Assembly (NCBI RefSeq): GCF_001580015.1 | Contig: NZ_LSZQ01000046.1 | Location: forward strand, 1-64,000 | Direction: 5' to 3' | DNA: 64,000 nt | Source: Cephaloticoccus primus | GTDB lineage: Bacteria; Verrucomicrobiota; Verrucomicrobiia; Opitutales; Opitutaceae | Shown: one piece after another, positions 1 through 64,000 of the stretch | Position numbering within the stretch: the stretch's first letter is position 1 | Layout: every line of letters begins with the position of its first letter | Made by a program: the position numbers and the translations under genes | Notes under the pieces: generated by a model | Told to the model about the DNA's origin: nothing | Seen by the model: the letters and a program-made list of their open reading frames with translations, nothing else | Databases searched by the model: none

Positions 1-213
1 ATGTCCCGATCTTGAGTCGGTGATTTACCGGCAAATCGTTTCATCTTGCCCAAATGGGTACTCGCTCCATCCGCGATTCAGGCTCCTTCCCCTGTCGTGA
101 AACGACAGGGAGGATGTCCCGTTAAATTTGCGATTTTGTTCGGGCGCGCAGCGCACGGGCAAAATCGCAAATTCAATGGAAGTGGCGACACGCCACCGCC
201 CCACGCGGAGTGG
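1..213 (+). repeat. Composite palindromic intergenic element, copy A (left end cut by window)
   Basis: The right part of the element is visible from about position 46. It has a linker, then a hairpin at 90-110 (CCCTGTCGT / ACGACAGGG), then the long hairpin AATTTGCGATTTTG (125-138) / CAAAATCGCAAATT (160-173), then GTGGCG / CGCCAC (182-196), and ends with the terminal motif CCGCCCCACGCGGAGTGG (196-213). It lies just beyond the 3' end of the MFS gene. The M3 hairpin and left terminus expected from other copies lie outside the window. Confidence 0.85.
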
Positions 214-238
214 AGCATTGGGCAACCGCCTTTTCCGG

Positions 239-1759
239 CTAGCGGAACAAGCGCGTGAGGCGGGGCTGTCCCGGGCGGCGTTTGCCGGTTTTGCGGTAGA
301 AGACGAGGTTGATAAAAAACGACAGGCCGAGGAGGGCGGCGGCAGTGCGCACGTTGCGTATGGCGCCGACGACTTCGGTGATGGATGCGGCCCGGTTTTC
401 GCGCACTTTGCGCAAGATCAGGCAGGCAAAGATCGTCATCAGCGGCGCAAACGCGTAGGCGGTGTGATAAATGGTCAGCGACTCAAGGCCCTGCGCTTTT
501 GCCCAAGTGATGATCCGGCCTCCCAGCGGCGGGCCGAGTGCGGCGGCGAGAGAGGTCAGCGAGGTGAAAAGCGCCACCCCGATTGCGCGCGCACTGGCCG
601 GAGTGAGCTTGAGCATGAGCGCGAAGGTGCCGACGAGGTAGCCTGCGCCGAACATTCCGCCAAAGGCCGAAACCACGTAGAGCAACCACAGTTTATCGGT
701 ATCCACCACGCACCAGATCAGCGCCACGAGCTGCCAGAGGATGAGGGAAATGATCATCACGGGCACGTTTCCGTAGCGATCCAGCAAGCGCCCCCACGCG
801 GGAAAAACGACCGCCGAGCCTATCGGCGCAAAGAGCAGGATCCAGTTTGCCCGAGACACGCTCACCCCCAGCTCCTCGTACATGAAAACGGGGACGAAAG
901 GGCCAAACAGATTGATGCTAAAACCAAACAGGGCCGCCCCCGCGATGAAGCGCATGAGGTCGCGCTCGGCCCAGATGATCCGCAATTGGTCGCGTGTCGG
1001 GAGTCGCGCTGCGGTCGCTTGCGGCGCGCCCGGCGGGGCAGTGGGCGTAATCATGCGCTGCAAGGCGAAGATCGAAAAAACGCGCAGGACAAGTGCCCCG
1101 CCGAAGAGGACGAGGTACGCCAGGATGGAGTCTTTTAGCAGGGCGGTGAGCCCCGAAACCGAAAGCAGGAATACGATTACCGAGATGTAGAGGAGCTGGT
1201 TGCGCGTGCCGAAATACTTGCCGCGCACGCGCTGCGGGACGACGTCCTGCATCCAGCCGTTCCATGTGACGCCGTTGATCGCCTGAGTGCAGGCCGTGAC
1301 GCTGAAGCCGATGATAAAAATGGTGAGCGTGAGCGGCGTCTCCTCGCGCGGGATAAAAGGTAGCGAAGCAGTGAGCAGCACCCACGCGCCAAAATGAACC
1401 CATGCGCTGCTCAGGCACAGCCGCCTGGCATCCATTTTTTGGGAGAGCCTCGGCGTGATCAGCACTTGCAAAAAGTTGAACCAAAACGGGAGCGATACGA
1501 TCAGCCCGTAATTGGCGGGCGACATGTGAAACATCTCACACAGCAAGGCCGCGAGCACCACATTACCCGGCGCGCCGAGTTGGCCGATTGGCATCGCAGC
1601 GACTCCGTCGAGCACGCCGTAGCGCAGGTTTTTGCGCAGGAGCGTAGGCACTCGCGAGCGTGGGGCGGCAGCGCTCGCTGCACGCGTCACCGCGCATGGT
1701 TCACTCGCCGCCGCAGGGGGCACTATTTCTGAGCCATCTCTCAGATCGGGGGTATTCAT
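239..1759 (-). CDS. MFS family permease
   Basis: A protein of about 506 aa with many hydrophobic helices and the overall look of a major facilitator superfamily permease; short basic loops such as RVRGKYFGTRNQ separate the membrane segments. The N-terminal 40 residues are polar. I chose the ATG at 1759 rather than the upstream start at 1828, because the extension is not hydrophobic and the family normally starts close to TM1. It is divergent from the TolC-like gene, with an AT-rich gap between them. The substrate cannot be told from sequence. Neighbourhood with an outer-membrane efflux protein would be compatible with export, but two divergent genes are weak evidence. The C-terminal codons lie next to repeat copy A. 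Confidence 0.8.
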   Translation of the reverse strand: MNTPDLRDGSEIVPPAAASEPCAVTRAASAAAPRSRVPTLLRKNLRYGVLDGVAAMPIGQLGAPGNVVLAALLCEMFHMSPANYGLIVSLPFWFNFLQVLITPRLSQKMDARRLCLSSAWVHFGAWVLLTASLPFIPREETPLTLTIFIIGFSVTACTQAINGVTWNGWMQDVVPQRVRGKYFGTRNQLLYISVIVFLLSVSGLTALLKDSILAYLVLFGGALVLRVFSIFALQRMITPTAPPGAPQATAARLPTRDQLRIIWAERDLMRFIAGAALFGFSINLFGPFVPVFMYEELGVSVSRANWILLFAPIGSAVVFPAWGRLLDRYGNVPVMIISLILWQLVALIWCVVDTDKLWLLYVVSAFGGMFGAGYLVGTFALMLKLTPASARAIGVALFTSLTSLAAALGPPLGGRIITWAKAQGLESLTIYHTAYAFAPLMTIFACLILRKVRENRAASITEVVGAIRNVRTAAALLGLSFFINLVFYRKTGKRRPGQPRLTRLFR

Positions 1760-1852
1760 GTGGGGCTTTAAAAGCACCGCCGCTAATGCCCACTCGCCCC
1801 ACAAAGTCACGCGGTCTCTACACTCCAACGCAAAATATCTGGCGAGATATAA

Positions 1853-1869
1853 GTAGTATAACCTACTAC
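1853..1869. promoter_or_regulatory. Inverted repeat between divergent MFS and TolC-like genes
   Basis: GTAGTA (1853-1858), five bases, TACTAC (1864-1869) in the most AT-rich part of the 281-bp divergent intergenic region. Its size and place fit an operator for a dimeric repressor controlling one or both promoters, but no regulator gene is adjacent and the function is inferred only from symmetry and position. Confidence 0.3.
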
Positions 1870-2040
1870 CAGAACAATAGTTAAGCTACTCCGAGTGCCA
1901 TACCTTCCCTCCCTCGAAACCGCCCCAAGCTCGCCCATCCAACGCGCGCCAAACGCGCCCCAAGCCTCGCCGCGCCAAAGGTTTTCCACGGCCAAATCGG
2001 CTGAAACTGCCACGTGCCTGGTACGTCTTTGCCGCGTCCT

Positions 2041-3570
2041 ATGCATCGCCGATACCGCCCCTTGGCACAGCTCCCCAGTCTCTGTGCACTTGCTCTCTCA
2101 CTCACGCTCGCGCTTCCCCACAAGGCCCTCGCCCAAGCGGCCGCCGCAGCGACCACCACCCAAGCGGGTGCCGCCTCCGAGCCGCTCTCGCTCCAGGCCT
2201 GCATTGATCGCGCGCTCCAAAAAAACTTCGGCCTGGCGATTCAGCGTTTCGATGCGGCCAACTCCCGCGAAGCCCTCACCATCGCGCGCGCCGATTACGA
2301 TCCGGCCCTCACTCTCACCACGGGCAAGTCGGTCAACCAATCCGACAACCCCGACACCAGCCTCGTAGGCACGCGCAACGACACCTTTAGCGCACGCGCG
2401 GGCGTCACCCAAAAAGTCGCCACCGGCGCGACGCTCTCGCTGACCCAGAGCCTCAACCGGCGCGGCACGAACAATAACTTCGCGCTGCTCAACCCCGCCT
2501 ACAACGCCGACCTCTCGCTCAGCGTCTCCCAGCCACTGCTACGCGGCGCGGGCACGCGTGTAAACCTCGCCCCGATCCGCCGCGCCGAGATCGGCCTGGA
2601 AATCGCCAGCCTCAACACCACCTCGCGCGTCCTCCAGGTCGTGCGCGACACCGAGGCCGCCTACTACGCCCTCGTCTACGCGCGCGAGAGCCTGAAAGTT
2701 CGCACCCAAAGCCTCGACCTCGCCCAGCGCCTCTACGACGAAAACACCACTCGCCTGCGCACCGGAGTCGTCACCGACCTCGATGTCCTCCAGGCAGAGG
2801 TCGGCGTCGAGAACGCCCGCCGCAGCGTCCTCGTCGCCCAGCAAAGCGTGCGCGACGCCGAAGACCGGCTCCTCAACCTCATCGGCCAGTTCGAGTTTGA
2901 CCAGGCACTCGGCACCGTCGCCCTGCCACCCACCGCCACATTTAGCCCCGACTTCGAGCTCTCCTACGCCCTCGCGCGCAAGCAGCAGCCCGAGTACCGC
3001 TCCGCTGCCGAGCAGATCAAACAGCTCCAGCTCGACCTCGCCACCGCCCGCCGCAACCGCTTGCCCTCGCTCGACCTCAACGTCGCTGGCGGCTACAACA
3101 CCCGCGACAGCACGCTCGGCCGCACCTACAACCGCCTGCCCGATGGCGACGGCTACACCTGGCAGATCGACCTCGCGCTGCGCATGCCCTGGGGACTGCG
3201 CGCGGAGAAAGCCCGCTACAACACCGCACTTAATAATCTGCGCCGCGAAGAAACCCGCCTGCGCCAGATCGAGCAAAACCTCGCCCTCGAAGTCCGCAGC
3301 GCCGTGCGCGCCGTCGAGACCAACCTGGAAACCGTCACCATCTCTCGCAAAGCCACCGAGCTCAGCGCCCGCCAATACGAGCTTGAGCGTGCCCGCTTCG
3401 ACGCAGGGCTCTCCACCAGCCGCCGCGTCCTTGAGGCGCAAGACGACCTCGAAACCGCACGCGTCGCCGAACTCCAGTCGCAAGTCAACCTGCGCACCGC
3501 CATGGCCGAGCTCAACCGGATCGACGGCACCTCGCTCGCACTCTACAACATCGAGCTGCCCGCGAACTAA
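2041..3570 (+). CDS. TolC-family outer membrane efflux protein
   Basis: About 509 aa with an N-terminal signal peptide (basic start, LCALALSLTLALP core, cleavage near ALAQA). The mature part has the alternating long helices and short strands of the outer membrane efflux protein family: two similar halves, Leu/Glu/Arg-rich heptads such as RLYDENTTRLRTGVVTDLDVLQAE, and a C-terminal repeat with SARQYELERARFDAG. Such proteins form trimeric channels through the outer membrane and periplasm for type I secretion or RND/MFP efflux. No inner-membrane pump or membrane-fusion protein lies next to it. ATG 2014 (nine residues earlier) is an alternative start; I prefer 2041 because it gives a compact signal peptide. 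Repeat copy B follows the stop codon closely. Confidence 0.88.
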   Translation: MHRRYRPLAQLPSLCALALSLTLALPHKALAQAAAAATTTQAGAASEPLSLQACIDRALQKNFGLAIQRFDAANSREALTIARADYDPALTLTTGKSVNQSDNPDTSLVGTRNDTFSARAGVTQKVATGATLSLTQSLNRRGTNNNFALLNPAYNADLSLSVSQPLLRGAGTRVNLAPIRRAEIGLEIASLNTTSRVLQVVRDTEAAYYALVYARESLKVRTQSLDLAQRLYDENTTRLRTGVVTDLDVLQAEVGVENARRSVLVAQQSVRDAEDRLLNLIGQFEFDQALGTVALPPTATFSPDFELSYALARKQQPEYRSAAEQIKQLQLDLATARRNRLPSLDLNVAGGYNTRDSTLGRTYNRLPDGDGYTWQIDLALRMPWGLRAEKARYNTALNNLRREETRLRQIEQNLALEVRSAVRAVETNLETVTISRKATELSARQYELERARFDAGLSTSRRVLEAQDDLETARVAELQSQVNLRTAMAELNRIDGTSLALYNIELPAN

Positions 3571-3591
3571 CCGCACACAGGGGGCATTTTC

Positions 3592-3942
3592 CCACTGCGC
3601 GTAGGGCGCGGTCTTCGACCGTTTTATTGAGCGCGGCGTCGCGGTCGCAGACCGGGCCGCTGCGCCAGAACAGCATTTTCCCGTTAACCCAACGAAATCT
3701 GCCTCAACGGGTTTCCCGTCTTATTCGCGCACGGGCTGAGGCACCTTGACGAGTCGCCAACAAGCGGCTCGTCCAATAAAAGGGTCTGCGACCCTCGCAA
3801 CGCGACTGGGGGAAGTTCCGTTAAATTTGGGAATCGGTCCCGTCGCTGCGCGACGGAGCCGATTCCCAAATTGAATGGCACGTGGCGTCCCGCCACCGCT
3901 GCCCGCGCAGGGACACCTCCTCCCACGCGCCACGTGCAGTGG
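3592..3942 (+). repeat. Composite palindromic intergenic element, copy B
   Basis: Fills the gap between the convergent TolC-like and miaA genes. It starts with a degenerate terminus (CCACTGCGCGTAGGG) and contains small hairpins (GGTCTTCGACC; CGGTCGCAGACCG; GGGTCTGCGACCC) and a GAGTCGCCAACAAGCGGCTC module. The long hairpin is type beta: AATTTGGGAATCGG (3824-3837) / CCGATTCCCAAATT (3859-3872) with inner arm CCGTCGC/GCGACGG. It ends with CACGTGGCG/CGCCACCG and terminal sequence CACGTGCAGTGG. There is no M3 hairpin; the region 3661-3747 replaces it. Confidence 0.8.
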
Positions 3943-3947
3943 CAGTC

Positions 3948-4898
3948 TCAGACGACTTCCACCTGCTCGTGCGGCGGGAGTTGGGTGCGAAACCAGGTAC
4001 GCTGCTTTTTCGCGAGGGCGCGGGTGCTGCGTTCAATCGCTTCGGCAAGGCCCGCAAGTGGTGCGCGGCCTTCGAGGACGGCGATTGACTCGCGATAGCC
4101 AATCGCCGCTGCTGCACTCGGGTTTTCGCGCAGACCGCGCTTTAGGAGCTGCTCCACTTCATCAAGCAGGCCCGCTGCGAGCATCGCCGACACTCGCTCA
4201 CGGATCCGCCTTGCCAAGTCCTCAGGCGCGCGCACCAGCTCGGTGATGCGCAGCTCGTAGTCCGCAAAGGGCGCGGGCTGCGTGGCAAAGTCGCTCCGCA
4301 GCTCGGCTACCGATCTCCCGCTTGCCAGACAACGCTCAAGCGCGCGCGCAACCCGGCGCGGATTGCTCACATCAAGCCCATCCAGGTCAGCATCGTCGGG
4401 ATTCAATGCGCACAACTCGGCGAGCGCACGCTCGGGCGGAAGCGCGGCTACACGCGCGCGGATTTCTGCAGACACGGAGACCGCATCCACTACCGGAGCA
4501 AAAAATGATTTGAGGTAAAACCCGCTGCCGCCTGTCACGAGGATCGGCACGCCGCGCGAGCTCAGCTCTTCGACTACGCCGCGCGCGAGCTCGCAGTAGC
4601 GGGCGATATCCATCGGCTCGCCCGGCTCACAAATATCGACCAGGTGGTGCGGCACACGTGCACGCTCTTCGCGGGTGGGCTTGGCCGTACCGATGTCCAT
4701 TCCGCGATAGAAGAGCAGCGAATCGCAGGAGATGATTTCCGCGCCGTGTGCCTCGGCCCAGCGCAGCGCGTGCTCCGTTTTCCCGACCGCCGTACAGCCC
4801 GTGAGGATGTGGAGCCGAGCCCGCGAGGCGCGATGCGTTGCAGCCTCTGCGCTCGCGGGAAAACCGTCGGAACCACCAGAGCCATTTGGGCTCGGCAT
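3948..4898 (-). CDS. miaA: tRNA dimethylallyltransferase
   Basis: Transfers a dimethylallyl group from DMAPP to N6 of A37 in tRNAs reading UNN codons, the first step of i6A/ms2i6A synthesis. About 316 aa from ATG 4898. It has a P-loop GCTAVGKT near residues 35-42, then the DSLLFYRGMDIGTAKPT substrate and tRNA-binding stretch, PHHLVDI, the TGGSGFYLK motif and a C-terminal AIGYRE(S) region, all in family order and at normal length. A longer start at 4940 exists. It lies 94 bp downstream of trpA on the same strand, so it may be cotranscribed; the 3' end meets repeat copy B. Confidence 0.93.
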   Translation of the reverse strand: MPSPNGSGGSDGFPASAEAATHRASRARLHILTGCTAVGKTEHALRWAEAHGAEIISCDSLLFYRGMDIGTAKPTREERARVPHHLVDICEPGEPMDIARYCELARGVVEELSSRGVPILVTGGSGFYLKSFFAPVVDAVSVSAEIRARVAALPPERALAELCALNPDDADLDGLDVSNPRRVARALERCLASGRSVAELRSDFATQPAPFADYELRITELVRAPEDLARRIRERVSAMLAAGLLDEVEQLLKRGLRENPSAAAAIGYRESIAVLEGRAPLAGLAEAIERSTRALAKKQRTWFRTQLPPHEQVEVV

Positions 4899-4991
4899 AT
4901 CCGCCAAGCTTTCGGCGCGGGCTGTGTGACACTCACTCACGGGCGCAGTCGCAGCGTTGGGCCACGTTCGTGCGGGGCGAATTGGGGAGAC

Positions 4992-5813
4992 TTAAGCACG
5001 GGCAAGCCCCGGTGTGAGCTCGCGCATCTGCGCGCGCAGGGCCGCGCAAATCGCCTCCTCCGAGCCCAGGTTTTGGGCAATCACGTTGACCAGCAGGCTG
5101 CCGACTACGACGCCATCGGCGATGGCCGCGACCTGGCGCACATGCTCGCGAGTCGAGATGCCGAAGCCCACCACGACGGGCAGTGCCGTGTGCGCCTTTA
5201 TTTGCGCGACCGCCTCGCCCAGCCCGGCCACGAGCGAATCGCGCACGCCCGTAACGCCCTCGCGCGAAACGTAGTAAATAAACCCCGTCGCACTCGCGGC
5301 GATTCGCCTGATCCGCTCTTCGGGAGTCGTAGGCGCCACGATGAAGACCGTCTCCATGCCGTGTTTGGCGCAGGCCGCGCAGAGCTCCCCCGCTTCTTCG
5401 GGCGGCAAGTCAAGCGTCAGCAATCCATCGACACCCGCCGCGCGCGCCTCGCTCACGTAGTTCTCTATGCCGCCTGTGAAGACGAGGTTGAAGTAGGTGT
5501 AAAAAACGATCGGCACCTCGCTGAACGCGCGGATGCGGCGCACGAGCTCCAGGACTTGCGCGCGGCCTATGCCTGCCGTCAACGCGCGCTGCGCGGCGAG
5601 CTGATTCGTCACCCCATCGGCCACCGGATCGGAGAAAGGCACGCCGAGCTCCAGCACATCGACGCCGTTTTCGATCACCGTCCGGCAAGCCGCGACCGAG
5701 GTTTCCAGGTCGGGATCGCCCGCGCAAAGGTAGGCGACGAAGGCGGAGCGCCCCTCGGCGCGGGCACGGGAAAAGGCGGCGGCGATACGTGAAGGAGAAG
5801 CAGGCGGCGGCAT
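4992..5813 (-). CDS. trpA: Tryptophan synthase alpha chain
   Basis: Cleaves indole-3-glycerol phosphate to indole and glyceraldehyde 3-phosphate and channels indole to TrpB. About 273 aa from ATG 5813. It shows the catalytic Glu in DVLELGVPFSDPVADG, the second acidic site in the LTLDLPPEEA loop, and the phosphate-binding VVVGFGIST and ADGVVVGSLLV stretches near the C-terminus. The in-frame start at 5933 would add 40 residues not seen in the family. trpB is not in the window and trpD lies near 44 kb, so the trp genes are dispersed. Confidence 0.94.
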   Translation of the reverse strand: MPPPASPSRIAAAFSRARAEGRSAFVAYLCAGDPDLETSVAACRTVIENGVDVLELGVPFSDPVADGVTNQLAAQRALTAGIGRAQVLELVRRIRAFSEVPIVFYTYFNLVFTGGIENYVSEARAAGVDGLLTLDLPPEEAGELCAACAKHGMETVFIVAPTTPEERIRRIAASATGFIYYVSREGVTGVRDSLVAGLGEAVAQIKAHTALPVVVGFGISTREHVRQVAAIADGVVVGSLLVNVIAQNLGSEEAICAALRAQMRELTPGLARA

Positions 5814-6012
5814 AACACTCCCGTCTCTGCCCAATCCACGCCCATACGCAAGGAGCCGCTGCGTCACCAGACCCGCTTTTTTGACAGCTCCTGCGGAAGT
5901 CGCGCATGCAAGTCGGGCAGCCAGATGCTCCACACTCAGTAGAAAAGAACCTTCGGTGCCTTGACAGTAGAGCGCACACGCAACTTACCTCTGCGGCTTC
6001 TCTTGTGCTTGG

Positions 6013-6089
6013 GGACGCCTAGCTCAGTTGGTTAGAGCATCTCGTTTACACCGAGGGGGTCAGGGGTTCGAGTCCCTTGGCGTCCACCA
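6013..6089 (+). tRNA. tRNA-Val(TAC)
   Basis: A complete cloverleaf. The acceptor stem GGACGCC (6013-6019) pairs with GGCGTCC (6079-6085), the D-arm is GCTC...GAGC, and the anticodon loop TTTACAC gives anticodon TAC. The T-loop TTCGAGT sits between AGGGG and CCCTT. The discriminator is A and the 3' CCA is encoded (6087-6089). Confidence 0.95.
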
Positions 6090-6378
6090 GCACGAGGCTA
6101 CAGAGGAGGGATCATAGGGAGTCGGTTGTAGAAATGAGTGGCTTCATGCGGTTTTCCTGTCATTTCCTGTTACAGGACGCTTACAGAAAGTCGTACAAAA
6201 CTCTCACAGAATCAGGGCAAGCTTGGGCGGGATGCGAAGACCTCGGCTCACCTGAGACGTAACCTCCCAAACGGGTTTACCATCGGAGTTTACAAGGGCG
6301 GTATTCGTTGGCCCCTGCGCTAGCAGGGTAGAACACACCGCGTGCATCATTCTGTCGCGCGAGCGTGAATGGCGGAGG
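6090..6378. other. Intergenic stretch without recognisable gene
   Basis: The 289 bp between tRNA-Val and the 3' end of asd contain only short weak open frames and one short inverted pair (CCTGT / ACAGG). It has no integrase fragment and no copy of the tRNA 3' end, and I see no match to the intergenic repeat family. It probably holds the tRNA terminator and nothing else that I can name. Confidence 0.4.
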
Positions 6379-7398
6379 TCACAGACCTCCTTGGCGAACC
6401 ATGAGTTCGGCATTCATCAGGGCGTTAAGCGCGGCGCCGCGCCAGAGATTGTCGCCGCTCACCCAAAAGGAGAGCCCGTTATCAAAAGCGGTGTCGCGGC
6501 GCAAGCGACCTACCCCGCACTTCACTTTTTCGGCAAAGGCGAGCGGAGTCGGGTAGCCATTATTGGCCGGATCGTCCACGAGCTCCGCGCCCTCAAAAGC
6601 GGCAATCGCGCGGCGCGCGACGTCCAGATCGACAGGTCGCTCAAACTCGGCACTCACCGCGACCGAGTGCGCGCGGACAACGGGCACGCGCACCGTCGTG
6701 GCCGAGAGCTTCAGCGCGGGCAGGCCCATGATTTTGCGCGTCTCCTGCGCCATCTTGGTCTCCTCACCCGTGTAGCCGTCGGGCCCGAAACTGTCGATGT
6801 GCGGCAGGCAATTAAATGCGATCTGGTGCGGGTAGACCTTGCTTTCGATTGAGCGTCCCGCGGCGTAGGCTTGCACTTGCGCGTCGAGCTCGCGTACCGC
6901 CTCGGCCCCCGTGCCGGAGACCGATTGGTAGGTGGCGACGATAGCGCGCTTGAGCCCGAAAGCTTGGTGCAGCGGCCACAGGCCCATGAGCATCACAGCG
7001 GTCGAGCAGTTGGGATTGGCGATGATGCCCTTATGCTGGCGCAGCCCCTCGGGGTTGATCTCGGGAATGACCAGAGGCACATCGGGCTCCATCCGCAGTG
7101 CCGAGCTTTTGTCGATCACCACGCAGCCCGCCGCCACCGCATCCGGAGCCAGCGCGCGCGTGACCGAGCCGCCCGCCGCGAAAAACGCAAGGTCTACCCC
7201 CGCAAACACTCCGGGCCGCGCCTCCTCGACGGTGAACACCTGCCCGCCCCGCTCGATCCGTTTTCCGGCCGAGCGCGCCGAGGCGAAAAGCCGCACACGC
7301 GCACACGGAAACTCGCGCTCCAGGAGGAGTCGGAGCAGCTCTTGACCGACCGCGCCGGTCGCCCCGACGATGCCCACTGTGAAGGATGATGTTGCCAT
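6379..7398 (-). CDS. asd: Aspartate-semialdehyde dehydrogenase
   Basis: Reduces aspartyl phosphate to aspartate semialdehyde with NADPH, the branch point to lysine/diaminopimelate, threonine and methionine. About 339 aa from ATG 7398. It has the N-terminal nucleotide loop VGIVGATGAVGQELLRLL, the catalytic cysteine in IANPNCSTAVMLMGLWPL, the SGTGAEAVRELD segment, and the late VPVVRAHS motif carrying the catalytic His. A longer in-frame start at 7530 reads through the neighbouring gene and is rejected. The start codon overlaps that of the divergent L,D-transpeptidase gene by two bases (CATG). Confidence 0.93.
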   Translation of the reverse strand: MATSSFTVGIVGATGAVGQELLRLLLEREFPCARVRLFASARSAGKRIERGGQVFTVEEARPGVFAGVDLAFFAAGGSVTRALAPDAVAAGCVVIDKSSALRMEPDVPLVIPEINPEGLRQHKGIIANPNCSTAVMLMGLWPLHQAFGLKRAIVATYQSVSGTGAEAVRELDAQVQAYAAGRSIESKVYPHQIAFNCLPHIDSFGPDGYTGEETKMAQETRKIMGLPALKLSATTVRVPVVRAHSVAVSAEFERPVDLDVARRAIAAFEGAELVDDPANNGYPTPLAFAEKVKCGVGRLRRDTAFDNGLSFWVSGDNLWRGAALNALMNAELMVRQGGL

Positions 7399-7957
7399 GA
7401 AAAATAAAGGAGGGAGCGGTAAAAAAACTTGGGAGGCACTCACACAAGCCTGCGCCGCATCAGGCGTCAAACCCACGCCGCGCGTTTTGATTGTCAGCAT
7501 CGGGAGCGGCACCTTGCAGTTTTTCCGCAACGCCGAGCTGGTGAAAAGCTACCTGATCTCCACTTCGCGCCGCCCGCCCTCCAATCTGCGCGGCTCGCTG
7601 GGGACGCCGCGCGGGCTGCACCAGATCGTGGAGCGGATCGGCGGCGGGCAGCCCTGCGGCATGGTCTTCAAAGGGCGCGTAGCGACGGGGCAGCACTTTA
7701 GCGAACTGCCCGACAGCGAGCAGGAAGGGCGCAACCTCATCACCTCACGGATTCTGTGGCTCGGCGGCCTGGAGGAAGGTGTAAACCGCAGCGGTGACTG
7801 CGACACACGCGCGCGCTACATCTACATCCACGGCACCAACCACGAAGCGCGCATCGGCGAGCCGTTGAGCGCAGGCTGCATCCTCATGCGCAACCTCGAC
7901 ATCATCGAACTCTACGAAGAAGTCCGCACAGGCGACCTCGTCCTCATTCGCGATTAA
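7397..7957 (+). CDS. L,D-transpeptidase (YkuD-domain) protein
   Basis: About 186 aa with a YkuD catalytic domain. The pattern HGTNHEARIGEPLSAGCILM places the conserved His and the catalytic Cys in SxGC at about residues 152 and 166. Members cross-link diaminopimelate residues of peptidoglycan or attach proteins to it. There is no signal peptide; the N-terminus is short and basic, which is unusual for a periplasmic enzyme and seen in some Erfk/YbiS/YnhG-like cytosolic-looking forms. AAGGA at 7382-7386 supports ATG 7397; ATG 7370 is possible. It is divergent from asd, with overlapping start codons. Confidence 0.85.
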   Translation: MKNKGGSGKKTWEALTQACAASGVKPTPRVLIVSIGSGTLQFFRNAELVKSYLISTSRRPPSNLRGSLGTPRGLHQIVERIGGGQPCGMVFKGRVATGQHFSELPDSEQEGRNLITSRILWLGGLEEGVNRSGDCDTRARYIYIHGTNHEARIGEPLSAGCILMRNLDIIELYEEVRTGDLVLIRD

Positions 7958-8069
7958 AAGAAGGGCTGTGCCCCTGCTCCTCGCTGAGCTGCAAACAGAA
8001 ACATCAAAGAGAAAAATCCTTCGCTCCTCCTACATATACTCGGTGCAAGGATACGCCTGATAAAAATCT

Positions 8070-10214
8070 CTACACAGCACGGGGGCGGGGGGATGCGGAG
8101 ATACGCCCTTCTTTGTACAGTTCGCAGAAGAGCGGGATGCGTTGTTCCTGGTGGTTTCGCCCGAAGAGAAGGCGCAGTGAATTGGCGACGACGAGGAAGG
8201 TGCTGCCTTCGTGTGCGGCGACACCGAGCCACAGCGGCACGACGCCGTAGAGCGTGGCCAGCACCATGGCGCCAGCGACGCCCAGCGAGATGATGAGGTT
8301 TTGGCGGATCACGCCCACGGCGCGCTGGCTGAGCTTTAGTGCAGCGAGGAAGTTTTCTATCCGGTCGTGCATGAGGACGAGCTCGGCTTGCTCAAGCGCG
8401 GCGTCGCTACCGCGTGCGCCCATCGCCACGCCGACATCGGCAGCAGCCAGGCTCGGCGCATCGTTTACGCCATCGCCCAGCATCGCGATTTGGTGGCCCT
8501 CCTCACGCAGTGCCTGCACGGCGGCGACTTTTTGCTCCGGGGTGAGGCCCGCGCGGACTTCGCTGAGCCCGAGTTTGCGGGCCACGCTTTCGGCCGCAGG
8601 GCGGCGGTCGCCCGTCAGGATAATCGTCTTGAGCCCGCGGCGGCGCAGTGCCTGCAAGACGGGGCGCGACTCTTCGCGGACTTGATCGCGCAGGAGGATG
8701 CGCCCGAGCAGCCCGTCTTCGGTGCGCAGCCAGACTTCGCTGAGGTCGGCTTCGGTCGGCGGCAGTTGCTGCGCCCACCGGGCGAGCGCGTCGCTGGCGT
8801 CGTCGATCAACTCGCGACGGCCAAGACTGATCTGCCGGCGCGGCGATTGCGGCGAGTCGGGTGCAGCCTCCGCCGGCGACACGAGCGTAGCGCGCAGCCC
8901 TTGGCCCGTGAGCGACTCGAAGGCTTCGACCGCGCGCAGCGGCAGTTCCTGCGACTTGGCATGGCGGACAATGGCGCGGGCAATCGGGTGCTGCGAATTG
9001 GCCTCCAGCGCATAGGCCAGCTCCAGGACTTCGCGCTCGCGCCCTACAGGAAAACTCTCGCTGCGGACGACCGCGAGCTCGCCGGTGGTGAGCGTGCCCG
9101 TCTTGTCAAACGCGACTGCCGTAATCGTCGCCAAGCGCTCGATCGCTGCGCCTCCGCGGAAGAGCACGCCGTGGCGCGCCCCCCACGCAATCGCGGCCAA
9201 AATCGCCGAGGGGATCGAGAGCACGAGAGCGCAGGGACTGGCGACGACGAGCAGCGTCATCGCCCGATAAAAGGCCGAGCGGAGCTCCCCGGTGTTGGTA
9301 AACGCGGGCACGCCGAAGCCGAGCCAGAGCACGAGGAACAGTAGCGCCGAAGCCGCGATGACCGCGTAGGTGTAGCCGGGCCCAAACTTGTCGGTGAAGC
9401 GCTCGCTGGGCGCGCGCAGTTTTTGGGCAGTCTGGATCAGCCTGATGACTTTTTGCAGGGTGCTCTCGCTAGGGAGCCTGGTTACGGCGAAGTCTACCGC
9501 GCCCCAGAGGTTGAGCGTGCCGCTAAACACGCGGTCGCCGCGCGCCTTATCGACCGGTAGGGCCTCGCCCGTGAGCATTGATTCGTCGCTGGAGCTGGTG
9601 CCCGCGACGACCTCGCCATCGGCAGGGAAAACCGCGCCCGGCTTTACGCGGACGCGGTCGCCCACGCGCAATGCATCGACAGGGACTTCCGTCTCGTGGC
9701 CCGCGGCATCGAGCCGCAGCGCTTGCTTGGGGGCGGCTTTGAAGAGTGCGCTAATCTCGGACTGGGTGCGGTCGAGCGCGTAGCTCTCCATCGCGCCCGA
9801 GGTGGAAAAAAGAAACAGCAGGAGCACGGCCTCGCCCCACGCGCCGATGACTATCGCGCCGAGCGCGACGACGAGCATCAGGAAGTGGATGTCGATGTGG
9901 CGGCGCGCGCGGATGTTTTCCCAAGAGTCTTTGGCGGCATCCCATGCACCCGCACCGATGGCGCACAAATACAGCGCATGGCTCAACCAAGGCAGATCGG
10001 GTAGCGCGAGCTGCGCTGCAAAGCCCAGCAGCCCGAAGCCGCCGCAAGCCGCCGCGAGCGCCGTAAGCACGCGCCACTCGGAGCCGTGCGCATGCGCGTG
10101 CCCCGCGTGGGAGGGGGCGGAGGGCGAGGCGGAGTGCGCACCTGAATGCCTGTGCGCGGCGGAGTGCTCGTGAGCGTGAGACTGCGGATGGGTGTGCGAG
10201 AAGGTATCGGGCAT
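8070..10214 (-). CDS. P1B-4-type heavy-metal-translocating ATPase
   Basis: About 714 aa. A His-rich N-terminal tail (roughly residues 4-45, many H in HTHPQSHAHEH and HAGHAHAHG) replaces a classical metal-binding domain. Then come the A-domain MLTGEALP, the membrane motif SPC (in VASPCALVLSIPS), the phosphorylation site DKTGTLTTGE, TGDRRPAAE, the hinge GDGVNDAPSLAAADVG, and HEGST in the last helices. SPC together with HEG(G/S)T is the signature of P1B-4 pumps, which export Co, Zn or Fe(II); that assignment is family knowledge. ATG 10214 was chosen because the upstream frame runs into repeat copy C. It is divergent from the dinG-like gene. Confidence 0.9.
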   Translation of the reverse strand: MPDTFSHTHPQSHAHEHSAAHRHSGAHSASPSAPSHAGHAHAHGSEWRVLTALAAACGGFGLLGFAAQLALPDLPWLSHALYLCAIGAGAWDAAKDSWENIRARRHIDIHFLMLVVALGAIVIGAWGEAVLLLFLFSTSGAMESYALDRTQSEISALFKAAPKQALRLDAAGHETEVPVDALRVGDRVRVKPGAVFPADGEVVAGTSSSDESMLTGEALPVDKARGDRVFSGTLNLWGAVDFAVTRLPSESTLQKVIRLIQTAQKLRAPSERFTDKFGPGYTYAVIAASALLFLVLWLGFGVPAFTNTGELRSAFYRAMTLLVVASPCALVLSIPSAILAAIAWGARHGVLFRGGAAIERLATITAVAFDKTGTLTTGELAVVRSESFPVGREREVLELAYALEANSQHPIARAIVRHAKSQELPLRAVEAFESLTGQGLRATLVSPAEAAPDSPQSPRRQISLGRRELIDDASDALARWAQQLPPTEADLSEVWLRTEDGLLGRILLRDQVREESRPVLQALRRRGLKTIILTGDRRPAAESVARKLGLSEVRAGLTPEQKVAAVQALREEGHQIAMLGDGVNDAPSLAAADVGVAMGARGSDAALEQAELVLMHDRIENFLAALKLSQRAVGVIRQNLIISLGVAGAMVLATLYGVVPLWLGVAAHEGSTFLVVANSLRLLFGRNHQEQRIPLFCELYKEGRISASPRPRAV

Positions 10215-10304
10215 GGTTTCCGGTGCGCCGAAGTGGATGTGCGTGTTTCGAGGCAGAAGGCAACTTTCGCACCGCGCCAAAATATCACTACGCGCGGTGA
10301 GGCT

Positions 10305-10737
10305 GGAGGGCGGCCCTACGCGGGCAGCGGTGGCGTGGCGCCACGTGCCATTGAATTTGCGATTTTGCCCGTGCGCTACGCGCTCAAGCAAAATCGCAAA
10401 TTTACATGAACTCCCCCCTGTCGCGTTGCGACAGGGAATGAGGCATCAAACGCGACTGGGGGCGTAAACCCATTGGGGCGGATTTTTTTGATTAACGGAT
10501 AAATGTGCAGCACCGGACGAGGCCCAGTGAGGGCCTCGTCAGATAAGTCGGTCAACGACCGCAACCGGAGATCGGGTGTTTCCAACTGTGCCGTTTGTCT
10601 GTTGGCCGGAGCACCCAACAGACAAACGGCACAGTTGAATGGCAGGGGACACACGAGCCGCCAACGGGCGGCTCGCAAAATAAGAGGGTCTGCGACCCCG
10701 CCGCCCGCGCAGGGGAGTCTTCGACTCGTTTATTATG
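10305..10737 (-). repeat. Composite palindromic intergenic element, copy C
   Basis: Inverted relative to copies A, B and E. In plus order it holds GGTGGCG/CGCCACG, the long type-alpha hairpin (AATTTGCGATTTTG / CAAAATCGCAAATT), CCCTGTCGC/GCGACAGGG, a linker with a T7 run, GAGGCCC/GGGCCTC, GGTCAACGACC, and the M3 hairpin at 10584-10636. The M3 outer arms are ACTGTGCCGTTTG / CAAACGGCACAGT. It ends with GAGCCGCC/GGCGGCTC and GGGTCTGCGACCC. It lies between two divergent genes, so it probably overlaps the dinG promoter region. Confidence 0.82.
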
Positions 10738-10823
10738 CGCGCGGCTCGCCCTCCCGCCTGGCCGCGCGTCCTCGACTCTTTCGTTGCATGGCGGCGGCAG
10801 CCTCGGTTTGCCTCAGCGGTTTC

Positions 10824-12959
10824 ATGATTGGACTGCGCGACGACTCCGACTTTGGCCCGCCCCCGCCCTCACCGGAAGAAGCGGAGCACTTCGCATCGTT
10901 TGCCACACCGCCGCTGCCCAATCACGCGCAGGCGTTTACCGCACAGCTCTTCGCCGAGGGCGGTTGGCTGCAAGAGACACTCTCGCTTGAGCACCGCCCT
11001 GAGCAGGAGCAGATGGCGCGTGCAGCCGCAGCCGCGTTTGAGGGCGACGAGCCGCTGCTCTTTGAGGCGGGGACGGGCGTCGGCAAGTCGCTCGCCTACC
11101 TGCTGCCCGGGATCATCCACGCGGTGGATCAATCGCGCCAGTTGATCGTCTCCACGCACACGATCGCCCTACAAGAGCAGTTGCAAAAAAAAGACCTGCC
11201 GCTGTGCCGCCGCCTCTTTGAGGCCGTGCCCGAGCTCGCGCCCTACGCGGAATTCAAGGCCAGCGTGCTCCTGGGTAAGGCAAACTACCTGTGCACCACG
11301 CGGCTGGCGCGGGCCCTCGCTGATCGAGCTTCGCTGTTTGCCGACAGCGAATACGAGGAGCTCCAACGCATCGCCGAGTGGGCCAAGACCAGTACCGACG
11401 GGCTGCGCCATGAACTACAACCGCCCCCACGCCCTGAAGTCTGGGAAGCCGTCAACGCTGCCTCGGCCACCTGCTCGCGCAAAAACTGCGATCCCACGCG
11501 CTGCTTCTACCAGAGCGCCAAGGCGCGGCTGCGCTCCTCGCAAGTCATCATCGTGAACCACGCGCTGCTCTTCGCGCTGCTCAACGCTGGCGCGGGCCGC
11601 GCCCACGCGAGCACCACCGACAGCACCGCGCGCGGCGTACTCTATGCCGATGACTTCCTCGTCCTCGACGAGGCGCACACCGTCCCCGAGGTCGCCACGG
11701 AAAACTTCGGCCTCGCGCTCTCCAGCTACGGAGTGAACCGCGCGCTCTCTACGCTCTATAGCCCGAAAACCCAGCGCGGGCTCCTGCTCAAACTGGCGGG
11801 CGCCGAGGCGAAGCAGCTCGTGCTCGATGCGCTGGAGGCCGCCCGGCTGTTTTTCGAGTCGGTGCACCAGCAGTTTTTGACCGCGCGCGCGGTCGTCCGC
11901 GTGCGCGAACCGGAGACCGTTTCTCCGCTGCTCGACGGCCCGCTCGGCGCGCTGCACCGGCTCACCTTGAAGACCGCCGACAAGCTCGACGAAGGCCACG
12001 ACCGCGAAGAGCTGCTGGAGCAAGCCAACCGGATTCGCGCGATTCAAAAAAGCCTCAGCGAATGGCTCACACTCGGCGACTCCGGGCATGTGTACTGGGC
12101 CGAGCGCAGCGGGCGGCGGCAGACCATCGTCACGCTGCGCAGCGCGCCAATCGACGTCGCAGCCGAGCTGCGCAAACAGATTTTCAGCGGCGGCACGAGT
12201 GTGCTATGCACCAGCGCGACGCTCGCGATTGGCGGGAAGATGGAGCGCTTCGCGGCGCGCGTCGGGGTCGAGGCGGATGCGCCCAGCGTCGTCGTCGAAT
12301 CGCCCTTCGACTACGCGCGCTGCATGCACGTGTACGTCGCCAGCGATGTGCCCCTGCCCTCGCCGCAGGAGGCGCGGCTCGCCATCGAAGTGCTCAGCGA
12401 CTACGTGCGGTTTTGCACCGAACGGGTGAGCGGCGGCTCGCTCGTCCTGTTTACCAGCTATCACGACATGCGCGCCGTCGCCGCCGCCCTGGAGCCGATC
12501 TACGCGGCAGCGGGGCGCCCCTTTTTGATGCAAGGCCAGGACATGTCGCGCAGCGAGCTGGCCGAGCAGATGCGGGCAGCGGGCGATGCCGTACTCTTCG
12601 GCACCGACAGCTTCTGGACGGGGATCGACGTGCCCGGCGCCGCGCTCTCGCAAGTGATCCTCACGCGCCTGCCCTTTGACCCGCCCACGCACCCGATCAT
12701 CGAAGCCAAGTGCGAACACATCCGCGAGCGTGGCGGCACACCCTTCGTCGAGCTCACCCTACCCGATGCGCTGGTAAAATTTCGCCAAGGCGTGGGCCGG
12801 CTCATCCGCAGCGCGAGCGACCACGGCATAATCACGATCCTGGACTCCCGCGTCCTGGCGAAAAGCTACGGCAAACTTTTTCTGAACAGCCTGCCCACCC
12901 GCACCCACACCCGCATGACCCGCGCCACCCGCGACAGCATTTTCCCTATCGGCAGCTAG
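10824..12959 (+). CDS. dinG: DinG/XPD-family ATP-dependent DNA helicase
   Basis: About 711 aa, a superfamily 2 helicase. Walker A is EAGTGVGKS, and THTIALQEQLQ follows as motif Ia. A cysteine cluster (LCTT, then TCSRKNCDPTRC) fits the iron-sulphur domain, followed by VIIVNHALL, the DEAH box in VLDEAHTV, ALFGTDSFWTGIDVPG and the final QGVGRLIRS motif. DinG-type enzymes unwind 5' to 3' and resolve R-loops and damaged DNA. ATG 10824 and ATG 10788 are both plausible; the frame stays open to 10503 but that part is translated repeat copy C (CAVCLLAGAPNRQTAQ) and is rejected. Confidence 0.88.
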   Translation: MIGLRDDSDFGPPPPSPEEAEHFASFATPPLPNHAQAFTAQLFAEGGWLQETLSLEHRPEQEQMARAAAAAFEGDEPLLFEAGTGVGKSLAYLLPGIIHAVDQSRQLIVSTHTIALQEQLQKKDLPLCRRLFEAVPELAPYAEFKASVLLGKANYLCTTRLARALADRASLFADSEYEELQRIAEWAKTSTDGLRHELQPPPRPEVWEAVNAASATCSRKNCDPTRCFYQSAKARLRSSQVIIVNHALLFALLNAGAGRAHASTTDSTARGVLYADDFLVLDEAHTVPEVATENFGLALSSYGVNRALSTLYSPKTQRGLLLKLAGAEAKQLVLDALEAARLFFESVHQQFLTARAVVRVREPETVSPLLDGPLGALHRLTLKTADKLDEGHDREELLEQANRIRAIQKSLSEWLTLGDSGHVYWAERSGRRQTIVTLRSAPIDVAAELRKQIFSGGTSVLCTSATLAIGGKMERFAARVGVEADAPSVVVESPFDYARCMHVYVASDVPLPSPQEARLAIEVLSDYVRFCTERVSGGSLVLFTSYHDMRAVAAALEPIYAAAGRPFLMQGQDMSRSELAEQMRAAGDAVLFGTDSFWTGIDVPGAALSQVILTRLPFDPPTHPIIEAKCEHIRERGGTPFVELTLPDALVKFRQGVGRLIRSASDHGIITILDSRVLAKSYGKLFLNSLPTRTHTRMTRATRDSIFPIGS

Positions 12960-13150
12960 ATCGCCGAATACCTCAGGCTGCGCAAAAAGGGTTGGGCAAG
13001 TGGAGGATCCGAGGCGAGCGGTGGCGCCCCCAACGCTCCCCTCCCCCCGCGGTTTCTTTCAATTGGCGGCGAGTGGCCGCTGCCTGCGGATTCCAATTTG
13101 CGCGCCCCACACGTGGCCGTCCGTCCGTGGGGAAATTCCCTCGATGATCT

Positions 13151-14098
13151 TCAAGGGCGGCGTTGGGCGCGGAGGCGGTCGAGGAAGACGGCGACGATGA
13201 TTACAACGCCGATCATGATTTCCTGAAAATAGGTCGGCCAGCCCATCTGTTGTGAGCCGTTGCGCAGGACGGACATGATCAGCGCGCCGACCATCGTCCC
13301 CAGGATGCTGCCGGAGCCGCCGCTCAAGCTCGCGCCGCCGATGATCACCGCAGCGATGATGTCGAGCTCCAGCCCAATCGCGACTGTGGGGTCGCCCTGC
13401 CGCAGGCGCGCGAGCTGCATCAGGCCCGCCAGCCCAAAAAATGCGCCCGCCAGCGTGTAGATCAGCGCCTTGGTCAGCACGGTGTTTACCCCGCAAAGCC
13501 GCGCCGTCGCCTCGTTGGAGCCTATCGCAAATATCTGCCGCCCAAAGACGGTGCGCTGCATGAAAACGGCGACGGCAATCGCCAGTGCGACCGTCACCCA
13601 TGCACCGGGCGGCATGCTGAAGTCGAAGGGATCGGCCGTGGTCATCCACCCGTTAATCGCGGGGTTCGTGTAGTTCACGGTTTCGTTGTTCGCCATCCAC
13701 TTCCCGGCGCCACGCGCGATTCCCATCATGCCCAGGGTGATGATAAAGGGCGTCATCCGCAGGCCGGCGATTGCCGTCCCGTTGAGCGCACCGAGGAAGG
13801 CACCGCAGGCAATCACGGCGGGGACCATCAGCCAGGCCGACCAGCCCGCCTTCAGGCAGAGCGCACCGATAACGCTGCTCAGCGCGATGACCGAGCCCGC
13901 GCTCAGGTCGATGCCGCCGCTCACGATGATCAGCGTCATCCCCAGTGCGGCGAGCGCGACGATCACCGTCTGCGTGAGGATGATTTTAAAGTTGGGGACG
14001 GAGAGGAAGTATTCGCGCACTTCGCCCGGGATGGAGAACAAGACGATGACGAGGAGCAGGCCGAGGAAGGGGCCAAACTTGGCTAAAACTTTGTTCAT
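13151..14098 (-). CDS. Ribose-type sugar ABC transporter permease
   Basis: About 315 aa and 8-10 membrane segments, the BPD_transp_2 (RbsC/XylH/AraH) fold. Typical segments are VALAALGMTLIIVSGGIDLSAGS near the N-terminus, LRMTPFIITLGMM, the cytoplasmic coupling stretch AIGSNEATARLCGVN and the late GGASLSGGSGSILGT. It is the last gene of the operon formed by two binding proteins, the double ATPase and this permease. It should form a homodimer that imports a monosaccharide or related polyol; the exact substrate is not readable from the sequence. Downstream it is convergent with dinG. Confidence 0.92.
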   Translation of the reverse strand: MNKVLAKFGPFLGLLLVIVLFSIPGEVREYFLSVPNFKIILTQTVIVALAALGMTLIIVSGGIDLSAGSVIALSSVIGALCLKAGWSAWLMVPAVIACGAFLGALNGTAIAGLRMTPFIITLGMMGIARGAGKWMANNETVNYTNPAINGWMTTADPFDFSMPPGAWVTVALAIAVAVFMQRTVFGRQIFAIGSNEATARLCGVNTVLTKALIYTLAGAFFGLAGLMQLARLRQGDPTVAIGLELDIIAAVIIGGASLSGGSGSILGTMVGALIMSVLRNGSQQMGWPTYFQEIMIGVVIIVAVFLDRLRAQRRP

Positions 14099-14202
14099 GG
14101 CTCTTGTGGAGGGGGGATTTTAAAGGGTGCGAAAAATCGCGTGCGGTGAAAGTGCGAGTCCGGGTGAGCGAGAGGCAGTGAGCGCTGAGCGTGTGTGTGC
14201 TC

Positions 14203-15654
14203 TCAGCCGGAGACGCCGAGTGCGGCGCGCATCAGGTCGGGCTCCGTCCACTCGGCAGTGGGCTTGCACGCGACGACAGCGCCGCCGTGCATGACGGCGA
14301 TCCGGTCGCAGAGCCCGAAGAGCTCGGGCAGGTAGGAGCTGATCACGATGATGGCCTTGCCCTCCTTTGCCGCGAGCTCGGCGATCACTTCGTAAAGCTG
14401 CGCCTTGCTGCCGACGTCGATCCCGCGCGTGGGCTCGTCGAGGAGGAGCACCTCGGCAGGGTGCTCCAGCAGGCGGGCGAGAGCGACTTTTTGCTGATTG
14501 CCACCGGAGAGGTCGCCGACGGCTTGCTCGGACACGCGCGCCTTGATTCCCAAGGTGCCCAACCACGGCTCGGCCATGACCGACAAGCGGCGCGGGGGCA
14601 GGTAGCCCGCTACCCGGCTCAGCTTCGGGTACTTGGTCAGGCCGATGTTTTCGGCAATCGAGAGGCCCAGCATGAGGCCCTCTTCCTTGCGGTCTTCGCT
14701 CAGGAAGCCGACGCGCTCGCGCCAGCGTTTCCGCGGCGTGGGTTTTCCCGAAACTTGCCCGCTGGGATCGAGGCCGAAGTTTGCGCGCAAAAGCTCCGTG
14801 CGGCCCGCGCCGATCAGCCCCGCGATGCCGAGGATCTCACCCGCCCTCACCGTCAATGGGCCGCCCTCCCCCTCCAGTGTGAAGCGGGCTTCGCCGAGCG
14901 TGGCGCGGCGTTTCGGGTAGAGGTCGGACACGTCGCGGTCGACCATCATCTGCAAGATCTCGCTCTGCGGCGTGGCGGCCATATCGCCACTGCCCACGGT
15001 TTGCCCGTCCTTGAGGACGGTGTAGCGCTGGGCGACTTCGCGCACTTCTTCGAGGAAGTGGCTGATGTAGATGATGCTCACGCCCTCGGCGCGCAGTTGG
15101 GCGATGACCTCGAAGAGCTTGCGCGTATCAGCCTGCGTAAGGCTGCTCGTGGGCTCATCCATGATGAGGACGCGCGGGTTGGAGAGCAGCGCCCGGGCGA
15201 TCTCGATGATCTGCTGCTCGGCAATCGAAAACTCCGCCACAGGCCGCTCCAGGTCGAGGTGCTCGTGCGCGAGGCGGGCGAGTGCGCCGCGTGCACGCTG
15301 GCGAGCCGCGCGACGATCCACCCAGCCAAGACGGCTCGGCAGCGCGCCCAGGCCGATGTTTTCCCAAACATTGAGATGCGGCGCGAGGCTGAGCTCCTGG
15401 TAGATCATCGCCACGCCGTGCCTGCGCGCATCGAGCGTATCGGCGGGCCTGTACGCGCGGCCCTCCAGGGTCATCGTCCCGGCATCGGGCTGGATGACGC
15501 CGCTCAGGATCTTCATCAGCGTGCTCTTGCCCGCGCCGTTTTCGCCGATCAACGCGTGCACCTCGCCCGGGGCGATTTCGAGCGATACCCCGCCGAGCGC
15601 GCGGGTCGCGCCAAAGGATTTTTCGATACCCGCCAACCGTAGTCGTGAGGACAT
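14203..15654 (-). CDS. Sugar ABC transporter ATPase with two nucleotide-binding domains
   Basis: About 483 aa with two tandem ABC domains as in RbsA/MglA/XylG. The first half has Walker A GENGAGKST, the signature before EIARALLS and Walker B VLIMDEPTS. The second half has the degenerate loop GLIGAGRTE, in which Arg replaces the Walker A Lys, signature LSGGNQQKV and VLLLDEPTRGID. That asymmetric pattern is normal for the family. Start ATG 15654 gives the canonical N-terminus MSSRLRLAGIEKSFG; the longer frame to 15732 is unlikely. It lies between the binding proteins and the permease, all on the minus strand. Confidence 0.93.
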   Translation of the reverse strand: MSSRLRLAGIEKSFGATRALGGVSLEIAPGEVHALIGENGAGKSTLMKILSGVIQPDAGTMTLEGRAYRPADTLDARRHGVAMIYQELSLAPHLNVWENIGLGALPSRLGWVDRRAARQRARGALARLAHEHLDLERPVAEFSIAEQQIIEIARALLSNPRVLIMDEPTSSLTQADTRKLFEVIAQLRAEGVSIIYISHFLEEVREVAQRYTVLKDGQTVGSGDMAATPQSEILQMMVDRDVSDLYPKRRATLGEARFTLEGEGGPLTVRAGEILGIAGLIGAGRTELLRANFGLDPSGQVSGKPTPRKRWRERVGFLSEDRKEEGLMLGLSIAENIGLTKYPKLSRVAGYLPPRRLSVMAEPWLGTLGIKARVSEQAVGDLSGGNQQKVALARLLEHPAEVLLLDEPTRGIDVGSKAQLYEVIAELAAKEGKAIIVISSYLPELFGLCDRIAVMHGGAVVACKPTAEWTEPDLMRAALGVSG

Positions 15655-15750
15655 TTTTTTTGGGGAGAGGTTGAGGTGGTGAGTTTGAGCCGTGAGCCCA
15701 CTTGCCCGGGCTGGTGCGGGCAAGCAGCGCAAACGGGAAGAAAGAGGGGC

Positions 15751-16743
15751 CTACAAGTACTTATCGAGCGGCGGGTGCAGCAGGTCGTGGATTTCGGAAT
15801 CGTCCATATTTTCGGCAGTGATGAGAGTGCAGCCGGTGTCGATGAGCTTGGGCACTTCCTCTCCGCGCAGTTTGGCGACGGCCGTTTTTACGGCCACATA
15901 GCCCATGTTGAGCGGATCCTGGACGATGAGGCCCTGCAAGTCCCCCGCACGCAGTGCAGCGACGGACTGCTTGTCGGTGTCGAAGCCTACGTGCTTTACC
16001 TTGCCACCACCGCGGCCCACGTCGGCGAGTGCGAGGAGTGTTCCCGAAGTGCTGCTGTTGTTGGGCGTGAAGATGCCGTCGATCTGATGGCCGTAGCGGT
16101 TGATCAGGTTTTGGGCAGTGCGATAGGCCGTGTCGCGCGAGGGGCCAGCGTATTGGTCGCTGGATATGACCTCGATCCCGGGGAACTCCTTGATCGTATC
16201 GAGAAAGCCATTTACGCGCCCCTCGACACTCGTGGAGCCGGGCACGACGCGCACGACGACCACCTTCCCCTTTCCATTGAGCAGCTCGGCCAGGCGGCGC
16301 GCCGCGATCACTCCGCCCTGATAATTGTCCGTCGAGGCTTCGCTCACGTACACGTCCTTATCGAGCGTGGAGTCGATAAGGACGACGGGGATTTTCGCGC
16401 GGGTAGCCAGCTCGACCGAAGACACGAGGGCCGTGCCGTCCAGCGGAGCAAGCACGATCGCACTCACGCGGCGGGCCACGAAGTTCTCCATCACCTGGAT
16501 TTGCTGCTCGCGGTCATCCTCGCGAATCGGGCCCTTCCACATGATGTCCACGCGCACGCCCTGCTCGGCGAATTCGCGCTGCGCCTTTACCATGCCTGCA
16601 TTGGCACTTTTCCAATACTCATCGGTGGTGCCTTTGGGGACTCCGGCGATCCGGTAGCGCTCGGGGGCGGCGTGGATCACTGGCAGCAGGAGCGTAGAAA
16701 CGCAGAACGCGAGGAATGCAGCAGCGAGGGATGTTTTTTTCAT
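15751..16743 (-). CDS. Sugar-binding periplasmic protein (RbsB/LacI fold), paralog 1
   Basis: 330 aa with a signal peptide (MKKTSLAAAFLAFCVSTLLLP, cleavage near IHA). The mature sequence is a type I periplasmic binding protein: AGVPKGTTDEYWKS, the VLAPLDGTALV loop, the hinge STDNYQGGVIAARRLAELL, GIFTPNNSS, GFDTDKQSVAALRAG and the terminal LIDTGCTLITAENM. It is very similar, block by block, to the next gene upstream, with equal length. It delivers substrate to the ATPase/permease pair downstream. EYWKS and DIMWKGP near the binding cleft are shared with the paralog, so both may bind the same class of sugar. Confidence 0.92.
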   Translation of the reverse strand: MKKTSLAAAFLAFCVSTLLLPVIHAAPERYRIAGVPKGTTDEYWKSANAGMVKAQREFAEQGVRVDIMWKGPIREDDREQQIQVMENFVARRVSAIVLAPLDGTALVSSVELATRAKIPVVLIDSTLDKDVYVSEASTDNYQGGVIAARRLAELLNGKGKVVVVRVVPGSTSVEGRVNGFLDTIKEFPGIEVISSDQYAGPSRDTAYRTAQNLINRYGHQIDGIFTPNNSSTSGTLLALADVGRGGGKVKHVGFDTDKQSVAALRAGDLQGLIVQDPLNMGYVAVKTAVAKLRGEEVPKLIDTGCTLITAENMDDSEIHDLLHPPLDKYL

Positions 16744-16875
16744 GAATGGCTTGGTTTGGGGTTAGGGGAAATCTCGGCGCGGGCGAAGCAGGCAGCGGTG
16801 GCCGCATTTATGACGAGCAGCCATAGATCGGATTGGCGGAGCCTCGTTCCATGGCAGCTCCGCTTTTCCGTAATC

Positions 16876-17868
16876 TCACAGGTATTCTGAAAGCGGCGGG
16901 TGCAGCAGCGCGTCGACCTCCGGTGCATCCATGTTTTCGGCCGTGACCATCGTGCTGCCCGTGTCGATGACCTTCGGGAGCGGCTCACCGCGCAGCGCGG
17001 CGACGGCGCTTTTCACGCCGAGGTAGCCCATGTTGAGCGGGTCTTGCACGACGAGGCCCTGGATGTCGCCCGCGCGCAGCGCATCGACGAGCTGCGTCGC
17101 CGCATCGAAGCCCACGAGCTTCACGCGCCCGCCGGCCAGCCCCGCATCGCGCAGCGCGAGGAGCATCCCGACGCAGCTCGATTCGTTGGCCGCGAAAACG
17201 CCGTCCACCTCGCGTCCGTAGCGGTTGACCAGGTTTTGCGCCGAGCGGTACGCGGTGTCGCGAGTCGGGCCGCCGTACTGGTCGCTGGAGAGGACGCGCA
17301 TCTCGGGAAACTCCTTGGCAATCGTATCGAGAAAGCCCTGCTCGCGCAGGCCGGTGCCCATCGAGCCTGCGACCACGCGCAGCAAAATAACTTTCCCGCG
17401 ACCGCCAAGCAGCTCGGCCAGGCGGCGCGCGGCGATCACTCCGCCGTTATAATTGTCCGTCGAGGCCGAGCTTACCGGGATGTCTGACTCCAGGCCCGAG
17501 TCCACAAGGACGACCGGGATTTTCGCGCGCGCGGCGAGCTCTACTGGCGGCACGAGTGCGCGCCCATCAAGCGGTGCCAGCACAAGCGCATCGACCCGGC
17601 GGGCGACGAAGTTTTCCACCACCTGGATTTGTTGCTCGCGGTCGTCCTCGCGCAGCGGGCCTTTCCACATGATGTCGATCCTCGTGCCCTGCTCGGCAAA
17701 CTCGCGCTGCGCCTTCACGAGGCCAGCCTGCACCGATTTCCAAAACTCGTGGGAGGTGCCCTTTGGCACGACGGCGATTCGATAGCGGTCTTTCGTCGGC
17801 GCAGCGAACACGCTGGCACACAGCGCGAAGAGACCAAGCAGCAGCAAGGCAGGACGGCGTAGTTTCAT
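16876..17868 (-). CDS. Sugar-binding periplasmic protein (RbsB/LacI fold), paralog 2
   Basis: 330 aa with a signal peptide (LALLLLGLFALCASVFA-type core, cleavage before APTKD). It aligns with paralog 1 over its whole length without evident gaps: PKGTSHEFWKS, DIMWKGPLREDDREQQIQ, STDNYNGGVIAARRLAELL, GFDAATQLVDALRAG, IDTGSTMVTAENMDAPE. Differences lie in the stretches VLAPLDGRALVPPVELA and FAANESSCVGMLLA, which face the binding cleft in this fold, so altered sugar preference is possible. It is the first gene of the operon, with a near-perfect palindrome 95 bp upstream. Confidence 0.92.
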   Translation of the reverse strand: MKLRRPALLLLGLFALCASVFAAPTKDRYRIAVVPKGTSHEFWKSVQAGLVKAQREFAEQGTRIDIMWKGPLREDDREQQIQVVENFVARRVDALVLAPLDGRALVPPVELAARAKIPVVLVDSGLESDIPVSSASTDNYNGGVIAARRLAELLGGRGKVILLRVVAGSMGTGLREQGFLDTIAKEFPEMRVLSSDQYGGPTRDTAYRSAQNLVNRYGREVDGVFAANESSCVGMLLALRDAGLAGGRVKLVGFDAATQLVDALRAGDIQGLVVQDPLNMGYLGVKSAVAALRGEPLPKVIDTGSTMVTAENMDAPEVDALLHPPLSEYL

Positions 17869-17962
17869 AGAACTTCAGGGGTTGGGGTTACGAGAGGTGC
17901 AGCACTGACCCGAAAGCACATGCGCAGCGCATCTCATCAGGTTAAAAGTGTAAATACCAATA

Positions 17963-17984
17963 CCTTAAGTAATATTACTGAAGG
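17963..17984. promoter_or_regulatory. 22-bp near-perfect palindrome upstream of sugar ABC operon
   Basis: The half-sites CCTTAAGTAAT and ATTACTGAAGG are complementary at 10 of 11 positions, with a perfect 12-bp core AGTAATATTACT (17968-17979). It lies 95 bp before the first binding-protein gene in a locally AT-rich stretch. Position and symmetry suggest an operator for a dimeric repressor or activator of the operon; no such regulator is encoded next door. Confidence 0.45.
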
Positions 17985-18033
17985 CTGGAAACAGCCCTCC
18001 CCCGCGCAAAGGAGGCAGCCATCGGGCGCGGGC

Positions 18034-18064
18034 CTCCCCCTGTCGCCCGGGCGGCAGGGGCGGT
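18034..18064. repeat. Solo hairpin resembling the repeat-family M5 module
   Basis: CCCCTG (18037-18042) and CAGGGG (18055-18060) flank TCGCCCGGGCGG, giving a long GC-rich inverted repeat followed by CGGTGG. It resembles the CCCCTGTCGC / GCGACAGGGG hairpin of the large elements but stands alone between the RidA and binding-protein genes. It may be a remnant of a complete element or a simple terminator hairpin. Confidence 0.4.
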
Positions 18065-18079
18065 GGTTCTTCAGTTCCT

Positions 18080-18550
18080 TCAGCCCTTCAACTCGACCAC
18101 GACCTGAATCTCGGTGGTCGAGCCCTTGGGCAGGCCATTTACGGCGACGGCGGCGCGCGCGTGCTTCCCCGCTTCGCCAAAAACTTTTACGAACAAGTCA
18201 CTCGCTCCATTGATCACGGCGGGGCTTTCCTCGAAGCCATCGACCGCGTTGACAAAGCCGCTCACGAAGACGATCCGCGCGACCTGGTCGAGCGAGCCCA
18301 CGGCGGCCTTGATGTTGGCCAGCGTGTTGAGCGCGCAGACCTGGGCGGCCTCGACCGCAGTGCCGATTGTCTGCTCTTTGCCGACCTGGCCGGTGTGGGT
18401 CATCTGCCCGTCGATCATGCAGATCGTACCCGCGCAGTAGAGCAGGTTGCCCGTGCGCACGGTGGGCACGTAGCTGCCCGCGGCAGCAGGCGGGCTCGGG
18501 AGCTTGAGGCCGAGCCCGGCGAGTTTTGCTTCAGGATTTGTCGGATTCAT
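18080..18550 (-). CDS. RidA/YjgF-family protein
   Basis: About 156 aa. The family hydrolyses reactive enamine/imine intermediates and lowers 2-aminoacrylate stress; some members act in catabolic pathways. The length, the early KLAGLGLKLPSPP block, the central TGNLLYCAGTI, HTGQVGKE, ALNTLANIKAAVGSLDQV and the ending HARAAVAVNGLPKGSTTEIQVVVEL fit the longer RidA subgroup rather than the 125-aa classical enzyme. ATG 18550 was chosen; an upstream frame to 18694 is coding for the neighbouring gene. It is 55 bp downstream of an NMT1-type binding lipoprotein and an amidohydrolase, likely one transcription unit. Confidence 0.88.
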   Translation of the reverse strand: MNPTNPEAKLAGLGLKLPSPPAAAGSYVPTVRTGNLLYCAGTICMIDGQMTHTGQVGKEQTIGTAVEAAQVCALNTLANIKAAVGSLDQVARIVFVSGFVNAVDGFEESPAVINGASDLFVKVFGEAGKHARAAVAVNGLPKGSTTEIQVVVELKG

Positions 18551-18605
18551 GGAGGGGAAAAATGAAGAGGGGGAAAAAGAGCTGATCCCGCCCGGCTGCG
18601 CACGC

Positions 18606-19622
18606 TTAATGCGCAGATGCAGCGCGGGCCGCCTCAGGCAGAAAATCGAGCGTGGCGATATCCTCCGCGCGCACGTTTTTGTCCAGCGCGCCAAACTCGC
18701 GCAGCCGGTCGATCTCGTGCTGGAGGCGGGGCAGCTTGATCGCCCCGAGCGCCTCCTCCTTTTCGGGAAATCCCTTCACGATCCCGTGCTTGATCATGGC
18801 GGCCCGCGAGTAGTCGAGCTGCGCCTGCGACATCTGCGGGTTACTCTTGAGGATCAGCTCATCGGCGGGCCTGGGGTCGCCCGTCAGGTAGTCCTCCCAA
18901 CCGCGCATCGTGGCCGCGACGAAGGCGCGGACGACCTCCGGCTTATCGCGCAGCAACTCGCGCCGCGCGATGAGCCCGCTGTACACATCGTAGTCGGCAT
19001 CGATGAGCGACAGCGCGCGCACCGGCACGCCCTGCTGTTGTGCGAAAAACGGCTCACTGGTCAGGTAGCAGCTTCGGACCAGCTTCGGATCGGCAAAGAA
19101 GGAGGCCAGCCCGTACTGGACCGGCACGAGGTTAAACGAGATGCCGTATTTTTTTTGGATAAAGGAGACCCAGACCATGCTGAGCGGAGCCATGACCGTC
19201 TGTCCGTCGAGATCGGCGAAGTCGCGCACGGGGCTATCCGCATGGACGAGCAGCGCCTCGCCATCGTGCTGCATCAGCGCGCCGACCATCACCAGCGGCA
19301 GCCCTTGCGCTACGGACATGGCGAGATCGTCGCTGCGCAGCATGCCGAAGTCCGCATCTCCGCGCGAGACCTTGAGCCGCACATGCGAGCCCGGCCCACC
19401 CGGGTTAATCGTCACATCGAGCCCCGCTTCGCGATAAAAGCCGCGCGCAAGCGCCTGATAAAACCCGCCGTGCTCGGCCTGCGGAAACCAGTCGCTCTGC
19501 ATGACCAGGCGCGTGAGCCCTTCTTCACTTTTACTGAGCGTGACGGTGTTATCGGAGCGGCCGCAGCCAGCGAAAACCAGGGAGGCGGCGAGAGCGAAAA
19601 ACGAAAACAAGAGACGTATCAT
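18606..19622 (-). CDS. NMT1/THI5-type ABC substrate-binding lipoprotein
   Basis: About 338 aa from ATG 19622 with a lipoprotein signal (FFALAASLVFAGC). The mature part has the SsuA/ThiY-type layout: LVMQSDWFPQAEHGGFYQALARGFYREAGLDV, a GGPGSHVRLKVSRGDADFGM stretch, LMQHDGEALLVHADS and FVAATMRGWEDYLTG. The HGG[FY]YQA block near the N-terminus is characteristic of proteins binding pyrimidine precursors, nitrogenous bases or sulfonates. No cognate ATPase or permease lies next to it, so it must work with a transporter elsewhere or be a remnant. It sits between the amidohydrolase (49 bp upstream) and RidA. Confidence 0.85.
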   Translation of the reverse strand: MIRLLFSFFALAASLVFAGCGRSDNTVTLSKSEEGLTRLVMQSDWFPQAEHGGFYQALARGFYREAGLDVTINPGGPGSHVRLKVSRGDADFGMLRSDDLAMSVAQGLPLVMVGALMQHDGEALLVHADSPVRDFADLDGQTVMAPLSMVWVSFIQKKYGISFNLVPVQYGLASFFADPKLVRSCYLTSEPFFAQQQGVPVRALSLIDADYDVYSGLIARRELLRDKPEVVRAFVAATMRGWEDYLTGDPRPADELILKSNPQMSQAQLDYSRAAMIKHGIVKGFPEKEEALGAIKLPRLQHEIDRLREFGALDKNVRAEDIATLDFLPEAARAASAH

Positions 19623-19671
19623 ATTTTGGCATAAAAGGTTACGGAAATGGAAAGGCAATGCACGGGGAGCG

Positions 19672-20610
19672 TCATAAACGCCCAAGCAGCCTTCGAGCAT
19701 TATCCGTGGAGATGACACAGATTTCCTCCGCCGTGAGGCCCGACCGCTCGCGCAGCTCGGCAGCGAAACGCGCGATGTCCGGCTCCGCACTCAGCGCCGG
19801 ATAAAGATTGAGCGGGTAGTCGGAGCCGAAGAGCACGCGCTCGGCCCCCACCCGCGCCACAAACTTTTGCCAGATATCCGGCCCGTAAATCAGCGGCGAG
19901 GCCGCCGTGTCGAAGTACAGGTTTTGCGGGAGCGCAAAATCCACCGCCGCGCCGCCGTCCTCCACATAGGCTGCCGTATCGGCTCCCGCCGCCCCGCCGA
20001 GCAGTAGCGGCAGCCGCCCGCCCCAGTGCGCGAGGATTAGCGGCGTGTGCGGATGCGCCGCAGCGAGCTGCGCGAAGTCGGCCAGCGGCGTCTCCACCTT
20101 ACCCGGGTAATCGCGCGAAACGGGCTCGGTGACGTGCAGGTTTACCGGCCAGCCCCAGTCCCCTGCCCGCGCGAGCACGGCTGCCAGAATCGGATCCTCG
20201 CAAGCCCAACCAATCGAGTGCGGCGAGAGCTCGCCCACGCCGCAGAGCCCATGCTCGCGCGCCCAATCGAGCTCGTGCAGGACTGCGTCCTCACCCGCAC
20301 TCGGGCTCACCGAGGCGAAGGCCGAAATCCGGTCGGGGTGCGCGTACACGCAATCTGCGTAAAAACGATTTTGCAGGCGGCAGTTTTCCGCGCGCTCCCA
20401 GTACCAGCCGAGCAATACGCTGCGCTCGACGCCCGCCTCATCCATCGCGCGCAGCAGCTCCTCGACACTCGGGAAACCCTGCACGGGCTGCCCGCTCTTG
20501 CGCCGCCGCGTGCTGAGAGTCGCCCAATGCGGCTCGCCCGCCCGCGCCGCCCAGCCAGCCGGATCGGCGTTAATCTCCGGCGGATACAAATGCACATGCA
20601 TGTCAATCAT
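19672..20610 (-). CDS. Amidohydrolase-family (amidohydro_2) protein
   Basis: 312 aa, a TIM-barrel metal-dependent hydrolase. It has the N-terminal DMHVHLYP motif (HxH metal ligands), a conserved VNLHVTEP histidine in the middle, LAHWGG with a second His and the final FGSDYPLN, whose Asp is a ligand. Relatives act on cyclic or aromatic carboxylates and on lactones/amides. The gene begins an apparent operon with an NMT1-type binding lipoprotein and RidA. That grouping suggests catabolism of a nitrogenous compound, but the substrate is not identifiable. Confidence 0.86.
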   Translation of the reverse strand: MIDMHVHLYPPEINADPAGWAARAGEPHWATLSTRRRKSGQPVQGFPSVEELLRAMDEAGVERSVLLGWYWERAENCRLQNRFYADCVYAHPDRISAFASVSPSAGEDAVLHELDWAREHGLCGVGELSPHSIGWACEDPILAAVLARAGDWGWPVNLHVTEPVSRDYPGKVETPLADFAQLAAAHPHTPLILAHWGGRLPLLLGGAAGADTAAYVEDGGAAVDFALPQNLYFDTAASPLIYGPDIWQKFVARVGAERVLFGSDYPLNLYPALSAEPDIARFAAELRERSGLTAEEICVISTDNARRLLGRL

Positions 20611-20764
20611 GACTGCTCAGTCAGAATCTGCGCCCTGTAGTTACAAGATATTCAGCCATAAACAGGGAGGATCGTATGCCCAAAGCAGAGCAGAGCCCAG
20701 AAGTCAGCATCTTCGTAGTAGCGGACGAACAAGACCGCAACACTGCCCGTGACAACAGGAATAA

Positions 20765-20793
20765 GGTAGCGGGTGCCTCGTTCACCCACTACC
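20765..20793 (-). terminator. Probable terminator hairpin downstream of the GH2 gene
   Basis: GGTAG-C-GGGTG (20765-20775) pairs with CACCC-A-CTACC (20783-20793) around a 7-base loop, with one internal mismatch. On the minus strand it follows the GH2 stop and is trailed by TTATT, only a weak U-tract. Confidence 0.45.
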
Positions 20794-20809
20794 CTGGATA
20801 AATCCAATA

Positions 20810-23446
20810 TCAGTAAATCCGCCTCAATTGGATAGCGTTCAAAACGGCTTCCCCGCCATGAGCCGCAAAGCGGATATGAATGCCTCCCCCGTGTGTCACA
20901 TTAACATGGGTTTTGGTGTTATAAGCTCGAAGAGGGACGAGGTAGTTTTCTGAGGAAAGGGCTTCGATAAAAACAGCGTCGTTGACGATCACGCCAAAGC
21001 TCCTATGCCCGATATCTCCTCGCTTGGTATTTCCTGTGCCCGTGTTTACTCCAAGATCATTTATCAACTTTTCCTGGGCCTTGTTCGTCAGTAGCTCAGC
21101 AAAGTGAAAGGTAATTTCATAAACCCCATCGGGGACATCCGCCCTGAACGCACTCAGCCCGACTCGCTGAGTTTGATAAAGGGCATGATAGCGCGTGCCC
21201 ACGATTACGCGCGTCGAACCATATCGGTCGCTATTTTCGTTTTCTTTATACACATAGCCGCCTGCATAGCCCCAGCTACCCGGCTTATAAGCCTGCTCGG
21301 GAACCCATGCTTCCCCGGTCAGGTCATCCATAAACATTCGGGCATCGCCCAAGCTTACATTGAGCGATGTAAAGGGATTTTCCTCAGATTTCAAGTTATT
21401 GGCCACAACATGAAATTGCACATTGACCAAATCTTCCGATCCATTTGCGGAGATGGCTTTGATCTGGTTTGTGCCGTTCTTGAAGCGGACAGGATAAACC
21501 GCCTTCCCGTTTACGATCTTTTTGGCCCCCATAGGTTCCCCATTTACCCATAAAGATACAGCATATTGATTGCTATATATCGTGACTGGCTGAGTGGCTA
21601 CTGTGTCGCTACTTTCGTCGGCACATTGTGCGCGGCTTGGCCAATCCGACCCGCCTATTTTCACAAACGGCTGTTTGGCCCAGAATGCCTTGTAGATATA
21701 GTAAGCATCCTTCGGTTTTCGATCTGTGGTGAGCAGCCCCTTGGTGTTCAGATGCGGCGTGGCCTCCTGCCTGCTTTCATTGACAAAATCAACAAGGTTC
21801 CACATGCTAGCCCCCGAGATAAACGGGTATTTGTGGATAACCGGTAAATACGCTTCATGAAAGCGATTGGCGTACTCCTAGGTTTTGTCGAAACGGGCCG
21901 GGGCAAGGATATGCAGGCGATAATCGGAGTCAGCACCATATTCCGAAACGATCATTGGCCGGTTCGGATACTCCTCCTTGAATCGCAGCAAGAACTTCTC
22001 GAAATCCTCAAACTCCCCGTCATACCACCCTTGATAAAGATTCCACCCTACGACCTGCGGGACATCTATCAGCCCTGCCCGCTTGTAAAGATCCAGATCT
22101 CCATGAAAGGCAATCATGGTATAGCGCTCGGGATCTTCTTCTCTACACAAGGTTTCGATCTCTGTCGCCAGATTCCTTACCTTTTCTAAATAGTGCTCAA
22201 GTTTCGGAGCATCGCTCCTGTAGGAAGGCAGGCCAAGCAAGACTTCATTCATGTAGCTCCAGATGATAACGCTGGGATGATTGTAGTTCTGCCTTATCAT
22301 TTCGCGCTGCATTTCGAGCGTCACACGGGCGAACTCCTCGCTCTCGGTTATCTTATTATTCCCCGGAGTTTCCACCGAAACCAATATCCCCAAACGATCG
22401 CAAGCTTCCATGAGCGCAGGGGCTTGTGGATAATGCGAAACGCGCAGGAAATTACCTCCCATATCTTTGAGCAATTGAACATCGTTGACGTGAAGTATAT
22501 CGGGAAGGGCCGAGCCCAGCCCCCGAAAATCCTGGTGCCGGTTTGCACCGATCAGCTTGAGTGGTTCCCCATTCAAGATGAACCCACGCTCTGGGTCGAA
22601 ACTGTACCACCTGAAGCCCAATGGGTTAATCACCTCGTCCAATAGAGTTCCATCCTTTGCACCGACCAGTGCATTCACCACCCTGTATAAATAAGGATGG
22701 TCTGGAGCCCATAGATGTGGCGATTTTATAGTTACATCCGTAGAAAAGCTTCCGTCCCCGTCCGGGCTAACCGTCGACTCAGCTATCTTGTCCCCTCCCT
22801 TATCGTAGATCGTGGTCAACACTTTCAACTTCTGCTTTGTGGATACCCTCCCTTTGACCCGAACAGTGGCTGCCTCTGCCGAAACATGTGGTGTGGAAAT
22901 AAAAACGCCGTTACTGGCATAGTTATTCATGTCAAAATGATCTTGCCCCAACACGACCAAATATACACTCCGATAAATACCGCCATACACACTGAAATCG
23001 CCACTCACCGGTATTATATCGGGATTGAAGCTATTATCTACCTTAACCCTGATGGCATTTATCCCCTGATGAATAAAACCACTTATATTGAAGTTAAATG
23101 CCGTATATGCTCCTACATGAGAGCCTGCGCTTTTGCCATTTACGAATAACTCGGTTACCTGGCTAGCCCCCTCGAAGTGGATGTAAACTTGCTTTTCCTG
23201 CCACCCCTCGGGGATAAAAAGCTCCTTCTGATACCAGCCTATGCCACGATAGTAGCCTGGCTCATCGGCCATAACATCTTCCGCATTCCAGGTGTGGGGA
23301 AGGTCGACATCTTCCCAACAGGCTTGCCCCTGCCCGTTTGTGGGGGCATCTGCTCCCTTGTAGAATTTCCAGGAACTGTTGATACCTTGGGCTACGCGCT
23401 TGGAAGACGAAAAAGAAGGCGTTAACAATGAATCAGGGGGAAGCAT
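20810..23446 (-). pseudogene. Glycoside hydrolase family 2 protein with C-terminal malectin-like domain, interrupted by in-frame TAG
   Basis: The frame runs 879 codons, but codon 523 is TAG (21878-21880). Translation resumes in the same frame with EYANRFHEAYLPVIHKYPFI, exactly the continuation expected for a GH2 TIM barrel; CAG (Gln) to TAG is the simplest cause. N-terminal sugar-binding and immunoglobulin domains precede a catalytic domain with NRHQD and the acid/base Glu in WSYMNEV; the nucleophile Glu is in IVSEYG. After the stop come a DUF4982-like region and a malectin-like domain. No signal peptide is visible at the start. GC is clearly lower than in neighbours, suggesting acquisition. 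Either a decayed gene or one rescued by suppression. Confidence 0.85.
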
Positions 23447-23712
23447 GAACCGATAGTCTCCCCGATTCTTTGAGGGTCAATGCTGGTTATGGCGCTCCTC
23501 CCCCTTCACTATGGATATGACTTGGCCTATTTAATGAACCTAAAGGGGAGAGGTTTTTTTGATAAACTAAAGGAAATGCCTGCTCTGTTTTGGGTCGATT
23601 TTGAGATGATAAAATCCTATGGCTTATATGGTTTAATATTCCGTGCCCCCAAAAGTTCCCTATTGAATTTTGAGCTCGGGCACTCAGGTTTGTGGTCGAA
23701 CCCTCCCCTACT
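23447..23712. other. AT-rich divergent intergenic region
   Basis: 266 bp between the divergent GH2 and dioxygenase-like genes, more AT-rich than the rest of the window. It should hold both promoters. The small open frames here have no recognisable features, and I see no clear operator symmetry. Confidence 0.4.
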
Positions 23713-24603
23713 ATGCCCTACAAAACACCCGAGAAAGCCGAAGAGAGTGCTCACTCTCTGATTTTCCCCGAGCCGACCGTGGACGAGACTCGCCTCGCCG
23801 AAGCGGCTGAGGCCCTTCACCGTGATGGTTATTTTATCGCCCGCGGACTTTTCCTCCCCGAAGAGGTGAGCGACCTGAATGCGCATTTTGGCGCGATGCA
23901 TGCGGAGGGGAGGCCCGGATTTTACGAGCCGGGAAAGTTCGTAAAAGGAGATGCGAAGATAGCTGGCAGTCCGGAAGATCCTCTGGTCAGGTGGCCGCGC
24001 GTGATGCATCCGCATCGTTTTGATCAAAAGGCACGTGCGTACCTGCTTCATCCGAAAGTGCGGATGTATCTCGTGAAATTCATGGGCCAGGATCCTGTGG
24101 CAACCCAAAGCATGTATTATTTCAAGCCGCCCGGAGCACGTGGGCAGGCAATACACCAGGATAATTTCTACCTCTTGGTGCAGCCTGGCACCTGCATGGC
24201 TGCCTGGATCGCTCTGGATGACAGCGACGCGGAAAACGGCGGACTGATGGTCGTGCCGAACACGCAAGATGCGGAGCTCGTCTGTCCTGACATAGCCGAC
24301 TCGAAGCTTAGTTTCTCTTCCAACCAGGTGCCTGTCCCCAAGGGGAAAAAGCCCGTATATGCCGAGATGAAGGCCGGGGACGTGCTTTTCTTTAATGGCA
24401 ATGTGCTCCACGGCTCAGGGCCCAACCGCTCGAAGACGCGCTTCCGCCGTTCTTTCATTTGCCACTACGCGAAGGGAGACCTGGCGAGGATATCCAAGTA
24501 TTACACGCCCGTGGTTTCCATGGATGGGCGCGACCTCATGGTTGAGTTCGAGAAGTCCGGTGGACCCTGTGGAGGCGAGTGGGAGGGGGCTCCCGGGGCC
24601 TAG
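23713..24603 (+). CDS. Phytanoyl-CoA dioxygenase (PhyH)-family Fe(II)/2-oxoglutarate oxygenase
   Basis: About 296 aa. The facial triad is visible: QAIHQDNFYL supplies His and Asp about residue 155, GNVLHGSGPN the distal His, and SKTRFRRSFICHY the Arg for 2-oxoglutarate. WPRVMHPHRFD and AWIALDDSDAENGGLMVVP are typical PhyH blocks. Such bacterial enzymes hydroxylate small metabolites; the substrate here is unknown. ATG 23713 preferred over the upstream GTG 23692, which lies in the promoter region. It is divergent from the GH2 gene and convergent with sitD. Confidence 0.87.
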   Translation: MPYKTPEKAEESAHSLIFPEPTVDETRLAEAAEALHRDGYFIARGLFLPEEVSDLNAHFGAMHAEGRPGFYEPGKFVKGDAKIAGSPEDPLVRWPRVMHPHRFDQKARAYLLHPKVRMYLVKFMGQDPVATQSMYYFKPPGARGQAIHQDNFYLLVQPGTCMAAWIALDDSDAENGGLMVVPNTQDAELVCPDIADSKLSFSSNQVPVPKGKKPVYAEMKAGDVLFFNGNVLHGSGPNRSKTRFRRSFICHYAKGDLARISKYYTPVVSMDGRDLMVEFEKSGGPCGGEWEGAPGA

Positions 24604-24647
24604 GCCTGCGTTTTAGCTGTGCACCAGACCCGCTAACCTCCGTGACC

Positions 24648-25508
24648 CTACGTTGAGGCGCTCGCTGCCCCGCGACGGCGGCGCAGCAAACCATGCTTCG
24701 GCGCAAAAGCCATCGCGCCCACGAAGACCAGCGCCTGCGTCAGCACGATGCAGGCCGCTGTCGAGGCATTGAGGAAAAAACTGCTGTAAACGCCCACAAA
24801 GCTGGAGCCCACCGCGGTGGCGACTGCGATCCACAGCATGCGGCCAAAGCGCTGCGTGAGCAGGAAGCCGACGCAGCCCGGCGTCACCAACATCGCCACC
24901 ACGAGGATGATGCCGACCGCCTTTAGCGAAACGACAATCGTCACGGCCAGCAGTGAAAGCAGCAGGTAGTAGAGCCACCCGGTGCGCAGCCCGATAGCGC
25001 GCGCTTGCGCCGGATCGAAGCAGAACAGCAGCAGGTCGCGCCGCAGGGCCACGATGACCGCGAGCACCACCGCACTGGTCAGCAGGGTCGCCCGCAGGTC
25101 GCCGGGCAGCAGCCCGAGGATGTTTCCGAAGAGCACCTTATCGATGTGCAGATCGACCTTCAGTTTCGTGAAAAGCACCAGCCCGAGCGCGAAGAGTCCG
25201 GTAAACACCACGCCCAAAACCGTATCTTCCTTTACGCGACTATTGGCGCGGATGAAGCCCGCCGAAACCGCGCAAAACAGGCCCGACAGAAAAGCCCCGA
25301 GCGCGATTGGCAGGCCGAAGAAATAGGCCAGCACCATCCCGGGCAGCACGGCGTGCGAAATCGCATCGCCCATCAGCGACCAGCCCTTGAGCACGAGATA
25401 GCACGACAGCACCGCGCACACCGCCGCAATCGCCGTGCCCGCCAGCATCGCTTCGACCATGAAGGGATAGCGAAAGGGCTCCAGAAGTGCGTCGAGTAGC
25501 GGTGGCAT
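24648..25508 (-). CDS. sitD: Mn/Fe ABC transporter permease
   Basis: 286 aa, ABC-3 family permease (TroCD/ZnuB/SitCD). It has 8-9 hydrophobic helices, the family block CYLVLKGWSLMGDAISHAVLPG with the cytoplasmic coupling motif, an LLPGDLRATLLTS region, and VGIILVVAMLVTPGCVGFLL late. It is the distal gene of a minus-strand operon (binding protein, ATPase, two permeases) and 74 bp after its paralog. The paired paralogous permeases are the SitC/SitD or TroC/TroD arrangement. Specificity for Mn(II)/Fe(II) is inferred from the binding protein and from mntR nearby. Confidence 0.9.
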   Translation of the reverse strand: MPPLLDALLEPFRYPFMVEAMLAGTAIAAVCAVLSCYLVLKGWSLMGDAISHAVLPGMVLAYFFGLPIALGAFLSGLFCAVSAGFIRANSRVKEDTVLGVVFTGLFALGLVLFTKLKVDLHIDKVLFGNILGLLPGDLRATLLTSAVVLAVIVALRRDLLLFCFDPAQARAIGLRTGWLYYLLLSLLAVTIVVSLKAVGIILVVAMLVTPGCVGFLLTQRFGRMLWIAVATAVGSSFVGVYSSFFLNASTAACIVLTQALVFVGAMAFAPKHGLLRRRRGAASAST

Positions 25509-25581
25509 CGGGCGGAGGCTTTCGTTTGCGGTTTCGTCGTGGCGGTGCGGGTGGCGGTGAGATTTCTTGGGGCGCGTGCTG

Positions 25582-26487
25582 CTACGACTGCGCGGCGGGA
25601 GTCCGCGCGGGAGCTGGCTGCGCCGCCTCGTGCCCCCTCAACCGCGCGAGCTGGCGCAGCCGCACGAGCCCATGTTTCGGGGCAAAGAAAAACACGCCGA
25701 GGAAGATCAGCGTTTGCAGCGTCACGATGCAGCCGCCGGTCGCCCCGTCGAAAAAGTAGCTCGCGTAGGCACCGACGAGCGAAGTCCCCGCGCCCAGCGC
25801 CATCCCCACGCCGATCATCCGGCTAAAGCGATCCGTGAGCAGGTACGCGGTCGCCCCCGGTGTGATGAGCATCGCCACGACGAGCACCGCCCCCACGGCT
25901 TGCAGTGCGGCGACCGTCGTCGCCGAGAGCAGCGCGAGCAACACCGCGTGCAGCACCGCGGTATTGAGCCCTAGCGCGCGGGCCTGATGCGGGTCGAAGC
26001 ACACGAGGAGCAAGTCGCGCCACTTGAGCCCGAGCACAAGGAGCGTCGCCGCCGCGACGACCACGATTTGCGCAATGTCGAAATCCGAGATCCCCAAAAT
26101 ATTGCCAAAGATGATCGTCTCCAGGGCCACGCCACTGGGGTTTATCGAGATGAGCAAAAGCCCGAGCGCGAAGAAGGCGGTGAACACGACGCCGATCACC
26201 GCGTCTTCGCGCAGTGGCGTCCGCGCCTTGACGAAGGCCATGCCCGCCGCCGCCAACAGGCCCGTGCCCAAGGCCCCCGCCGCAAAGGGCAGCCCCAGCG
26301 CATACGCGACCGCCACGCCGGGCACCACCGCATGCGAGAGCGCATCGCCCATCAGCGACCAGCCCTTCAGCGTGATGAAACACGAGAGAAAGCCGCAGAC
26401 CGCGCCGATCAATCCGCTGACCACAATCGCGCGCAGCATGTAGTCGTAGTGCAGCGGAGTAAGGAGCGGGGGAAAAATATCAGACAT
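25582..26487 (-). CDS. sitC: Mn/Fe ABC transporter permease
   Basis: 301 aa, ABC-3 family. It carries the same block as its neighbour (CFITLKGWSLMGDALSHAVVPGVAVAYALG) and a similar late segment AVLVVAMLITPGATAYLLTDRF. It is 176 bp downstream of the ATPase gene. The two permeases are clearly homologous but differ in loops and C-terminus (a Pro/Ala/Arg-rich tail here). They probably form a heterodimeric channel. Confidence 0.9.
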   Translation of the reverse strand: MSDIFPPLLTPLHYDYMLRAIVVSGLIGAVCGFLSCFITLKGWSLMGDALSHAVVPGVAVAYALGLPFAAGALGTGLLAAAGMAFVKARTPLREDAVIGVVFTAFFALGLLLISINPSGVALETIIFGNILGISDFDIAQIVVVAAATLLVLGLKWRDLLLVCFDPHQARALGLNTAVLHAVLLALLSATTVAALQAVGAVLVVAMLITPGATAYLLTDRFSRMIGVGMALGAGTSLVGAYASYFFDGATGGCIVTLQTLIFLGVFFFAPKHGLVRLRQLARLRGHEAAQPAPARTPAAQS

Positions 26488-26662
26488 GCGGACGGTTCAA
26501 AAAAAGGCGCTTACCCGCGCGGGCGAGTGCAGCGGTTTACGGGAAAATTGACGAGTGCAGGAGCGGCGAGGCCCGACACCGAAAACACAGCACGTGAAAT
26601 GTGGCCCCAAGAGCATGAAGTGCGGTGGGCGGCGCGGCCAATGCGATGCGGATGCAGCAGGC

Positions 26663-27634
26663 TCATCGGGACCTGGGTTCAGGGGCCGCCGCAGCCTCTG
26701 CTTCCTCTTCGTCGCGCTCGGCGAGTACGTCCTCCTTGCCCTCGCGGTGGCTGTATTCTAGGTGGCCGCCTTTGCCGAAAACGAGCGGGCGCTCGTCGTC
26801 GGTCAGCAGCGTGACCGCCTTTTCGTCGTGTTTTTGCACCGTCGATTCATCGAACTTGAAGTGCCGCAGCACGCCGCCAAAGGCGCGCACCAAGTTGTCT
26901 TGGGTGAAGACCTGCTCGGTCGGCCCGGCGGCCAGCACCGTGCGGTTAATGAGGACGACCCAGTCGCAAAACTCGGGCACGGCACCGAGGTTATGCGTCG
27001 AGACGAGGATCAGGTGACCGGCGGCGCACAGCTCGCGCAGCAGCTTGATGATCGCCGTCTCCGTCTGCACATCCACACCGGTGAAAGGCTCGTCGAGCAG
27101 GATGATCCGGCTGCGCTGGGCCAGCGCACGCGCGAGGAAGACGCGCTTCTTTTGCCCGCCGGAAAGCTCGCCGATCTGCCGGTCGCGGTACTCCAGCATG
27201 CCCACGCGGCGCAGGCTTTCCTCGGCGACTTCGCGGTCGCGCGCACGCGGCATCCGCAGGAAATTCATGTACCCGTAGCGGCCCATGAGCACGACGTCCC
27301 ACACGCTGACGGGAAAGGTCCAGTCCACCTCCTCGGCCTGCGGCACGTAGGCGATCAGGCCCGCCTTGAGCGCCGACTGCATGCTGCGACCGCCCACCTG
27401 CACGCGGCCGCGCGAGGGTTTTACAAAGCCCATGATCGCGCGAAAGAGCGTCGATTTCCCGCTGCCGTTTACGCCGACCAGTGCACAGATGCGCCCGCTC
27501 TCCAGCCGGAAACGGGTGTCCCGCAACGCCACATGCCCGTTGGGATAACTGACCGTGATGTCCTCGACGCTCAGTTCGAGCGGGGGCGATTCGGCAGGCG
27601 AATGCGGAGGTGAGTCGGGCGGGCTTTCAGTCAT
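26663..27634 (-). CDS. sitB: Mn/Fe ABC transporter ATP-binding protein
   Basis: About 323 aa. Walker [10 protein letters not shown], signature [15 protein letters not shown], Walker [13 protein letters not shown] and the H-loop in LVSTHNLG, in normal order. The N-terminal 20 residues are a Pro/Ser-rich lead, and the C-terminal tail (Glu/Ala-rich) is longer than in typical SitB. Start ATG 27634 overlaps the 3' end of the binding-protein gene by 8 bp, showing translational coupling; the frame extends to 27667 but that is inside the upstream gene. Confidence 0.92.
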
Positions 27635-28595
27635 GAAGGCTAAAGCCGCGCAAGATGACCTCCGCATTATATTCGAGCAAGCGCAGGAAAGTCGGCGCTG
27701 GCCCGGCGGCCTCCGTCAGCGAGTCCACGTAGAGTGCACCGCCGTAGCGGATCCCTGTCTCGCGGGCGACCTGGCGGGCAGGCTGGTCACTGATCGTGCT
27801 CTCGCTGAAAATCACCGGCACGCCATTCTCGCGCACCGCATCAATCACGCGGCGCACTTGCTGGGGCGTGCCCTGCTGGTCGGCATTTACCGCCCATAAA
27901 AACAGCTCCTGCATATCGAAATCCTTGGCGAGGTAGGAGAACGCGCCCTCGCTCGTCACCAGCCAGCGCTGCCGCGCAGGGATTTGCGCCAACTGCGTGC
28001 GCAAGCGCGTTTCGACCGCCCGCACCTGTGCGCCGTAGGCTGCCGCATTGGCGCTGTAGATCGCCGCGCCAGCCGGATCGATTTCGCTCAGGGCGCGGCG
28101 CACATTCTCGATATAAACGAGCGCGGCCCGCGGCGACATCCACGCATGCGGATTGGGCTGCCCCGAGTAAGCGCCCTCCGTGATTTTGATTGGAGTAATT
28201 CCCTCGCTCAGCACGGCGCTGGGCACATTTTTCAGCCGCGTAAAAAATCGCTCAAACCAGAGCTCCAGCCCCAGCCCGTTCCACAACACGAGGTCTGCCT
28301 CCTGCGCCTTGATGATGTCCTGCGGAGTGGGCTCGTAGCCGTGAATCTCGGCCCCGGGCTTGGTGATCGACTCCACTACCGCGCGGTCGCCCGCGACGTT
28401 TTGGGCGATGTCCTGAAGGATCGTAAAGGTCGTCACCACGCGCGGCTTGTGCGGCGCGGCACCGGCGGCTTCGCGCTCAGCCGCGCCCGTGCCCTCCCCC
28501 TTCGGCGCGCAGCCGATCAGTGCCGCGAGCAGCGCCGATAATCCAAGCCCCAGCGCGATCGTGCGCGCCGTACCGAGTAGATACTTTAGTTTCAT
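27627..28595 (-). CDS. sitA: Manganese/iron-binding lipoprotein of the SitA/MntC/YfeA group
   Basis: 322 aa, cluster 9 metal-binding protein with a lipoprotein signal ending LAALIGC. Putative ligands are His in EIHGYEPTP, His in NPHAWMSP, Glu in the [12 protein letters not shown] block (also seen in SitA/MntC proteins) and Asp in YVDSLT. It lacks the His-rich loop of ZnuA. The block [37 protein letters not shown] and [10 protein letters not shown] are SitA-like, which favours Mn(II)/Fe(II). First gene of the sit operon; a TonB-dependent receptor lies upstream and mntR beyond it. Confidence 0.93.
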
Positions 28596-28700
28596 GGTGT
28601 AGCCTTTGTCTTAAAAAAATCGCCGCCCGCTCCGCGCCTCCCCTCCACAATCCGCACTTCCGCGCTCCTCTAGGCCCACTCCCGAGCTGCCCGCCGCCAT

Positions 28701-28757
28701 CAAAAAAGTGGCGCGGCCAAACCCATGAACCCTGGTTGAGCTGGCCGCGCCATTTCC
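28701..28757 (-). terminator. Rho-independent terminator after the TonB-dependent receptor
   Basis: GGCGCGGCCA (28710-28719) is complementary to TGGCCGCGCC (28742-28751), a perfect 10-bp GC stem with a 22-base loop. Read on the minus strand it is followed by ACTTTTTTG, a six-T run at 28702-28707. It would separate receptor transcripts from sitABCD. The rest of the 309-bp gap shows no gene. Confidence 0.75.
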
Positions 28758-28904
28758 ACCGCGCAGAAAAAAACGCCGCCTCTCGGAGCACGGACACCCC
28801 GTACCCCGCAGCGCGGCGAGCGCCCCTCCACAGCGGGCGGGCAACACAATGGCATGGAGTGCTGCCACCCGACCGCGCAAAGAAGCGCGCCTGTTTCTGC
28901 ACGC

Positions 28905-31111
28905 TTAGAAACTATACTTTGCAGTGACAAAGAACGAACGCGCGAAACGCGGCCCGTAGACGTAGTCGTTGTCGCGGTCGGCGCCGACCTCCAGGTCCTT
29001 CTGCCGCTCGTCGAAGATATTCTTCACGCCCAGCGAGACGTCGAGGTGGTGCCTGCCGCGCAGCTCGAAGTGGCGCGTGAAGCCGAAGTCGACGACCCAG
29101 AAATCCGACGTGTGGCGCAGCTCGCCCAAGCGGTTGTTCAGCGCATCCATGCCGCCGATGTACTTCGCGCCGAGGAACACGTTCACCTCGTCGATGGGCG
29201 TCCACACGACCTGGCCGACACCGCTCCACTTGGGCGTGATCAGGTAGTCGCGGGTCGAGATGATCGTCGTGCCGCCCTCCTCCGTGTCGTCGAAGATGTC
29301 TTCGGCCTCATCGTAGCGCGAGCGGTAGTAGGACGCGCCCAGCTCGAAGCGGAATTCCTTTTGCGGCTGGTAAACCCAGTTGGCCTCGACGCCCTGGACC
29401 TTGGAGCCCGAGGCATTGCTGCGCACTTGATAAAGATCGCCGGTCACGGGGTCGGTCTGGTTTGGCCCGAGCAGGAAGGTGTCATCGATGTCGGTGAGCG
29501 AGGCGGTGATGTCGAAGCCCCAGGTGGGCTTCACCGGATCGTTGCGCCACTCAAGACCGGCCATGCCGGTGATCGACTTTTCTTCCTTGAGATCCGCATC
29601 GTTGCGGATGCGGACTTGCTCCCCGCCGAGGATGTCCACGTGCAAGTCTTCGTCGAAGACCTCCGGCGCGCGGAAGCCGGTCGCCACGCTGGCGCGCAGC
29701 TTCAGGTTCGGCGTGGCCTCGTAGGCGACGGCGAGCCGCGGCGAGAAAATCGCATCGTCGAGCTCCGAGCTCTTATCGACGCGGCCACCGGCGATGACGC
29801 TGAGGAGCGGCGTAGCCGTCCACTCGTCCTGCAGGTAGAAGCCGACGTTGGAGAAGCTGTCGTCGGTGAGCCGGTTAATCGTGTTACCCTCGAAGTCGCG
29901 ATTATCGTCGGTCACTTTTCCCACTTGTACTGCACGCCAAAGGCGAGCGCGTGTTTTTCCAGGCGGTAGTTGAACTGCGAGTCGATGTAGTGCAGCGGGT
30001 CCTTGGTGTAGCCGTATTGGCCGTAAGAGTCAGAGGCCGCGCTTCCGGCAATCGTGGGGTCGAGCTCGTCGGGATCGTAATTTGGGTCGGTCGGGTCGGT
30101 GATCACATCGCCGAGGCCGCCGTAGAAGCTGTCGCGCTCGATGTAGGCGAAGGAGTAGCCCACCGAGAAATCGAAGTCCTGCGTCACATCCTGCTCCCAG
30201 GTCAGCCCGCCGCGGTGGTACTTGGTCTGGAGCGACTCGGCGATGTTGGAGAGGTACTCGGGCTGGTCAAAGCGGTTACCGCCGCGGCGCTCTTCCCAGG
30301 TGTACTGGTAGTTCCCGCGCAGCCGGGTGCGCGTGGTCGGCGAGAACCAGCCCTGCACACCGACGACGCCGAGCTCCTTTTCGGTGATCTCGCTGTAGCC
30401 GTCGCCATTGAAGTCGATCGGGTCATTTTGGCTGGATTGAAACACGAACGAGAGGCCGCCCTTGCCCTCGGCAAACACACGGTCGAGCCGCCCATCGGCC
30501 AGCCAGACCGGCTCGCTCTTTTGCACGTCGACGCCGACTTGCAGGAAGCCGCCGTTGCGCAGCGGCTGGATGGGGATGAGGTTGATCACGCCGCTGACCG
30601 CGCCCGCGCCGTAGAGCGCCGAGCTGCCGCCTTTCACGACCTCGATGCGATCGACAAAAGCAGTCGGGATTTGCTCCAGACCGTAAACCCCACCGAGCGC
30701 CGACATGAGCGGCGCACCGTCGAAGAGGATCTGGTTATACGCGCCGCCGAGGCCCTGCATGAGCACCTCCGAGGTGTTGCAGTTTTGGCAGGTGCTCTCG
30801 ACGCGGATGCCGTTAAACAGATCCATCGCCTGTGAGAAGTTAAAGGCCGCACGCATGTGCATGCCTTCGTTGGTGACGACCTCGGTGCGGATCGGCACCT
30901 CCGAGATCAGCCGCTCGGTGCGCGTCGCGGTGCTCACCACCTGCATCCGCTCAAGCGCGACGGCAGCTTGGTCGGCATCGGCGCCGCCGCTGGGCGCAGT
31001 CTGCGCGAAAAGCGAGCCGGCCGCTCCCAGCCCGCCGAGTGCGGCCGCCCAACTGAGCGTACGCGCCGCACGCGCGATTCGAAATGTATCTTTGTTTAGC
31101 TTGGTAATCAT
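28905..31111 (-). pseudogene. TonB-dependent receptor, probable manganese (or other metal) receptor, with one frameshift
   Basis: Two overlapping minus-strand frames form one receptor of about 735 aa. The first has a signal peptide (AAALGGLGAAGSLFAQ), a TonB-box-like start, and the plug domain (STATRTERLISEVPIRTEVVT, GGSSALYGAGAVSGVINLIP). It ends right after FGVQYKWEK at 29912. The second starts in the same stretch, frame +1, with VTDDNRDFEGNT and continues through the barrel to the terminal aromatic F (AKYSF). A single A lost from an A run at about 29915-29920 explains the shift. Located between sitABCD and mntR, it plausibly imports manganese like MnoT; substrate is inference from context. 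Sequencing error, true decay or slippage are all possible. Confidence 0.85.
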
Positions 31112-31132
31112 GGGTATTAATTCGTACCTATA

Positions 31133-31150
31133 GAGACGAAACGTAGTCTC
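31133..31150. promoter_or_regulatory. Possible operator between divergent receptor and mntR genes
   Basis: GAGAC (31133-31137) and GTCTC (31146-31150) with eight bases between, in the 141-bp gap between the divergent TonB receptor and mntR. Such a place would fit autoregulation by MntR, but the sequence does not match any MntR box that I can recall with confidence. Confidence 0.25.
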
Positions 31151-31252
31151 AGTTACATTTATTTCCTTCGACAGCAAGGAGAATCTCTGGCTACGCATTG
31201 CCCCGCCCCTCCCGCCCTCCCGCTCCTTCCGCGCCTCTTGTCACCGCCCTCC

Positions 31253-31747
31253 ATGCTCACAACAAAACGCGCCGCCCCGGCCCCCCAGGCCAGCTCCAAA
31301 GCCGCCACGGTCAGGGCCGCCAAGGCCACGAGAGAAGCCATGGAAACGGCCCGCGCCGCCGCGCTGCGCAGCACCCGCGAGGCGCACTCGCGCGAGACAG
31401 TCGAAGACTACGTCGAAGCGATTGCCGATCTGGTCGAGACAACGGGCGAGGCCCGCGTGACCGATCTGGCCCGACTGCTCGGCGTCAGCCACGTGACTGT
31501 AAACCGCACTATTGCCCGCCTGCAACGCGACGGCTTTGTGAGCTCGCAGCCCTACCGCGCGATTTTCCTGACCGATACGGGCAAGAAAATCGCAGTCGAA
31601 TCCAAGGCGCGCCACCAGACGGTCGAGAACTTCCTGCGGGCCATCGGTGTGCCCGCCGCCGTCGCCCAAAAAGATGCCGAAGGCATCGAGCACCACGTCA
31701 GCCGCGAAACCCTGGCCGCCTTCCAAAGGCTGACTCAGCAGACGTAA
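31253..31747 (+). CDS. mntR: Manganese-responsive transcription regulator, MntR type
   Basis: About 164 aa, DtxR-family. A Lys/Ala-rich N-terminal tail of 45 residues is followed by the winged helix (ETVEDYVEAIADLVETTGEARVTDLARLLGVSHVTVNRTIARLQRDGFV) and the dimerization/metal region HQTVENFLRAIGVP, DAEGIEHHVS. The HHTVENFL-like block carries the metal ligands in this family. It represses Mn import when Mn(II) is high. It lies divergent from a TonB-dependent receptor and sitABCD, the import system it would control. The extra N-terminal tail matches many proteobacterial MntR proteins. Confidence 0.9.
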   Translation: MLTTKRAAPAPQASSKAATVRAAKATREAMETARAAALRSTREAHSRETVEDYVEAIADLVETTGEARVTDLARLLGVSHVTVNRTIARLQRDGFVSSQPYRAIFLTDTGKKIAVESKARHQTVENFLRAIGVPAAVAQKDAEGIEHHVSRETLAAFQRLTQQT

Positions 31748-31762
31748 AAGAGCCTGGGGCTT

Positions 31763-32172
31763 CCACTGCGCGTGGAGCGGTGGCGGGTCGCCACTTCCAT
31801 TGAATTTGCGATTTTGTCCGTGCGCTTTGCGCCCGCCCTCCCGCCCAAAATCGCAAATTTACATGAATCTCCCCCTGTCGCGTTGCGACACGGTCTTCGA
31901 CCGTTCCATTTTGCGAGCCGCTCGTTGGCGGCTCGTCAGGTACCTCAACCCGTGCGCGAATGAAACGGAAACCCATTGGGGCGAGGTGAGAAAGTTCACG
32001 GGTAAACTCCTAGCCGACCGAAGGTCGGAGGTTCTCTACTGTGCGGTTTGTGCATCGGGCGTCCCGCCCGATGCACAAACCGCACAGTAAATGGATGCAG
32101 GCACCGCCTGCCGCCGCCCGCGTAGGGCCGCCCTCCCGCTCCACGTGCAGTGCGAGTCTTCGACTCTTCTAT
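31763..32172 (-). repeat. Composite palindromic intergenic element, copy D
   Basis: Inverted copy between convergent mntR and the PEP-CTERM gene. Left terminus CCACTGCGCGTGGAGCGG; then GGCG/CGCC, the long type-alpha hairpin (AATTTGCGATTTTG / CAAAATCGCAAATT), CTGTCGCGTTGCGACA, GGTCTTCGACC, GAGCCGC/GCGGCTC, a linker with CCGACC/GGTCGG, and M3 at 32037-32089 (TACTGTGCGGTTTG / CAAACCGCACAGTA, inner stem TGCATCGGGC/GCCCGATGCA). It ends CAGGCACCGCCTG, CCGCCGCCCGCGTAGGGC and CACGTGCAGTGCGAGTC. Confidence 0.85.
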
Positions 32173-35100
32173 TTAACAGCACTGCTCGTTGGTGTGCCGT
32201 CCGTTCCGCCGTTTGCGCCACGCGACTACTCCCAGCCCTAGCGTACCGAGGAGGGCACCATAGGTCGAGGGCTCGGGGAGCGCACCGAAGGGGAGGATTT
32301 GCATGTAGTCGGCGTTATACGCTTTCCACTGGGTGGTGTAGTCTTGGTAGCCCTCGAAGACGATTTGCTGGAGCTGGCTGAGCGCCATGCCGCCGTGGCG
32401 GACGAGCAGGATGTCTTCAAAATGGTTCCAGTTGCGCATGAAGAGCTGCGCCTTCGGGTCGCTGAAGGTGAGCTCCTCGATCCACAGGATGTTTCCCATG
32501 CCCCCGCGCCCGCCCGCCCAGTCAATCGTCCCGCGGTGCTCGATGTGCAGCCCGGCGAGCGTCTGTCTGGTACCGCCGCCCAAGCGCAGAATCGCCTGGT
32601 CGCCGCCGTACTCCGGCCCGAGCGGATCGTAGGGTGTGCCTTTTAAGATAACCTTCGGGAAACCGCCGCCGGTTTTCACGAGCTGGTGCCAGCGGTCGGG
32701 CGCGAGCTCCAGAATGTCCGTCCCTGCGCCGTCGCCGATGGTAATCGGGCCCGAGACGGAGAGCGTCCCTCCTTGCAGCTTAAGCGTGCCTTGGTGGATG
32801 TAGACCGCGCCGAGCTTGTGCGTCGCAGTGCTGCTGAGCGTAAGCGTGTTTGGGCCGGTTTTTACCAGATCCATCCCGCCGCCAAGTCTGACCGCACCTG
32901 CCACTTTTGTCTCAACGCCGGTGCCGGTACCGTAGCTGTGAATGTAGAGCGGGCGACCTGCGCCAGTCGTGATCAAGCCGCTGCCGGTGATTTGCTGCCC
33001 ACGGGCGAGCAGGCCGCCCGAGTTGATCGTCAGCGTGTAGCTGCCAGTATTGAGGGCTCCCGCAGTCCCCAGAACGAGCGAGTTCACCGTGCGCGCGGCA
33101 TTGAGCATCACAGGGCCCGGGAACCTAACGTTGTGGGCCCCGTTCCAACCCGCTTGCCCTCCCGTGTGGTAGCCTTCGTTGGGAATTGCGTTGAGATAGT
33201 GTGCCGCACCGGCACCCGATCCGGCGGCAATCGGCCGCAGCCAGCCTTGGTCGTACGCAGCCCAAGGGATGATCGAGTCGCCGCCCGCATCGTTAATGCC
33301 GAGACCGCTCGCCGAACTGGTCAGCCCGAGCTGCGCCCGTGCGTCGTTAAAGTAGAGTGTGCTGCGCGAGTCGGCGGCGCGGAGCAGTGCGGCTGCGCCC
33401 AGCTCAAAGTGCGTCACGCCGGCCGCCGCGCTGAACTCGATGGCGTTGGCCCCCGAGTCGAGCGTAAGTTCACCCAGCTTTTCGTAGGACGTATCCGCCG
33501 AGCCGATCCGGTAAACAAGCGTGCCCGCGTTGAGGCGGATCACCGCCTCGTCGTGAATCCGATCCGCCACGAAGCTGCCGCCCACATTCGGGTTACCGAC
33601 ACTTCCCCTGTTATCGAGGATCAGGCGGCCGCCGTGCCGGATGTCGAAGAGCATGGCCGCGGCGGCGAGGCGGCCTGCGCTGTGCAGCCGCAGCCCGGCA
33701 CCGTAGAGATTGATCCGCCCCGCTTTCAGCTCGGCGTTATCGACGGCAAAGTCGATCCGGCCATTCCCCACGAGGTTGAGCGTCGCCGCCGCAGTGCTGC
33801 GCAGCGCCTGGCTAAAGGCTACATCACTGGTGCTGATGCTGCGCCCGCCCTCGATCCTGATCGTCCGCTCCCCATCGCCAAGATTGAGCGCGGTATCCCA
33901 GGTAAGTATGTTGGCGGACGAATAGTGGCCGAGCCGCAGCTCGCGCCCCAGCGGGATAAAGGCCGCCCAGTCGAGCTCACCCTCAGCACCGTTCAGCCTC
34001 AGTTTTACAGTGCTCGAAAAGGAGCTGCTGGCGGAAAGTCCGCCGTCGCCGAGCCACTGGATCTGCCCTGCACCGCTGCCAATATCGAGTACCGTAGTCC
34101 CCACCTTTCCGATGACGAGCACTCCACCGTCGAGCTGGATGTTGCTGCTCCCCAAAGCCTCCAGCCACAGGGCTCCTTCGCGGATCAGCGTCGCTCCCGT
34201 GTACGTATGGTCGGGCTGGTTGAGGTATAGCAGGCCCCTGCCCGTCTTGAGTATCCCGCCACCGCTCCCGCTGAGCTTACCGCTCATTTGGGCATGAACG
34301 ATGTGGTTTTCCCCGCGTTCCACACGGATCTCACGCAGCTCGCTACCGAGATCGATATCGGAAGAGAGCGTAATATTCCCGCGTGCGTAGCGGGAGTTTA
34401 GCAAAAGGGCCGAGCCCGTGGGGACGAAGCCGCCCTCCCCCCAAGTGACGGCTCCCACGTTGACCGAACTCGCACTTGAAGCTGAGTTCGAAAAGCCGCC
34501 AGAGCCCATCCACTGGATTTGCCCCGGGCCCGTGCCGAAGCTGAACGTCGCGTCACTGCCGAGCTCCAAGATCCCGCCGTCGAAGACGATATTGCTCGTG
34601 CTGGGAAGCGCAGCCGCACTCCCCAGCCGCAGGACGCCGCCTCGGATGATCGTGCTGCCGCTCCAGTTGTTGTGCGTGTTGCTCAGCGTGATGAGGCCGG
34701 TACCGACCTTGATGAATGGTCCGTTGCCCGAGATCCGTCCGGCCAGCGTGAGCCCGCCCGTGAGCTCGCCGCGCGAGCCGAAGCTCACGCCCTCGGTGCC
34801 GACCATGTTGATCCTGAAGTTTACCTGATTGCTGCCGCCGTCGCTGTAGATCGCGCCGATGGGCCCCGTGTCGTCGTTGCGGGTCTGCCCGTGTCCGGCG
34901 ACCTGGAGCGTCTGCCCGCTCACGCCGTAGGTGACCGCGACGCCCGCGTCCGAGCGAAAGGCCAAGGTGCCGCCGCTGTTTACCGTTTTTTGGGCAAAGC
35001 CGAGTGCGCCCACTCCACGCACAACGGCCATGCCGCCCGCATCGACAGTGATCGCGCCTGCCACGCCCAGCCCGTCGGTTCCCCCGAAGATCAAGTGCGG

Positions 35101-35769
35101 CCGCTCACCGGCCACACCGCCCACGGCGATTGTCCCACTCCCCGCAGTCCCGCCCGCAAAGTGTGTCGCTCCAGTCCCGCCGATCCGCAGCTTGTTATTG
35201 GAGAGATTGAAGACAGCGCCCAAGCGCAGCCCTGCCTCCGAGTAGTTGGCGATTCGCCCAAAGCCGCCGCCAAAACTACCGGCAGCGATCTGGATAACGC
35301 GCTCGATATTGATCTCGGAGTGGCCGGAGAGGCTCCCGTCGGCCTTGAGCGAGTTCACCACAAGCAAGTCTCCACCGGCACTGAGGCCGCTGCCGAGTCT
35401 GAGTGCCTCCGGGCCACTCAGCGTGTAAAAATCCCCCGCCTCAAACCACAGCGAGCGCAAGGTCCGTACCGGATTATCCAAAACGCGCGGCTGCTGCTCA
35501 GCCCCATCGGGTGACAGCTTGGCGAAGAGCACATCTGCGCCCGACGCGGGAACTGCGCCGCTGGCCCAGTTTTCGGGGGTCGCCCAATTGTCATCCGCGC
35601 CCGCGCCGCCCCAGGTGACGATGCCCGCAGGCAGCGTAACCTGCGCCACAGCAGGCGAACCCCAGGCGCCCCAAGCCAACGCGCACACACAGAGTAGCTG
35701 TGCGCGGCGAAAGAGCTTCAGGTATGGGGCCGCAACACTCGTTACAGCCCCGCTCGGGGCAGGGTTCAT
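32173..35769 (-). CDS. Large PEP-CTERM protein with autotransporter-type beta-strand repeats
   Basis: 1198 aa. The signal peptide has the core LLCVCALAWGAWG and a cleavage near AVAQ. The body is a repeat-rich parallel beta-helix of the autotransporter-associated type, with blocks such as GSGTIAVGG, TLSNTHNNWSGSTIIRGGVLRLGS, HTYTGATLIREGALWLEA and LVKTGPNTLTLSSTATHKLG. The C-terminus is a PEP-CTERM tail: LPEPSTYG, hydrophobic segment ALLGTLGLGVVA, then WRKRRN. It is therefore sorted to the surface by the exosortase system, probably as a surface or matrix protein. No autotransporter beta-barrel is present. The last nine residues (GRHTNEQCC) lie in sequence resembling the repeat's outer GCTCGTTGGTG module. 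Confidence 0.88.
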   Translation of the reverse strand: MNPAPSGAVTSVAAPYLKLFRRAQLLCVCALAWGAWGSPAVAQVTLPAGIVTWGGAGADDNWATPENWASGAVPASGADVLFAKLSPDGAEQQPRVLDNPVRTLRSLWFEAGDFYTLSGPEALRLGSGLSAGGDLLVVNSLKADGSLSGHSEINIERVIQIAAGSFGGGFGRIANYSEAGLRLGAVFNLSNNKLRIGGTGATHFAGGTAGSGTIAVGGVAGERPHLIFGGTDGLGVAGAITVDAGGMAVVRGVGALGFAQKTVNSGGTLAFRSDAGVAVTYGVSGQTLQVAGHGQTRNDDTGPIGAIYSDGGSNQVNFRINMVGTEGVSFGSRGELTGGLTLAGRISGNGPFIKVGTGLITLSNTHNNWSGSTIIRGGVLRLGSAAALPSTSNIVFDGGILELGSDATFSFGTGPGQIQWMGSGGFSNSASSASSVNVGAVTWGEGGFVPTGSALLLNSRYARGNITLSSDIDLGSELREIRVERGENHIVHAQMSGKLSGSGGGILKTGRGLLYLNQPDHTYTGATLIREGALWLEALGSSNIQLDGGVLVIGKVGTTVLDIGSGAGQIQWLGDGGLSASSSFSSTVKLRLNGAEGELDWAAFIPLGRELRLGHYSSANILTWDTALNLGDGERTIRIEGGRSISTSDVAFSQALRSTAAATLNLVGNGRIDFAVDNAELKAGRINLYGAGLRLHSAGRLAAAAMLFDIRHGGRLILDNRGSVGNPNVGGSFVADRIHDEAVIRLNAGTLVYRIGSADTSYEKLGELTLDSGANAIEFSAAAGVTHFELGAAALLRAADSRSTLYFNDARAQLGLTSSASGLGINDAGGDSIIPWAAYDQGWLRPIAAGSGAGAAHYLNAIPNEGYHTGGQAGWNGAHNVRFPGPVMLNAARTVNSLVLGTAGALNTGSYTLTINSGGLLARGQQITGSGLITTGAGRPLYIHSYGTGTGVETKVAGAVRLGGGMDLVKTGPNTLTLSSTATHKLGAVYIHQGTLKLQGGTLSVSGPITIGDGAGTDILELAPDRWHQLVKTGGGFPKVILKGTPYDPLGPEYGGDQAILRLGGGTRQTLAGLHIEHRGTIDWAGGRGGMGNILWIEELTFSDPKAQLFMRNWNHFEDILLVRHGGMALSQLQQIVFEGYQDYTTQWKAYNADYMQILPFGALPEPSTYGALLGTLGLGVVAWRKRRNGRHTNEQCC

Positions 35770-35812
35770 CGCGCCGCTTCATGACAAATCGTCCCACGCC
35801 TGTCTAAAGAGG

Positions 35813-35835
35813 GTAATACTAATAAGCAGTATTAC
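35813..35835. promoter_or_regulatory. Inverted repeat upstream of PEP-CTERM gene
   Basis: GTAATACT (35813-35820) and AGTATTAC (35828-35835) are perfect complements separated by AATAAGC, 44 bp before the start codon of the PEP-CTERM gene. Place and symmetry suggest an operator. It shares the AGTA/TACT flavour of the palindrome at 17963-17984, but the two are not the same site. Confidence 0.35.
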
Positions 35836-35878
35836 GCACTATAATGTATGGAACCCTAACGTACATGGCGGCGCGCAA

Positions 35879-36230
35879 GGGCGGCCCTGCGCGGGCGGCG
35901 GCAGGCGATGCCTGCTCCCATTTACTGTGCGGTTTGCTCGGCGGGCGGAACGCCCGCCGAGCAAACCGCACAGTAGAATAAACTCCCTGAATGGAGCTCA
36001 GGTGGGAGTTTAACCCGTAAACTTTTTCGCCGCGCCCCAATGGGTTTCCGCTTCATTTGCATTTGAGGCCACATTTCCCAGTCGCAACGCGACTGGGGGG
36101 CAAATTTGGGAATCGTGCTTCGACGCGCAGCGTCGAGGCCGATTCCCAAATTGAATGGCACGTGGCGCCACGCCACCGCCCCACGCGCAGGGGTCTTCGA
36201 CCCTTTCATTTTGCGAGCCGCTCGTTGGTG
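35879..36230 (+). repeat. Composite palindromic intergenic element, copy E
   Basis: Between two divergent genes. The left terminus is the alternative GGCGGCCCTGCGCGGGCGGC form. M3 lies at 35923-35975 (TACTGTGCGGTTTG / CAAACCGCACAGTA, inner CTCGGCGGGCG/CGCCCGCCGAG). Then the linker GGAGCTCAGGTGGGAGTTTAA, M5 as CCCAGTCGC/GCGACTGGG, the long hairpin type beta (AATTTGGGAATCG / CGATTCCCAAATT), GTGGCGCCACGCCAC, CCGCCCCACGCGCAGGGG and outer module GGTCTTCGACC plus GCGAGCCGCTCGTTGG. Confidence 0.85.
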
Positions 36231-36284
36231 CGCCGTCTTCTCTGCCGCTTGCATAATCCGGTGGCACTCGCAGCGTCGCGCGCG

Positions 36285-37979
36285 ATGTCGGCCAATTTTG
36301 CGCGCCTCGTCTTTGCCCTGACCGCGGTGTTCTTCGCCGCGTTTTTTCTGTGGCCGATTCTCCAGATCCTGAAGGGTGGTTTCTTCGATGCCGATGGCCG
36401 CTTCACGGTGGAGTACTTTGCGGTGCTACTGAGCGACCCACTCTACCTCGGCGGGCTGCGAAACTCCTTCCTGCTCGCCTGCGCGACGACGGTGCTGGCG
36501 ATGCTCGTCGCCCTGCCGCTGGCCTTCGTCTCCGAGCGCTTCGCCTTTCCCGGGAAGACGCTGCTCGGCTCGCTCGTCCTCGTGCCGATGATCCTGCCGC
36601 CCTTTGTCGGCGCGATAGGGATCAGGCAAATCTTCGGCCAGTACGGCGCAGTAAACAGCCTGCTGATCGCGAGCGGCTTGCGGCCCGAGGGCTGGGCCTT
36701 CGACTGGTTTGCGCTCAACCAGTTCTGGGGCGTCGCGCTGATCCAGGCGCTCTCGCTGTACCCGATCATCTACCTCAACGCCGTCGCCGCGCTCGCCAAC
36801 ATCGACCCGGCGATGGAAGAGGCCGCCGAAAACCTCGGCTGTACGGGGCTGCGCCGGTTTTTCAAAATCACGCTGCCGCTCATCAAGCCCGGGCTCTTCG
36901 CGGGCGGCACCATCGTGTTTATCTGGGCCTTCACGGAGCTGGGCACACCGCTGGTCTTTGACTACGCGCGCGTCACGCCCGTGCAGATCTACTACGGGCT
37001 GCGCGACATCGGCGGAAACCCGTTTCCCTACGCACTGGTCACGGTGATGCTCGCAAGCTCGGTCGCGCTCTACGCGCTGGGCAAGGGACTCTTTGGCCGC
37101 AGCGGCCACGCCACGGCACCCAAGGCCGCGACGACGAGCGGCCCGCGCGAGCTGCCGCCGCTGCGCCGCGCGCTGTGCACGCTACTGTTCGCGAGCGTGA
37201 CCTTTGTCGCGATCCTGCCGCACCTGGGCGTCGTGCTCGTCGCCTTTTCGAGCGACTGGTACGGCAGCGTCCTGCCGCGGGGCTTCACGCTCGAAAACTT
37301 CGGGCTCGCGCTCGGCCGCGAGCTCACCGTCCCCGCAATCGCCAACAGTCTGAAGTTCGCCAGCCTCTCCACACTCATCGACATCGGGCTCGGCATCGCC
37401 ATCGCCTACGTCGTCGTCCGCAGCCGGCTCGCCGGCCGCCAGGTGCTGGACTCGCTCGCCATGATGCCGCTGGCCGTGCCCGGGCTGGTGCTCGCCTTTG
37501 GCTACCTCGCGATGTCGCAGGAGGGGCGTCTCTTTGACTTCATAAACCCGGTCGAAAACCCGAGCGTCCTGCTCATCATCGCCTACTCCGTGCGCCGCCT
37601 GCCCTACGTCGTGCGCTCCGCCGTGGCCGGTTTTCAGCAGACCAGCGAGACGCTCGAAGAAGCCGCGCAAAACCTCGGCTGCCCACCGCTAAAGGCGACG
37701 ATCAAAATCACCCTGCCGCTCATCATGGCCAACCTGATCGCCGGCGGGCTGCTCGCCTTTTCCTTCGCCATGCTCGAAGTCTCCGACTCGCTGATCCTCG
37801 CGCAAAAACAGCTCTACTACCCGATCACCAAGGCGATCATGGAGCTCTTCCAGCTCATCGGTGAGGGCAAGTTTATCGCCAGCGCACTCGGCGTCTGGGC
37901 AATGGTTTTCCTGGGCGTGACAATCGTCGGCATGAGCCTGCTGCTCGGCAAAAAACTCGGCGCGATCTTCCGCGTTTAA
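36285..37979 (+). CDS. Fused two-domain ABC permease, ferric/2-aminoethylphosphonate type
   Basis: About 564 aa with two homologous BPD_transp_1 permease domains in one chain, roughly residues 1-270 and 300-560, each with six helices and a coupling loop: EEAAENLGCTGLRRFFKITLPLIKPGL in the first and EEAAQNLGCPPLKATIKITLPLIMANL in the second. This is the FbpB/AfuB/SfuB architecture for Fe(III), and also PhnV-like or thiamine relatives. No binding protein or ATPase is adjacent, so substrate is open. Start ATG 36285 (GTG 36261 possible); the frame is open further upstream only through repeat copy E. Confidence 0.88.
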   Translation: MSANFARLVFALTAVFFAAFFLWPILQILKGGFFDADGRFTVEYFAVLLSDPLYLGGLRNSFLLACATTVLAMLVALPLAFVSERFAFPGKTLLGSLVLVPMILPPFVGAIGIRQIFGQYGAVNSLLIASGLRPEGWAFDWFALNQFWGVALIQALSLYPIIYLNAVAALANIDPAMEEAAENLGCTGLRRFFKITLPLIKPGLFAGGTIVFIWAFTELGTPLVFDYARVTPVQIYYGLRDIGGNPFPYALVTVMLASSVALYALGKGLFGRSGHATAPKAATTSGPRELPPLRRALCTLLFASVTFVAILPHLGVVLVAFSSDWYGSVLPRGFTLENFGLALGRELTVPAIANSLKFASLSTLIDIGLGIAIAYVVVRSRLAGRQVLDSLAMMPLAVPGLVLAFGYLAMSQEGRLFDFINPVENPSVLLIIAYSVRRLPYVVRSAVAGFQQTSETLEEAAQNLGCPPLKATIKITLPLIMANLIAGGLLAFSFAMLEVSDSLILAQKQLYYPITKAIMELFQLIGEGKFIASALGVWAMVFLGVTIVGMSLLLGKKLGAIFRV

Positions 37980-38010
37980 AAAGCGTATCCAACGAATTGA
38001 TACGACTCCT

Positions 38011-38395
38011 GACGAGGCCCCAACGAGGGCCTCGCTGGATAAAAGAGTCGAAGACTCCACTGCGCGTGGGGCGGCAGGGCGGCCCTACGCGGGCGGCGGC
38101 AGGCGGTGCCTGCTCCCATTTACTGTGCGGTTTGTACATCGGGCGTTCCGCCCGATGCACAAACCACACAGTTGAAAACTTCCGACCTTCGGTCGGGTAG
38201 GAGTTTACCCGTAAACTTTCTCACCTCGCCCCAATGGGTACTCGCTCCATTCGCATTTGATGCCTCGCGTCCTGTCGCGAAGCGACAGGGGGGGAGATCC
38301 TTAAATTTGCGATTTTGTTCGGGCGCAAAGCGCACGTGGCAAAATCGCAAATTGAATGGCACGTGGCGCCACGCCACCGCCCCACGCGGAGTGGG
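38011..38395 (+). repeat. Composite palindromic intergenic element, copy F
   Basis: The most complete copy. Outer module GAGGCCC/GGGCCTC and AGAGTCGAAGACTC precede left terminus CCACTGCGCGTGGGGCGG (38057-38074). An extra GGCGGCCCTACGCGGGCGGC, hairpin CAGGCGGTGCCTG and M3 (38121-38173; TACTGTGCGGTTTG, with the right arm CAAACCACACAGT holding one mismatch) follow. Then CCGACC/GGTCGG, CCTGTCGC/GCGACAGG, the long type-alpha hairpin, GTGGCGCCACGCCAC and right terminus CCGCCCCACGCGGAGTGG (38378-38395). Termini are inverted with one mismatch. Confidence 0.9.
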
Positions 38396-38519
38396 CTAAA
38401 AAGGCGTGCGTTAAGTGCCGCGCTCCCCAACGGCTAACGCCAGCCAGGCGACCAAGCCACCACAACGCCTCACTCACACGCGCCCGACCGCGCCCCTCCC
38501 GCCTCCTCCCGCCCGCCGC

Positions 38520-39398
38520 ATGTTTTATCTGATCCTCACCTCGCTGACCTGGGCCTTTTCCTTCGGTCTGATCAAAGGCCAGCTCACCACGCTGGACCCG
38601 ACTGCCGTCGTCGTGCTGCGGCTCCTCTTTGCGGCACTCGTTTTTGTGCCCTTTTTAAAACTGCGGCGCATCCCCGCGCGCCAAGCGTGGCGGCTGGCGT
38701 CCATCGGTGCGCTCCAGTTTGGCATCATGTACACGCTGTACCTGCGCGCCTTTGCGTTTCTGGCCGCGCACGAAGTCGTGCTCTTCACGATCTTCACACC
38801 CGTTTATGTCGCGCTGCTCGATGCGGCGATTGAGCGCCGCTGGCAGTGGCGGCATTTCTGGGCGGCGCTGCTCTCGATTGCGGGGGCCTCGGTCATGCTC
38901 TGGCACTCACTCGCGCTGGCGGGCATCGCAGCGGGCTTCGGCCTCATGCAACTGTCCAACCTGTGCTTCGCGCTCGGCCAGCTCGCCTGGCGGCGCGAGC
39001 GGGCACGCGCTCCTGCCGGCCTTCGTGAGCGCGAGCTTTTCGGGCTGCTCTACCTCGGCGCGCTCGGCGCGAGCCTCGCCGCTTCGCTCTTCAGCACCGA
39101 CTGGCCCGGCTTTCGCCCCAGTGCCGCCCAGCTCGGCACCATCGCCTACCTGGGAATCATCGCCTCGGGCATCGGTTTCTTCTGGTGGAACCTCGGCGCC
39201 CTCCGCGTCAACGCGGGCACCCTCGCCGTGATGAACAACGCGAAAATCCCGATCGGCGTCCTCGTCTCGCTCCTCTTTTTTCGCGAGCAAGCGGCAGTCC
39301 CGCAATTACTCCTCAGCGGCGCACTGATGCTCAGCGCCGTGGCCCTCGCCGAAGGCTGGCTGACAAAATACCGCCCGCGCCCACCTGCGGCAGTCTGA
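38520..39398 (+). CDS. EamA/DMT-superfamily transporter
   Basis: About 292 aa, ten hydrophobic helices in two EamA halves: YLILTSLTWAFSFGLIKGQL ... VVVLRLLFAALVF at the N-terminus and LGIIASGIGFFWWNLGALRVNAGTLAVMNNAKIPIGVLVSLLFFREQ in the second half, the classical segment of the family. The start 38520 gives the correct first helix; the open frame before it reads sequence after copy F. DMT transporters usually export amino acids or small metabolites; specificity is not visible. Tandem with the CE7 esterase downstream, separated by copy G. Confidence 0.88.
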   Translation: MFYLILTSLTWAFSFGLIKGQLTTLDPTAVVVLRLLFAALVFVPFLKLRRIPARQAWRLASIGALQFGIMYTLYLRAFAFLAAHEVVLFTIFTPVYVALLDAAIERRWQWRHFWAALLSIAGASVMLWHSLALAGIAAGFGLMQLSNLCFALGQLAWRRERARAPAGLRERELFGLLYLGALGASLAASLFSTDWPGFRPSAAQLGTIAYLGIIASGIGFFWWNLGALRVNAGTLAVMNNAKIPIGVLVSLLFFREQAAVPQLLLSGALMLSAVALAEGWLTKYRPRPPAAV

Positions 39399-39417
39399 CC
39401 GACGCTTCCAGAAGCCC

Positions 39418-39784
39418 CCACTGCGCGTGGGGCGCGGTCGCAGACCGGTCTTATGGCGGTGCCTGCTCCCATTTACTGTGCGGTTTGCTCGGCGGGCGTA
39501 CCGCCCGCCGAGCAAACCGCACAGTAGAAAGGGCCCGACCATTAGTCGGTGATTCAACCCGTCAACTTTTTCGCCGCGCCCAAACGGGCTCCATCTGCAT
39601 TTTGAGTTTCTTCCCAGTCGCAACGCGACTGGGGAAGGTCCCGTTAAATTTGCGATTTTGGGCGGGAGGGCGGGTGCAAAGCGCACGGGCAAAATCGCAA
39701 ATTCAATGGAAGTGGCGACCGACGAGCCGCCAACGAGCGGCTCGCAAAATAAAGGGGTCTGCGACCCCGCCCCACGCGTAGGGG
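39418..39784 (+). repeat. Composite palindromic intergenic element, copy G
   Basis: Left terminus CCACTGCGCGTGGGGCGCGG with CGGTCGCAGACCG inserted. M3 lies at 39474-39526 (TACTGTGCGGTTTG / CAAACCGCACAGTA, inner CTCGGCGGGCG arm), then the GACC/GGTC linker, CCCAGTCGC/GCGACTGGG, and the long type-alpha hairpin with an enlarged loop (GGGCGGGAGGGCGGG). After AAGTGGCGACC comes the outer module GAGCCGCCAACGAGCGGCTC and GGGGTCTGCGACCCC, ending CCGCCCCACGCGTAGGGG. Between two tandem genes. Confidence 0.88.
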
Positions 39785-39850
39785 CATGCGCTGGAATGGC
39801 GGCGGAGCAGGCTTGCCTCGCCGATGGGAGATTTCAGCGTGGGCGGCCTT

Positions 39851-40828
39851 ATGCCCCTCACCCAAGAATTACTCGCCGAGCTCCACAACTATCAGGGCCG
39901 CAACCCGCGCCCGGCCGACTTTGATGCGTATTGGGACGCCGCCCTCCGCGAGCTCGATGCCACTGACCCGCAGCCCGAGCTCGTCCCCAGCAAAGAGCTC
40001 AGCCCCCGAAACAGCGAGGCCTTTGACCTGTGGTTCACCGGTGTGGGAGGCGCGCGGGTTTACGCCAGATACCTGCGCCCCAAAAATCGCGCGGAGGGAG
40101 GAGCCGACGGGAAATGCCCGGCGCTCCTTCAGTTTCACGGCTATGCGGGAAGCAGTCAGCGATTTCTGTCCAAACTCGTCTACAGCGGCGAAGGCTTTTG
40201 CGTCGCGGCACTCGACGCCCGCGGCCAGGGCGGCCGCTCCGAGGACAACAGCACCGTGCGCGGCACCACTTACATGGGGCACATCGTTCGCGGCATCGAC
40301 GACCCCGATCCGCGCAAACTGCTCTTCCGCCAGATCTTCCTCGATACCGCGCAGCTCGCCCGCGTCCTTATGCGCTTCGAGGAAGTCGACCCAGAGCGGC
40401 TCGGAGTGATCGGCTGTTCGCAGGGCGGTGGACTCGGGCTGGCCTGCGCCGCACTGGAGCCGCGCATCAAACGCGCGGTCATCGGGGCGCCCTTTCTCTG
40501 CGACTACCGCCGCGTATGGGAGACAGACCGCGCCGTCGATGCCTACGGCGAACTCGGCCACTACTTCTACAACTTCGATCCCAAACATGAGCGCGCCGAC
40601 CAGATTTTTACCCGACTCGGCTACGTCGACTGCCAACACCTCGCGCCCCGCATCAAAGCCCAGGTCCAATTCTACACCGGGCTGATGGACACCATCACGC
40701 CGCCGCATACCCAATTCGCAGCCTACAATAAAATCACCTCGCCCAAGGAGCTGGTCGTCTACCCCGCCACCGGTCACGACGTGCCCTTCGAGTGCGACCA
40801 ATCCCTCCAGTTCCTGCTCGGCCTCTGA
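39851..40828 (+). CDS. Acetyl xylan esterase / cephalosporin-C deacetylase family (CE7) protein
   Basis: About 325 aa, alpha/beta hydrolase of the AXE1 family. It has the oxyanion-side motif RGQGG (in LDARGQGGRSEDN), the nucleophile elbow GCSQGGG, the Asp in TGLMDTITPPHTQFAAYN and the His in ATGHDVPFE. The usual CE7 terminal motif HE is HD here. No signal peptide, so it acts in the cytoplasm on short acetylated sugars. ATG 39851 preferred; the upstream frame from 39824 adds nine residues. Convergent with the TPR gene, the two stop codons being two bases apart. Confidence 0.9.
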   Translation: MPLTQELLAELHNYQGRNPRPADFDAYWDAALRELDATDPQPELVPSKELSPRNSEAFDLWFTGVGGARVYARYLRPKNRAEGGADGKCPALLQFHGYAGSSQRFLSKLVYSGEGFCVAALDARGQGGRSEDNSTVRGTTYMGHIVRGIDDPDPRKLLFRQIFLDTAQLARVLMRFEEVDPERLGVIGCSQGGGLGLACAALEPRIKRAVIGAPFLCDYRRVWETDRAVDAYGELGHYFYNFDPKHERADQIFTRLGYVDCQHLAPRIKAQVQFYTGLMDTITPPHTQFAAYNKITSPKELVVYPATGHDVPFECDQSLQFLLGL

Positions 40829-40830
40829 GG

Positions 40831-41472
40831 CTACGGTTTTTTGAGTTTGCTGCGGAAGTCGCCTTCCGCCGCCCAGTTTCCCTTCTCCAGCGTTTGGGCG
40901 ATTGAGGCTTTGCGCATGAGTGCCTGCGCGGTGCCGTCGACCGGATTTTGCGCTAAAAGCGCGTCGGCCGCGCTCAGGGCTTCGGTGTGACGCCCGGCGG
41001 CCAAGAGGGCCTCGCCGAGTGCCAGCAGATTTGCCTGATTGCGTGGCTCAATCTCGCGGATCGCTTCGTAGGCAAAGACGGAGGTATCGGCCCAGCCCAG
41101 TGCCGCAGCGGCTTCGCCCATGAGCGTGAGCGCCGCAATGTCGTAGGGATTTTTGAGCAAGTGCCGTTCTGCCAAACGGAGTCGCCCTCGCGGATTTTTG
41201 GCCCGCCTCGCCGACACAGTCAGGAGCAGCGCAGAGAGTCCGCCGCGAGCTTTCCGCAGCCATGTGGGCCACAGCGCGATTTTTTTGACAAGGGCCGCCC
41301 GTTGAAGCCGGCGGGCAGCCAAGCACTCGGGCCGCGCCGCAAGGATCGTTTCGCAGGCAGTGAGCGCGTAGTCCCAATTGCCCTGCTCAAAAGCGCGGCG
41401 AGCGTTTTCAAACAGCTTTTGCTGCGGCGCACTCAGCGCATCCTGCGGGCGAGGTGGCGGGGCAGCCGACAT
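40831..41472 (-). CDS. Tetratricopeptide-like helical protein of unknown role
   Basis: 213 aa, no signal peptide. Helix pairs resembling TPR units occur around residues 17-50 (FENARRAFEQGNWDYALTACETILAARPECLAARRL) and 100-165 (AERHLLKNPYDIAALTLMGEAAAALGW, EAIREIEPRNQANLLALGEALLAAG). An Arg/Lys-rich stretch lies between them and the C-terminal tail is basic. TPR proteins are adaptors; no partner is evident from the neighbours. Low-specificity call. Ends two bases from the CE7 esterase stop on the opposite strand. Confidence 0.7.
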   Translation of the reverse strand: MSAAPPPRPQDALSAPQQKLFENARRAFEQGNWDYALTACETILAARPECLAARRLQRAALVKKIALWPTWLRKARGGLSALLLTVSARRAKNPRGRLRLAERHLLKNPYDIAALTLMGEAAAALGWADTSVFAYEAIREIEPRNQANLLALGEALLAAGRHTEALSAADALLAQNPVDGTAQALMRKASIAQTLEKGNWAAEGDFRSKLKKP

Positions 41473-41540
41473 GTAGCCGACTCAAGGCCTCAGCCACTCG
41501 CCGAGCAAGTCAGTGCTGCAAGGCTTCCCGTCGCAGACCT

Positions 41541-41900
41541 CCACTACGCGTGGGGCGGTGGCGGGTCGCCACTTCCATTGAATTTGCGATTTTGCCGCGT
41601 GCGCTGCGCGCCCGAACAAAATCGCAAATTTACATGAACCTCCCCTGTCGCGTTGCGACAGGACTGGAAGCATCAAATGCGAATGAAGCGGAAAACTCAT
41701 TGGGGGCGGACTTTTTGGGCTAACAGGGAATCCAGCTCCGGACGCGGCGGCAACGACACCCCGCCCGAAAAGCCAGTTGAAGACCCCGACCGAAGGTCGG
41801 GTATCCCTTACTGTGCCGCTTGTTTGTCGGGCAGAAGGCCCGATGAACAAGCGGCACAGTAAATGGGTGCAGGCACCGCCTGCCACCCCACGCGCAGTGG
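41541..41900 (-). repeat. Composite palindromic intergenic element, copy H
   Basis: Inverted copy between tandem minus-strand genes. Left terminus CCACTACGCGTGGGGCGG; GTGGCG/CGCCAC; long type-alpha hairpin; CCTGTCGCGTTGCGACAGG; linker; CCGACC/GGTCGG; M3 at 41809-41861 with changed stem TACTGTGCCGCTTG / CAAGCGGCACAGTA; CAGGCACCGCCTG; right terminus CCACCCCACGCGCAGTGG. Compared with copies D to G the M3 stem carries several base-pair changes made on both arms. Confidence 0.86.
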
Positions 41901-41915
41901 CGGTCTTGGACTGAT

Positions 41916-43385
41916 TTATTGGGTGGGCTCAAAGAGTCCGTCGGCTCGGGCGGCGGTTTCGAGCTGGGCAAGCGCGCCTGCGGCAAGCGTCTCTTCGCCT
42001 GCTTCGACGAGGAAGCGCAGCTTCAGCTCCGTACCCGAGTAGCGCACCATCACGCGGCCCGTTCCTACGCAGCCAGTGGTGGCGGTTTCCCCGCTTTTAT
42101 TAAATGCGGCTTCCAGCTCCCGAATCGCCGTCTGGAGTTTCGGACAGCTCCCGAGAGCGCGCCGTTCGGGCACGCGATGAGCCGAGGTTTTTTGCGGAAA
42201 TTTCCGGAGCTCGCCGCGAAGCGCGGAAAGCGGTTGGCCGCTGCGCCGCATCACATCGATCACGCGCAGCGCGGTGACGAGTCCATCGCCCGTCGGTGAA
42301 ATATCCGCGCAGATGATGTGGCCACTCGATTCGCCGCCGAGGGCCGCGCCTTCGGCGCGCATCCGCTCGCTGACGTAGCGGTCGCCCACGTTGGTTCGCA
42401 GCACGCGCCCGCCTGCGGCACCAATCGCCGCATCGACGCCCAGATTACTCTGCACGGTGATCACCAGCGTATCGCGGGCCAGCGCCCCGCGCCGCAGCGC
42501 ATCCAGTGCGAGGATCGTTAAAATCTCGTCGCCATCGAGCACCGCCCCGAGCTCGTCGATCAAGATGCAGCGGTCGCCATCGCCATCGTGGACGACGCCG
42601 AGCCGCGCGCCGGATTCGCGCACGAGCGCGGCGAGCTTTTCGGGATGCTCGCTGCCCAGGCCGGCATTGATGTTGTGCCCGTCTGGCTGGTCGCCGATCC
42701 CCACGATCTCCGCGCCGAGCGCGCGCAACGCGACCGGGGTCGCGCTCACAGTCGCGCCGTTGGCCGTATCGACCGCGATCCGCCAGCCCGCCAGCGACTG
42801 CGCGGGCAATAGCTGCGCGTGCGCCTGCACGTAAGCCGTGAGCGCAGTCTCGTCGCACGCGGTTGTTTGGGCTGCCTCCACCGCGCCGAGTGGCACTGCC
42901 TCGGGCAGCAGGTGCTCGATCTGCGCCTCATCCGCATCGGTGAGTTTCGTACCGAAGGAGGTGAAAAACTTGATCCCGTTATCGCTCGCCGGATTGTGCG
43001 AGGCGGTGATCACGACGCCGAGCGCGGCGCCCGTCGTCTTGACCGCACGCGCGACCGCCGGAGTCGGCAGCACGCCGAGCCGCACCGGCTCGGCCCCCGC
43101 CGCGAGCACGCCCGCGATTACGCCGCGCTCAAGTTCCGGGCCGCTCGCCCGCGTGTCGCGGCCGATGAGCACGCGCAAAGGCCGCGCCCCCTCGCTCCTG
43201 CGTTCATCGGCTCCGGCAACTTCACGGGTGCCGCCCTCACTACCAGCCACGCTGCCACTGCGGCCCGCCTGGGTCTTCGCCCACTCGACGGCTGCCGCAC
43301 TCAAGCGAGCAAAAAAATCGGGATTCACGAGTGCGCCGCCGACCGGCCCGCGCACGCCGTCAGTACCAAAGTAACGGCGGCTCAT
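41916..43385 (-). CDS. glmM: Phosphoglucosamine mutase
   Basis: Interconverts glucosamine 6-phosphate and 1-phosphate for UDP-GlcNAc synthesis, hence peptidoglycan and LPS. 489 aa. N-terminal MSRRYFGTDGVRGPVG; the phospho-serine loop VITASHNPASDNGIKFF; the metal loop DGDGDRCILID; the sugar loop GESSGHI; C-terminal VRYSGTELKLR. An Ala/Gly/Glu-rich insertion lies about residues 45-70, before RVLIGRDTR, and is unusual. The ATG overlaps the stop of trpD by 4 bp, showing translational coupling. Confidence 0.95.
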   Translation of the reverse strand: MSRRYFGTDGVRGPVGGALVNPDFFARLSAAAVEWAKTQAGRSGSVAGSEGGTREVAGADERRSEGARPLRVLIGRDTRASGPELERGVIAGVLAAGAEPVRLGVLPTPAVARAVKTTGAALGVVITASHNPASDNGIKFFTSFGTKLTDADEAQIEHLLPEAVPLGAVEAAQTTACDETALTAYVQAHAQLLPAQSLAGWRIAVDTANGATVSATPVALRALGAEIVGIGDQPDGHNINAGLGSEHPEKLAALVRESGARLGVVHDGDGDRCILIDELGAVLDGDEILTILALDALRRGALARDTLVITVQSNLGVDAAIGAAGGRVLRTNVGDRYVSERMRAEGAALGGESSGHIICADISPTGDGLVTALRVIDVMRRSGQPLSALRGELRKFPQKTSAHRVPERRALGSCPKLQTAIRELEAAFNKSGETATTGCVGTGRVMVRYSGTELKLRFLVEAGEETLAAGALAQLETAARADGLFEPTQ

Positions 43386-44431
43386 GCGTTGCGGTAAAAT
43401 TGGCGGGTGTCCTCGATCTTGCGGCGCACTGCCCCGCCAAGCAGCAGCTCGCGCGCGGGCTCAAGTCCGTCTTCGACGGTCTTGGTCTTGCCCACCAGCC
43501 AGAGCGAAATCGCCGCGTTGAGGACGACCGTGTCTTCGAGCCCGCGCGGGGCTTTGCCCGCGAGCAGGGCCTCGACGATTGCGAGGTTTTGCGCGAGGTC
43601 GCCGCCCTGGAGATCGGCAAACGAGGCGGGCTGCAACCCGTAGTGCTCGGGCTCCCAGGTCGCGTCGATCGCCGCCGCGCGGCCCACACCGACAACGCGG
43701 TTACGGGTCGCCGTAGTGACTTCGTCGATCCCTTTGCCCTCAGAAATCACGCCGTGGACGACGAGCCCTGCTTGCGGCTCCAGCGCCGCGAGCGCCGCCG
43801 CCAGCCGCGGCACCCATGTTTTGGAAAAACTGCCGAGCAGCACATGCGCGGGACGCCCCGGGTTAATGAGCGGCCCGAGGATGTTAAACACCGTGCGCTT
43901 GCCCTGCCCCGCGAGCGTTTTGCGCACCGGCGTGATGTGCTTGAAGGCGGGGTGAAAATTGGGCGCGAAGAAAAACACAAAGCCGAGCTCCTCCATCGCG
44001 CGGCGCAGCACTGCGGGCGGCGCGAAAAGATCGACGCCCAGCGCGGCCAGCAGATCCGCGCTGCCGCACTTCGAGGTGATCCCGCGGTTACCGTGCTTCA
44101 TCGCCGGAACGCCCGCCGCCGCCAGCGTGAGCACGACCAGGCTCGATATGTTAAACCCGCCCGAGTGGTCGCCGCCCGTCCCCACAATGTCGATCGCGCG
44201 CGCCGCCCAGTCCTGCATCCCGGGGTCGAGCGCGCGCCGGCGAAACGCCCGTGCAAACGCTGCGATTTCCCCGGCTGTCTCGCCTTTTTCGGACAACGCG
44301 CTGAGGAAGTCCGCCTTCTCAAAATCCGGCACCTCGGGCGACTCCAGCGCCTGCGTCGCCGCCTCCACCTGCTCCGCCGAGAGCTCGGCGCCCTCCAGAA
44401 GCTGCGCGGTCAATTCTTTTAAAATGGGCAT
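43382..44431 (-). CDS. trpD: Anthranilate phosphoribosyltransferase
   Basis: Adds phosphoribosyl to anthranilate, the second step of tryptophan synthesis. About 349 aa. The PRPP-binding loop GTGGDHSGGFNISS, then KHGNRGITSKCGSADLLAALG and FNILGPLINPG are the family signatures, and the N-terminal four-helix bundle ILKELTAQLLEGAELSAEQVEAATQAL fits. ATG 44431 gives the standard length; the frame extends to 44716 but that segment overlaps the divergent uppP. Overlaps glmM by 4 bp. Confidence 0.95.
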   Translation of the reverse strand: MPILKELTAQLLEGAELSAEQVEAATQALESPEVPDFEKADFLSALSEKGETAGEIAAFARAFRRRALDPGMQDWAARAIDIVGTGGDHSGGFNISSLVVLTLAAAGVPAMKHGNRGITSKCGSADLLAALGVDLFAPPAVLRRAMEELGFVFFFAPNFHPAFKHITPVRKTLAGQGKRTVFNILGPLINPGRPAHVLLGSFSKTWVPRLAAALAALEPQAGLVVHGVISEGKGIDEVTTATRNRVVGVGRAAAIDATWEPEHYGLQPASFADLQGGDLAQNLAIVEALLAGKAPRGLEDTVVLNAAISLWLVGKTKTVEDGLEPARELLLGGAVRRKIEDTRQFYRNA

Positions 44432-44511
44432 GTCCGCACAAGGCAGCCAAGCCAGCCTCAGTGCCGCAAATAAATTTGCCGCAGCTCGGCAAACACCGCA
44501 GCAAACGCGCT

Positions 44512-45648
44512 GTGCACCTACGCCCAAGGCCTCTCTGCGCCCTCTCATGCCTCCTCGGTTTACCACTCCTGCTCGCCACACTCGCCACGACCGCGCCGAG
44601 CCACGGCGCAACAAATGAGGCCAGCACAGAAGCCGCAAACGCAGGCCAGCCGCCCAGCCTCGCGCGCGAGTCGCGCGACCCGCAGCCGCACCGCCAACCG
44701 CTCGCCAGGCTCGCACCGCTCGACGCGATCATCCTCGGGCTCGTCGAAGGCGTCACCGAGTTTCTCCCCGTCTCTTCCACAGGGCACCTCATCCTGACGA
44801 ACCAGTTTCTGCGCCTGGACTCCGGGCAGCCGCTGAGCGACGCGGCCGGACAACCGCTCTGGCACAAAGCGCCCTCGCCCGAAAACCCGAGTGGCGAGCC
44901 GCTCACCCTGAAGCTCGCCGCCGATACCTACACCGTCGTTATCCAGATCGGTGCCATCCTCGCCGTCCTGTCGCTGTATTGGTCGCGCTGTGTGCTGATG
45001 CTGCGCGGACTCATGGGCCGCGACCGCGCGGGGCTACTCCTGCTGCGCAATCTCGTGCTGGCCTTCGTGCCCGTCGCACTCGTGGGACTCGCCGCCAGCG
45101 ACCTGATTGAGCACTACCTGTTCTCCGTCGCTACCGTGTTGATCGGGCTCGTGGGCGGCGCAGTCCTCATGCTCTGGGCCGAGCGCTGGCGGCGCGCCCA
45201 AGTCGCAAAACATGCCACCGCAGTCCAGTCAGCGCCAGCCGCGCCGCGCGCCGAAAAGGAGCCCGCGCAGCTCAGCCCGCGCGAAGCCCTCAAGATCGGC
45301 CTCATCCAGTGCTTCGCACTGTGGCCCGGGGCCAGCCGCTCCATGCTCACAATCGTCGGCGGCTATTGGGCCGGACTCAGCCCTGCAAAGGCTGCCGAGT
45401 TTAGCTTCCTCGTCGGACTGCCCGTCCTCGCTGGCGCGGCCATCCTCAAAGGCTGGCGCAGCGGCCCTGCGATGATCGAAGTCTTTGGCTGGTCGAGCGT
45501 GCTTCTCGGCGTGGCTGTCGCAGCCGCCTCCGCCGCCCTAGCAGTAAAGTTTTTGATAAAAATCCTCACCCGCCACGGCCTGTCCGCCTTTGCGCTCTAC
45601 CGCCTGCTCCTCGCCACCACAATCGCCCTCACGCTCTATTTCCAATAG
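44512..45648 (+). CDS. uppP: Undecaprenyl-diphosphatase with N-terminal signal-like extension
   Basis: Recycles undecaprenyl diphosphate to the monophosphate carrier of cell-wall synthesis. UppP/BacA motifs: LVEGVTEFLPVSSTGHLIL and the second half PGASRSMLTI, both present with catalytic Glu, Ser/Thr and Arg. The core is about 300 aa but an extra 65 residues with a signal-peptide-like core (LSCLLGLPLLLATLATTAPSHGA) precede it, and an Ala/Pro-rich loop (residues about 235-260) is inserted. No ATG is available; GTG 44512 gives a plausible signal start, GTG 44461 is the longest. Divergent from trpD. Confidence 0.85.
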   Translation: MHLRPRPLCALSCLLGLPLLLATLATTAPSHGATNEASTEAANAGQPPSLARESRDPQPHRQPLARLAPLDAIILGLVEGVTEFLPVSSTGHLILTNQFLRLDSGQPLSDAAGQPLWHKAPSPENPSGEPLTLKLAADTYTVVIQIGAILAVLSLYWSRCVLMLRGLMGRDRAGLLLLRNLVLAFVPVALVGLAASDLIEHYLFSVATVLIGLVGGAVLMLWAERWRRAQVAKHATAVQSAPAAPRAEKEPAQLSPREALKIGLIQCFALWPGASRSMLTIVGGYWAGLSPAKAAEFSFLVGLPVLAGAAILKGWRSGPAMIEVFGWSSVLLGVAVAAASAALAVKFLIKILTRHGLSAFALYRLLLATTIALTLYFQ

Positions 45649-45734
45649 CCTTGGTTTAGCCCCGCCACCGCTGCGGTGCCCCACCTCTCCTTCCTTTGTA
45701 GGGAGACCCAAATCGGCCGATGTGCGGGTGGGCC

Positions 45735-47885
45735 CTATGGGTCGAGTGTTCTGTGTTCTTCGGGGGGCGTGTTTTGTGCAGGGAGCTGTTGACGTGGGAG
45801 GCTGGTTTCGGGGGTGATGAGGACGGGGTTCTGGAACAGCGAGTTGGCGCGCAGGTGGGGCAGCGACTGGTTTTTCGGCGAGCCACCGGGGCTGAGCAGG
45901 TTGGCCGTGACGAAGATCAGCAGGTTGCGCTTTTGGGCGCTTTGGCCGCTGGACTTGAACAGGCGCCCGAGCCCGGGGATGTCGCCCACGACGGGGACTT
46001 TGTCGTTTACCTTTTTCACCTCTTCGCGGGTGAGCCCGCCCATGATCAGCGTGGCTCCGTCCCAGATGGTAACTTTCGTCGAGATGTCGCGCACGGAGAA
46101 GATCGGCTGATAAAAGCCGGAGGGCACGTTGACGGTCGTGCTCCCGGAGATCGCCACGCTGGGGCCGCCGTACTCCACAAAGCCGTCAAACTCGGTCACG
46201 CGCGGGTTCAGGTCCAGGCTGATGCTGTAGTCGTCTTCCTCGACAATCGGGGTAACGCGCAGCTCCACGCCGACGTTGCGCGTGGTAAAATCCTGCGGCG
46301 TGCCAGCGGTGATCGCCACACCGGCGGAGCCGCCACCGCTCGCACTGCCCGTGCCCACCTGGCTTTGCGTTTGCCCGAAACTCTGCGGGTAACGCAGCTC
46401 CTGGGCCACGGTGATCGTGGCGGTATTGCCGGAGAGGACGGTAACCTTGGGCGCGCTGAGCAGGTCGGTACCCTGTTTTTGCGAGAGCGCGCGCACGACT
46501 GCGTTGACGTCAAACTCGCCGATCACGCCGGTCACACTCGCCAGCGCGCTGGCCCCGACGCCGAGGGAGGGCGCCCCGGGGATCGCGGGCGGGCTGTTGT
46601 CAAAGGTGGCGTCGATGCCCTCCGTGAGCTCACCGCTGGGGCTGACCGTCGCGGGCCGCGTGATCGAGCCGCGCTGGGTGGTACCGCTGCTGGAAAACGC
46701 AGCAGAGAGCGGCCGCCCCGAAATCGCGTACCTCGCCTGCGCTCCGGCGTTTCGCTGCGTGGGCTTGGTGCTCAGGCTCCAGCTTATGCCGAGCTCCTCC
46801 AGCGCGCCTTCGGCGACTTCCATAAACTTGGCCTCGATCTCGACCTGCCGGATGTCGTTGTAGCGGTGCAGGAGGTTGCGGATCCGCTCCAGGTTGAGCG
46901 CGGTGTGCGTGACGATGATTGAGGAGCCGTCGTAGGCGAGGCTGCTGCCGGCTGTGCCCTCAAAGTTCACCCCCGCTTGTTGCAAAAAATACCGCAGCGC
47001 GGGCGCCTCCTGTCCGGTGAAGGCAGGCGCGCCGCTCCCGCCAGCGGAGGAAAAGGCACCCTGCTGCGCAGTGGGAGCAGAGGCCGGAGGCTGCCAGCCC
47101 TGCCCCATCATCCGCAAAACCGTTGCGCGGGAAACGGGAAAGAAATCCGTCTCCAGCGGGCTCGACTCACCGCCGGGCCGCAGCACCACCGCATCCCCCT
47201 GCAACTCGTATTGGTAGCCAATCGACTGGGTAACGAAATCGAGGACGCGCCGCAGCGAAGTGTTTCGCAGCGTGAGCGTGACAGTCGGCTGCTGCTCGAC
47301 CGGATCGAGCAACACGAGGTTTACCCCGCGCGGCAAATCGGGTGCTCCGGCGGAGTCGCTGCCCGTGCGATCAAACTCGACCGAAGCCGCACTCAACGCG
47401 CTCACCACCCGGCCGATCTCCACACGCGTAAAACTCAGCTCCGGAAACACGATTCCATCGAGCTTACGTGAAAGCGAGCTCACCGCAGGCGAAGCCGCCC
47501 CTTCCACCGCCGCCTGCTCCTCAAAAAGCCTCGGGCGACGCCAGCTCTCATCCACCTCCGCCAGCATCTCCTGCCGAGTCTGCAAACGCGGCGCCACACG
47601 CCGCCCCGCGAGCTCGCGCTCCAGCCGCTCAACCGCCACCGCAAACTCGCGCCGGTCGGGAAAGCGCGCCGACAACTCACGATAACTCGCCAACGCCGCC
47701 TCCAACTCCCCAGCCACATACTGACCACGCGCCCTCAGCAAAAACCGCTCGATCTCCCCATCACTCCACCCCACCGCATTTCCAGCCACCGCAGTCACTT
47801 CTCCTCCCTCCTGCTCAGCCCGAAGCCCAGCCGCCCCAAAAACAAATCCACACACCAAGAAAACCCCAGCCGTTAAAATCTGCAT
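45735..47885 (-). CDS. Secretin-like outer-membrane protein (type II/IV secretion GspD/PilQ-type)
   Basis: About 716 aa. Signal peptide (QILTAGVFLVCGFVFGAAGLRA), then a TPR-like helical region, N-domains (LRNTSLRRVLDFVTQSIGYQYELQGDAVVLRPG) and a secretin core with EAKFMEVAEGALEELGISW, LLSAPKVTVLSGNTATI, VTPIVEEDDYSISLDLNPRVTEF and the terminal GLTREEVKKVNDKVPVVGDIPGLGRLF. The protein should form a multimeric channel for pilus or substrate export. It stands alone here with no other secretion gene, like some Verrucomicrobia secretins. Convergent with uppP. Confidence 0.9.
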   Translation of the reverse strand: MQILTAGVFLVCGFVFGAAGLRAEQEGGEVTAVAGNAVGWSDGEIERFLLRARGQYVAGELEAALASYRELSARFPDRREFAVAVERLERELAGRRVAPRLQTRQEMLAEVDESWRRPRLFEEQAAVEGAASPAVSSLSRKLDGIVFPELSFTRVEIGRVVSALSAASVEFDRTGSDSAGAPDLPRGVNLVLLDPVEQQPTVTLTLRNTSLRRVLDFVTQSIGYQYELQGDAVVLRPGGESSPLETDFFPVSRATVLRMMGQGWQPPASAPTAQQGAFSSAGGSGAPAFTGQEAPALRYFLQQAGVNFEGTAGSSLAYDGSSIIVTHTALNLERIRNLLHRYNDIRQVEIEAKFMEVAEGALEELGISWSLSTKPTQRNAGAQARYAISGRPLSAAFSSSGTTQRGSITRPATVSPSGELTEGIDATFDNSPPAIPGAPSLGVGASALASVTGVIGEFDVNAVVRALSQKQGTDLLSAPKVTVLSGNTATITVAQELRYPQSFGQTQSQVGTGSASGGGSAGVAITAGTPQDFTTRNVGVELRVTPIVEEDDYSISLDLNPRVTEFDGFVEYGGPSVAISGSTTVNVPSGFYQPIFSVRDISTKVTIWDGATLIMGGLTREEVKKVNDKVPVVGDIPGLGRLFKSSGQSAQKRNLLIFVTANLLSPGGSPKNQSLPHLRANSLFQNPVLITPETSLPRQQLPAQNTPPEEHRTLDP

Positions 47886-48174
47886 AAATAAAGAGGGGTA
47901 AAGGAGGGGGACCAATCTGAACGGGAGAGGAGTGATCAGACTGGAGAGGAAAGAAGCACCTCATCAGCAGCCCACTCATCACGGGCTGTCGAGCCCCAGC
48001 CAAATCCTTTGCGGGAAGACTTAAAGCCCTTACTTGAACACTCCAACTGCTCACCAAGATAGACCACTGCGGGAGCACGAGTGTTTAACGCCGAGCGAGG
48101 CTCTCCTCCCCGTACCTCACGATACCGTGGGGATAGGCCGCTACGCGGAGCTCCTGGCCGCTGAAAACGCTACA
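47886..48174. other. Intergenic stretch upstream of secretin
   Basis: 289 bp with no recognisable gene, repeat or hairpin with U-tract. It should contain the secretin promoter. It includes two purine-rich stretches (47886-47912 and 47921-47955) just before the gene. Confidence 0.4.
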
Positions 48175-48729
48175 TCACTTGGCGGGCACAGCACGGCGGC
48201 GGGCTTGGTAAGCGGCGTGGGCGCGGGCGACGGCGATGTATTTATCAGCGGATTTTTTGAGGAAGGCGAGTTCCTCGGCGCGCAGGGGACGGATGACTTT
48301 TGCGGGAGAGCCATAGACCATCGACCCGGGCGGGACTTGCATGCCTTGGGGCACGAGCGAGTTGGCGCCCACAATGCTGCGCTCGCCCACGACTGCGCCG
48401 TCGAGCACGGTCGCGCCCATGCCGATCAAGCACTCGTCGCCTATCGTGCAGGCGTGAATAATCGCCGCATGGCCGATCGTGCACCACTCGCCGATGTGCG
48501 CGCCGAGATCGTCGGCCAGATGCACGACAGCGTTGTCCTGAATGTTGGTGCCCGCGCCGATGCGGATTTCGGCAATATCGCCGCGCAACACCGCACCATA
48601 AAACACGCTGCTGTTTTCGCTCAAAACGACGTCGCCCTGAATACTGGCAGTCGGCGCGACAAAGAGCGCGCGAGCCGTATCGGGCTCACGGCTCAGGAGG
48701 TGGCGGGCGAGGCGGTCGTTTACGTCCAT
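48175..48729 (-). CDS. Gamma-carbonic-anhydrase-like hexapeptide-repeat protein
   Basis: About 184 aa, left-handed beta-helix. Hexapeptide units run from about residue 25 to 150: ASIQGDVVLSENSSVFYGAVLRGDIAEIRIGAGTNIQDNAVVH, GEWCTIGHAAIIHACTIGDECLIGMGATVLDGAVVGERSIVGANSLVPQG. The three metal-binding His are in VVHLADD, TIGHAAI and IIHACTI, matching the YrdA/PaaY/gamma-CA group. Many such proteins lack carbonic anhydrase activity. It follows ydbL in an operon-like row. Confidence 0.88.
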   Translation of the reverse strand: MDVNDRLARHLLSREPDTARALFVAPTASIQGDVVLSENSSVFYGAVLRGDIAEIRIGAGTNIQDNAVVHLADDLGAHIGEWCTIGHAAIIHACTIGDECLIGMGATVLDGAVVGERSIVGANSLVPQGMQVPPGSMVYGSPAKVIRPLRAEELAFLKKSADKYIAVARAHAAYQARRRAVPAK

Positions 48730-48850
48730 AGCGCGATTGGTGCGAAAAGCGGGGGGCCGGAAATGGGAAACAGGCAGAGGGCTGGCGGGCGGACACCCGC
48801 GGAGCCGGAACGGTGCGAACGAGAATGGGGAGGATATTAACGCGCGCACC

Positions 48851-49234
48851 CTACTTCTTATACCACTCGCCGTTTTCGCGCTGGAGCCAGACGCCCGCCG
48901 CACTGTTGGCCGCGATGCGGCGCGCGCGGGCTCGGCCCACTTGCTCGCTGGTGGTTTTGTTTTTCTCGGCAATGGCGGAGTAGACTGTCCCACGGTCGCG
49001 ATTTTCGGCGGATACGATGTTGCGCGCATTACTGCCGCCTGCCGCTGCGTCGCGCACTTCGAGGTAGCCTTGATTGTTTTCGCCCACCGCGCCTTTGGCC
49101 TTGAGGTCGTCGATGGTCGGCAGCCTTTCCTCCATCCGCGCGCGCACGGCGCTGAGGTCGTCCGCCGCGTGAGTCACGAGCGCAGGCACGCCGAGGAACA
49201 GGGCGAGAAGGAGCATTTGGAAAAATGTTTTCAT
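48851..49234 (-). CDS. ydbL: YdbL-family protein (DUF1318)
   Basis: 127 aa with a signal peptide (FFQMLLLALFLGVPALVTHA). The mature part is the DUF1318 block: AVRARMEERLPTIDDLKAKGAVGENNQGYLEVR, NIVSAENRDRGTVYSAIAEKNKTTSEQVGRARARRIAANSAAGVWLQRENGEWYKK. In E. coli ydbL is in the operon ydbH-ynbE-ydbL; the order is the same here. There it assists the YdbH-YnbE bridge between inner and outer membrane. Confidence 0.9.
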   Translation of the reverse strand: MKTFFQMLLLALFLGVPALVTHAADDLSAVRARMEERLPTIDDLKAKGAVGENNQGYLEVRDAAAGGSNARNIVSAENRDRGTVYSAIAEKNKTTSEQVGRARARRIAANSAAGVWLQRENGEWYKK

Positions 49235-49281
49235 GAGAGTACAGGGGTTAAAAAACAGTGCGGATGCGAAGCGTAGCGCGA

Positions 49282-49479
49282 TCAGGACGTGGGCTCGGCG
49301 GGTGTGAGCGTCGTTGATTTCCGGTCGAGATCGCCGAAGAAGTCGTCGAGCTCGCGGTCGATCTTCACGTTCACATCGACCGTCGCGTGAATTTCAATCG
49401 GTTGCATTTTCACGTTGATGCAGCCCACCGCAAAAAGAGGCAGCAGCAGGGAAAGCAGACAGACTCGTAGGGATAACAT
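49282..49479 (-). CDS. ynbE: YnbE-like outer-membrane lipoprotein
   Basis: About 65 aa, small lipoprotein: signal core LLSLLLPLFAVGC with the lipobox cysteine followed by INVKMQPIEIHATVDVNVKIDRELDDFF, the YnbE family block. In E. coli YnbE stacks as a beta-strand polymer with YdbH and anchors the intermembrane bridge in the outer membrane. ATG 49479 is preferred to 49527 as the shorter start gives the proper lipoprotein signal. Adjacent to ydbH and ydbL in the conserved order. Confidence 0.88.
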   Translation of the reverse strand: MLSLRVCLLSLLLPLFAVGCINVKMQPIEIHATVDVNVKIDRELDDFFGDLDRKSTTLTPAEPTS

Positions 49480-49523
49480 GGCACAAACAGGAGCAAGTCC
49501 GGCCCGCGTTCGCAACCCAGGTT

Positions 49524-50579
49524 TCACTCGGCCGCCGCGGCTCGCTGTGCGCCAAAGTTCAGGCTGACCGAGTCAGTCGCGCCGAGCCGCAGCACCTGAT
49601 CGAGCGGGCCGGAGACATTGATGTCGAAGCGCAGCCGCTTCACGACGGCGCCGCTCACGGGCCGCGCTACGAGGCTGACCGCTGCCGAGCGCGGGCCGTC
49701 GGGCCCATCGGGATAGAGCGCGACGCTCAGGCTCTCGACGGCGAGTGGCTGTGTGCCCAGCTCTACCGCCTCCATCGTGTCGTAGGCGGGATTTTCGAGC
49801 GAGAGCCAACGGGCCAGCCGCCCAAAACTCGCGGGCAGGATCTGAATCCGCCGCGTCGTGTGCTGAGTCAGGAAGCCGGGCATGGCGGTCAGCGTGATCT
49901 GCGGCGCCTCATCCGCATGGATCGAGAGCGCGCCCTCGCCGATTTGCAGGCCGCCGGCCGCGCTCCAGCGAAGGGCGATTTGCCCGCTGATCCGGCCGCT
50001 GGCTTCACGCAACGTTTCGGGCACGAAGTCGCTGAGCTGCGCCAAAGAAAAACCGCGCAGCTCCGCAATCACGGAAAGTACGGGCGGCCCCGCCTCCTCT
50101 GAAAAATCAATCGCAAACGGGCGCAGCGCGACCTGGCCGCCGAGCGCGGAAAACTCCGCCACGCTCACCTCAAGGACGCGCCGCGCTGCATCGGCCTGCG
50201 CTTCGATTTTGAGGTCACGCAACAGCAGCCCGGGGACGCTGGCCTCGGGCGCGCTTAGAGAGAGCTGAGCGCGGAGCGACTCGTCAGTCGAAAGATTTAC
50301 CCGAAACGGCCCCGCAACCGAGACCTCGCCCGAGGCGGATGTAAATGCAAACTCGCCTGCCACCTCGCCGCTCAGCGCGAGCCGCGGCACGCCGCCGCTG
50401 TGATGCCCGATACCCTCTCCGCCGCGGGCGCCAGCCCCGCCCGCCACCGATTTCGGTGCAGGCGCAGAAGCGCCCGGCGCGCCCTCGCCTGCCGCCCCGC
50501 CGAGCGCGAGCGGCGGAGGCAGCAGCAGCACGCACCAAAGCACCAGGCACAACGCAATGAGCCGTGCGCGCCGCATCAC
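49524..50579 (-). CDS. ydbH: YdbH-like intermembrane lipid-transport protein, short form
   Basis: 351 aa. A signal or TM start (LIALCLVLWCVLLLPPPLALGG), a Gly/Ala linker, then beta-rich sequence (VAGEFAFTSASGEVSVAGPFRVNLS, FAIDFSEEAGPPVLSVIAELRGFSLAQLSDFV, PASFGRLARWLSLENPAYDTMEAVELGTQPLAVESLSVALYPDG) as in the C-terminal part of E. coli YdbH. The E. coli protein is about 880 residues and spans the periplasm; this one lacks most of the repeat-rich N-terminal part. Same order and strand as ynbE and ydbL. Whether a partner completes the bridge is unknown. Confidence 0.82.
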   Translation of the reverse strand: MMRRARLIALCLVLWCVLLLPPPLALGGAAGEGAPGASAPAPKSVAGGAGARGGEGIGHHSGGVPRLALSGEVAGEFAFTSASGEVSVAGPFRVNLSTDESLRAQLSLSAPEASVPGLLLRDLKIEAQADAARRVLEVSVAEFSALGGQVALRPFAIDFSEEAGPPVLSVIAELRGFSLAQLSDFVPETLREASGRISGQIALRWSAAGGLQIGEGALSIHADEAPQITLTAMPGFLTQHTTRRIQILPASFGRLARWLSLENPAYDTMEAVELGTQPLAVESLSVALYPDGPDGPRSAAVSLVARPVSGAVVKRLRFDINVSGPLDQVLRLGATDSVSLNFGAQRAAAAE

Positions 50580-50603
50580 GCCTTTCGTCCACGCCGCTCG
50601 CCG

Positions 50604-53165
50604 CTACGCCAGCGGCGCAGCGGGCAGCCGCCAGATCTGCTCCGCGTATTCACGGATCGTGCGGTCACTGGAAAACTTGCCCACGCGAGCGACGTTGAGG
50701 ATCGCCTTTGCGGCCCACGCGGCCTGGTCGCGGTAGCACCGGTCAACCGCTTGTTGTGCATCGCTGTAGGGGCGAAAGTCGGGCAGCACCATGAAGGGGT
50801 CGCCGCCGCCGAGCAGGCTGTGATGCAGCGGGGCAAAGGCGCCGTGCTCACCCGGGCAAAAGTAGTCGCTCCCGATCCAGTCCACGACAGCGCGCAGCTC
50901 TTCATCGGCTTCGTAAACGCCGCGCGGGTAGTAGCCGCGCGCGCGCAGCTCGGCGACTTCTTCGACACTCATCCCGAAGATGAAGATATTGTCGGGGCCG
51001 ACCTCTTCGAGGATCTCGACGTTGGCACCGTCGAGCGTGCCGATGGTCAGTGCGCCGTTGAGCGCGAGCTTCATATTGCCCGTGCCCGAGGCCTCCTTTC
51101 CGGCGGTCGAGATCTGCTCGGAAAGGTCAGCGGCAGGGATGATTTTTTCGGCCAGCGAGACGCGGTAGTTGGGCAAGAAGGCGACCTTGAGTTTACCGCC
51201 GATGCGCTCATCGGCATTGATGCGCGCGGCGACGAGGTTGATCGCGCGGATGATGTTCTTGGCGAGGTCGTAGCCGGGCGCCGCCTTGGCCGCAAAGACG
51301 AAGACGCGCGGCACGATGTCGAGCTGCGGGTTTTGCAACAGGCGGCGGTAGAGCGCGAGGATGTGCAGCAGGTTGAGGTGCTGGCGCTTGTACTCGTGCA
51401 GGCGCTTGATCTGCACGTCGAAGAGCGCATCAGGCGAGACGACGAGGCCGTCGCAATCGCGCGCGATGATCTCCGCGAGCTCGGCCTTGTTCGCGCGCTT
51501 GATCGCCATGAACTCGCGCTGCACGGCAGGCTGGTGGGCGAGCTTTTCCAGCTCGCGCAATTGGTCGAGATCGCGCGTCCAGCGTTCGTGCCCGAGCGTC
51601 GCCGTGATGAAAGCGGCGAGCCGCGGATTGCACTGGAGCAGCCAGCGGCGCGGCGTGATGCCGTTGGTCTTGTTTTGAAACTTGCCCGGGTAGAGCGCGG
51701 CGAGCTCGGGGAAGAGCTCCTTTTGCAGCAGCTCGGTATGGAGTGCGGCCACGCCGTTGACCGTGTGCGAGCCGACGACCGCGAGGTTCGCCATGCGCAC
51801 CATTTTCTCGTCGCCCTCCTCGATCAGCGAGCACACGCGCTGCTTCGCGTGATCGTGCGGCCAGACTTCGCCGCAACGCTGCATGAGCCAGTGGTTGATC
51901 TCGTAAATGAGCTGGAGGTGGCGCGGCAGGAGCCGCTCAAAAAGCGGCACGCCCCACTTCTCCAGTGCCTCGGGGAGCAGCGTATGGTTGGTGTAGGACA
52001 GGCTGCGCGTGGTGATGCCCCAGGCCTCGTCCCAGCCGAGCCGGTGCTCGTCGAGCATCAGCCGCATGAGCTCGACGACGGCGATTGCGGGGTGCGTGTC
52101 GTTGAGCTGGATCGCGACTTTATCGGCAAAGTTGGCCCAGCCATTGCGCGAGTCGCGGAAGTGGCGGCGGATCAAGTCGCGCAGCGAGCAGGCCACAAAG
52201 AAGTACTGCTGCACGAGGCGCAGGGCCTTGCCGTTCTCGGTCTTGTCGTTCGGGTAAAGCACTTTGGAGATCGACTCACCGGCCTGCTTCTTGCGCGTGG
52301 CCTCCTCGTAGCTGCCCGAGTTGAAGGCCGCCAGGTCGAAGTCGTCGGGCGCGTGCGAAGACCACAGCCGCAGCAAATTCACCGTGCGCGTGCCGTAGCC
52401 CGCGATCGGGATGTCGTGCGGCAGGCCGAGGATCTGCTTGGTCTCCACCCAGCGCGGGGTCGAGTGGCCGCGGTCGTCGAAGACGTTTTCCACACGACCA
52501 TAGAGCGGGATTTGCTGGGCGTATTCGCCATGCATGACCTCCCAGGGGCTGCCAAAAACGCGCCACCGGTCGGGCTGCTCGACCTGGTGCCCATCGACAA
52601 ACTCCTGTCGGAAAAGCCCGAATTCGTAGTACATCCCGTAGCCGACCGCCGGATAGTCCAGCGTGGCGAGCGAGTCGAAGAAACAGGCCGCGAGCCGCCC
52701 GAGGCCGCCGTTACCGAGCCCCATGTCGAGCTCCGCATCGAGCACCCGCGTATAGTCCACACCGAGCTCGGCGAGTGCTTCGCGCGCGACTTCCGTCAGG
52801 CCCGTCGCGTGCAAGTTCGCCTCGAAAAGGCGCCCGATCAAATACTCCATCGACAGGTAGTAGAGGCGGCGGACGTTTTGCGCGGCGTGGGCGGACTGCG
52901 TGGCGATCAACCGCTCGTGGATTTCGTCGCGCACGGCGAGCGAGGTCGCCACCCACCAATCGTGCGACGTGGCCCCGGCCGGATAACGCGCCAGAGTCGA
53001 AGTCAGGTGCCGGAGGATCGAGTCGCGAAACGCATCAACCGTGGGCAAACAAGCAGAGGCGACGGCTGTGCCCGCCGTGGTTGCCGACTCGCCCGGTGCA
53101 GCCGGCGCGTTGTTTGGTGCAGCGCGCCTGGTTTTGGCGCGGGGAGATTTGGTGGGCTTGGGCAT
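50604..53165 (-). CDS. glgP: Glycogen/alpha-glucan phosphorylase
   Basis: About 853 aa. Releases glucose 1-phosphate from alpha-1,4-glucan. Motifs: the active-site [48 protein letters not shown], the [12 protein letters not shown] and [11 protein letters not shown] stretch, and the PLP-lysine segment [28 protein letters not shown]. An Ala/Pro/Lys-rich N-terminal tail (about 35 residues) is extra. ATG 53165 was chosen; the frame extends to 53237 without support. Glucan storage fits the H1/starch-binding-like gene near 58 kb. Confidence 0.94.
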
Positions 53166-53252
53166 GGCGGAGAGAGGAGGCGCAGACGTTTTTTGAAGGG
53201 AGTGGACGCCAGATTGAAATCGAAAGCCCCGGCCCAAGCGAGGGATTTAACC

Positions 53253-55214
53253 TCAAGCAGGTTTGGAGAAACGGCGGGCGAGCTCGGAGTGGCTCAGCTC
53301 GACGTAGGTCGGGCGGCCCGAGGGGCTCGTCAGCGGATGCGCTGTCGCGAAAAGCTCGGCTAGGAGCCCACGCAGCGCTTCTTCGCTCGCTGTCGCGGGC
53401 AGGCGCAGGGCCTTGCGGATCGCCAGCCGCGCGAGCTCTTCGCGCATGAGGTCGAGGTTGCGCCCCTGCAAACGGCCCTCGCGCACAAGCCCGAGGAAGT
53501 CGCGCACGAAGCCCTCGGCATCGGCAGGCTCCATCCACGTGGGCACCGCCTCGATCCGGAAAAAATTACGGCCAAACTCGCTGAGCTCCACGCCGTGCTC
53601 GGCGAGAAATTTCAGGCGGTCGAGCAGCAGCGCCGTCGCGATGGGGTCCAGCTCCAGCGCAACCGGCAAGAGCAGCCGCTGGCTGGGCACCGCCGCATCG
53701 CGAAATTGGGCCTGAAGCCGCTCAAACCACACGCGCTCGTGCGCCGCGCGCCGGTCGAGCAGCACAAGCCCCGCGCCGGTCTCGAACAACGCATAGGCCC
53801 CGTGCGCCAGCCCGATGAAGCGCCAGGCGCTCGGCCCGCTCGTCTTGTTAAACGAAATCGCGGGCCCGTTTCCCTGAGCAGAGGGCGCCGTGGAACTCTC
53901 CACCGATGTGGGAGCCTGCGCACGCGCGCTTAGAGCTTCGTCGCTGGCGGCTTGATTTACACCTGCGGCCAACTCGCGGTGCGCAGCCGGCGCAAAGGCC
54001 CCAAAGGGCGACAAACGCGGCGCGGGCAGCGAGACCTTTTCGCCCGCCAGGCTGATCGCACGCCCGCCCGTTTGAGGCAGCGCAGCCGTGTGCAGCGTGG
54101 GCGGTGAAAATGGGGCTCCCGCTGGGCCCTTCGCTTCTCCCGAAAACGGAGGCGGCGCCGCCGCCGAAGCCTGCTGCGCTTCGCCCCCGAGGCTTCTTAG
54201 CTTTTCGAGCACGCTGCGGATTACGAAGCTGCGCACCGCAGGCTCGCTGCGAAAGCGCACTTCGCGCTTGGCCGGATGCACGTTCACATCGACCGCTGCG
54301 GGCTCGCACTCGAAAAACAAAAAAGCCAGCGGGTAGCGCCCCTTTGGCAGCGACTCGTGGTAACTCTCGATCAGCGCGTAGTTGAGCGTGCGGCTGTTTA
54401 CGGGCCGCTGGTTGACGAAGATCACCATCTCGTGCCGCGTCGCCCGCCCCACCCCGGGCCGTCCGATCAACCCGCGCAGGCTCATCGCGCCCGCCGCCGC
54501 GCTGCTGGCGCGACCTTCGCCATCCGCCCCCTCGCTCACGTCAATCGGGATCAGCGCCTCGGCAGTCTGTTTCCCGAAAATCTCGGCCACGCGCTCGACC
54601 AGTGTCGCACACTCGGGCGATTTAAAAATCACCCGCCCATCCTCGATCAACGTGAAGGCGGCCTGCGGGCTCGCGAGCGCGTAGAGCCGCACGCACTGGA
54701 TGATGTGCGCCGCCTCGGTCGGGTCGGTTTTTAAAAACTTCCGCCGCGCGGGTACCGAGTTGAACAAGTGCGTGACGACGATCCGCGTGCCCACGGGCCG
54801 CCCGCACTCGCGCACGTGCACGATCTTGCCCGCGTTGATCAAAACCTCCGTACCCTCGTCTTTGCCCTGCTCGCGCGTTTGCAGCTCGAGGCGCGAGACA
54901 CTCGCAATCGACGGCAGCGCCTCACCGCGAAACCCGTAGCTGCCGATCCGGTCGAGGTCGGCCGCCTCGGTGATCTTGCTCGTCGCGTGCCGCTCCAGCG
55001 CGAGCAGCGCGTTGTCCTGGCTCATCCCGCTGCCGTTGTCCTCGACGCGCATGAGCGCACGCCCGCCGTGGCGAAACTCGACCTCGACCCGCGTCGCCCC
55101 CGCATCAAGCGCGTTTTCCACCAGCTCCTTGATCACCGCAGCGGGGCGCTCGATCACCTCGCCCGCGGCGATCTGGTTGGCGACCCGATCTGGCAGGATG
55201 CGAACTTTAGCCAT
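53253..55214 (-). CDS. mutL: DNA mismatch repair protein MutL
   Basis: 653 aa. The GHKL ATPase N-terminus is complete: IAAGEVIERPAAVIKELVENALDAGAT, EDNGSGM, LERHATSKI and GFRGEALPSIASVSR. The C-terminal domain has LLDRRAAHERVWFERL where endonuclease-active MutL has DQHAxxExxxxE; the His is replaced by Arg, so nicking activity is doubtful. A Pro/Ala/Ser-rich linker of about 150 residues joins the halves. Downstream of glgP's promoter side, upstream of argH's 3' end. Confidence 0.94.
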   Translation of the reverse strand: MAKVRILPDRVANQIAAGEVIERPAAVIKELVENALDAGATRVEVEFRHGGRALMRVEDNGSGMSQDNALLALERHATSKITEAADLDRIGSYGFRGEALPSIASVSRLELQTREQGKDEGTEVLINAGKIVHVRECGRPVGTRIVVTHLFNSVPARRKFLKTDPTEAAHIIQCVRLYALASPQAAFTLIEDGRVIFKSPECATLVERVAEIFGKQTAEALIPIDVSEGADGEGRASSAAAGAMSLRGLIGRPGVGRATRHEMVIFVNQRPVNSRTLNYALIESYHESLPKGRYPLAFLFFECEPAAVDVNVHPAKREVRFRSEPAVRSFVIRSVLEKLRSLGGEAQQASAAAPPPFSGEAKGPAGAPFSPPTLHTAALPQTGGRAISLAGEKVSLPAPRLSPFGAFAPAAHRELAAGVNQAASDEALSARAQAPTSVESSTAPSAQGNGPAISFNKTSGPSAWRFIGLAHGAYALFETGAGLVLLDRRAAHERVWFERLQAQFRDAAVPSQRLLLPVALELDPIATALLLDRLKFLAEHGVELSEFGRNFFRIEAVPTWMEPADAEGFVRDFLGLVREGRLQGRNLDLMREELARLAIRKALRLPATASEEALRGLLAELFATAHPLTSPSGRPTYVELSHSELARRFSKPA

Positions 55215-55376
55215 CGCTTAAAGAAGCCTGCCCAGCAGGCAGGAAGAGCCGGCGGGACGGAAGCGGCGGGAGGGCCAGCAACGACTGTGAGAATGCACGA
55301 TGGCGAAACGCATGTTTTTTTAAAGAACGCCCGAACGGGTGACCCCTTTCTTCAAGGTTCTGTGCTTCGGATCCGG

Positions 55377-56774
55377 CTACTTGAGCAGTTTCTTCCAGCG
55401 TGCGAATTGGCGGCGCAGCTGCACGGGCCCGGGCATTCCGGTCCCGCTGCGTTTGGCCAGCGCACGCTTCAGGTCGAAGACTTCGCGCCAATCCTCCGCG
55501 AAAGCCGCATTGATTTTTTTCACCTCGCGCGTCTCCAGCGCATTGAGCGCCACGCCGCGCTTCTCGGCGAGCTGGACGACGGCGCCCACCGCGTGGTGCG
55601 CCTCGCGAAACGGCACGCCGCGCTCGACGAGGTAGTCCGCCAGATCGGTCGCCAGCAGCGCCGGATCGGCGACCGCCGCCGCGCAGGCCGCCTCATTCAC
55701 GCGCAGGCCGCCGACCGTTCCCGCAAAAACCTCCGCGCAAATCGCCACCTGGTCGAAGCTGTCGAAGACCGGCGGCTTATCCTCCTGCAAGTCGCGGTTG
55801 TAGGTCAGCGGCAGCCCCTTGGTGAGCGTCAACAGCGTATGGAGGTTGCCCTGAAGTCGGGCCGATTTTCCGCGCAACAGCTCACAGGAATCGGGGTTCT
55901 TCTTTTGCGGCATGAGTGAAGAGCCGGTGCAAAACGCATCCGGCAGGTCGACAAAGCCAAACTCGCTGCTGCTCCACAAAATGAGATCCTCAGCCATACG
56001 CGAAAAGTGCACGCCGACGAGCGCGCACGCGTTGGCGAATTCGATGAAGAGATCGCGGTCGGCCACCGTATCCATCGAGTTTTGCGTCACCTGCGGGCGC
56101 CCCCGCGCATCGACAAAGCCGAGCAGCCGCGCCGTGTGCTCGCGGTCGATCGGCAGCGTCGTCCCCGCAATCGCGCCGCTGCCCAGCGGGCACCAGTTGG
56201 CGAGCGCGGCCACGCGCTCGAAGCGCTCGCAGTCGCGCGCCAGCATTTCCATCCAGGCGAAAAGGTGGTGCGCGAGGTAGACCGGCTGCGCGCGCTGGAG
56301 GTGCGTGTAGCCCGGGATGAGGACGCCCGCATTGGCACTCGCCACATCGAGCAGCGCACACTGCGCGCCGTGGAGCTTCGTGCGCAGCTCGGCGCAAGCG
56401 GCCTTGAACCACAGCCGCATGTCGGTCGCGACCTGGTCGTTGCGGCTGCGCGCCGTGTGCAGCTTGGCGGCGGCAGGCACGCGCAGCGTGAGCGCGTGCT
56501 CGATATTCATGTGCACGTCTTCGAGCGCGAGATCCCACGCAAACTCGCCCGCCTCGATCTCGCGGCGGATTTGCTCCAGCCCCTTGTGAATCGCCGCGCA
56601 CTCCCTGGCCGTGATCAGCCCCACGTGCGCAAGCATCGCCGCATGCGCTTGGCTGCCCGCGATGTCGAAAAGCGCCAGCCGCGAGTCGAAGGACACTGAC
56701 TCACTGAACTGCTGCATCAACTGCGCGGGGCCAGCACTGAAACGGCCGCCCCAAGTGACTTGTTTTCTGGCCAT
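55377..56774 (-). CDS. argH: Argininosuccinate lyase
   Basis: Splits argininosuccinate into arginine and fumarate, last step of arginine synthesis. About 465 aa. The superfamily signature [12 protein letters not shown] and the active-site loops [25 protein letters not shown]-like [17 protein letters not shown], and [16 protein letters not shown] are present. ATG 56774 gives [13 protein letters not shown], the usual N-terminus; the longer frame reads into repeat copy I and is rejected. Confidence 0.95.
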
Positions 56775-56870
56775 GTGGCCGAGCAGCACAGGAAGCCCCT
56801 CGCCACCCTGCAACACTCTTCGAGTGCTCTTGTTATCAAGCGAGCCGCTCACTGGCACTTTAAGGATGAC

Positions 56871-57237
56871 GGCGCACCAACGAGTGCACCGCCAAATAAA
56901 ACCGGTCAACGACCGCCACTGCGCGTGGGGGCGGGAGGCGGTGCCTGCTCCCATTTACTGTGCGGCTTGTTCTGTCGGGCGTTCCGCACAGCACAGCAAG
57001 CCGCACAGTTGAATGAACTCCCTGACCGGAGCTCAGGTGGGAGTTTGACTCGTCAACTTTTTGGACGCGCCCCAAAGGGTTTCCCGTTTCATTCGCGTTT
57101 TGGGATTCCTCCCCTGTCGCGAAGCGACAGGGAGGATGTCCCGTTAAATTTGCGATTTTGTTCGGGCGCGCAGCGCACGGGCAAAATCGCAAATTTAATG
57201 GCACGTGGCGCCACGCCACCGCCCCGCGCGTAGCGGG
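56871..57237 (+). repeat. Composite palindromic intergenic element, copy I
   Basis: Between tandem minus-strand argH and the OsmC gene. Outer part ACCAACGAG and GGTCAACGACC, left terminus CCACTGCGCGTGGGGG, CAGG/CCTG-like hairpin, M3 at 56956-57010 (TACTGTGCGGCTTG / CAAGCCGCACAGT; the inner stem is imperfect), GGAGCTCAGGTGGGAGTTT linker, CCCCTGTCGCGAAGCGACAGGG, the long type-alpha hairpin, GTGGCGCCACGCCAC, and a degenerate right terminus CCGCCCCGCGCGTAGCGGG. Confidence 0.87.
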
Positions 57238-57271
57238 AGTCTTCTGCCTCTTTCATCTGACGAGCAGCGTG

Positions 57272-57694
57272 TCAGGCTGCCCAGTGCAGTGTGATCGGTT
57301 TCTCGATATCCGGGTGCAGGCTGTGGTGCACCGGGCAGTTTTTCGCGATCCGTGCGAGCAGCTCTGCTGCCGGATGGTCTTGCGGGATCGGCAACCAGAT
57401 CTCGGTCGCCAGTCGCACGATCCGGCGCGGCGCATCAGCCGACATCTCCTTGGCGACTTCCCAGCGCGTACCCGCGAGCAACGCGTCGTCGAGCCCCAAG
57501 CGCGTGCCTGCGATGATCGCCATCGTCGTCACGATGCAGGCACCGAGCGAAGCGGCCGTCAGATCCGTGGGCGAAAACGCTTCCCCTCGTCCCTGATTAT
57601 CGACCGGCGCATCCGTCGAAATCACCTGCCCCGAAGGGCCGTGTGTGAGCTCGCAGTTGAGCCCGCCGCGATAGATTCCCGTGCTTTTAACCAT
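57272..57694 (-). CDS. OsmC/Ohr-family thiol peroxidase-like protein
   Basis: 140 aa. The OsmC fold carries two Cys: SLGACIVTTMAI (first) and IAKNCPVHHSLHPDI (second), which are the redox pair of OsmC/Ohr proteins. SPTDLTAASLGAC is the family block. Such proteins reduce organic hydroperoxides or handle electrophiles. Start ATG 57694. No regulator adjacent, and copy I lies at its 3' side. Confidence 0.9.
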   Translation of the reverse strand: MVKSTGIYRGGLNCELTHGPSGQVISTDAPVDNQGRGEAFSPTDLTAASLGACIVTTMAIIAGTRLGLDDALLAGTRWEVAKEMSADAPRRIVRLATEIWLPIPQDHPAAELLARIAKNCPVHHSLHPDIEKPITLHWAA

Positions 57695-57925
57695 GCCGCC
57701 AAGGCTGCTCTGCCGCGCCGTACCGCGTCCACTTTTTTAAAAGTGCCCAAGCCATGAACCGCCACCGGCACTCGCCCGAACTCCAAAGACTAACGCACCA
57801 ACCAGTCGCCCGCAAAAAAAACGGAGCCGCACACAGGAGGCAGCCCGACGCAGGGCTCCTTGCCCACCCCGGATCGCTGACGGCGAGGCAGCGAACTCGC
57901 CGCCGAACAGAAAGGTCATCAACCT

Positions 57926-58001
57926 TGGTGGAGCTGAGGGGAATCAAACCCCTGACCTCTTCATTGCGAACGAAGCGCTCTATCAACTGAGCTACAGCCC
58001 C
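57926..58001 (-). tRNA. tRNA-Ala(CGC)
   Basis: On the minus strand the acceptor GGGGCTG pairs with CAGCTCC and includes the G3-U70 pair that marks alanine tRNAs. The D-arm is AGCTC...GAGC, the anticodon loop TTCGCAA gives CGC, and the T-arm is AGGGG-TTTGATT-CCCCT. The discriminator is A and the CCA is encoded (plus-strand TGG at 57926-57928). Confidence 0.95.
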
Positions 58002-58157
58002 AAAAGAAGGCGGCGTTTGTGGGCAATCGCCCAGCATGAGTAAACATCATTTTTCTGTGACATGCGCCACATAGGTTCGCTTTGCCGAAAACGGCGCGTA
58101 GAGTGGCGGCGCTCGCTCCGAGAGAGCGTTTGTTTCAACCCTCATTTCCTCTTTATC

Positions 58158-58769
58158 ATGAAAACACCAAAGAATGCCACCAAGCCTACGCGCACGAACG
58201 CGGCGGCGAAAAAAACGAGCACCGGCTCCGCCACTCCAAAGAAAACCAGCAGCACCGCCGCGAAGAAACCGCCAGCGCCTGCTGTCGCAGCTAAAAAAAC
58301 GCCACTGACCTCCCCGCGTATCACCGCCGCTGCCAGCAAGGCCAAGCGCGTGCTCACCGAGCCCGTTAAAACGCCCAAGCCAACGAGGGCGCCGAAAAAA
58401 GTCGCACTGACCAAAAGCCCCAAGCCCGCCGCAGTCGCAGCAGCTCCAACCAAGGCACCCGCACCGCGCGAAAATCCTGCGCCAGCCCCAGCACCGAAAC
58501 CGCAAGTGACGCTGACGACCATCGAAGCCTTCATCGATGTCGGCTTCGGCAATCGGCTCACGCTGCGCGGCGAAGGCCCCGGCCTGAGCTGGGAAAAAGG
58601 CATCACCATGAACTGCCTCGGCAGCGCCGAATGGGTGATCTCAATCGAAGACGTCGGCGCTCCACTCACCTTCAAGTTCCTGCTCAACGACGAGCAATGG
58701 AGCCACGGTGAAAACTACACGCTCGCCCCGGGGAAAACCGGCGCCTTCACACCCTACTTCGGCTGGTAA
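58158..58769 (+). CDS. Histone-H1-like Lys/Ala/Pro-rich tail fused to a small carbohydrate-binding-like domain
   Basis: About 203 aa. Residues 1-110 are low-complexity Lys, Ala, Pro and Thr with patterns like AAKKTSTGSATPKK, as in bacterial histone-H1-like proteins. Residues 115-203 form a compact beta domain: FIDVGFGNRLTLRGEGPGLSWEKGITMNC, WVISIEDVGAPLTFKFLLNDEQWSHGENYTLAPG, resembling starch-binding CBM20/48-like folds. The combination could tether a carbohydrate or a glucan to DNA or polyphosphate, but that is a guess. Preceded by a tRNA-Ala on the other strand. Confidence 0.75.
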   Translation: MKTPKNATKPTRTNAAAKKTSTGSATPKKTSSTAAKKPPAPAVAAKKTPLTSPRITAAASKAKRVLTEPVKTPKPTRAPKKVALTKSPKPAAVAAAPTKAPAPRENPAPAPAPKPQVTLTTIEAFIDVGFGNRLTLRGEGPGLSWEKGITMNCLGSAEWVISIEDVGAPLTFKFLLNDEQWSHGENYTLAPGKTGAFTPYFGW

Positions 58770-58790
58770 ACCAGCACAGGCGGCACAGGC

Positions 58791-59141
58791 GAGGCCCCAA
58801 CGAGGGCCTCGCACAGAAAAAGAGTCGAAGAGTCCCACTGCGCGTGGGGCGGCAGGCGGTACCTGCACCCATTTACAGTACGGCTTGCTGTCGGGCGTTC
58901 CGCCCGACGAACAAGCCGCACTGTAGAATGAACTCCCTGAACGGAGCTCAGGTGGGAGTTTAACCCGTCAACTTTTTCGCCGCGCCCAAAGGGGTAGCCC
59001 GCATTTGATGCTTCAGCCCCCGTTGCGAAGCAACAGGGGGAGGTCCCGTTAAATTTGCGATTTTGTTCGGGCGCGTAGCGCACGGGCAAAATCGCAAATT
59101 CAATGGCACGTGGCGCCACGCCACCGCCCCACGCGCAGTGG
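58791..59141 (+). repeat. Composite palindromic intergenic element, copy J
   Basis: The best preserved termini: CCACTGCGCGTGGGGCGG (58835-58852) and CCGCCCCACGCGCAGTGG (59124-59141) are exact inverted complements, giving a 307-bp core. Before the core is the outer module GAGGCCC/GGGCCTC and AGAGTCGAAGAGTC. M3 lies at 58874-58925 with changed pairs (TACAGTACGGCTTG / CAAGCCGCACTGTA), then GGAGCTCAGGTGGGAGTTT, CCCCCGTTGC/GCAACAGGGGG and the long type-alpha hairpin. Located between convergent genes. Confidence 0.92.
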
Positions 59142-59142
59142 C

Positions 59143-59985
59143 TCAGCTTTGGTCGGGGCTGATTTCGCGCAGGCGGGTTTCGAGCCGCGCGGCGGCGGCG
59201 TCCCGGTCGGCGAGTTCGGCAGCGTTCACCAGTTCGCAGTGCAGGCGCACGCGCGAAAAGGGTTTCGGCAAATAAAAGCGATCCCAGGCGCGGCTCAGCC
59301 GCCAAGTCGACTCGAAGCGCGCGCCGAGCAGGAGCAGCGGGGTCTGAGTACGCCGTGCCACGATGAGCGCCCCGGGCTTTAGCGTGTAACAGGGGCCGCG
59401 CGGCCCGTCTGGCGTGATCCCGACATCGTTTCCCGCGCGCAGTACGTCCACGAGTGCGCCCACCGCCTCACGGCCCAACCGGCTGCTTGAGCCGCGCACG
59501 GCGCGCAGCCCGACCAAAGAGAAAAACGCGGTGAGCCAGGCGCCGTCTTTGCTCGCGCTCACGAGCGCGTAGAGCGGCCGCCCGTGGCGGTAGCGGCGAA
59601 AGACTTCGGGGGTGAGGAACAGGCGGTTGTGCCAGAGGACAAAGGCCACGGGCTCGTCGCGCTTTTGCAGGGCACGCAAGGTCGCTTCGTCTGTCTCAAA
59701 ACGCAGCGTGCGCCCCCACAGCTGCACCAGCGCGCCCAGCGGCCAGAGCAACGCACGCCGCCAACCGCTGATCACCACCGGAAAAGCCTTCGGGGGCGCA
59801 GACCCTTCTTTCTTGCGCAGCGGTGCGGTCTGCGACCGGGCCGCTGCGTCAGGGGTCACTGTCCTTTTTTTTGGACATACGTTTATTGCCTGCGCGGCGG
59901 CAGGGCTGGCCGCGGAGTCATCGTTTTGGCGAGCCGAAGCACTGCTTTCGCTTCCGGGCGGGGTGGTCATCTCCTTTAGCGACAC
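59143..59985 (-). CDS. Lysophospholipid acyltransferase family (DUF374) protein
   Basis: 280 aa. The catalytic core is standard DUF374/LpxL-like: PVAFVLWHNRLFL, LVSASKDGAWLT, RGSSSRLGREAV and DVGITPDGPRGPCY. About 68 residues before the core (SESSASARQNDDSAAS...TPDAAARSQTAPLRKK) are low-complexity. The DNA there contains GCGGTCTGCGACCGGGCCGCTGCG, close to the GGTCGCAGACCGGGCCGCTGCG part of repeat copy B, and a T8 run at 59865-59872 (A8 in the coding strand), so this region may be repeat-derived or slippage-prone. The start overlaps the stop of the upstream ABC ATPase, implying translational coupling. Alternative ATG 59970. Confidence 0.85.
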   Translation of the reverse strand: MSLKEMTTPPGSESSASARQNDDSAASPAAAQAINVCPKKRTVTPDAAARSQTAPLRKKEGSAPPKAFPVVISGWRRALLWPLGALVQLWGRTLRFETDEATLRALQKRDEPVAFVLWHNRLFLTPEVFRRYRHGRPLYALVSASKDGAWLTAFFSLVGLRAVRGSSSRLGREAVGALVDVLRAGNDVGITPDGPRGPCYTLKPGALIVARRTQTPLLLLGARFESTWRLSRAWDRFYLPKPFSRVRLHCELVNAAELADRDAAAARLETRLREISPDQS

Positions 59986-60842
59986 ACTACGGTCTGCTGG
60001 CTCGCCAAGCTGAGGCGCAGCCCTTGGGCACCACGGCTGAGTCGGACATCGGCGGCGAAAACTTGGGAAAGTTTTTGTGAGGTCAGCGTTTTCGCCCGCA
60101 GCCCGGCGGCGACGACCTCGCCCTTACGCAGCAACAGCGCGTGGGTAAAGGCGGGCGTGATCTCCTCGACGTGATGCGTCACCAGCACTAGCGCAGGCGC
60201 ACGCGGCGAGCGCGCGAGCCGGTCGACGAGTTTCAGGAACTCCACCCGCGCCACCGGATCAAGGCCTGCGCAGGGCTCGTCGAGGATCAGCAAACGCGGG
60301 CGGGCCATGAGCGCGCGGGCGATCAACACGCGCTGCCGCTCGCCCTGCGACAGGTACTGCCACTCGCGCTCGGCGAGGTAACCGCCGTCCACGAGGTCGA
60401 GGAGTTTCCGCGCGGCGGCCTTCTCGGCAGCCGTCACTTTTTTCCACAAATCGAGCTGCGCAAACTTTCCGCTGATAACGGTGTCGAGCGCGGGCTCGGC
60501 CACAGCAATCAACGAAGTAAAGGAGCTCGTAACGATGCCGATGTGCTCGCGCAGGGCGCGCCAATCGCAGCTCCCGTACTGGCCGCCGAGCAGCTCGATC
60601 TCGCCGCGCGTCGGCGGGAAGTAGCCCGTGAGCGCGCGCAGCAACGAAGTCTTGCCAGAGCCGTTTGCCCCGAGGATTACCCAGTTTTCGCCGCGATTTA
60701 CCCGCCAGTCGATCTGCTTGAGAATGACTGTGTGCCCGCGCCGGATGTGCAGGTCAGTCACGTTGAGGATCGGGGCGGACTTGGGACGGGTGGTGCGCGC
60801 GGAACGCGAGGTCGGCTTGGCTCGGGTGAGGCGGGAGGGCAT
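59976..60842 (-). CDS. ABC transporter ATP-binding protein (ModF/YhcH-like)
   Basis: About 288 aa. Walker A GANGSGKTS, signature LSQGERQRVLIARAL, Walker B LLILDEPCAGLDP and H-loop VTHHVEE in order. Single ABC domain without membrane segments; no permease in the neighbourhood. A basic N-terminal tail (SRLTRAKPTSRSARTTRPKS) of 30 residues precedes the fold. Overlaps the acyltransferase start by about 10 bp and is likely cotranscribed with it. Substrate unknown. Confidence 0.88.
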   Translation of the reverse strand: MPSRLTRAKPTSRSARTTRPKSAPILNVTDLHIRRGHTVILKQIDWRVNRGENWVILGANGSGKTSLLRALTGYFPPTRGEIELLGGQYGSCDWRALREHIGIVTSSFTSLIAVAEPALDTVISGKFAQLDLWKKVTAAEKAAARKLLDLVDGGYLAEREWQYLSQGERQRVLIARALMARPRLLILDEPCAGLDPVARVEFLKLVDRLARSPRAPALVLVTHHVEEITPAFTHALLLRKGEVVAAGLRAKTLTSQKLSQVFAADVRLSRGAQGLRLSLASQQTVVCR

Positions 60843-60894
60843 ATGGGGCGGGACTTTGCCGCGCCCCAAGGCCGTTCGCCAAACTCAAAAGGTT

Positions 60895-61788
60895 TTAGAA
60901 AATCTCGGAGAAGAACTGGAGCATGTGCCCCCAGGAACGCTCCGCAGCGACGGCGTGATATTTGGCCGCCGGATTTTCCCCCGTAGCGGAAGGATCGGTG
61001 AAGCTGTGCACCGCCCCTTGGTAAGCGATGAGCTGGTAATCGATCTGCGAGCGCTCAAGCGCGGCGACCACCTCCACAACTTTCTCCCAAGGCACAAGCG
61101 GATCGACCGCGCCATGACAGAGCAGGAACTTGGGGGCAGTGCCCCGCCCATTCACGCTCGCGCGACGACGGGAAACCGCATCCTGATCTTCCCCGCTGGC
61201 GCGGGGGCCCGTTTCAGTAATCGCTCCGAAATTCGCGCCATCTGGCGGCGGGATCAGCCCCCCGTGGAAACTCACGATGCCTGAGAGTGGTGCGCCGCTG
61301 TAGGCCAGCGCCATCGCAGTGGTGCCGCCGAAGCAGTAACCGACTGCCGCGACTTTCCCCTTATCGACAAGGTCACTGGCGAGGAGTTGATCGAGCCCCG
61401 CGCGAGCGCGCTCGGCCATGAGTGGCTTGCCGTAAAACTGCCCCGCCAGGGCCCCCGCCTGCTGCGCGCTCTGCGCACGCTGGCCGTACATATCGAGCGC
61501 GAAGGCCACGAAGCCCGCCTCGGCGAGGCGGCGAGCCTGCGCACGCTCGAAGTCGCCTCGCCCCATCCACTGGTGAATCACGAGCACGCCCGGGCGCGGT
61601 GAGGCAGCGCGCACGGCAGTGGTGGCAACGCGGCCACCTACCTGCGCATCATCGTAAACGAGAAGGCCCGTGAGCTGGGCTCCGGCGTGGGTGTAGCGGA
61701 TCTGCCTTTCGACAATCGCCGCGTGGAGCGACAAGGGCAGAGCCAAAGCAATCAAACAGGCAAATAAGAGAGCGAGTCGGGTTTTCAT
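60895..61788 (-). CDS. Exported dienelactone-hydrolase-family protein
   Basis: About 297 aa with a signal peptide (ALLFACLIALALPLSLHA). Alpha/beta hydrolase of the DLH type: VLVIHQWMGRGDFERAQARRLAEAGFVAFALDMYG, the Cys nucleophile in VGYCFGGTTAM, the acid Asp in LLCHGAVDPLVPW and the His in GAVHSFTDP. An Arg/Gly-rich loop (RASGEDQDAVSRRRASVNGRG) is inserted in front of KFLLCHG. Start ATG 61788; the longer frame enters repeat copy K. Substrate unknown. Confidence 0.9.
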   Translation of the reverse strand: MKTRLALLFACLIALALPLSLHAAIVERQIRYTHAGAQLTGLLVYDDAQVGGRVATTAVRAASPRPGVLVIHQWMGRGDFERAQARRLAEAGFVAFALDMYGQRAQSAQQAGALAGQFYGKPLMAERARAGLDQLLASDLVDKGKVAAVGYCFGGTTAMALAYSGAPLSGIVSFHGGLIPPPDGANFGAITETGPRASGEDQDAVSRRRASVNGRGTAPKFLLCHGAVDPLVPWEKVVEVVAALERSQIDYQLIAYQGAVHSFTDPSATGENPAAKYHAVAAERSWGHMLQFFSEIF

Positions 61789-61865
61789 AGGAAGCAGCCG
61801 CGAGTATCCCCACGCCCACCGCCATTGTCCAACCAACCCCGCGCGCGAAGAAGAACGGACGGATC

Positions 61866-62166
61866 TACTACGCGTGGGGGCGGCAGGTGGTACCTGCACC
61901 CATTTACTGTGCGGTTTGCGTGTTGTGCGTTCCGCACAACACGCAAACCGCACAGTAAGGGATACCCGACCTCCGGTCGGGTCGGAGATTTAACCCGTCA
62001 ACTTTTTCGCCGCGCCCAAATGGGTTCCCGCTCCATCCGCGCTCTGTTGCGAAGCAACAGGGAAGAGTCCTTTAAATTTGGGAATCGGCTCCGTCGCTAC
62101 GCGACGGAGCCGATTCCCAAATTTAAAGGCATGTGGCGCCACGCCACCGCCGCCCGCGTAGGGCAC
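61866..62166 (+). repeat. Composite palindromic intergenic element, copy K
   Basis: Compact 301-bp copy with termini CTACTACGCGTGGGGGCGG and CCGCCGCCCGCGTAGGGC. CAGG/CCTG hairpin, M3 at 61905-61957 (TACTGTGCGGTTTG / CAAACCGCACAGTA with a different inner stem CGTGTTGTGCG/CGCACAACACG), CCGACC/GGTCGG, linker, CTGTTGCGAAGCAACAG, long hairpin type beta (AATTTGGGAATCGGC / GCCGATTCCCAAATT; inner CTCCGTCGC/GCGACGGAG), GTGGCGCCACGCCAC. Ends two bases before the hrpA stop codon. Confidence 0.9.
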
Positions 62167-62167
62167 C

Positions 62168-64000
62168 CTAGCGGCGGAAGAGTTTGTCGAGGGCGGCGAG
62201 GGTTTTCAGCGGCTGTTTTTGCAGAGTTGGGGCTTGGTGAATGGGTCGTTTTGCGGGTGCTGGAGATGCGGCGGTTTCAGGTGTTTTTCCCAAACGCAGG
62301 GCCGCAATTAGTTCATCCAGCTTCTTCGGCGAAACGGGCTCGGCGGTGCCCAGCTCTTGCGCGAAGAGGCTGACGCGGAGCTCCTCCACCAGCCAGCGTA
62401 GGCGATCCACGGCCTCTGCCCGAGCGACGGACGCAGCACTCGCGGAGGCCTTCGCAGCACCAACGCTCACCGAGGTAAAGGGCGCCACAGCTTCCTTCGC
62501 TCCCCTGCCCCCGCGCGCATCCGGCGGCACGTCTTGCGGCACGCTCAGCTCTGCCAAGGCGCGCAAATAAGGCGCGAGTTGGCGGGCGCGCTCGGCATCC
62601 TTTTGCGGATTTTGCCGCCAGCGATCCGCGCGCAAGCGCAGCCCGCGCAGGTAACGCGGAAACTGCGCGAGCTGCGGCCAGGTAACCCGCCGCATAAAGT
62701 CGGGCGGCAGCAAATGCGCGAGGTCGGCGGAGAGACCCGCGTAGGGCGTCGGGTGCACGAGAAGCTCCTGGCGGAGGCGGAGGACTTCCCCGAGCAAGTC
62801 GCAGAGCCGCGGCACGATTCCGCGCAGCTCGGCCTTGGCCTGCGCGAGCGCCGCTGCGAAATTCGCCGCGCTCAAGGCCCCGGCTTTCCCCGCTCGTGCG
62901 GCGTCATCGCCACCACGGCTGGCCGAGCTCACGCGAGCTTCCAATCCGCCGCTGCCTCCGCTGGCGTTGCCCTGCGCAGCGTTTTTGTGTTCCCCAGAAA
63001 GCACTCGCGCGGGATCGCAAACCCAGCGGCGTAGCATCGCTGCGGCGTCTTCCTCAAGAGCAGCGAGCGGGGCCAGTGTGGAGACGAGCGGGCCGAGCTT
63101 TCGCAAATCGCGCAGATCGCGCGCGAGCCAGCCCAGGTCGTGCCGGAGCTGGAGCTCCAGCAAAGCCGCAATGCCGACGCGCGACACGCGCTCGGCCTCG
63201 GCACGCGTTCTAAAAAGCTTGAGCGACACGCGGGTACCGTCGCTGGCGAGGCACAGCCCGGGGTAAGCCATCAAGGGCAGCCCCGAGTCTTCGCCTATCT
63301 GAACCTCGCTCGGGATGTCGCCAAAAGCCCAGTCGGCCTGATCGAGCTTTTCCCAGCGAGCACGGGCGCGGGCCCAAGCTTGATTCACTGCGTGCGAGCC
63401 CGCACGGGCGGCGGCTTCGCCTTGGGCCTGCGCGAGTTTAGCGCGAAGCTCTGCCAATTCGCGGCTGGCGCAGAGCTCGCGTCCCGCCTCGTCGATCACG
63501 CGCACGCGCACGCGCAAGTGCTCAGGCAGCGCCCGCCCGCCCCTACCCTCCCAGATACTTGGCGAGAGATGCAGGCCGAAGCGTTCGTTGAGCTGCGCGG
63601 CAAGCGCGGCGGTGAGCGTCTCGCGCTGCGCGGTGAGGCGAGCGCGTGCGGCAACTTGGGTCGCGAGACTCTTGGCTGTTTCGGAGAGCGGGACGAGTGC
63701 GCGGCGCAGCTCCTTGGGCAGGCCGCGCAGGTAGAACTCCACCTTTTCGCTCAAGTGCCCGGGAATCGCCCAATCGAGCGCGGCTTCGCTCAGCGAATCG
63801 AGCTCGCGCGGGGTGAGATCGAGCGTCACGCCGTCGTCCGCCTGGCCCGGGCGGTAAGCGTAGTTGAGCGCGAGGACGCTGTTTTGCAGCGGCAGCGATT
63901 CGGGGAAAATCGCCGCGCCGCTCTCCGCACTTTCGTCCTCTGGCGGAAGCAAATCCTCCGCGCGCAGTTTTAAAAAATCAGGCTGCGCCCCCGCCCGCTC
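62168..64000 (-). CDS. hrpA: ATP-dependent RNA helicase HrpA, C-terminal part (gene continues beyond the window)
   Basis: At least 610 aa of the C-terminal DUF3418 region: PDFLKLRAEDLLPP, FPESLPLQNSVLALNYAYRPGQADDGVTLDLTPRELDSLSEAALDWAIPGHLSEKVEFYLRGLPKELRRALVP, and the closing KKLDELIAALR...ALDKLFRR. The frame is open to the right window edge, so the helicase domains with the DEAH box are outside. HrpA unwinds mRNA and rescues stalled ribosomes. Ala/Arg-rich inserted stretches are present (for example GGSGGLEARVSSASRGGDD). The 3' end meets repeat copy K. Confidence 0.92.
   Translation of the reverse strand, partial: ERAGAQPDFLKLRAEDLLPPEDESAESGAAIFPESLPLQNSVLALNYAYRPGQADDGVTLDLTPRELDSLSEAALDWAIPGHLSEKVEFYLRGLPKELRRALVPLSETAKSLATQVAARARLTAQRETLTAALAAQLNERFGLHLSPSIWEGRGGRALPEHLRVRVRVIDEAGRELCASRELAELRAKLAQAQGEAAARAGSHAVNQAWARARARWEKLDQADWAFGDIPSEVQIGEDSGLPLMAYPGLCLASDGTRVSLKLFRTRAEAERVSRVGIAALLELQLRHDLGWLARDLRDLRKLGPLVSTLAPLAALEEDAAAMLRRWVCDPARVLSGEHKNAAQGNASGGSGGLEARVSSASRGGDDAARAGKAGALSAANFAAALAQAKAELRGIVPRLCDLLGEVLRLRQELLVHPTPYAGLSADLAHLLPPDFMRRVTWPQLAQFPRYLRGLRLRADRWRQNPQKDAERARQLAPYLRALAELSVPQDVPPDARGGRGAKEAVAPFTSVSVGAAKASASAASVARAEAVDRLRWLVEELRVSLFAQELGTAEPVSPKKLDELIAALRLGKTPETAASPAPAKRPIHQAPTLQKQPLKTLAALDKLFRR

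Follow-up and report, generated by a model that had tools for sequence, protein, structure and literature searches.

What are the hairpin-rich repeats that recur between the genes of Cephaloticoccus primus, and what mobilises so abundant an element when its host genome lacks five common mobiliser families? The question arises from a window of 64,000 nucleotides (contig NZ_LSZQ01000046.1, assembly GCF_001580015.1), in which a preliminary description had listed 11 related intergenic copies of an inverted-end repeat. All 11 places belong to one family by mutual blastn, and each is also found by a profile HMM built from copies in the genome. We call this family the main element.

The listed boundaries need revision. 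Several of them mix two families, because a second repeat, a satellite of ~47 bp, sits inside or against the main element. It is carried or abutted by copies B to G, by copy I and, on its left side, by copy J. Revised coordinates are collected in Table 1. The same window also holds two adjacent 330-aa genes (15751-16743 and 16876-17868), which are apparent paralogues with ~72% DNA identity over several hundred bases.

Table 1. Copies of the main element in the window, with the parts of reference copy J and the associated satellites (window coordinates; the minus-strand copies are C, D and H).
Feature	Position	Strand	Remarks
Copy A	1-213	+	right part only, truncated at the window edge
Copy B	3592-3913	+	rearranged: left end, satellites, right half
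Satellite within copy B	3748-3794	+	
Copy C	10313-10715	-	two satellites (10516-10560, 10652-10698)
Copy D	31763-32128	-	satellite 31891-31937; a further outer end reaches about 32172
Copy E	35884-36193	+	abutting satellite 36191-36237
Copy F	38082-38394	+	satellite 38011-38057; additional outer end to its left
Copy G	39418-39784	+	satellite 39721-39767 takes the place of the right subterminal hairpin's loop side
Copy H	41541-41900	-	
Copy I	56906-57243	+	satellite 56868-56914
Two-hairpin satellite abutting J	58790 to about 58834	+	
Copy J	58835-59141	+	reference copy, 307 bp
J left inverted end	58835-58852	+	mini-hairpin CCAC-TGCGC-GTGG, then GGCGG
J left subterminal hairpin	58852-58866	+	GCAGG..CCTGC; swappable module
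J left long hairpin	58875-58924	+	conserved CCCATTT before it
J M3 hairpin region	58930-58959	+	
J conserved linker	58960-59010	+	TTTAACCCGTCAACTTTTTCGCCGCGCCCAAA...
J M5 hairpin	59017-59040	+	
J right long hairpin	59052-59100	+	AATTTGCGATTTTG...CAAAATCGCAAATT
J right subterminal hairpin	59110-59124	+	GTGGCG..CGCCAC
J right inverted end	59124-59141	-	exact reverse complement of the left end
Copy K	61866-62166	+	adjoins the gene at 62168-63952 at its stop codon

Copy J serves as the reference. It opens with CCACTGCGCGTGGGGCGG and closes with the exact reverse complement, just as its perfectly complementary 18-bp ends had been described. Folded as single-stranded DNA, it reaches -104.3 kcal/mol vs -60.9 +/- 4.4 in dinucleotide shuffles (z = -9.9), and the predicted fold is a clover of hairpins closed by the inverted ends.

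The main element has inverted ends, and its six or seven hairpins keep a constant order. The series runs from a terminal mini-hairpin with GGCGG through the subterminal hairpin, CCCATTT and the left long hairpin to the M3 hairpin. After the conserved linker follow the M5 hairpin, the right long hairpin, AATGG, the subterminal hairpin and the terminal hairpin. The same plan underlies both halves. The ends themselves are small hairpins with a 4-bp stem and the loop TRCGC; the stem bases vary as pairs, and the loop and GGCGG are conserved. The subterminal hairpin occurs with the stems GTGGCG, GTGGTC, GCGGTC, GCAGCG, GCAGGC and GTGGCA. The fixed series of hairpins noted earlier thus holds for the order but not for the individual hairpins, single ones being replaced or expanded by other modules.

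The satellite has two hairpins with the consensus GACGAGCCGCCAACGAGCGGCTCGCAAAATAAAAGGGTCTGCGACCC. Its GACG is invariant, and it shows a loop CAACGA, an A-rich linker and covarying stems, in which 95.0% of cells pair and 52 changes are two-sided vs 17 in shuffles. At least 150 copies are present in C. primus and at least 142 in Cephaloticoccus capnophilus, and its range matches that of the main element in being restricted to the same two genomes. Among the 63 satellites sampled in C. primus, 45 lie in a main element or within 60 bp of one.

The preliminary description had let its proposal hang on the presence of copies elsewhere in the genome, and these are abundant. The end motif of the main element, at up to two mismatches, has 293 matches in the C. 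primus genome (2.36 Mb, 98.8% complete) vs 4 for a reversed control pattern. Sampled stretches of 841 kb contain 79 loci, 44 of them near full length, and 61 loci occur in 719 kb sampled from C. capnophilus CV41, a turtle-ant gut symbiont of the same genus. Extrapolated from these samples, the genome totals would be about 220 and about 180 loci, respectively. In C. primus the main elements are unevenly spread, with near-bare long stretches (e.g. contig C41:31000-105000) beside dense clusters (31-42 kb of the window).

The C. capnophilus version is full-length with the same hairpin order and has ~69% identity to that of C. primus. A short right-right form of ~228 bp is also present there. Outside the ends of the C. 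capnophilus copies lie further recurrent hairpin modules in an onion-like arrangement, so the true border of the mobile unit is uncertain in this species. Two other repeats were observed in the same genome. One, family X, is ~130 bp long with three hairpins (AGTGAAGAACTCCGACC...GGTCGGAG...) and lies at C32:40010-40139 and about nine similar places; the compared stretches of C. primus hold no repeat of that kind. The other, family Y, has inverted ends AGGGTCTGTTCSCGTTTSAAACG (C44:66026-66247 and many element flanks), which often enclose a main element plus outer modules such as GAAAAAGCGTATCAGC.

Cephaloticoccus has two described species in culture. The two carriers are close relatives and live in the guts of turtle ants. 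Among 373 Opitutales genomes, more than two ends at one mismatch are found in two alone, the two Cephaloticoccus carriers (218 and 309 ends). In the 371 others the ends and the structure of the main element are absent, with zero or chance matches only. A covariance model of the right half likewise finds only the two carriers besides chance-level single matches. Weak model matches in six other genomes were examined as possible relatives and set down to chance, those inspected having no diagnostic loop or linker.

The impression of a dispersed, non-coding family with inverted ends and no known match also holds against the collections searched. Rfam 15 covariance models match two tRNAs in the window and nothing else. 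Plasmid and phage collections gave no match to the main element, and a pattern scan of IMG/VR gave 19 contigs with one 18-mer apiece, which we take as chance. In the open-access literature we found no paper on Cephaloticoccus repeats or on REP sequences in Opitutaceae.

The history of the family can be read by comparing the two carriers. In a tree of the 88 full copies the two species separate completely, with reciprocal monophyly at a support of 1.0, and the median identity is 0.63 between species vs 0.75 and 0.84 within them. Among 105 syntenic gaps, the element is only in C. primus in 17, only in C. capnophilus in 5 and in both in 3, although with two species a loss at some of the empty gaps looks the same as an original absence. 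Empty orthologous sites in a close relative, which had been proposed as a check, are therefore found. Copies H and K both face an empty gap in C. capnophilus. The gap orthologous to that of copy F holds a satellite and an end remnant only, and as some other empty gaps also hold a satellite or a remnant, loss contributes. At the C. capnophilus counterpart of the J locus, an element also adjoins the orthologous stop codon, but its orientation relative to the gene is opposite to that of J.

The species-specific clades and the mostly empty orthologous gaps together indicate that the family spread after the species split. The closest pair of copies has 91% identity in C. primus and 97% in C. capnophilus. 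With no near-identical copies, the amplification appears to be post-split but not very recent in C. primus. Target-site duplications, the other trace proposed for checking, are absent at the tested end pairs: in 79 of these (43 + 36), the flanks show no direct repeat of any length from 1 to 10 bp clearly above shuffles.

The search for a mobiliser covered five enzyme families. The C. primus genome has no match to Y1_Tnp (PF01797), RVT_1 (PF00078), DDE_Tnp_1 (IS4-type DDE), rve or DEDD_Tnp_IS110, for which positive controls matched. The reverse transcriptase domain PF00078, to be expected for a retroelement or a group II intron-like element, is absent from C. capnophilus too, and of the two rve-type matches in that genome one scores under the family cut-off. 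Its single Y1 gene lies within an IS605-type tnpA/tnpB element, which was discarded as a mobiliser for having no sequence relation to the repeats. Six of seven other genomes of the genus have Y1 genes, and genomes with more of them are without the family.

No transposase gene was found as cargo between a pair of ends. Two end pairs of 0.8 kb were considered as autonomous copies and dropped, since one holds only a small gene without relation to the family and the other extends into the next gene. Genes with an element on either side were also considered; the recognisable ones look ordinary, and none is a mobiliser. The mobiliser is thus either lost, of another family or never needed.

The stems covary strongly. 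In 28 right halves, 95.3% of cells are paired and 80 are changed on both sides vs 21 in shuffles, while slid controls give 38-42% pairing. Within the species (52 and 36 full copies), stem columns differ from the consensus by 12.0% and 8.8%, and their Watson-Crick pairing is 92% and 97%. Two-sided changes amount to 212 and 136, or 348 in total, counted as cells across copies rather than as independent events.

Such covariation can be maintained at the RNA or at the DNA level, and the mismatches bear on the choice. Selection on an RNA should leave G·U pairs tolerated on the functional strand, which overall neither strand of the main element shows. The counts were made without RNAalifold, since this favours G·U on the folded strand. 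The mismatched stem cells of the main elements comprise 62 G·U vs 76 A·C, or 56 vs 41 without the poorly aligned right long hairpin of C. primus. For comparison, 28 tRNAs of these stretches have 17 vs 3 such cells in their acceptor and T stems (Fisher p = 0.0013). The lack of a G·U excess argues against RNA selection. Single helices differ in this ratio, M5 leaning to G·U, so the comparison is not decisive.

The orientation to tandem genes is random (19:21 and 14:11), and that to GC skew shows no consistent bias (20:32 and 26:19). The loop of the left long hairpin occurs in both orientations, as TTC in 28 cases and as GAA in 7. Inversion of a spacer and homogenisation of arms are given as marks of replication template switching in PMC8604942 (see also PMC8794818). 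Template switching is probably what keeps the arms of the main element matched.

Several known systems resemble the main element. Like REPINs and the GTAG REPs with their RAYT (PMC3116915, PMC3733652), it is non-autonomous and intergenic, and its unit is an inverted hairpin doublet around a spacer in hundreds of copies. Compensatory changes in the spacer hairpin are reported for REPINs too (PMC3116915, PMC3733652). Unlike them, the main element has ~300 bp with six or seven hairpins, variable terminal stems, no conserved GTAG tag and a host genome without RAYT. GTAG occurs only within the loop of the terminal hairpin in its TAC variant (CGCGTAG / CGCGCAG), and no unpaired tag is conserved. Like BIMEs, the main element is an intergenic mosaic of palindromic motifs in combinations; BIMEs are, however, arrays of REP/PU motifs, and its own modules are unrelated hairpins in one fixed order with inverted ends.

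The satellite invites comparison with the CGTC REPs, which have an unpaired CGTC tag, an 8-9-bp stem with A/T first pairs, a loop of 4-5 bases and a CCA tail (PMC3733652). Both are short palindromic repeats that occur in symbionts and have no transposase dedicated to them. In the satellite the stem is likewise 8 bp long, and one strand carries CGTC. Its CGTC is, however, at the opposite end with the CG paired, its loop CAACGA has six bases, its first pairs are invariantly C-G/G-C and it has a second hairpin.

The MITE of the symbiont Cardinium (PMC9769881) also has inverted ends, is short, dispersed and non-coding, and resides in a host-restricted bacterium. The main element differs from MITEs in having no target duplication, ends defined by structure and no parent IS found. 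The mitochondrial GC clusters and double-hairpin elements (PMC4478555) are mobile repeats made of hairpins and analogous rather than homologous, being organellar, of single or double hairpins and unrelated in sequence. REP, CGTC-REP and DDE-type MITE were each tried as identities and rejected: the main element lacks the GTAG tag and the RAYT of REPs as well as the duplication and parent IS of MITEs, and the satellite lacks the CGTC-REP features. The main element is best filed among the interspersed palindromic mosaic elements, for which particular form no published description was found in the open-access literature.

Our main reading, to which we give a probability of roughly one half, is that the main element is a non-autonomous, mobile DNA mosaic defined by structure, a BIME in the broad sense and REPIN-like. 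Each unit is an inverted pair of hairpin-bearing arms around the conserved linker. Copies would have been mobilised in trans, by an enzyme whose target is the folded single strand and not a set sequence at the ends, and the signals may be the terminal and subterminal hairpins plus the conserved unpaired motifs. Recognition of the folded strand is suggested by terminal bases that covary beside loops and linkers that are conserved. As no mobiliser was identified, the transposition step is one that we infer, and the enzyme may now be lost from, or unrecognisable in, the C. primus genome. The arms would be kept complementary mainly by arm-to-arm copying through template switching at replication and by swaps of whole modules, not by selection on an RNA.

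The enzyme may also be left out. The repeats could have spread by template switching or microhomology-mediated copying between hairpins, never with a dedicated transposase, which would fit the absence of the five tested families and of target duplications, the modules nested in hairpins and swapped, and the loops inverted in some copies. We still consider it unlikely: the constant order and ends in ~100 scored copies imply the copying of entire units, not easily achieved over megabases by short template switches, and an enzyme outside the five families would have passed the search. A little less likely again is the broader picture of a selfish DNA defined by its fold instead of its sequence and with no dedicated enzyme, its modules copying, nesting and exchanging through template switching to yield genome-wide families, and its arms co-evolving with no RNA under selection. 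We think it improbable, too, that the repeats are structured RNAs or 3'-UTR regulators, such as bidirectional terminators or mRNA stabilisers, selected copy by copy. The strong paired covariation, the conserved linkers and loops and the closeness to stops (a median of 35-45 bp past the upstream stop in tandem gaps and 9-19 bp from the nearest one in convergent gaps) agree with such a role, but the mismatch counts above, the random orientation to genes and the lack of conservation between the species at most sites speak against it, and convergent gaps show no significant excess once their length is allowed for.

Two transposase-based schemes fare worse. A REPIN system whose RAYT (Y1) transposase was since lost from C. 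primus is quite doubtful. It would account for the intergenic, inverted hairpin pair with its predicted clover fold and hundreds of copies, and most of the related genomes do have Y1 genes; Y1 chemistry is also expected to leave no target duplication. Against it are the missing GTAG tag, the Y1-richer genomes without the family and a sole C. capnophilus Y1 gene that is of the IS605 type and unrelated to the repeats. Least probable of all is a classical MITE, whose terminal inverted repeats would be recognised by the DDE transposase of an IS. Its inverted ends, 300-bp size, dispersal and lack of an ORF all match, but there is no target-site duplication, the ends were not found to enclose a transposase gene, the terminal bases are not conserved but change pairwise, and DDE_Tnp_1, rve and IS110 domains are absent from C. 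primus. The earlier interpretation, a mobile element or a structured RNA or DNA, is thus supported in part: the family is dispersed, non-coding and missing from orthologous sites of a close relative, while the duplications are absent and the RNA alternative is disfavoured.

It is common practice to read paired covariation as proof that an RNA is functional. The main element of the two Cephaloticoccus carriers covaries strongly, with 348 paired changes in 88 copies, yet its lack of G·U intermediates and its species-wise turnover point to a process at the DNA level. Whether template switching gives rise to compensatory changes can thus be tested directly on this family.
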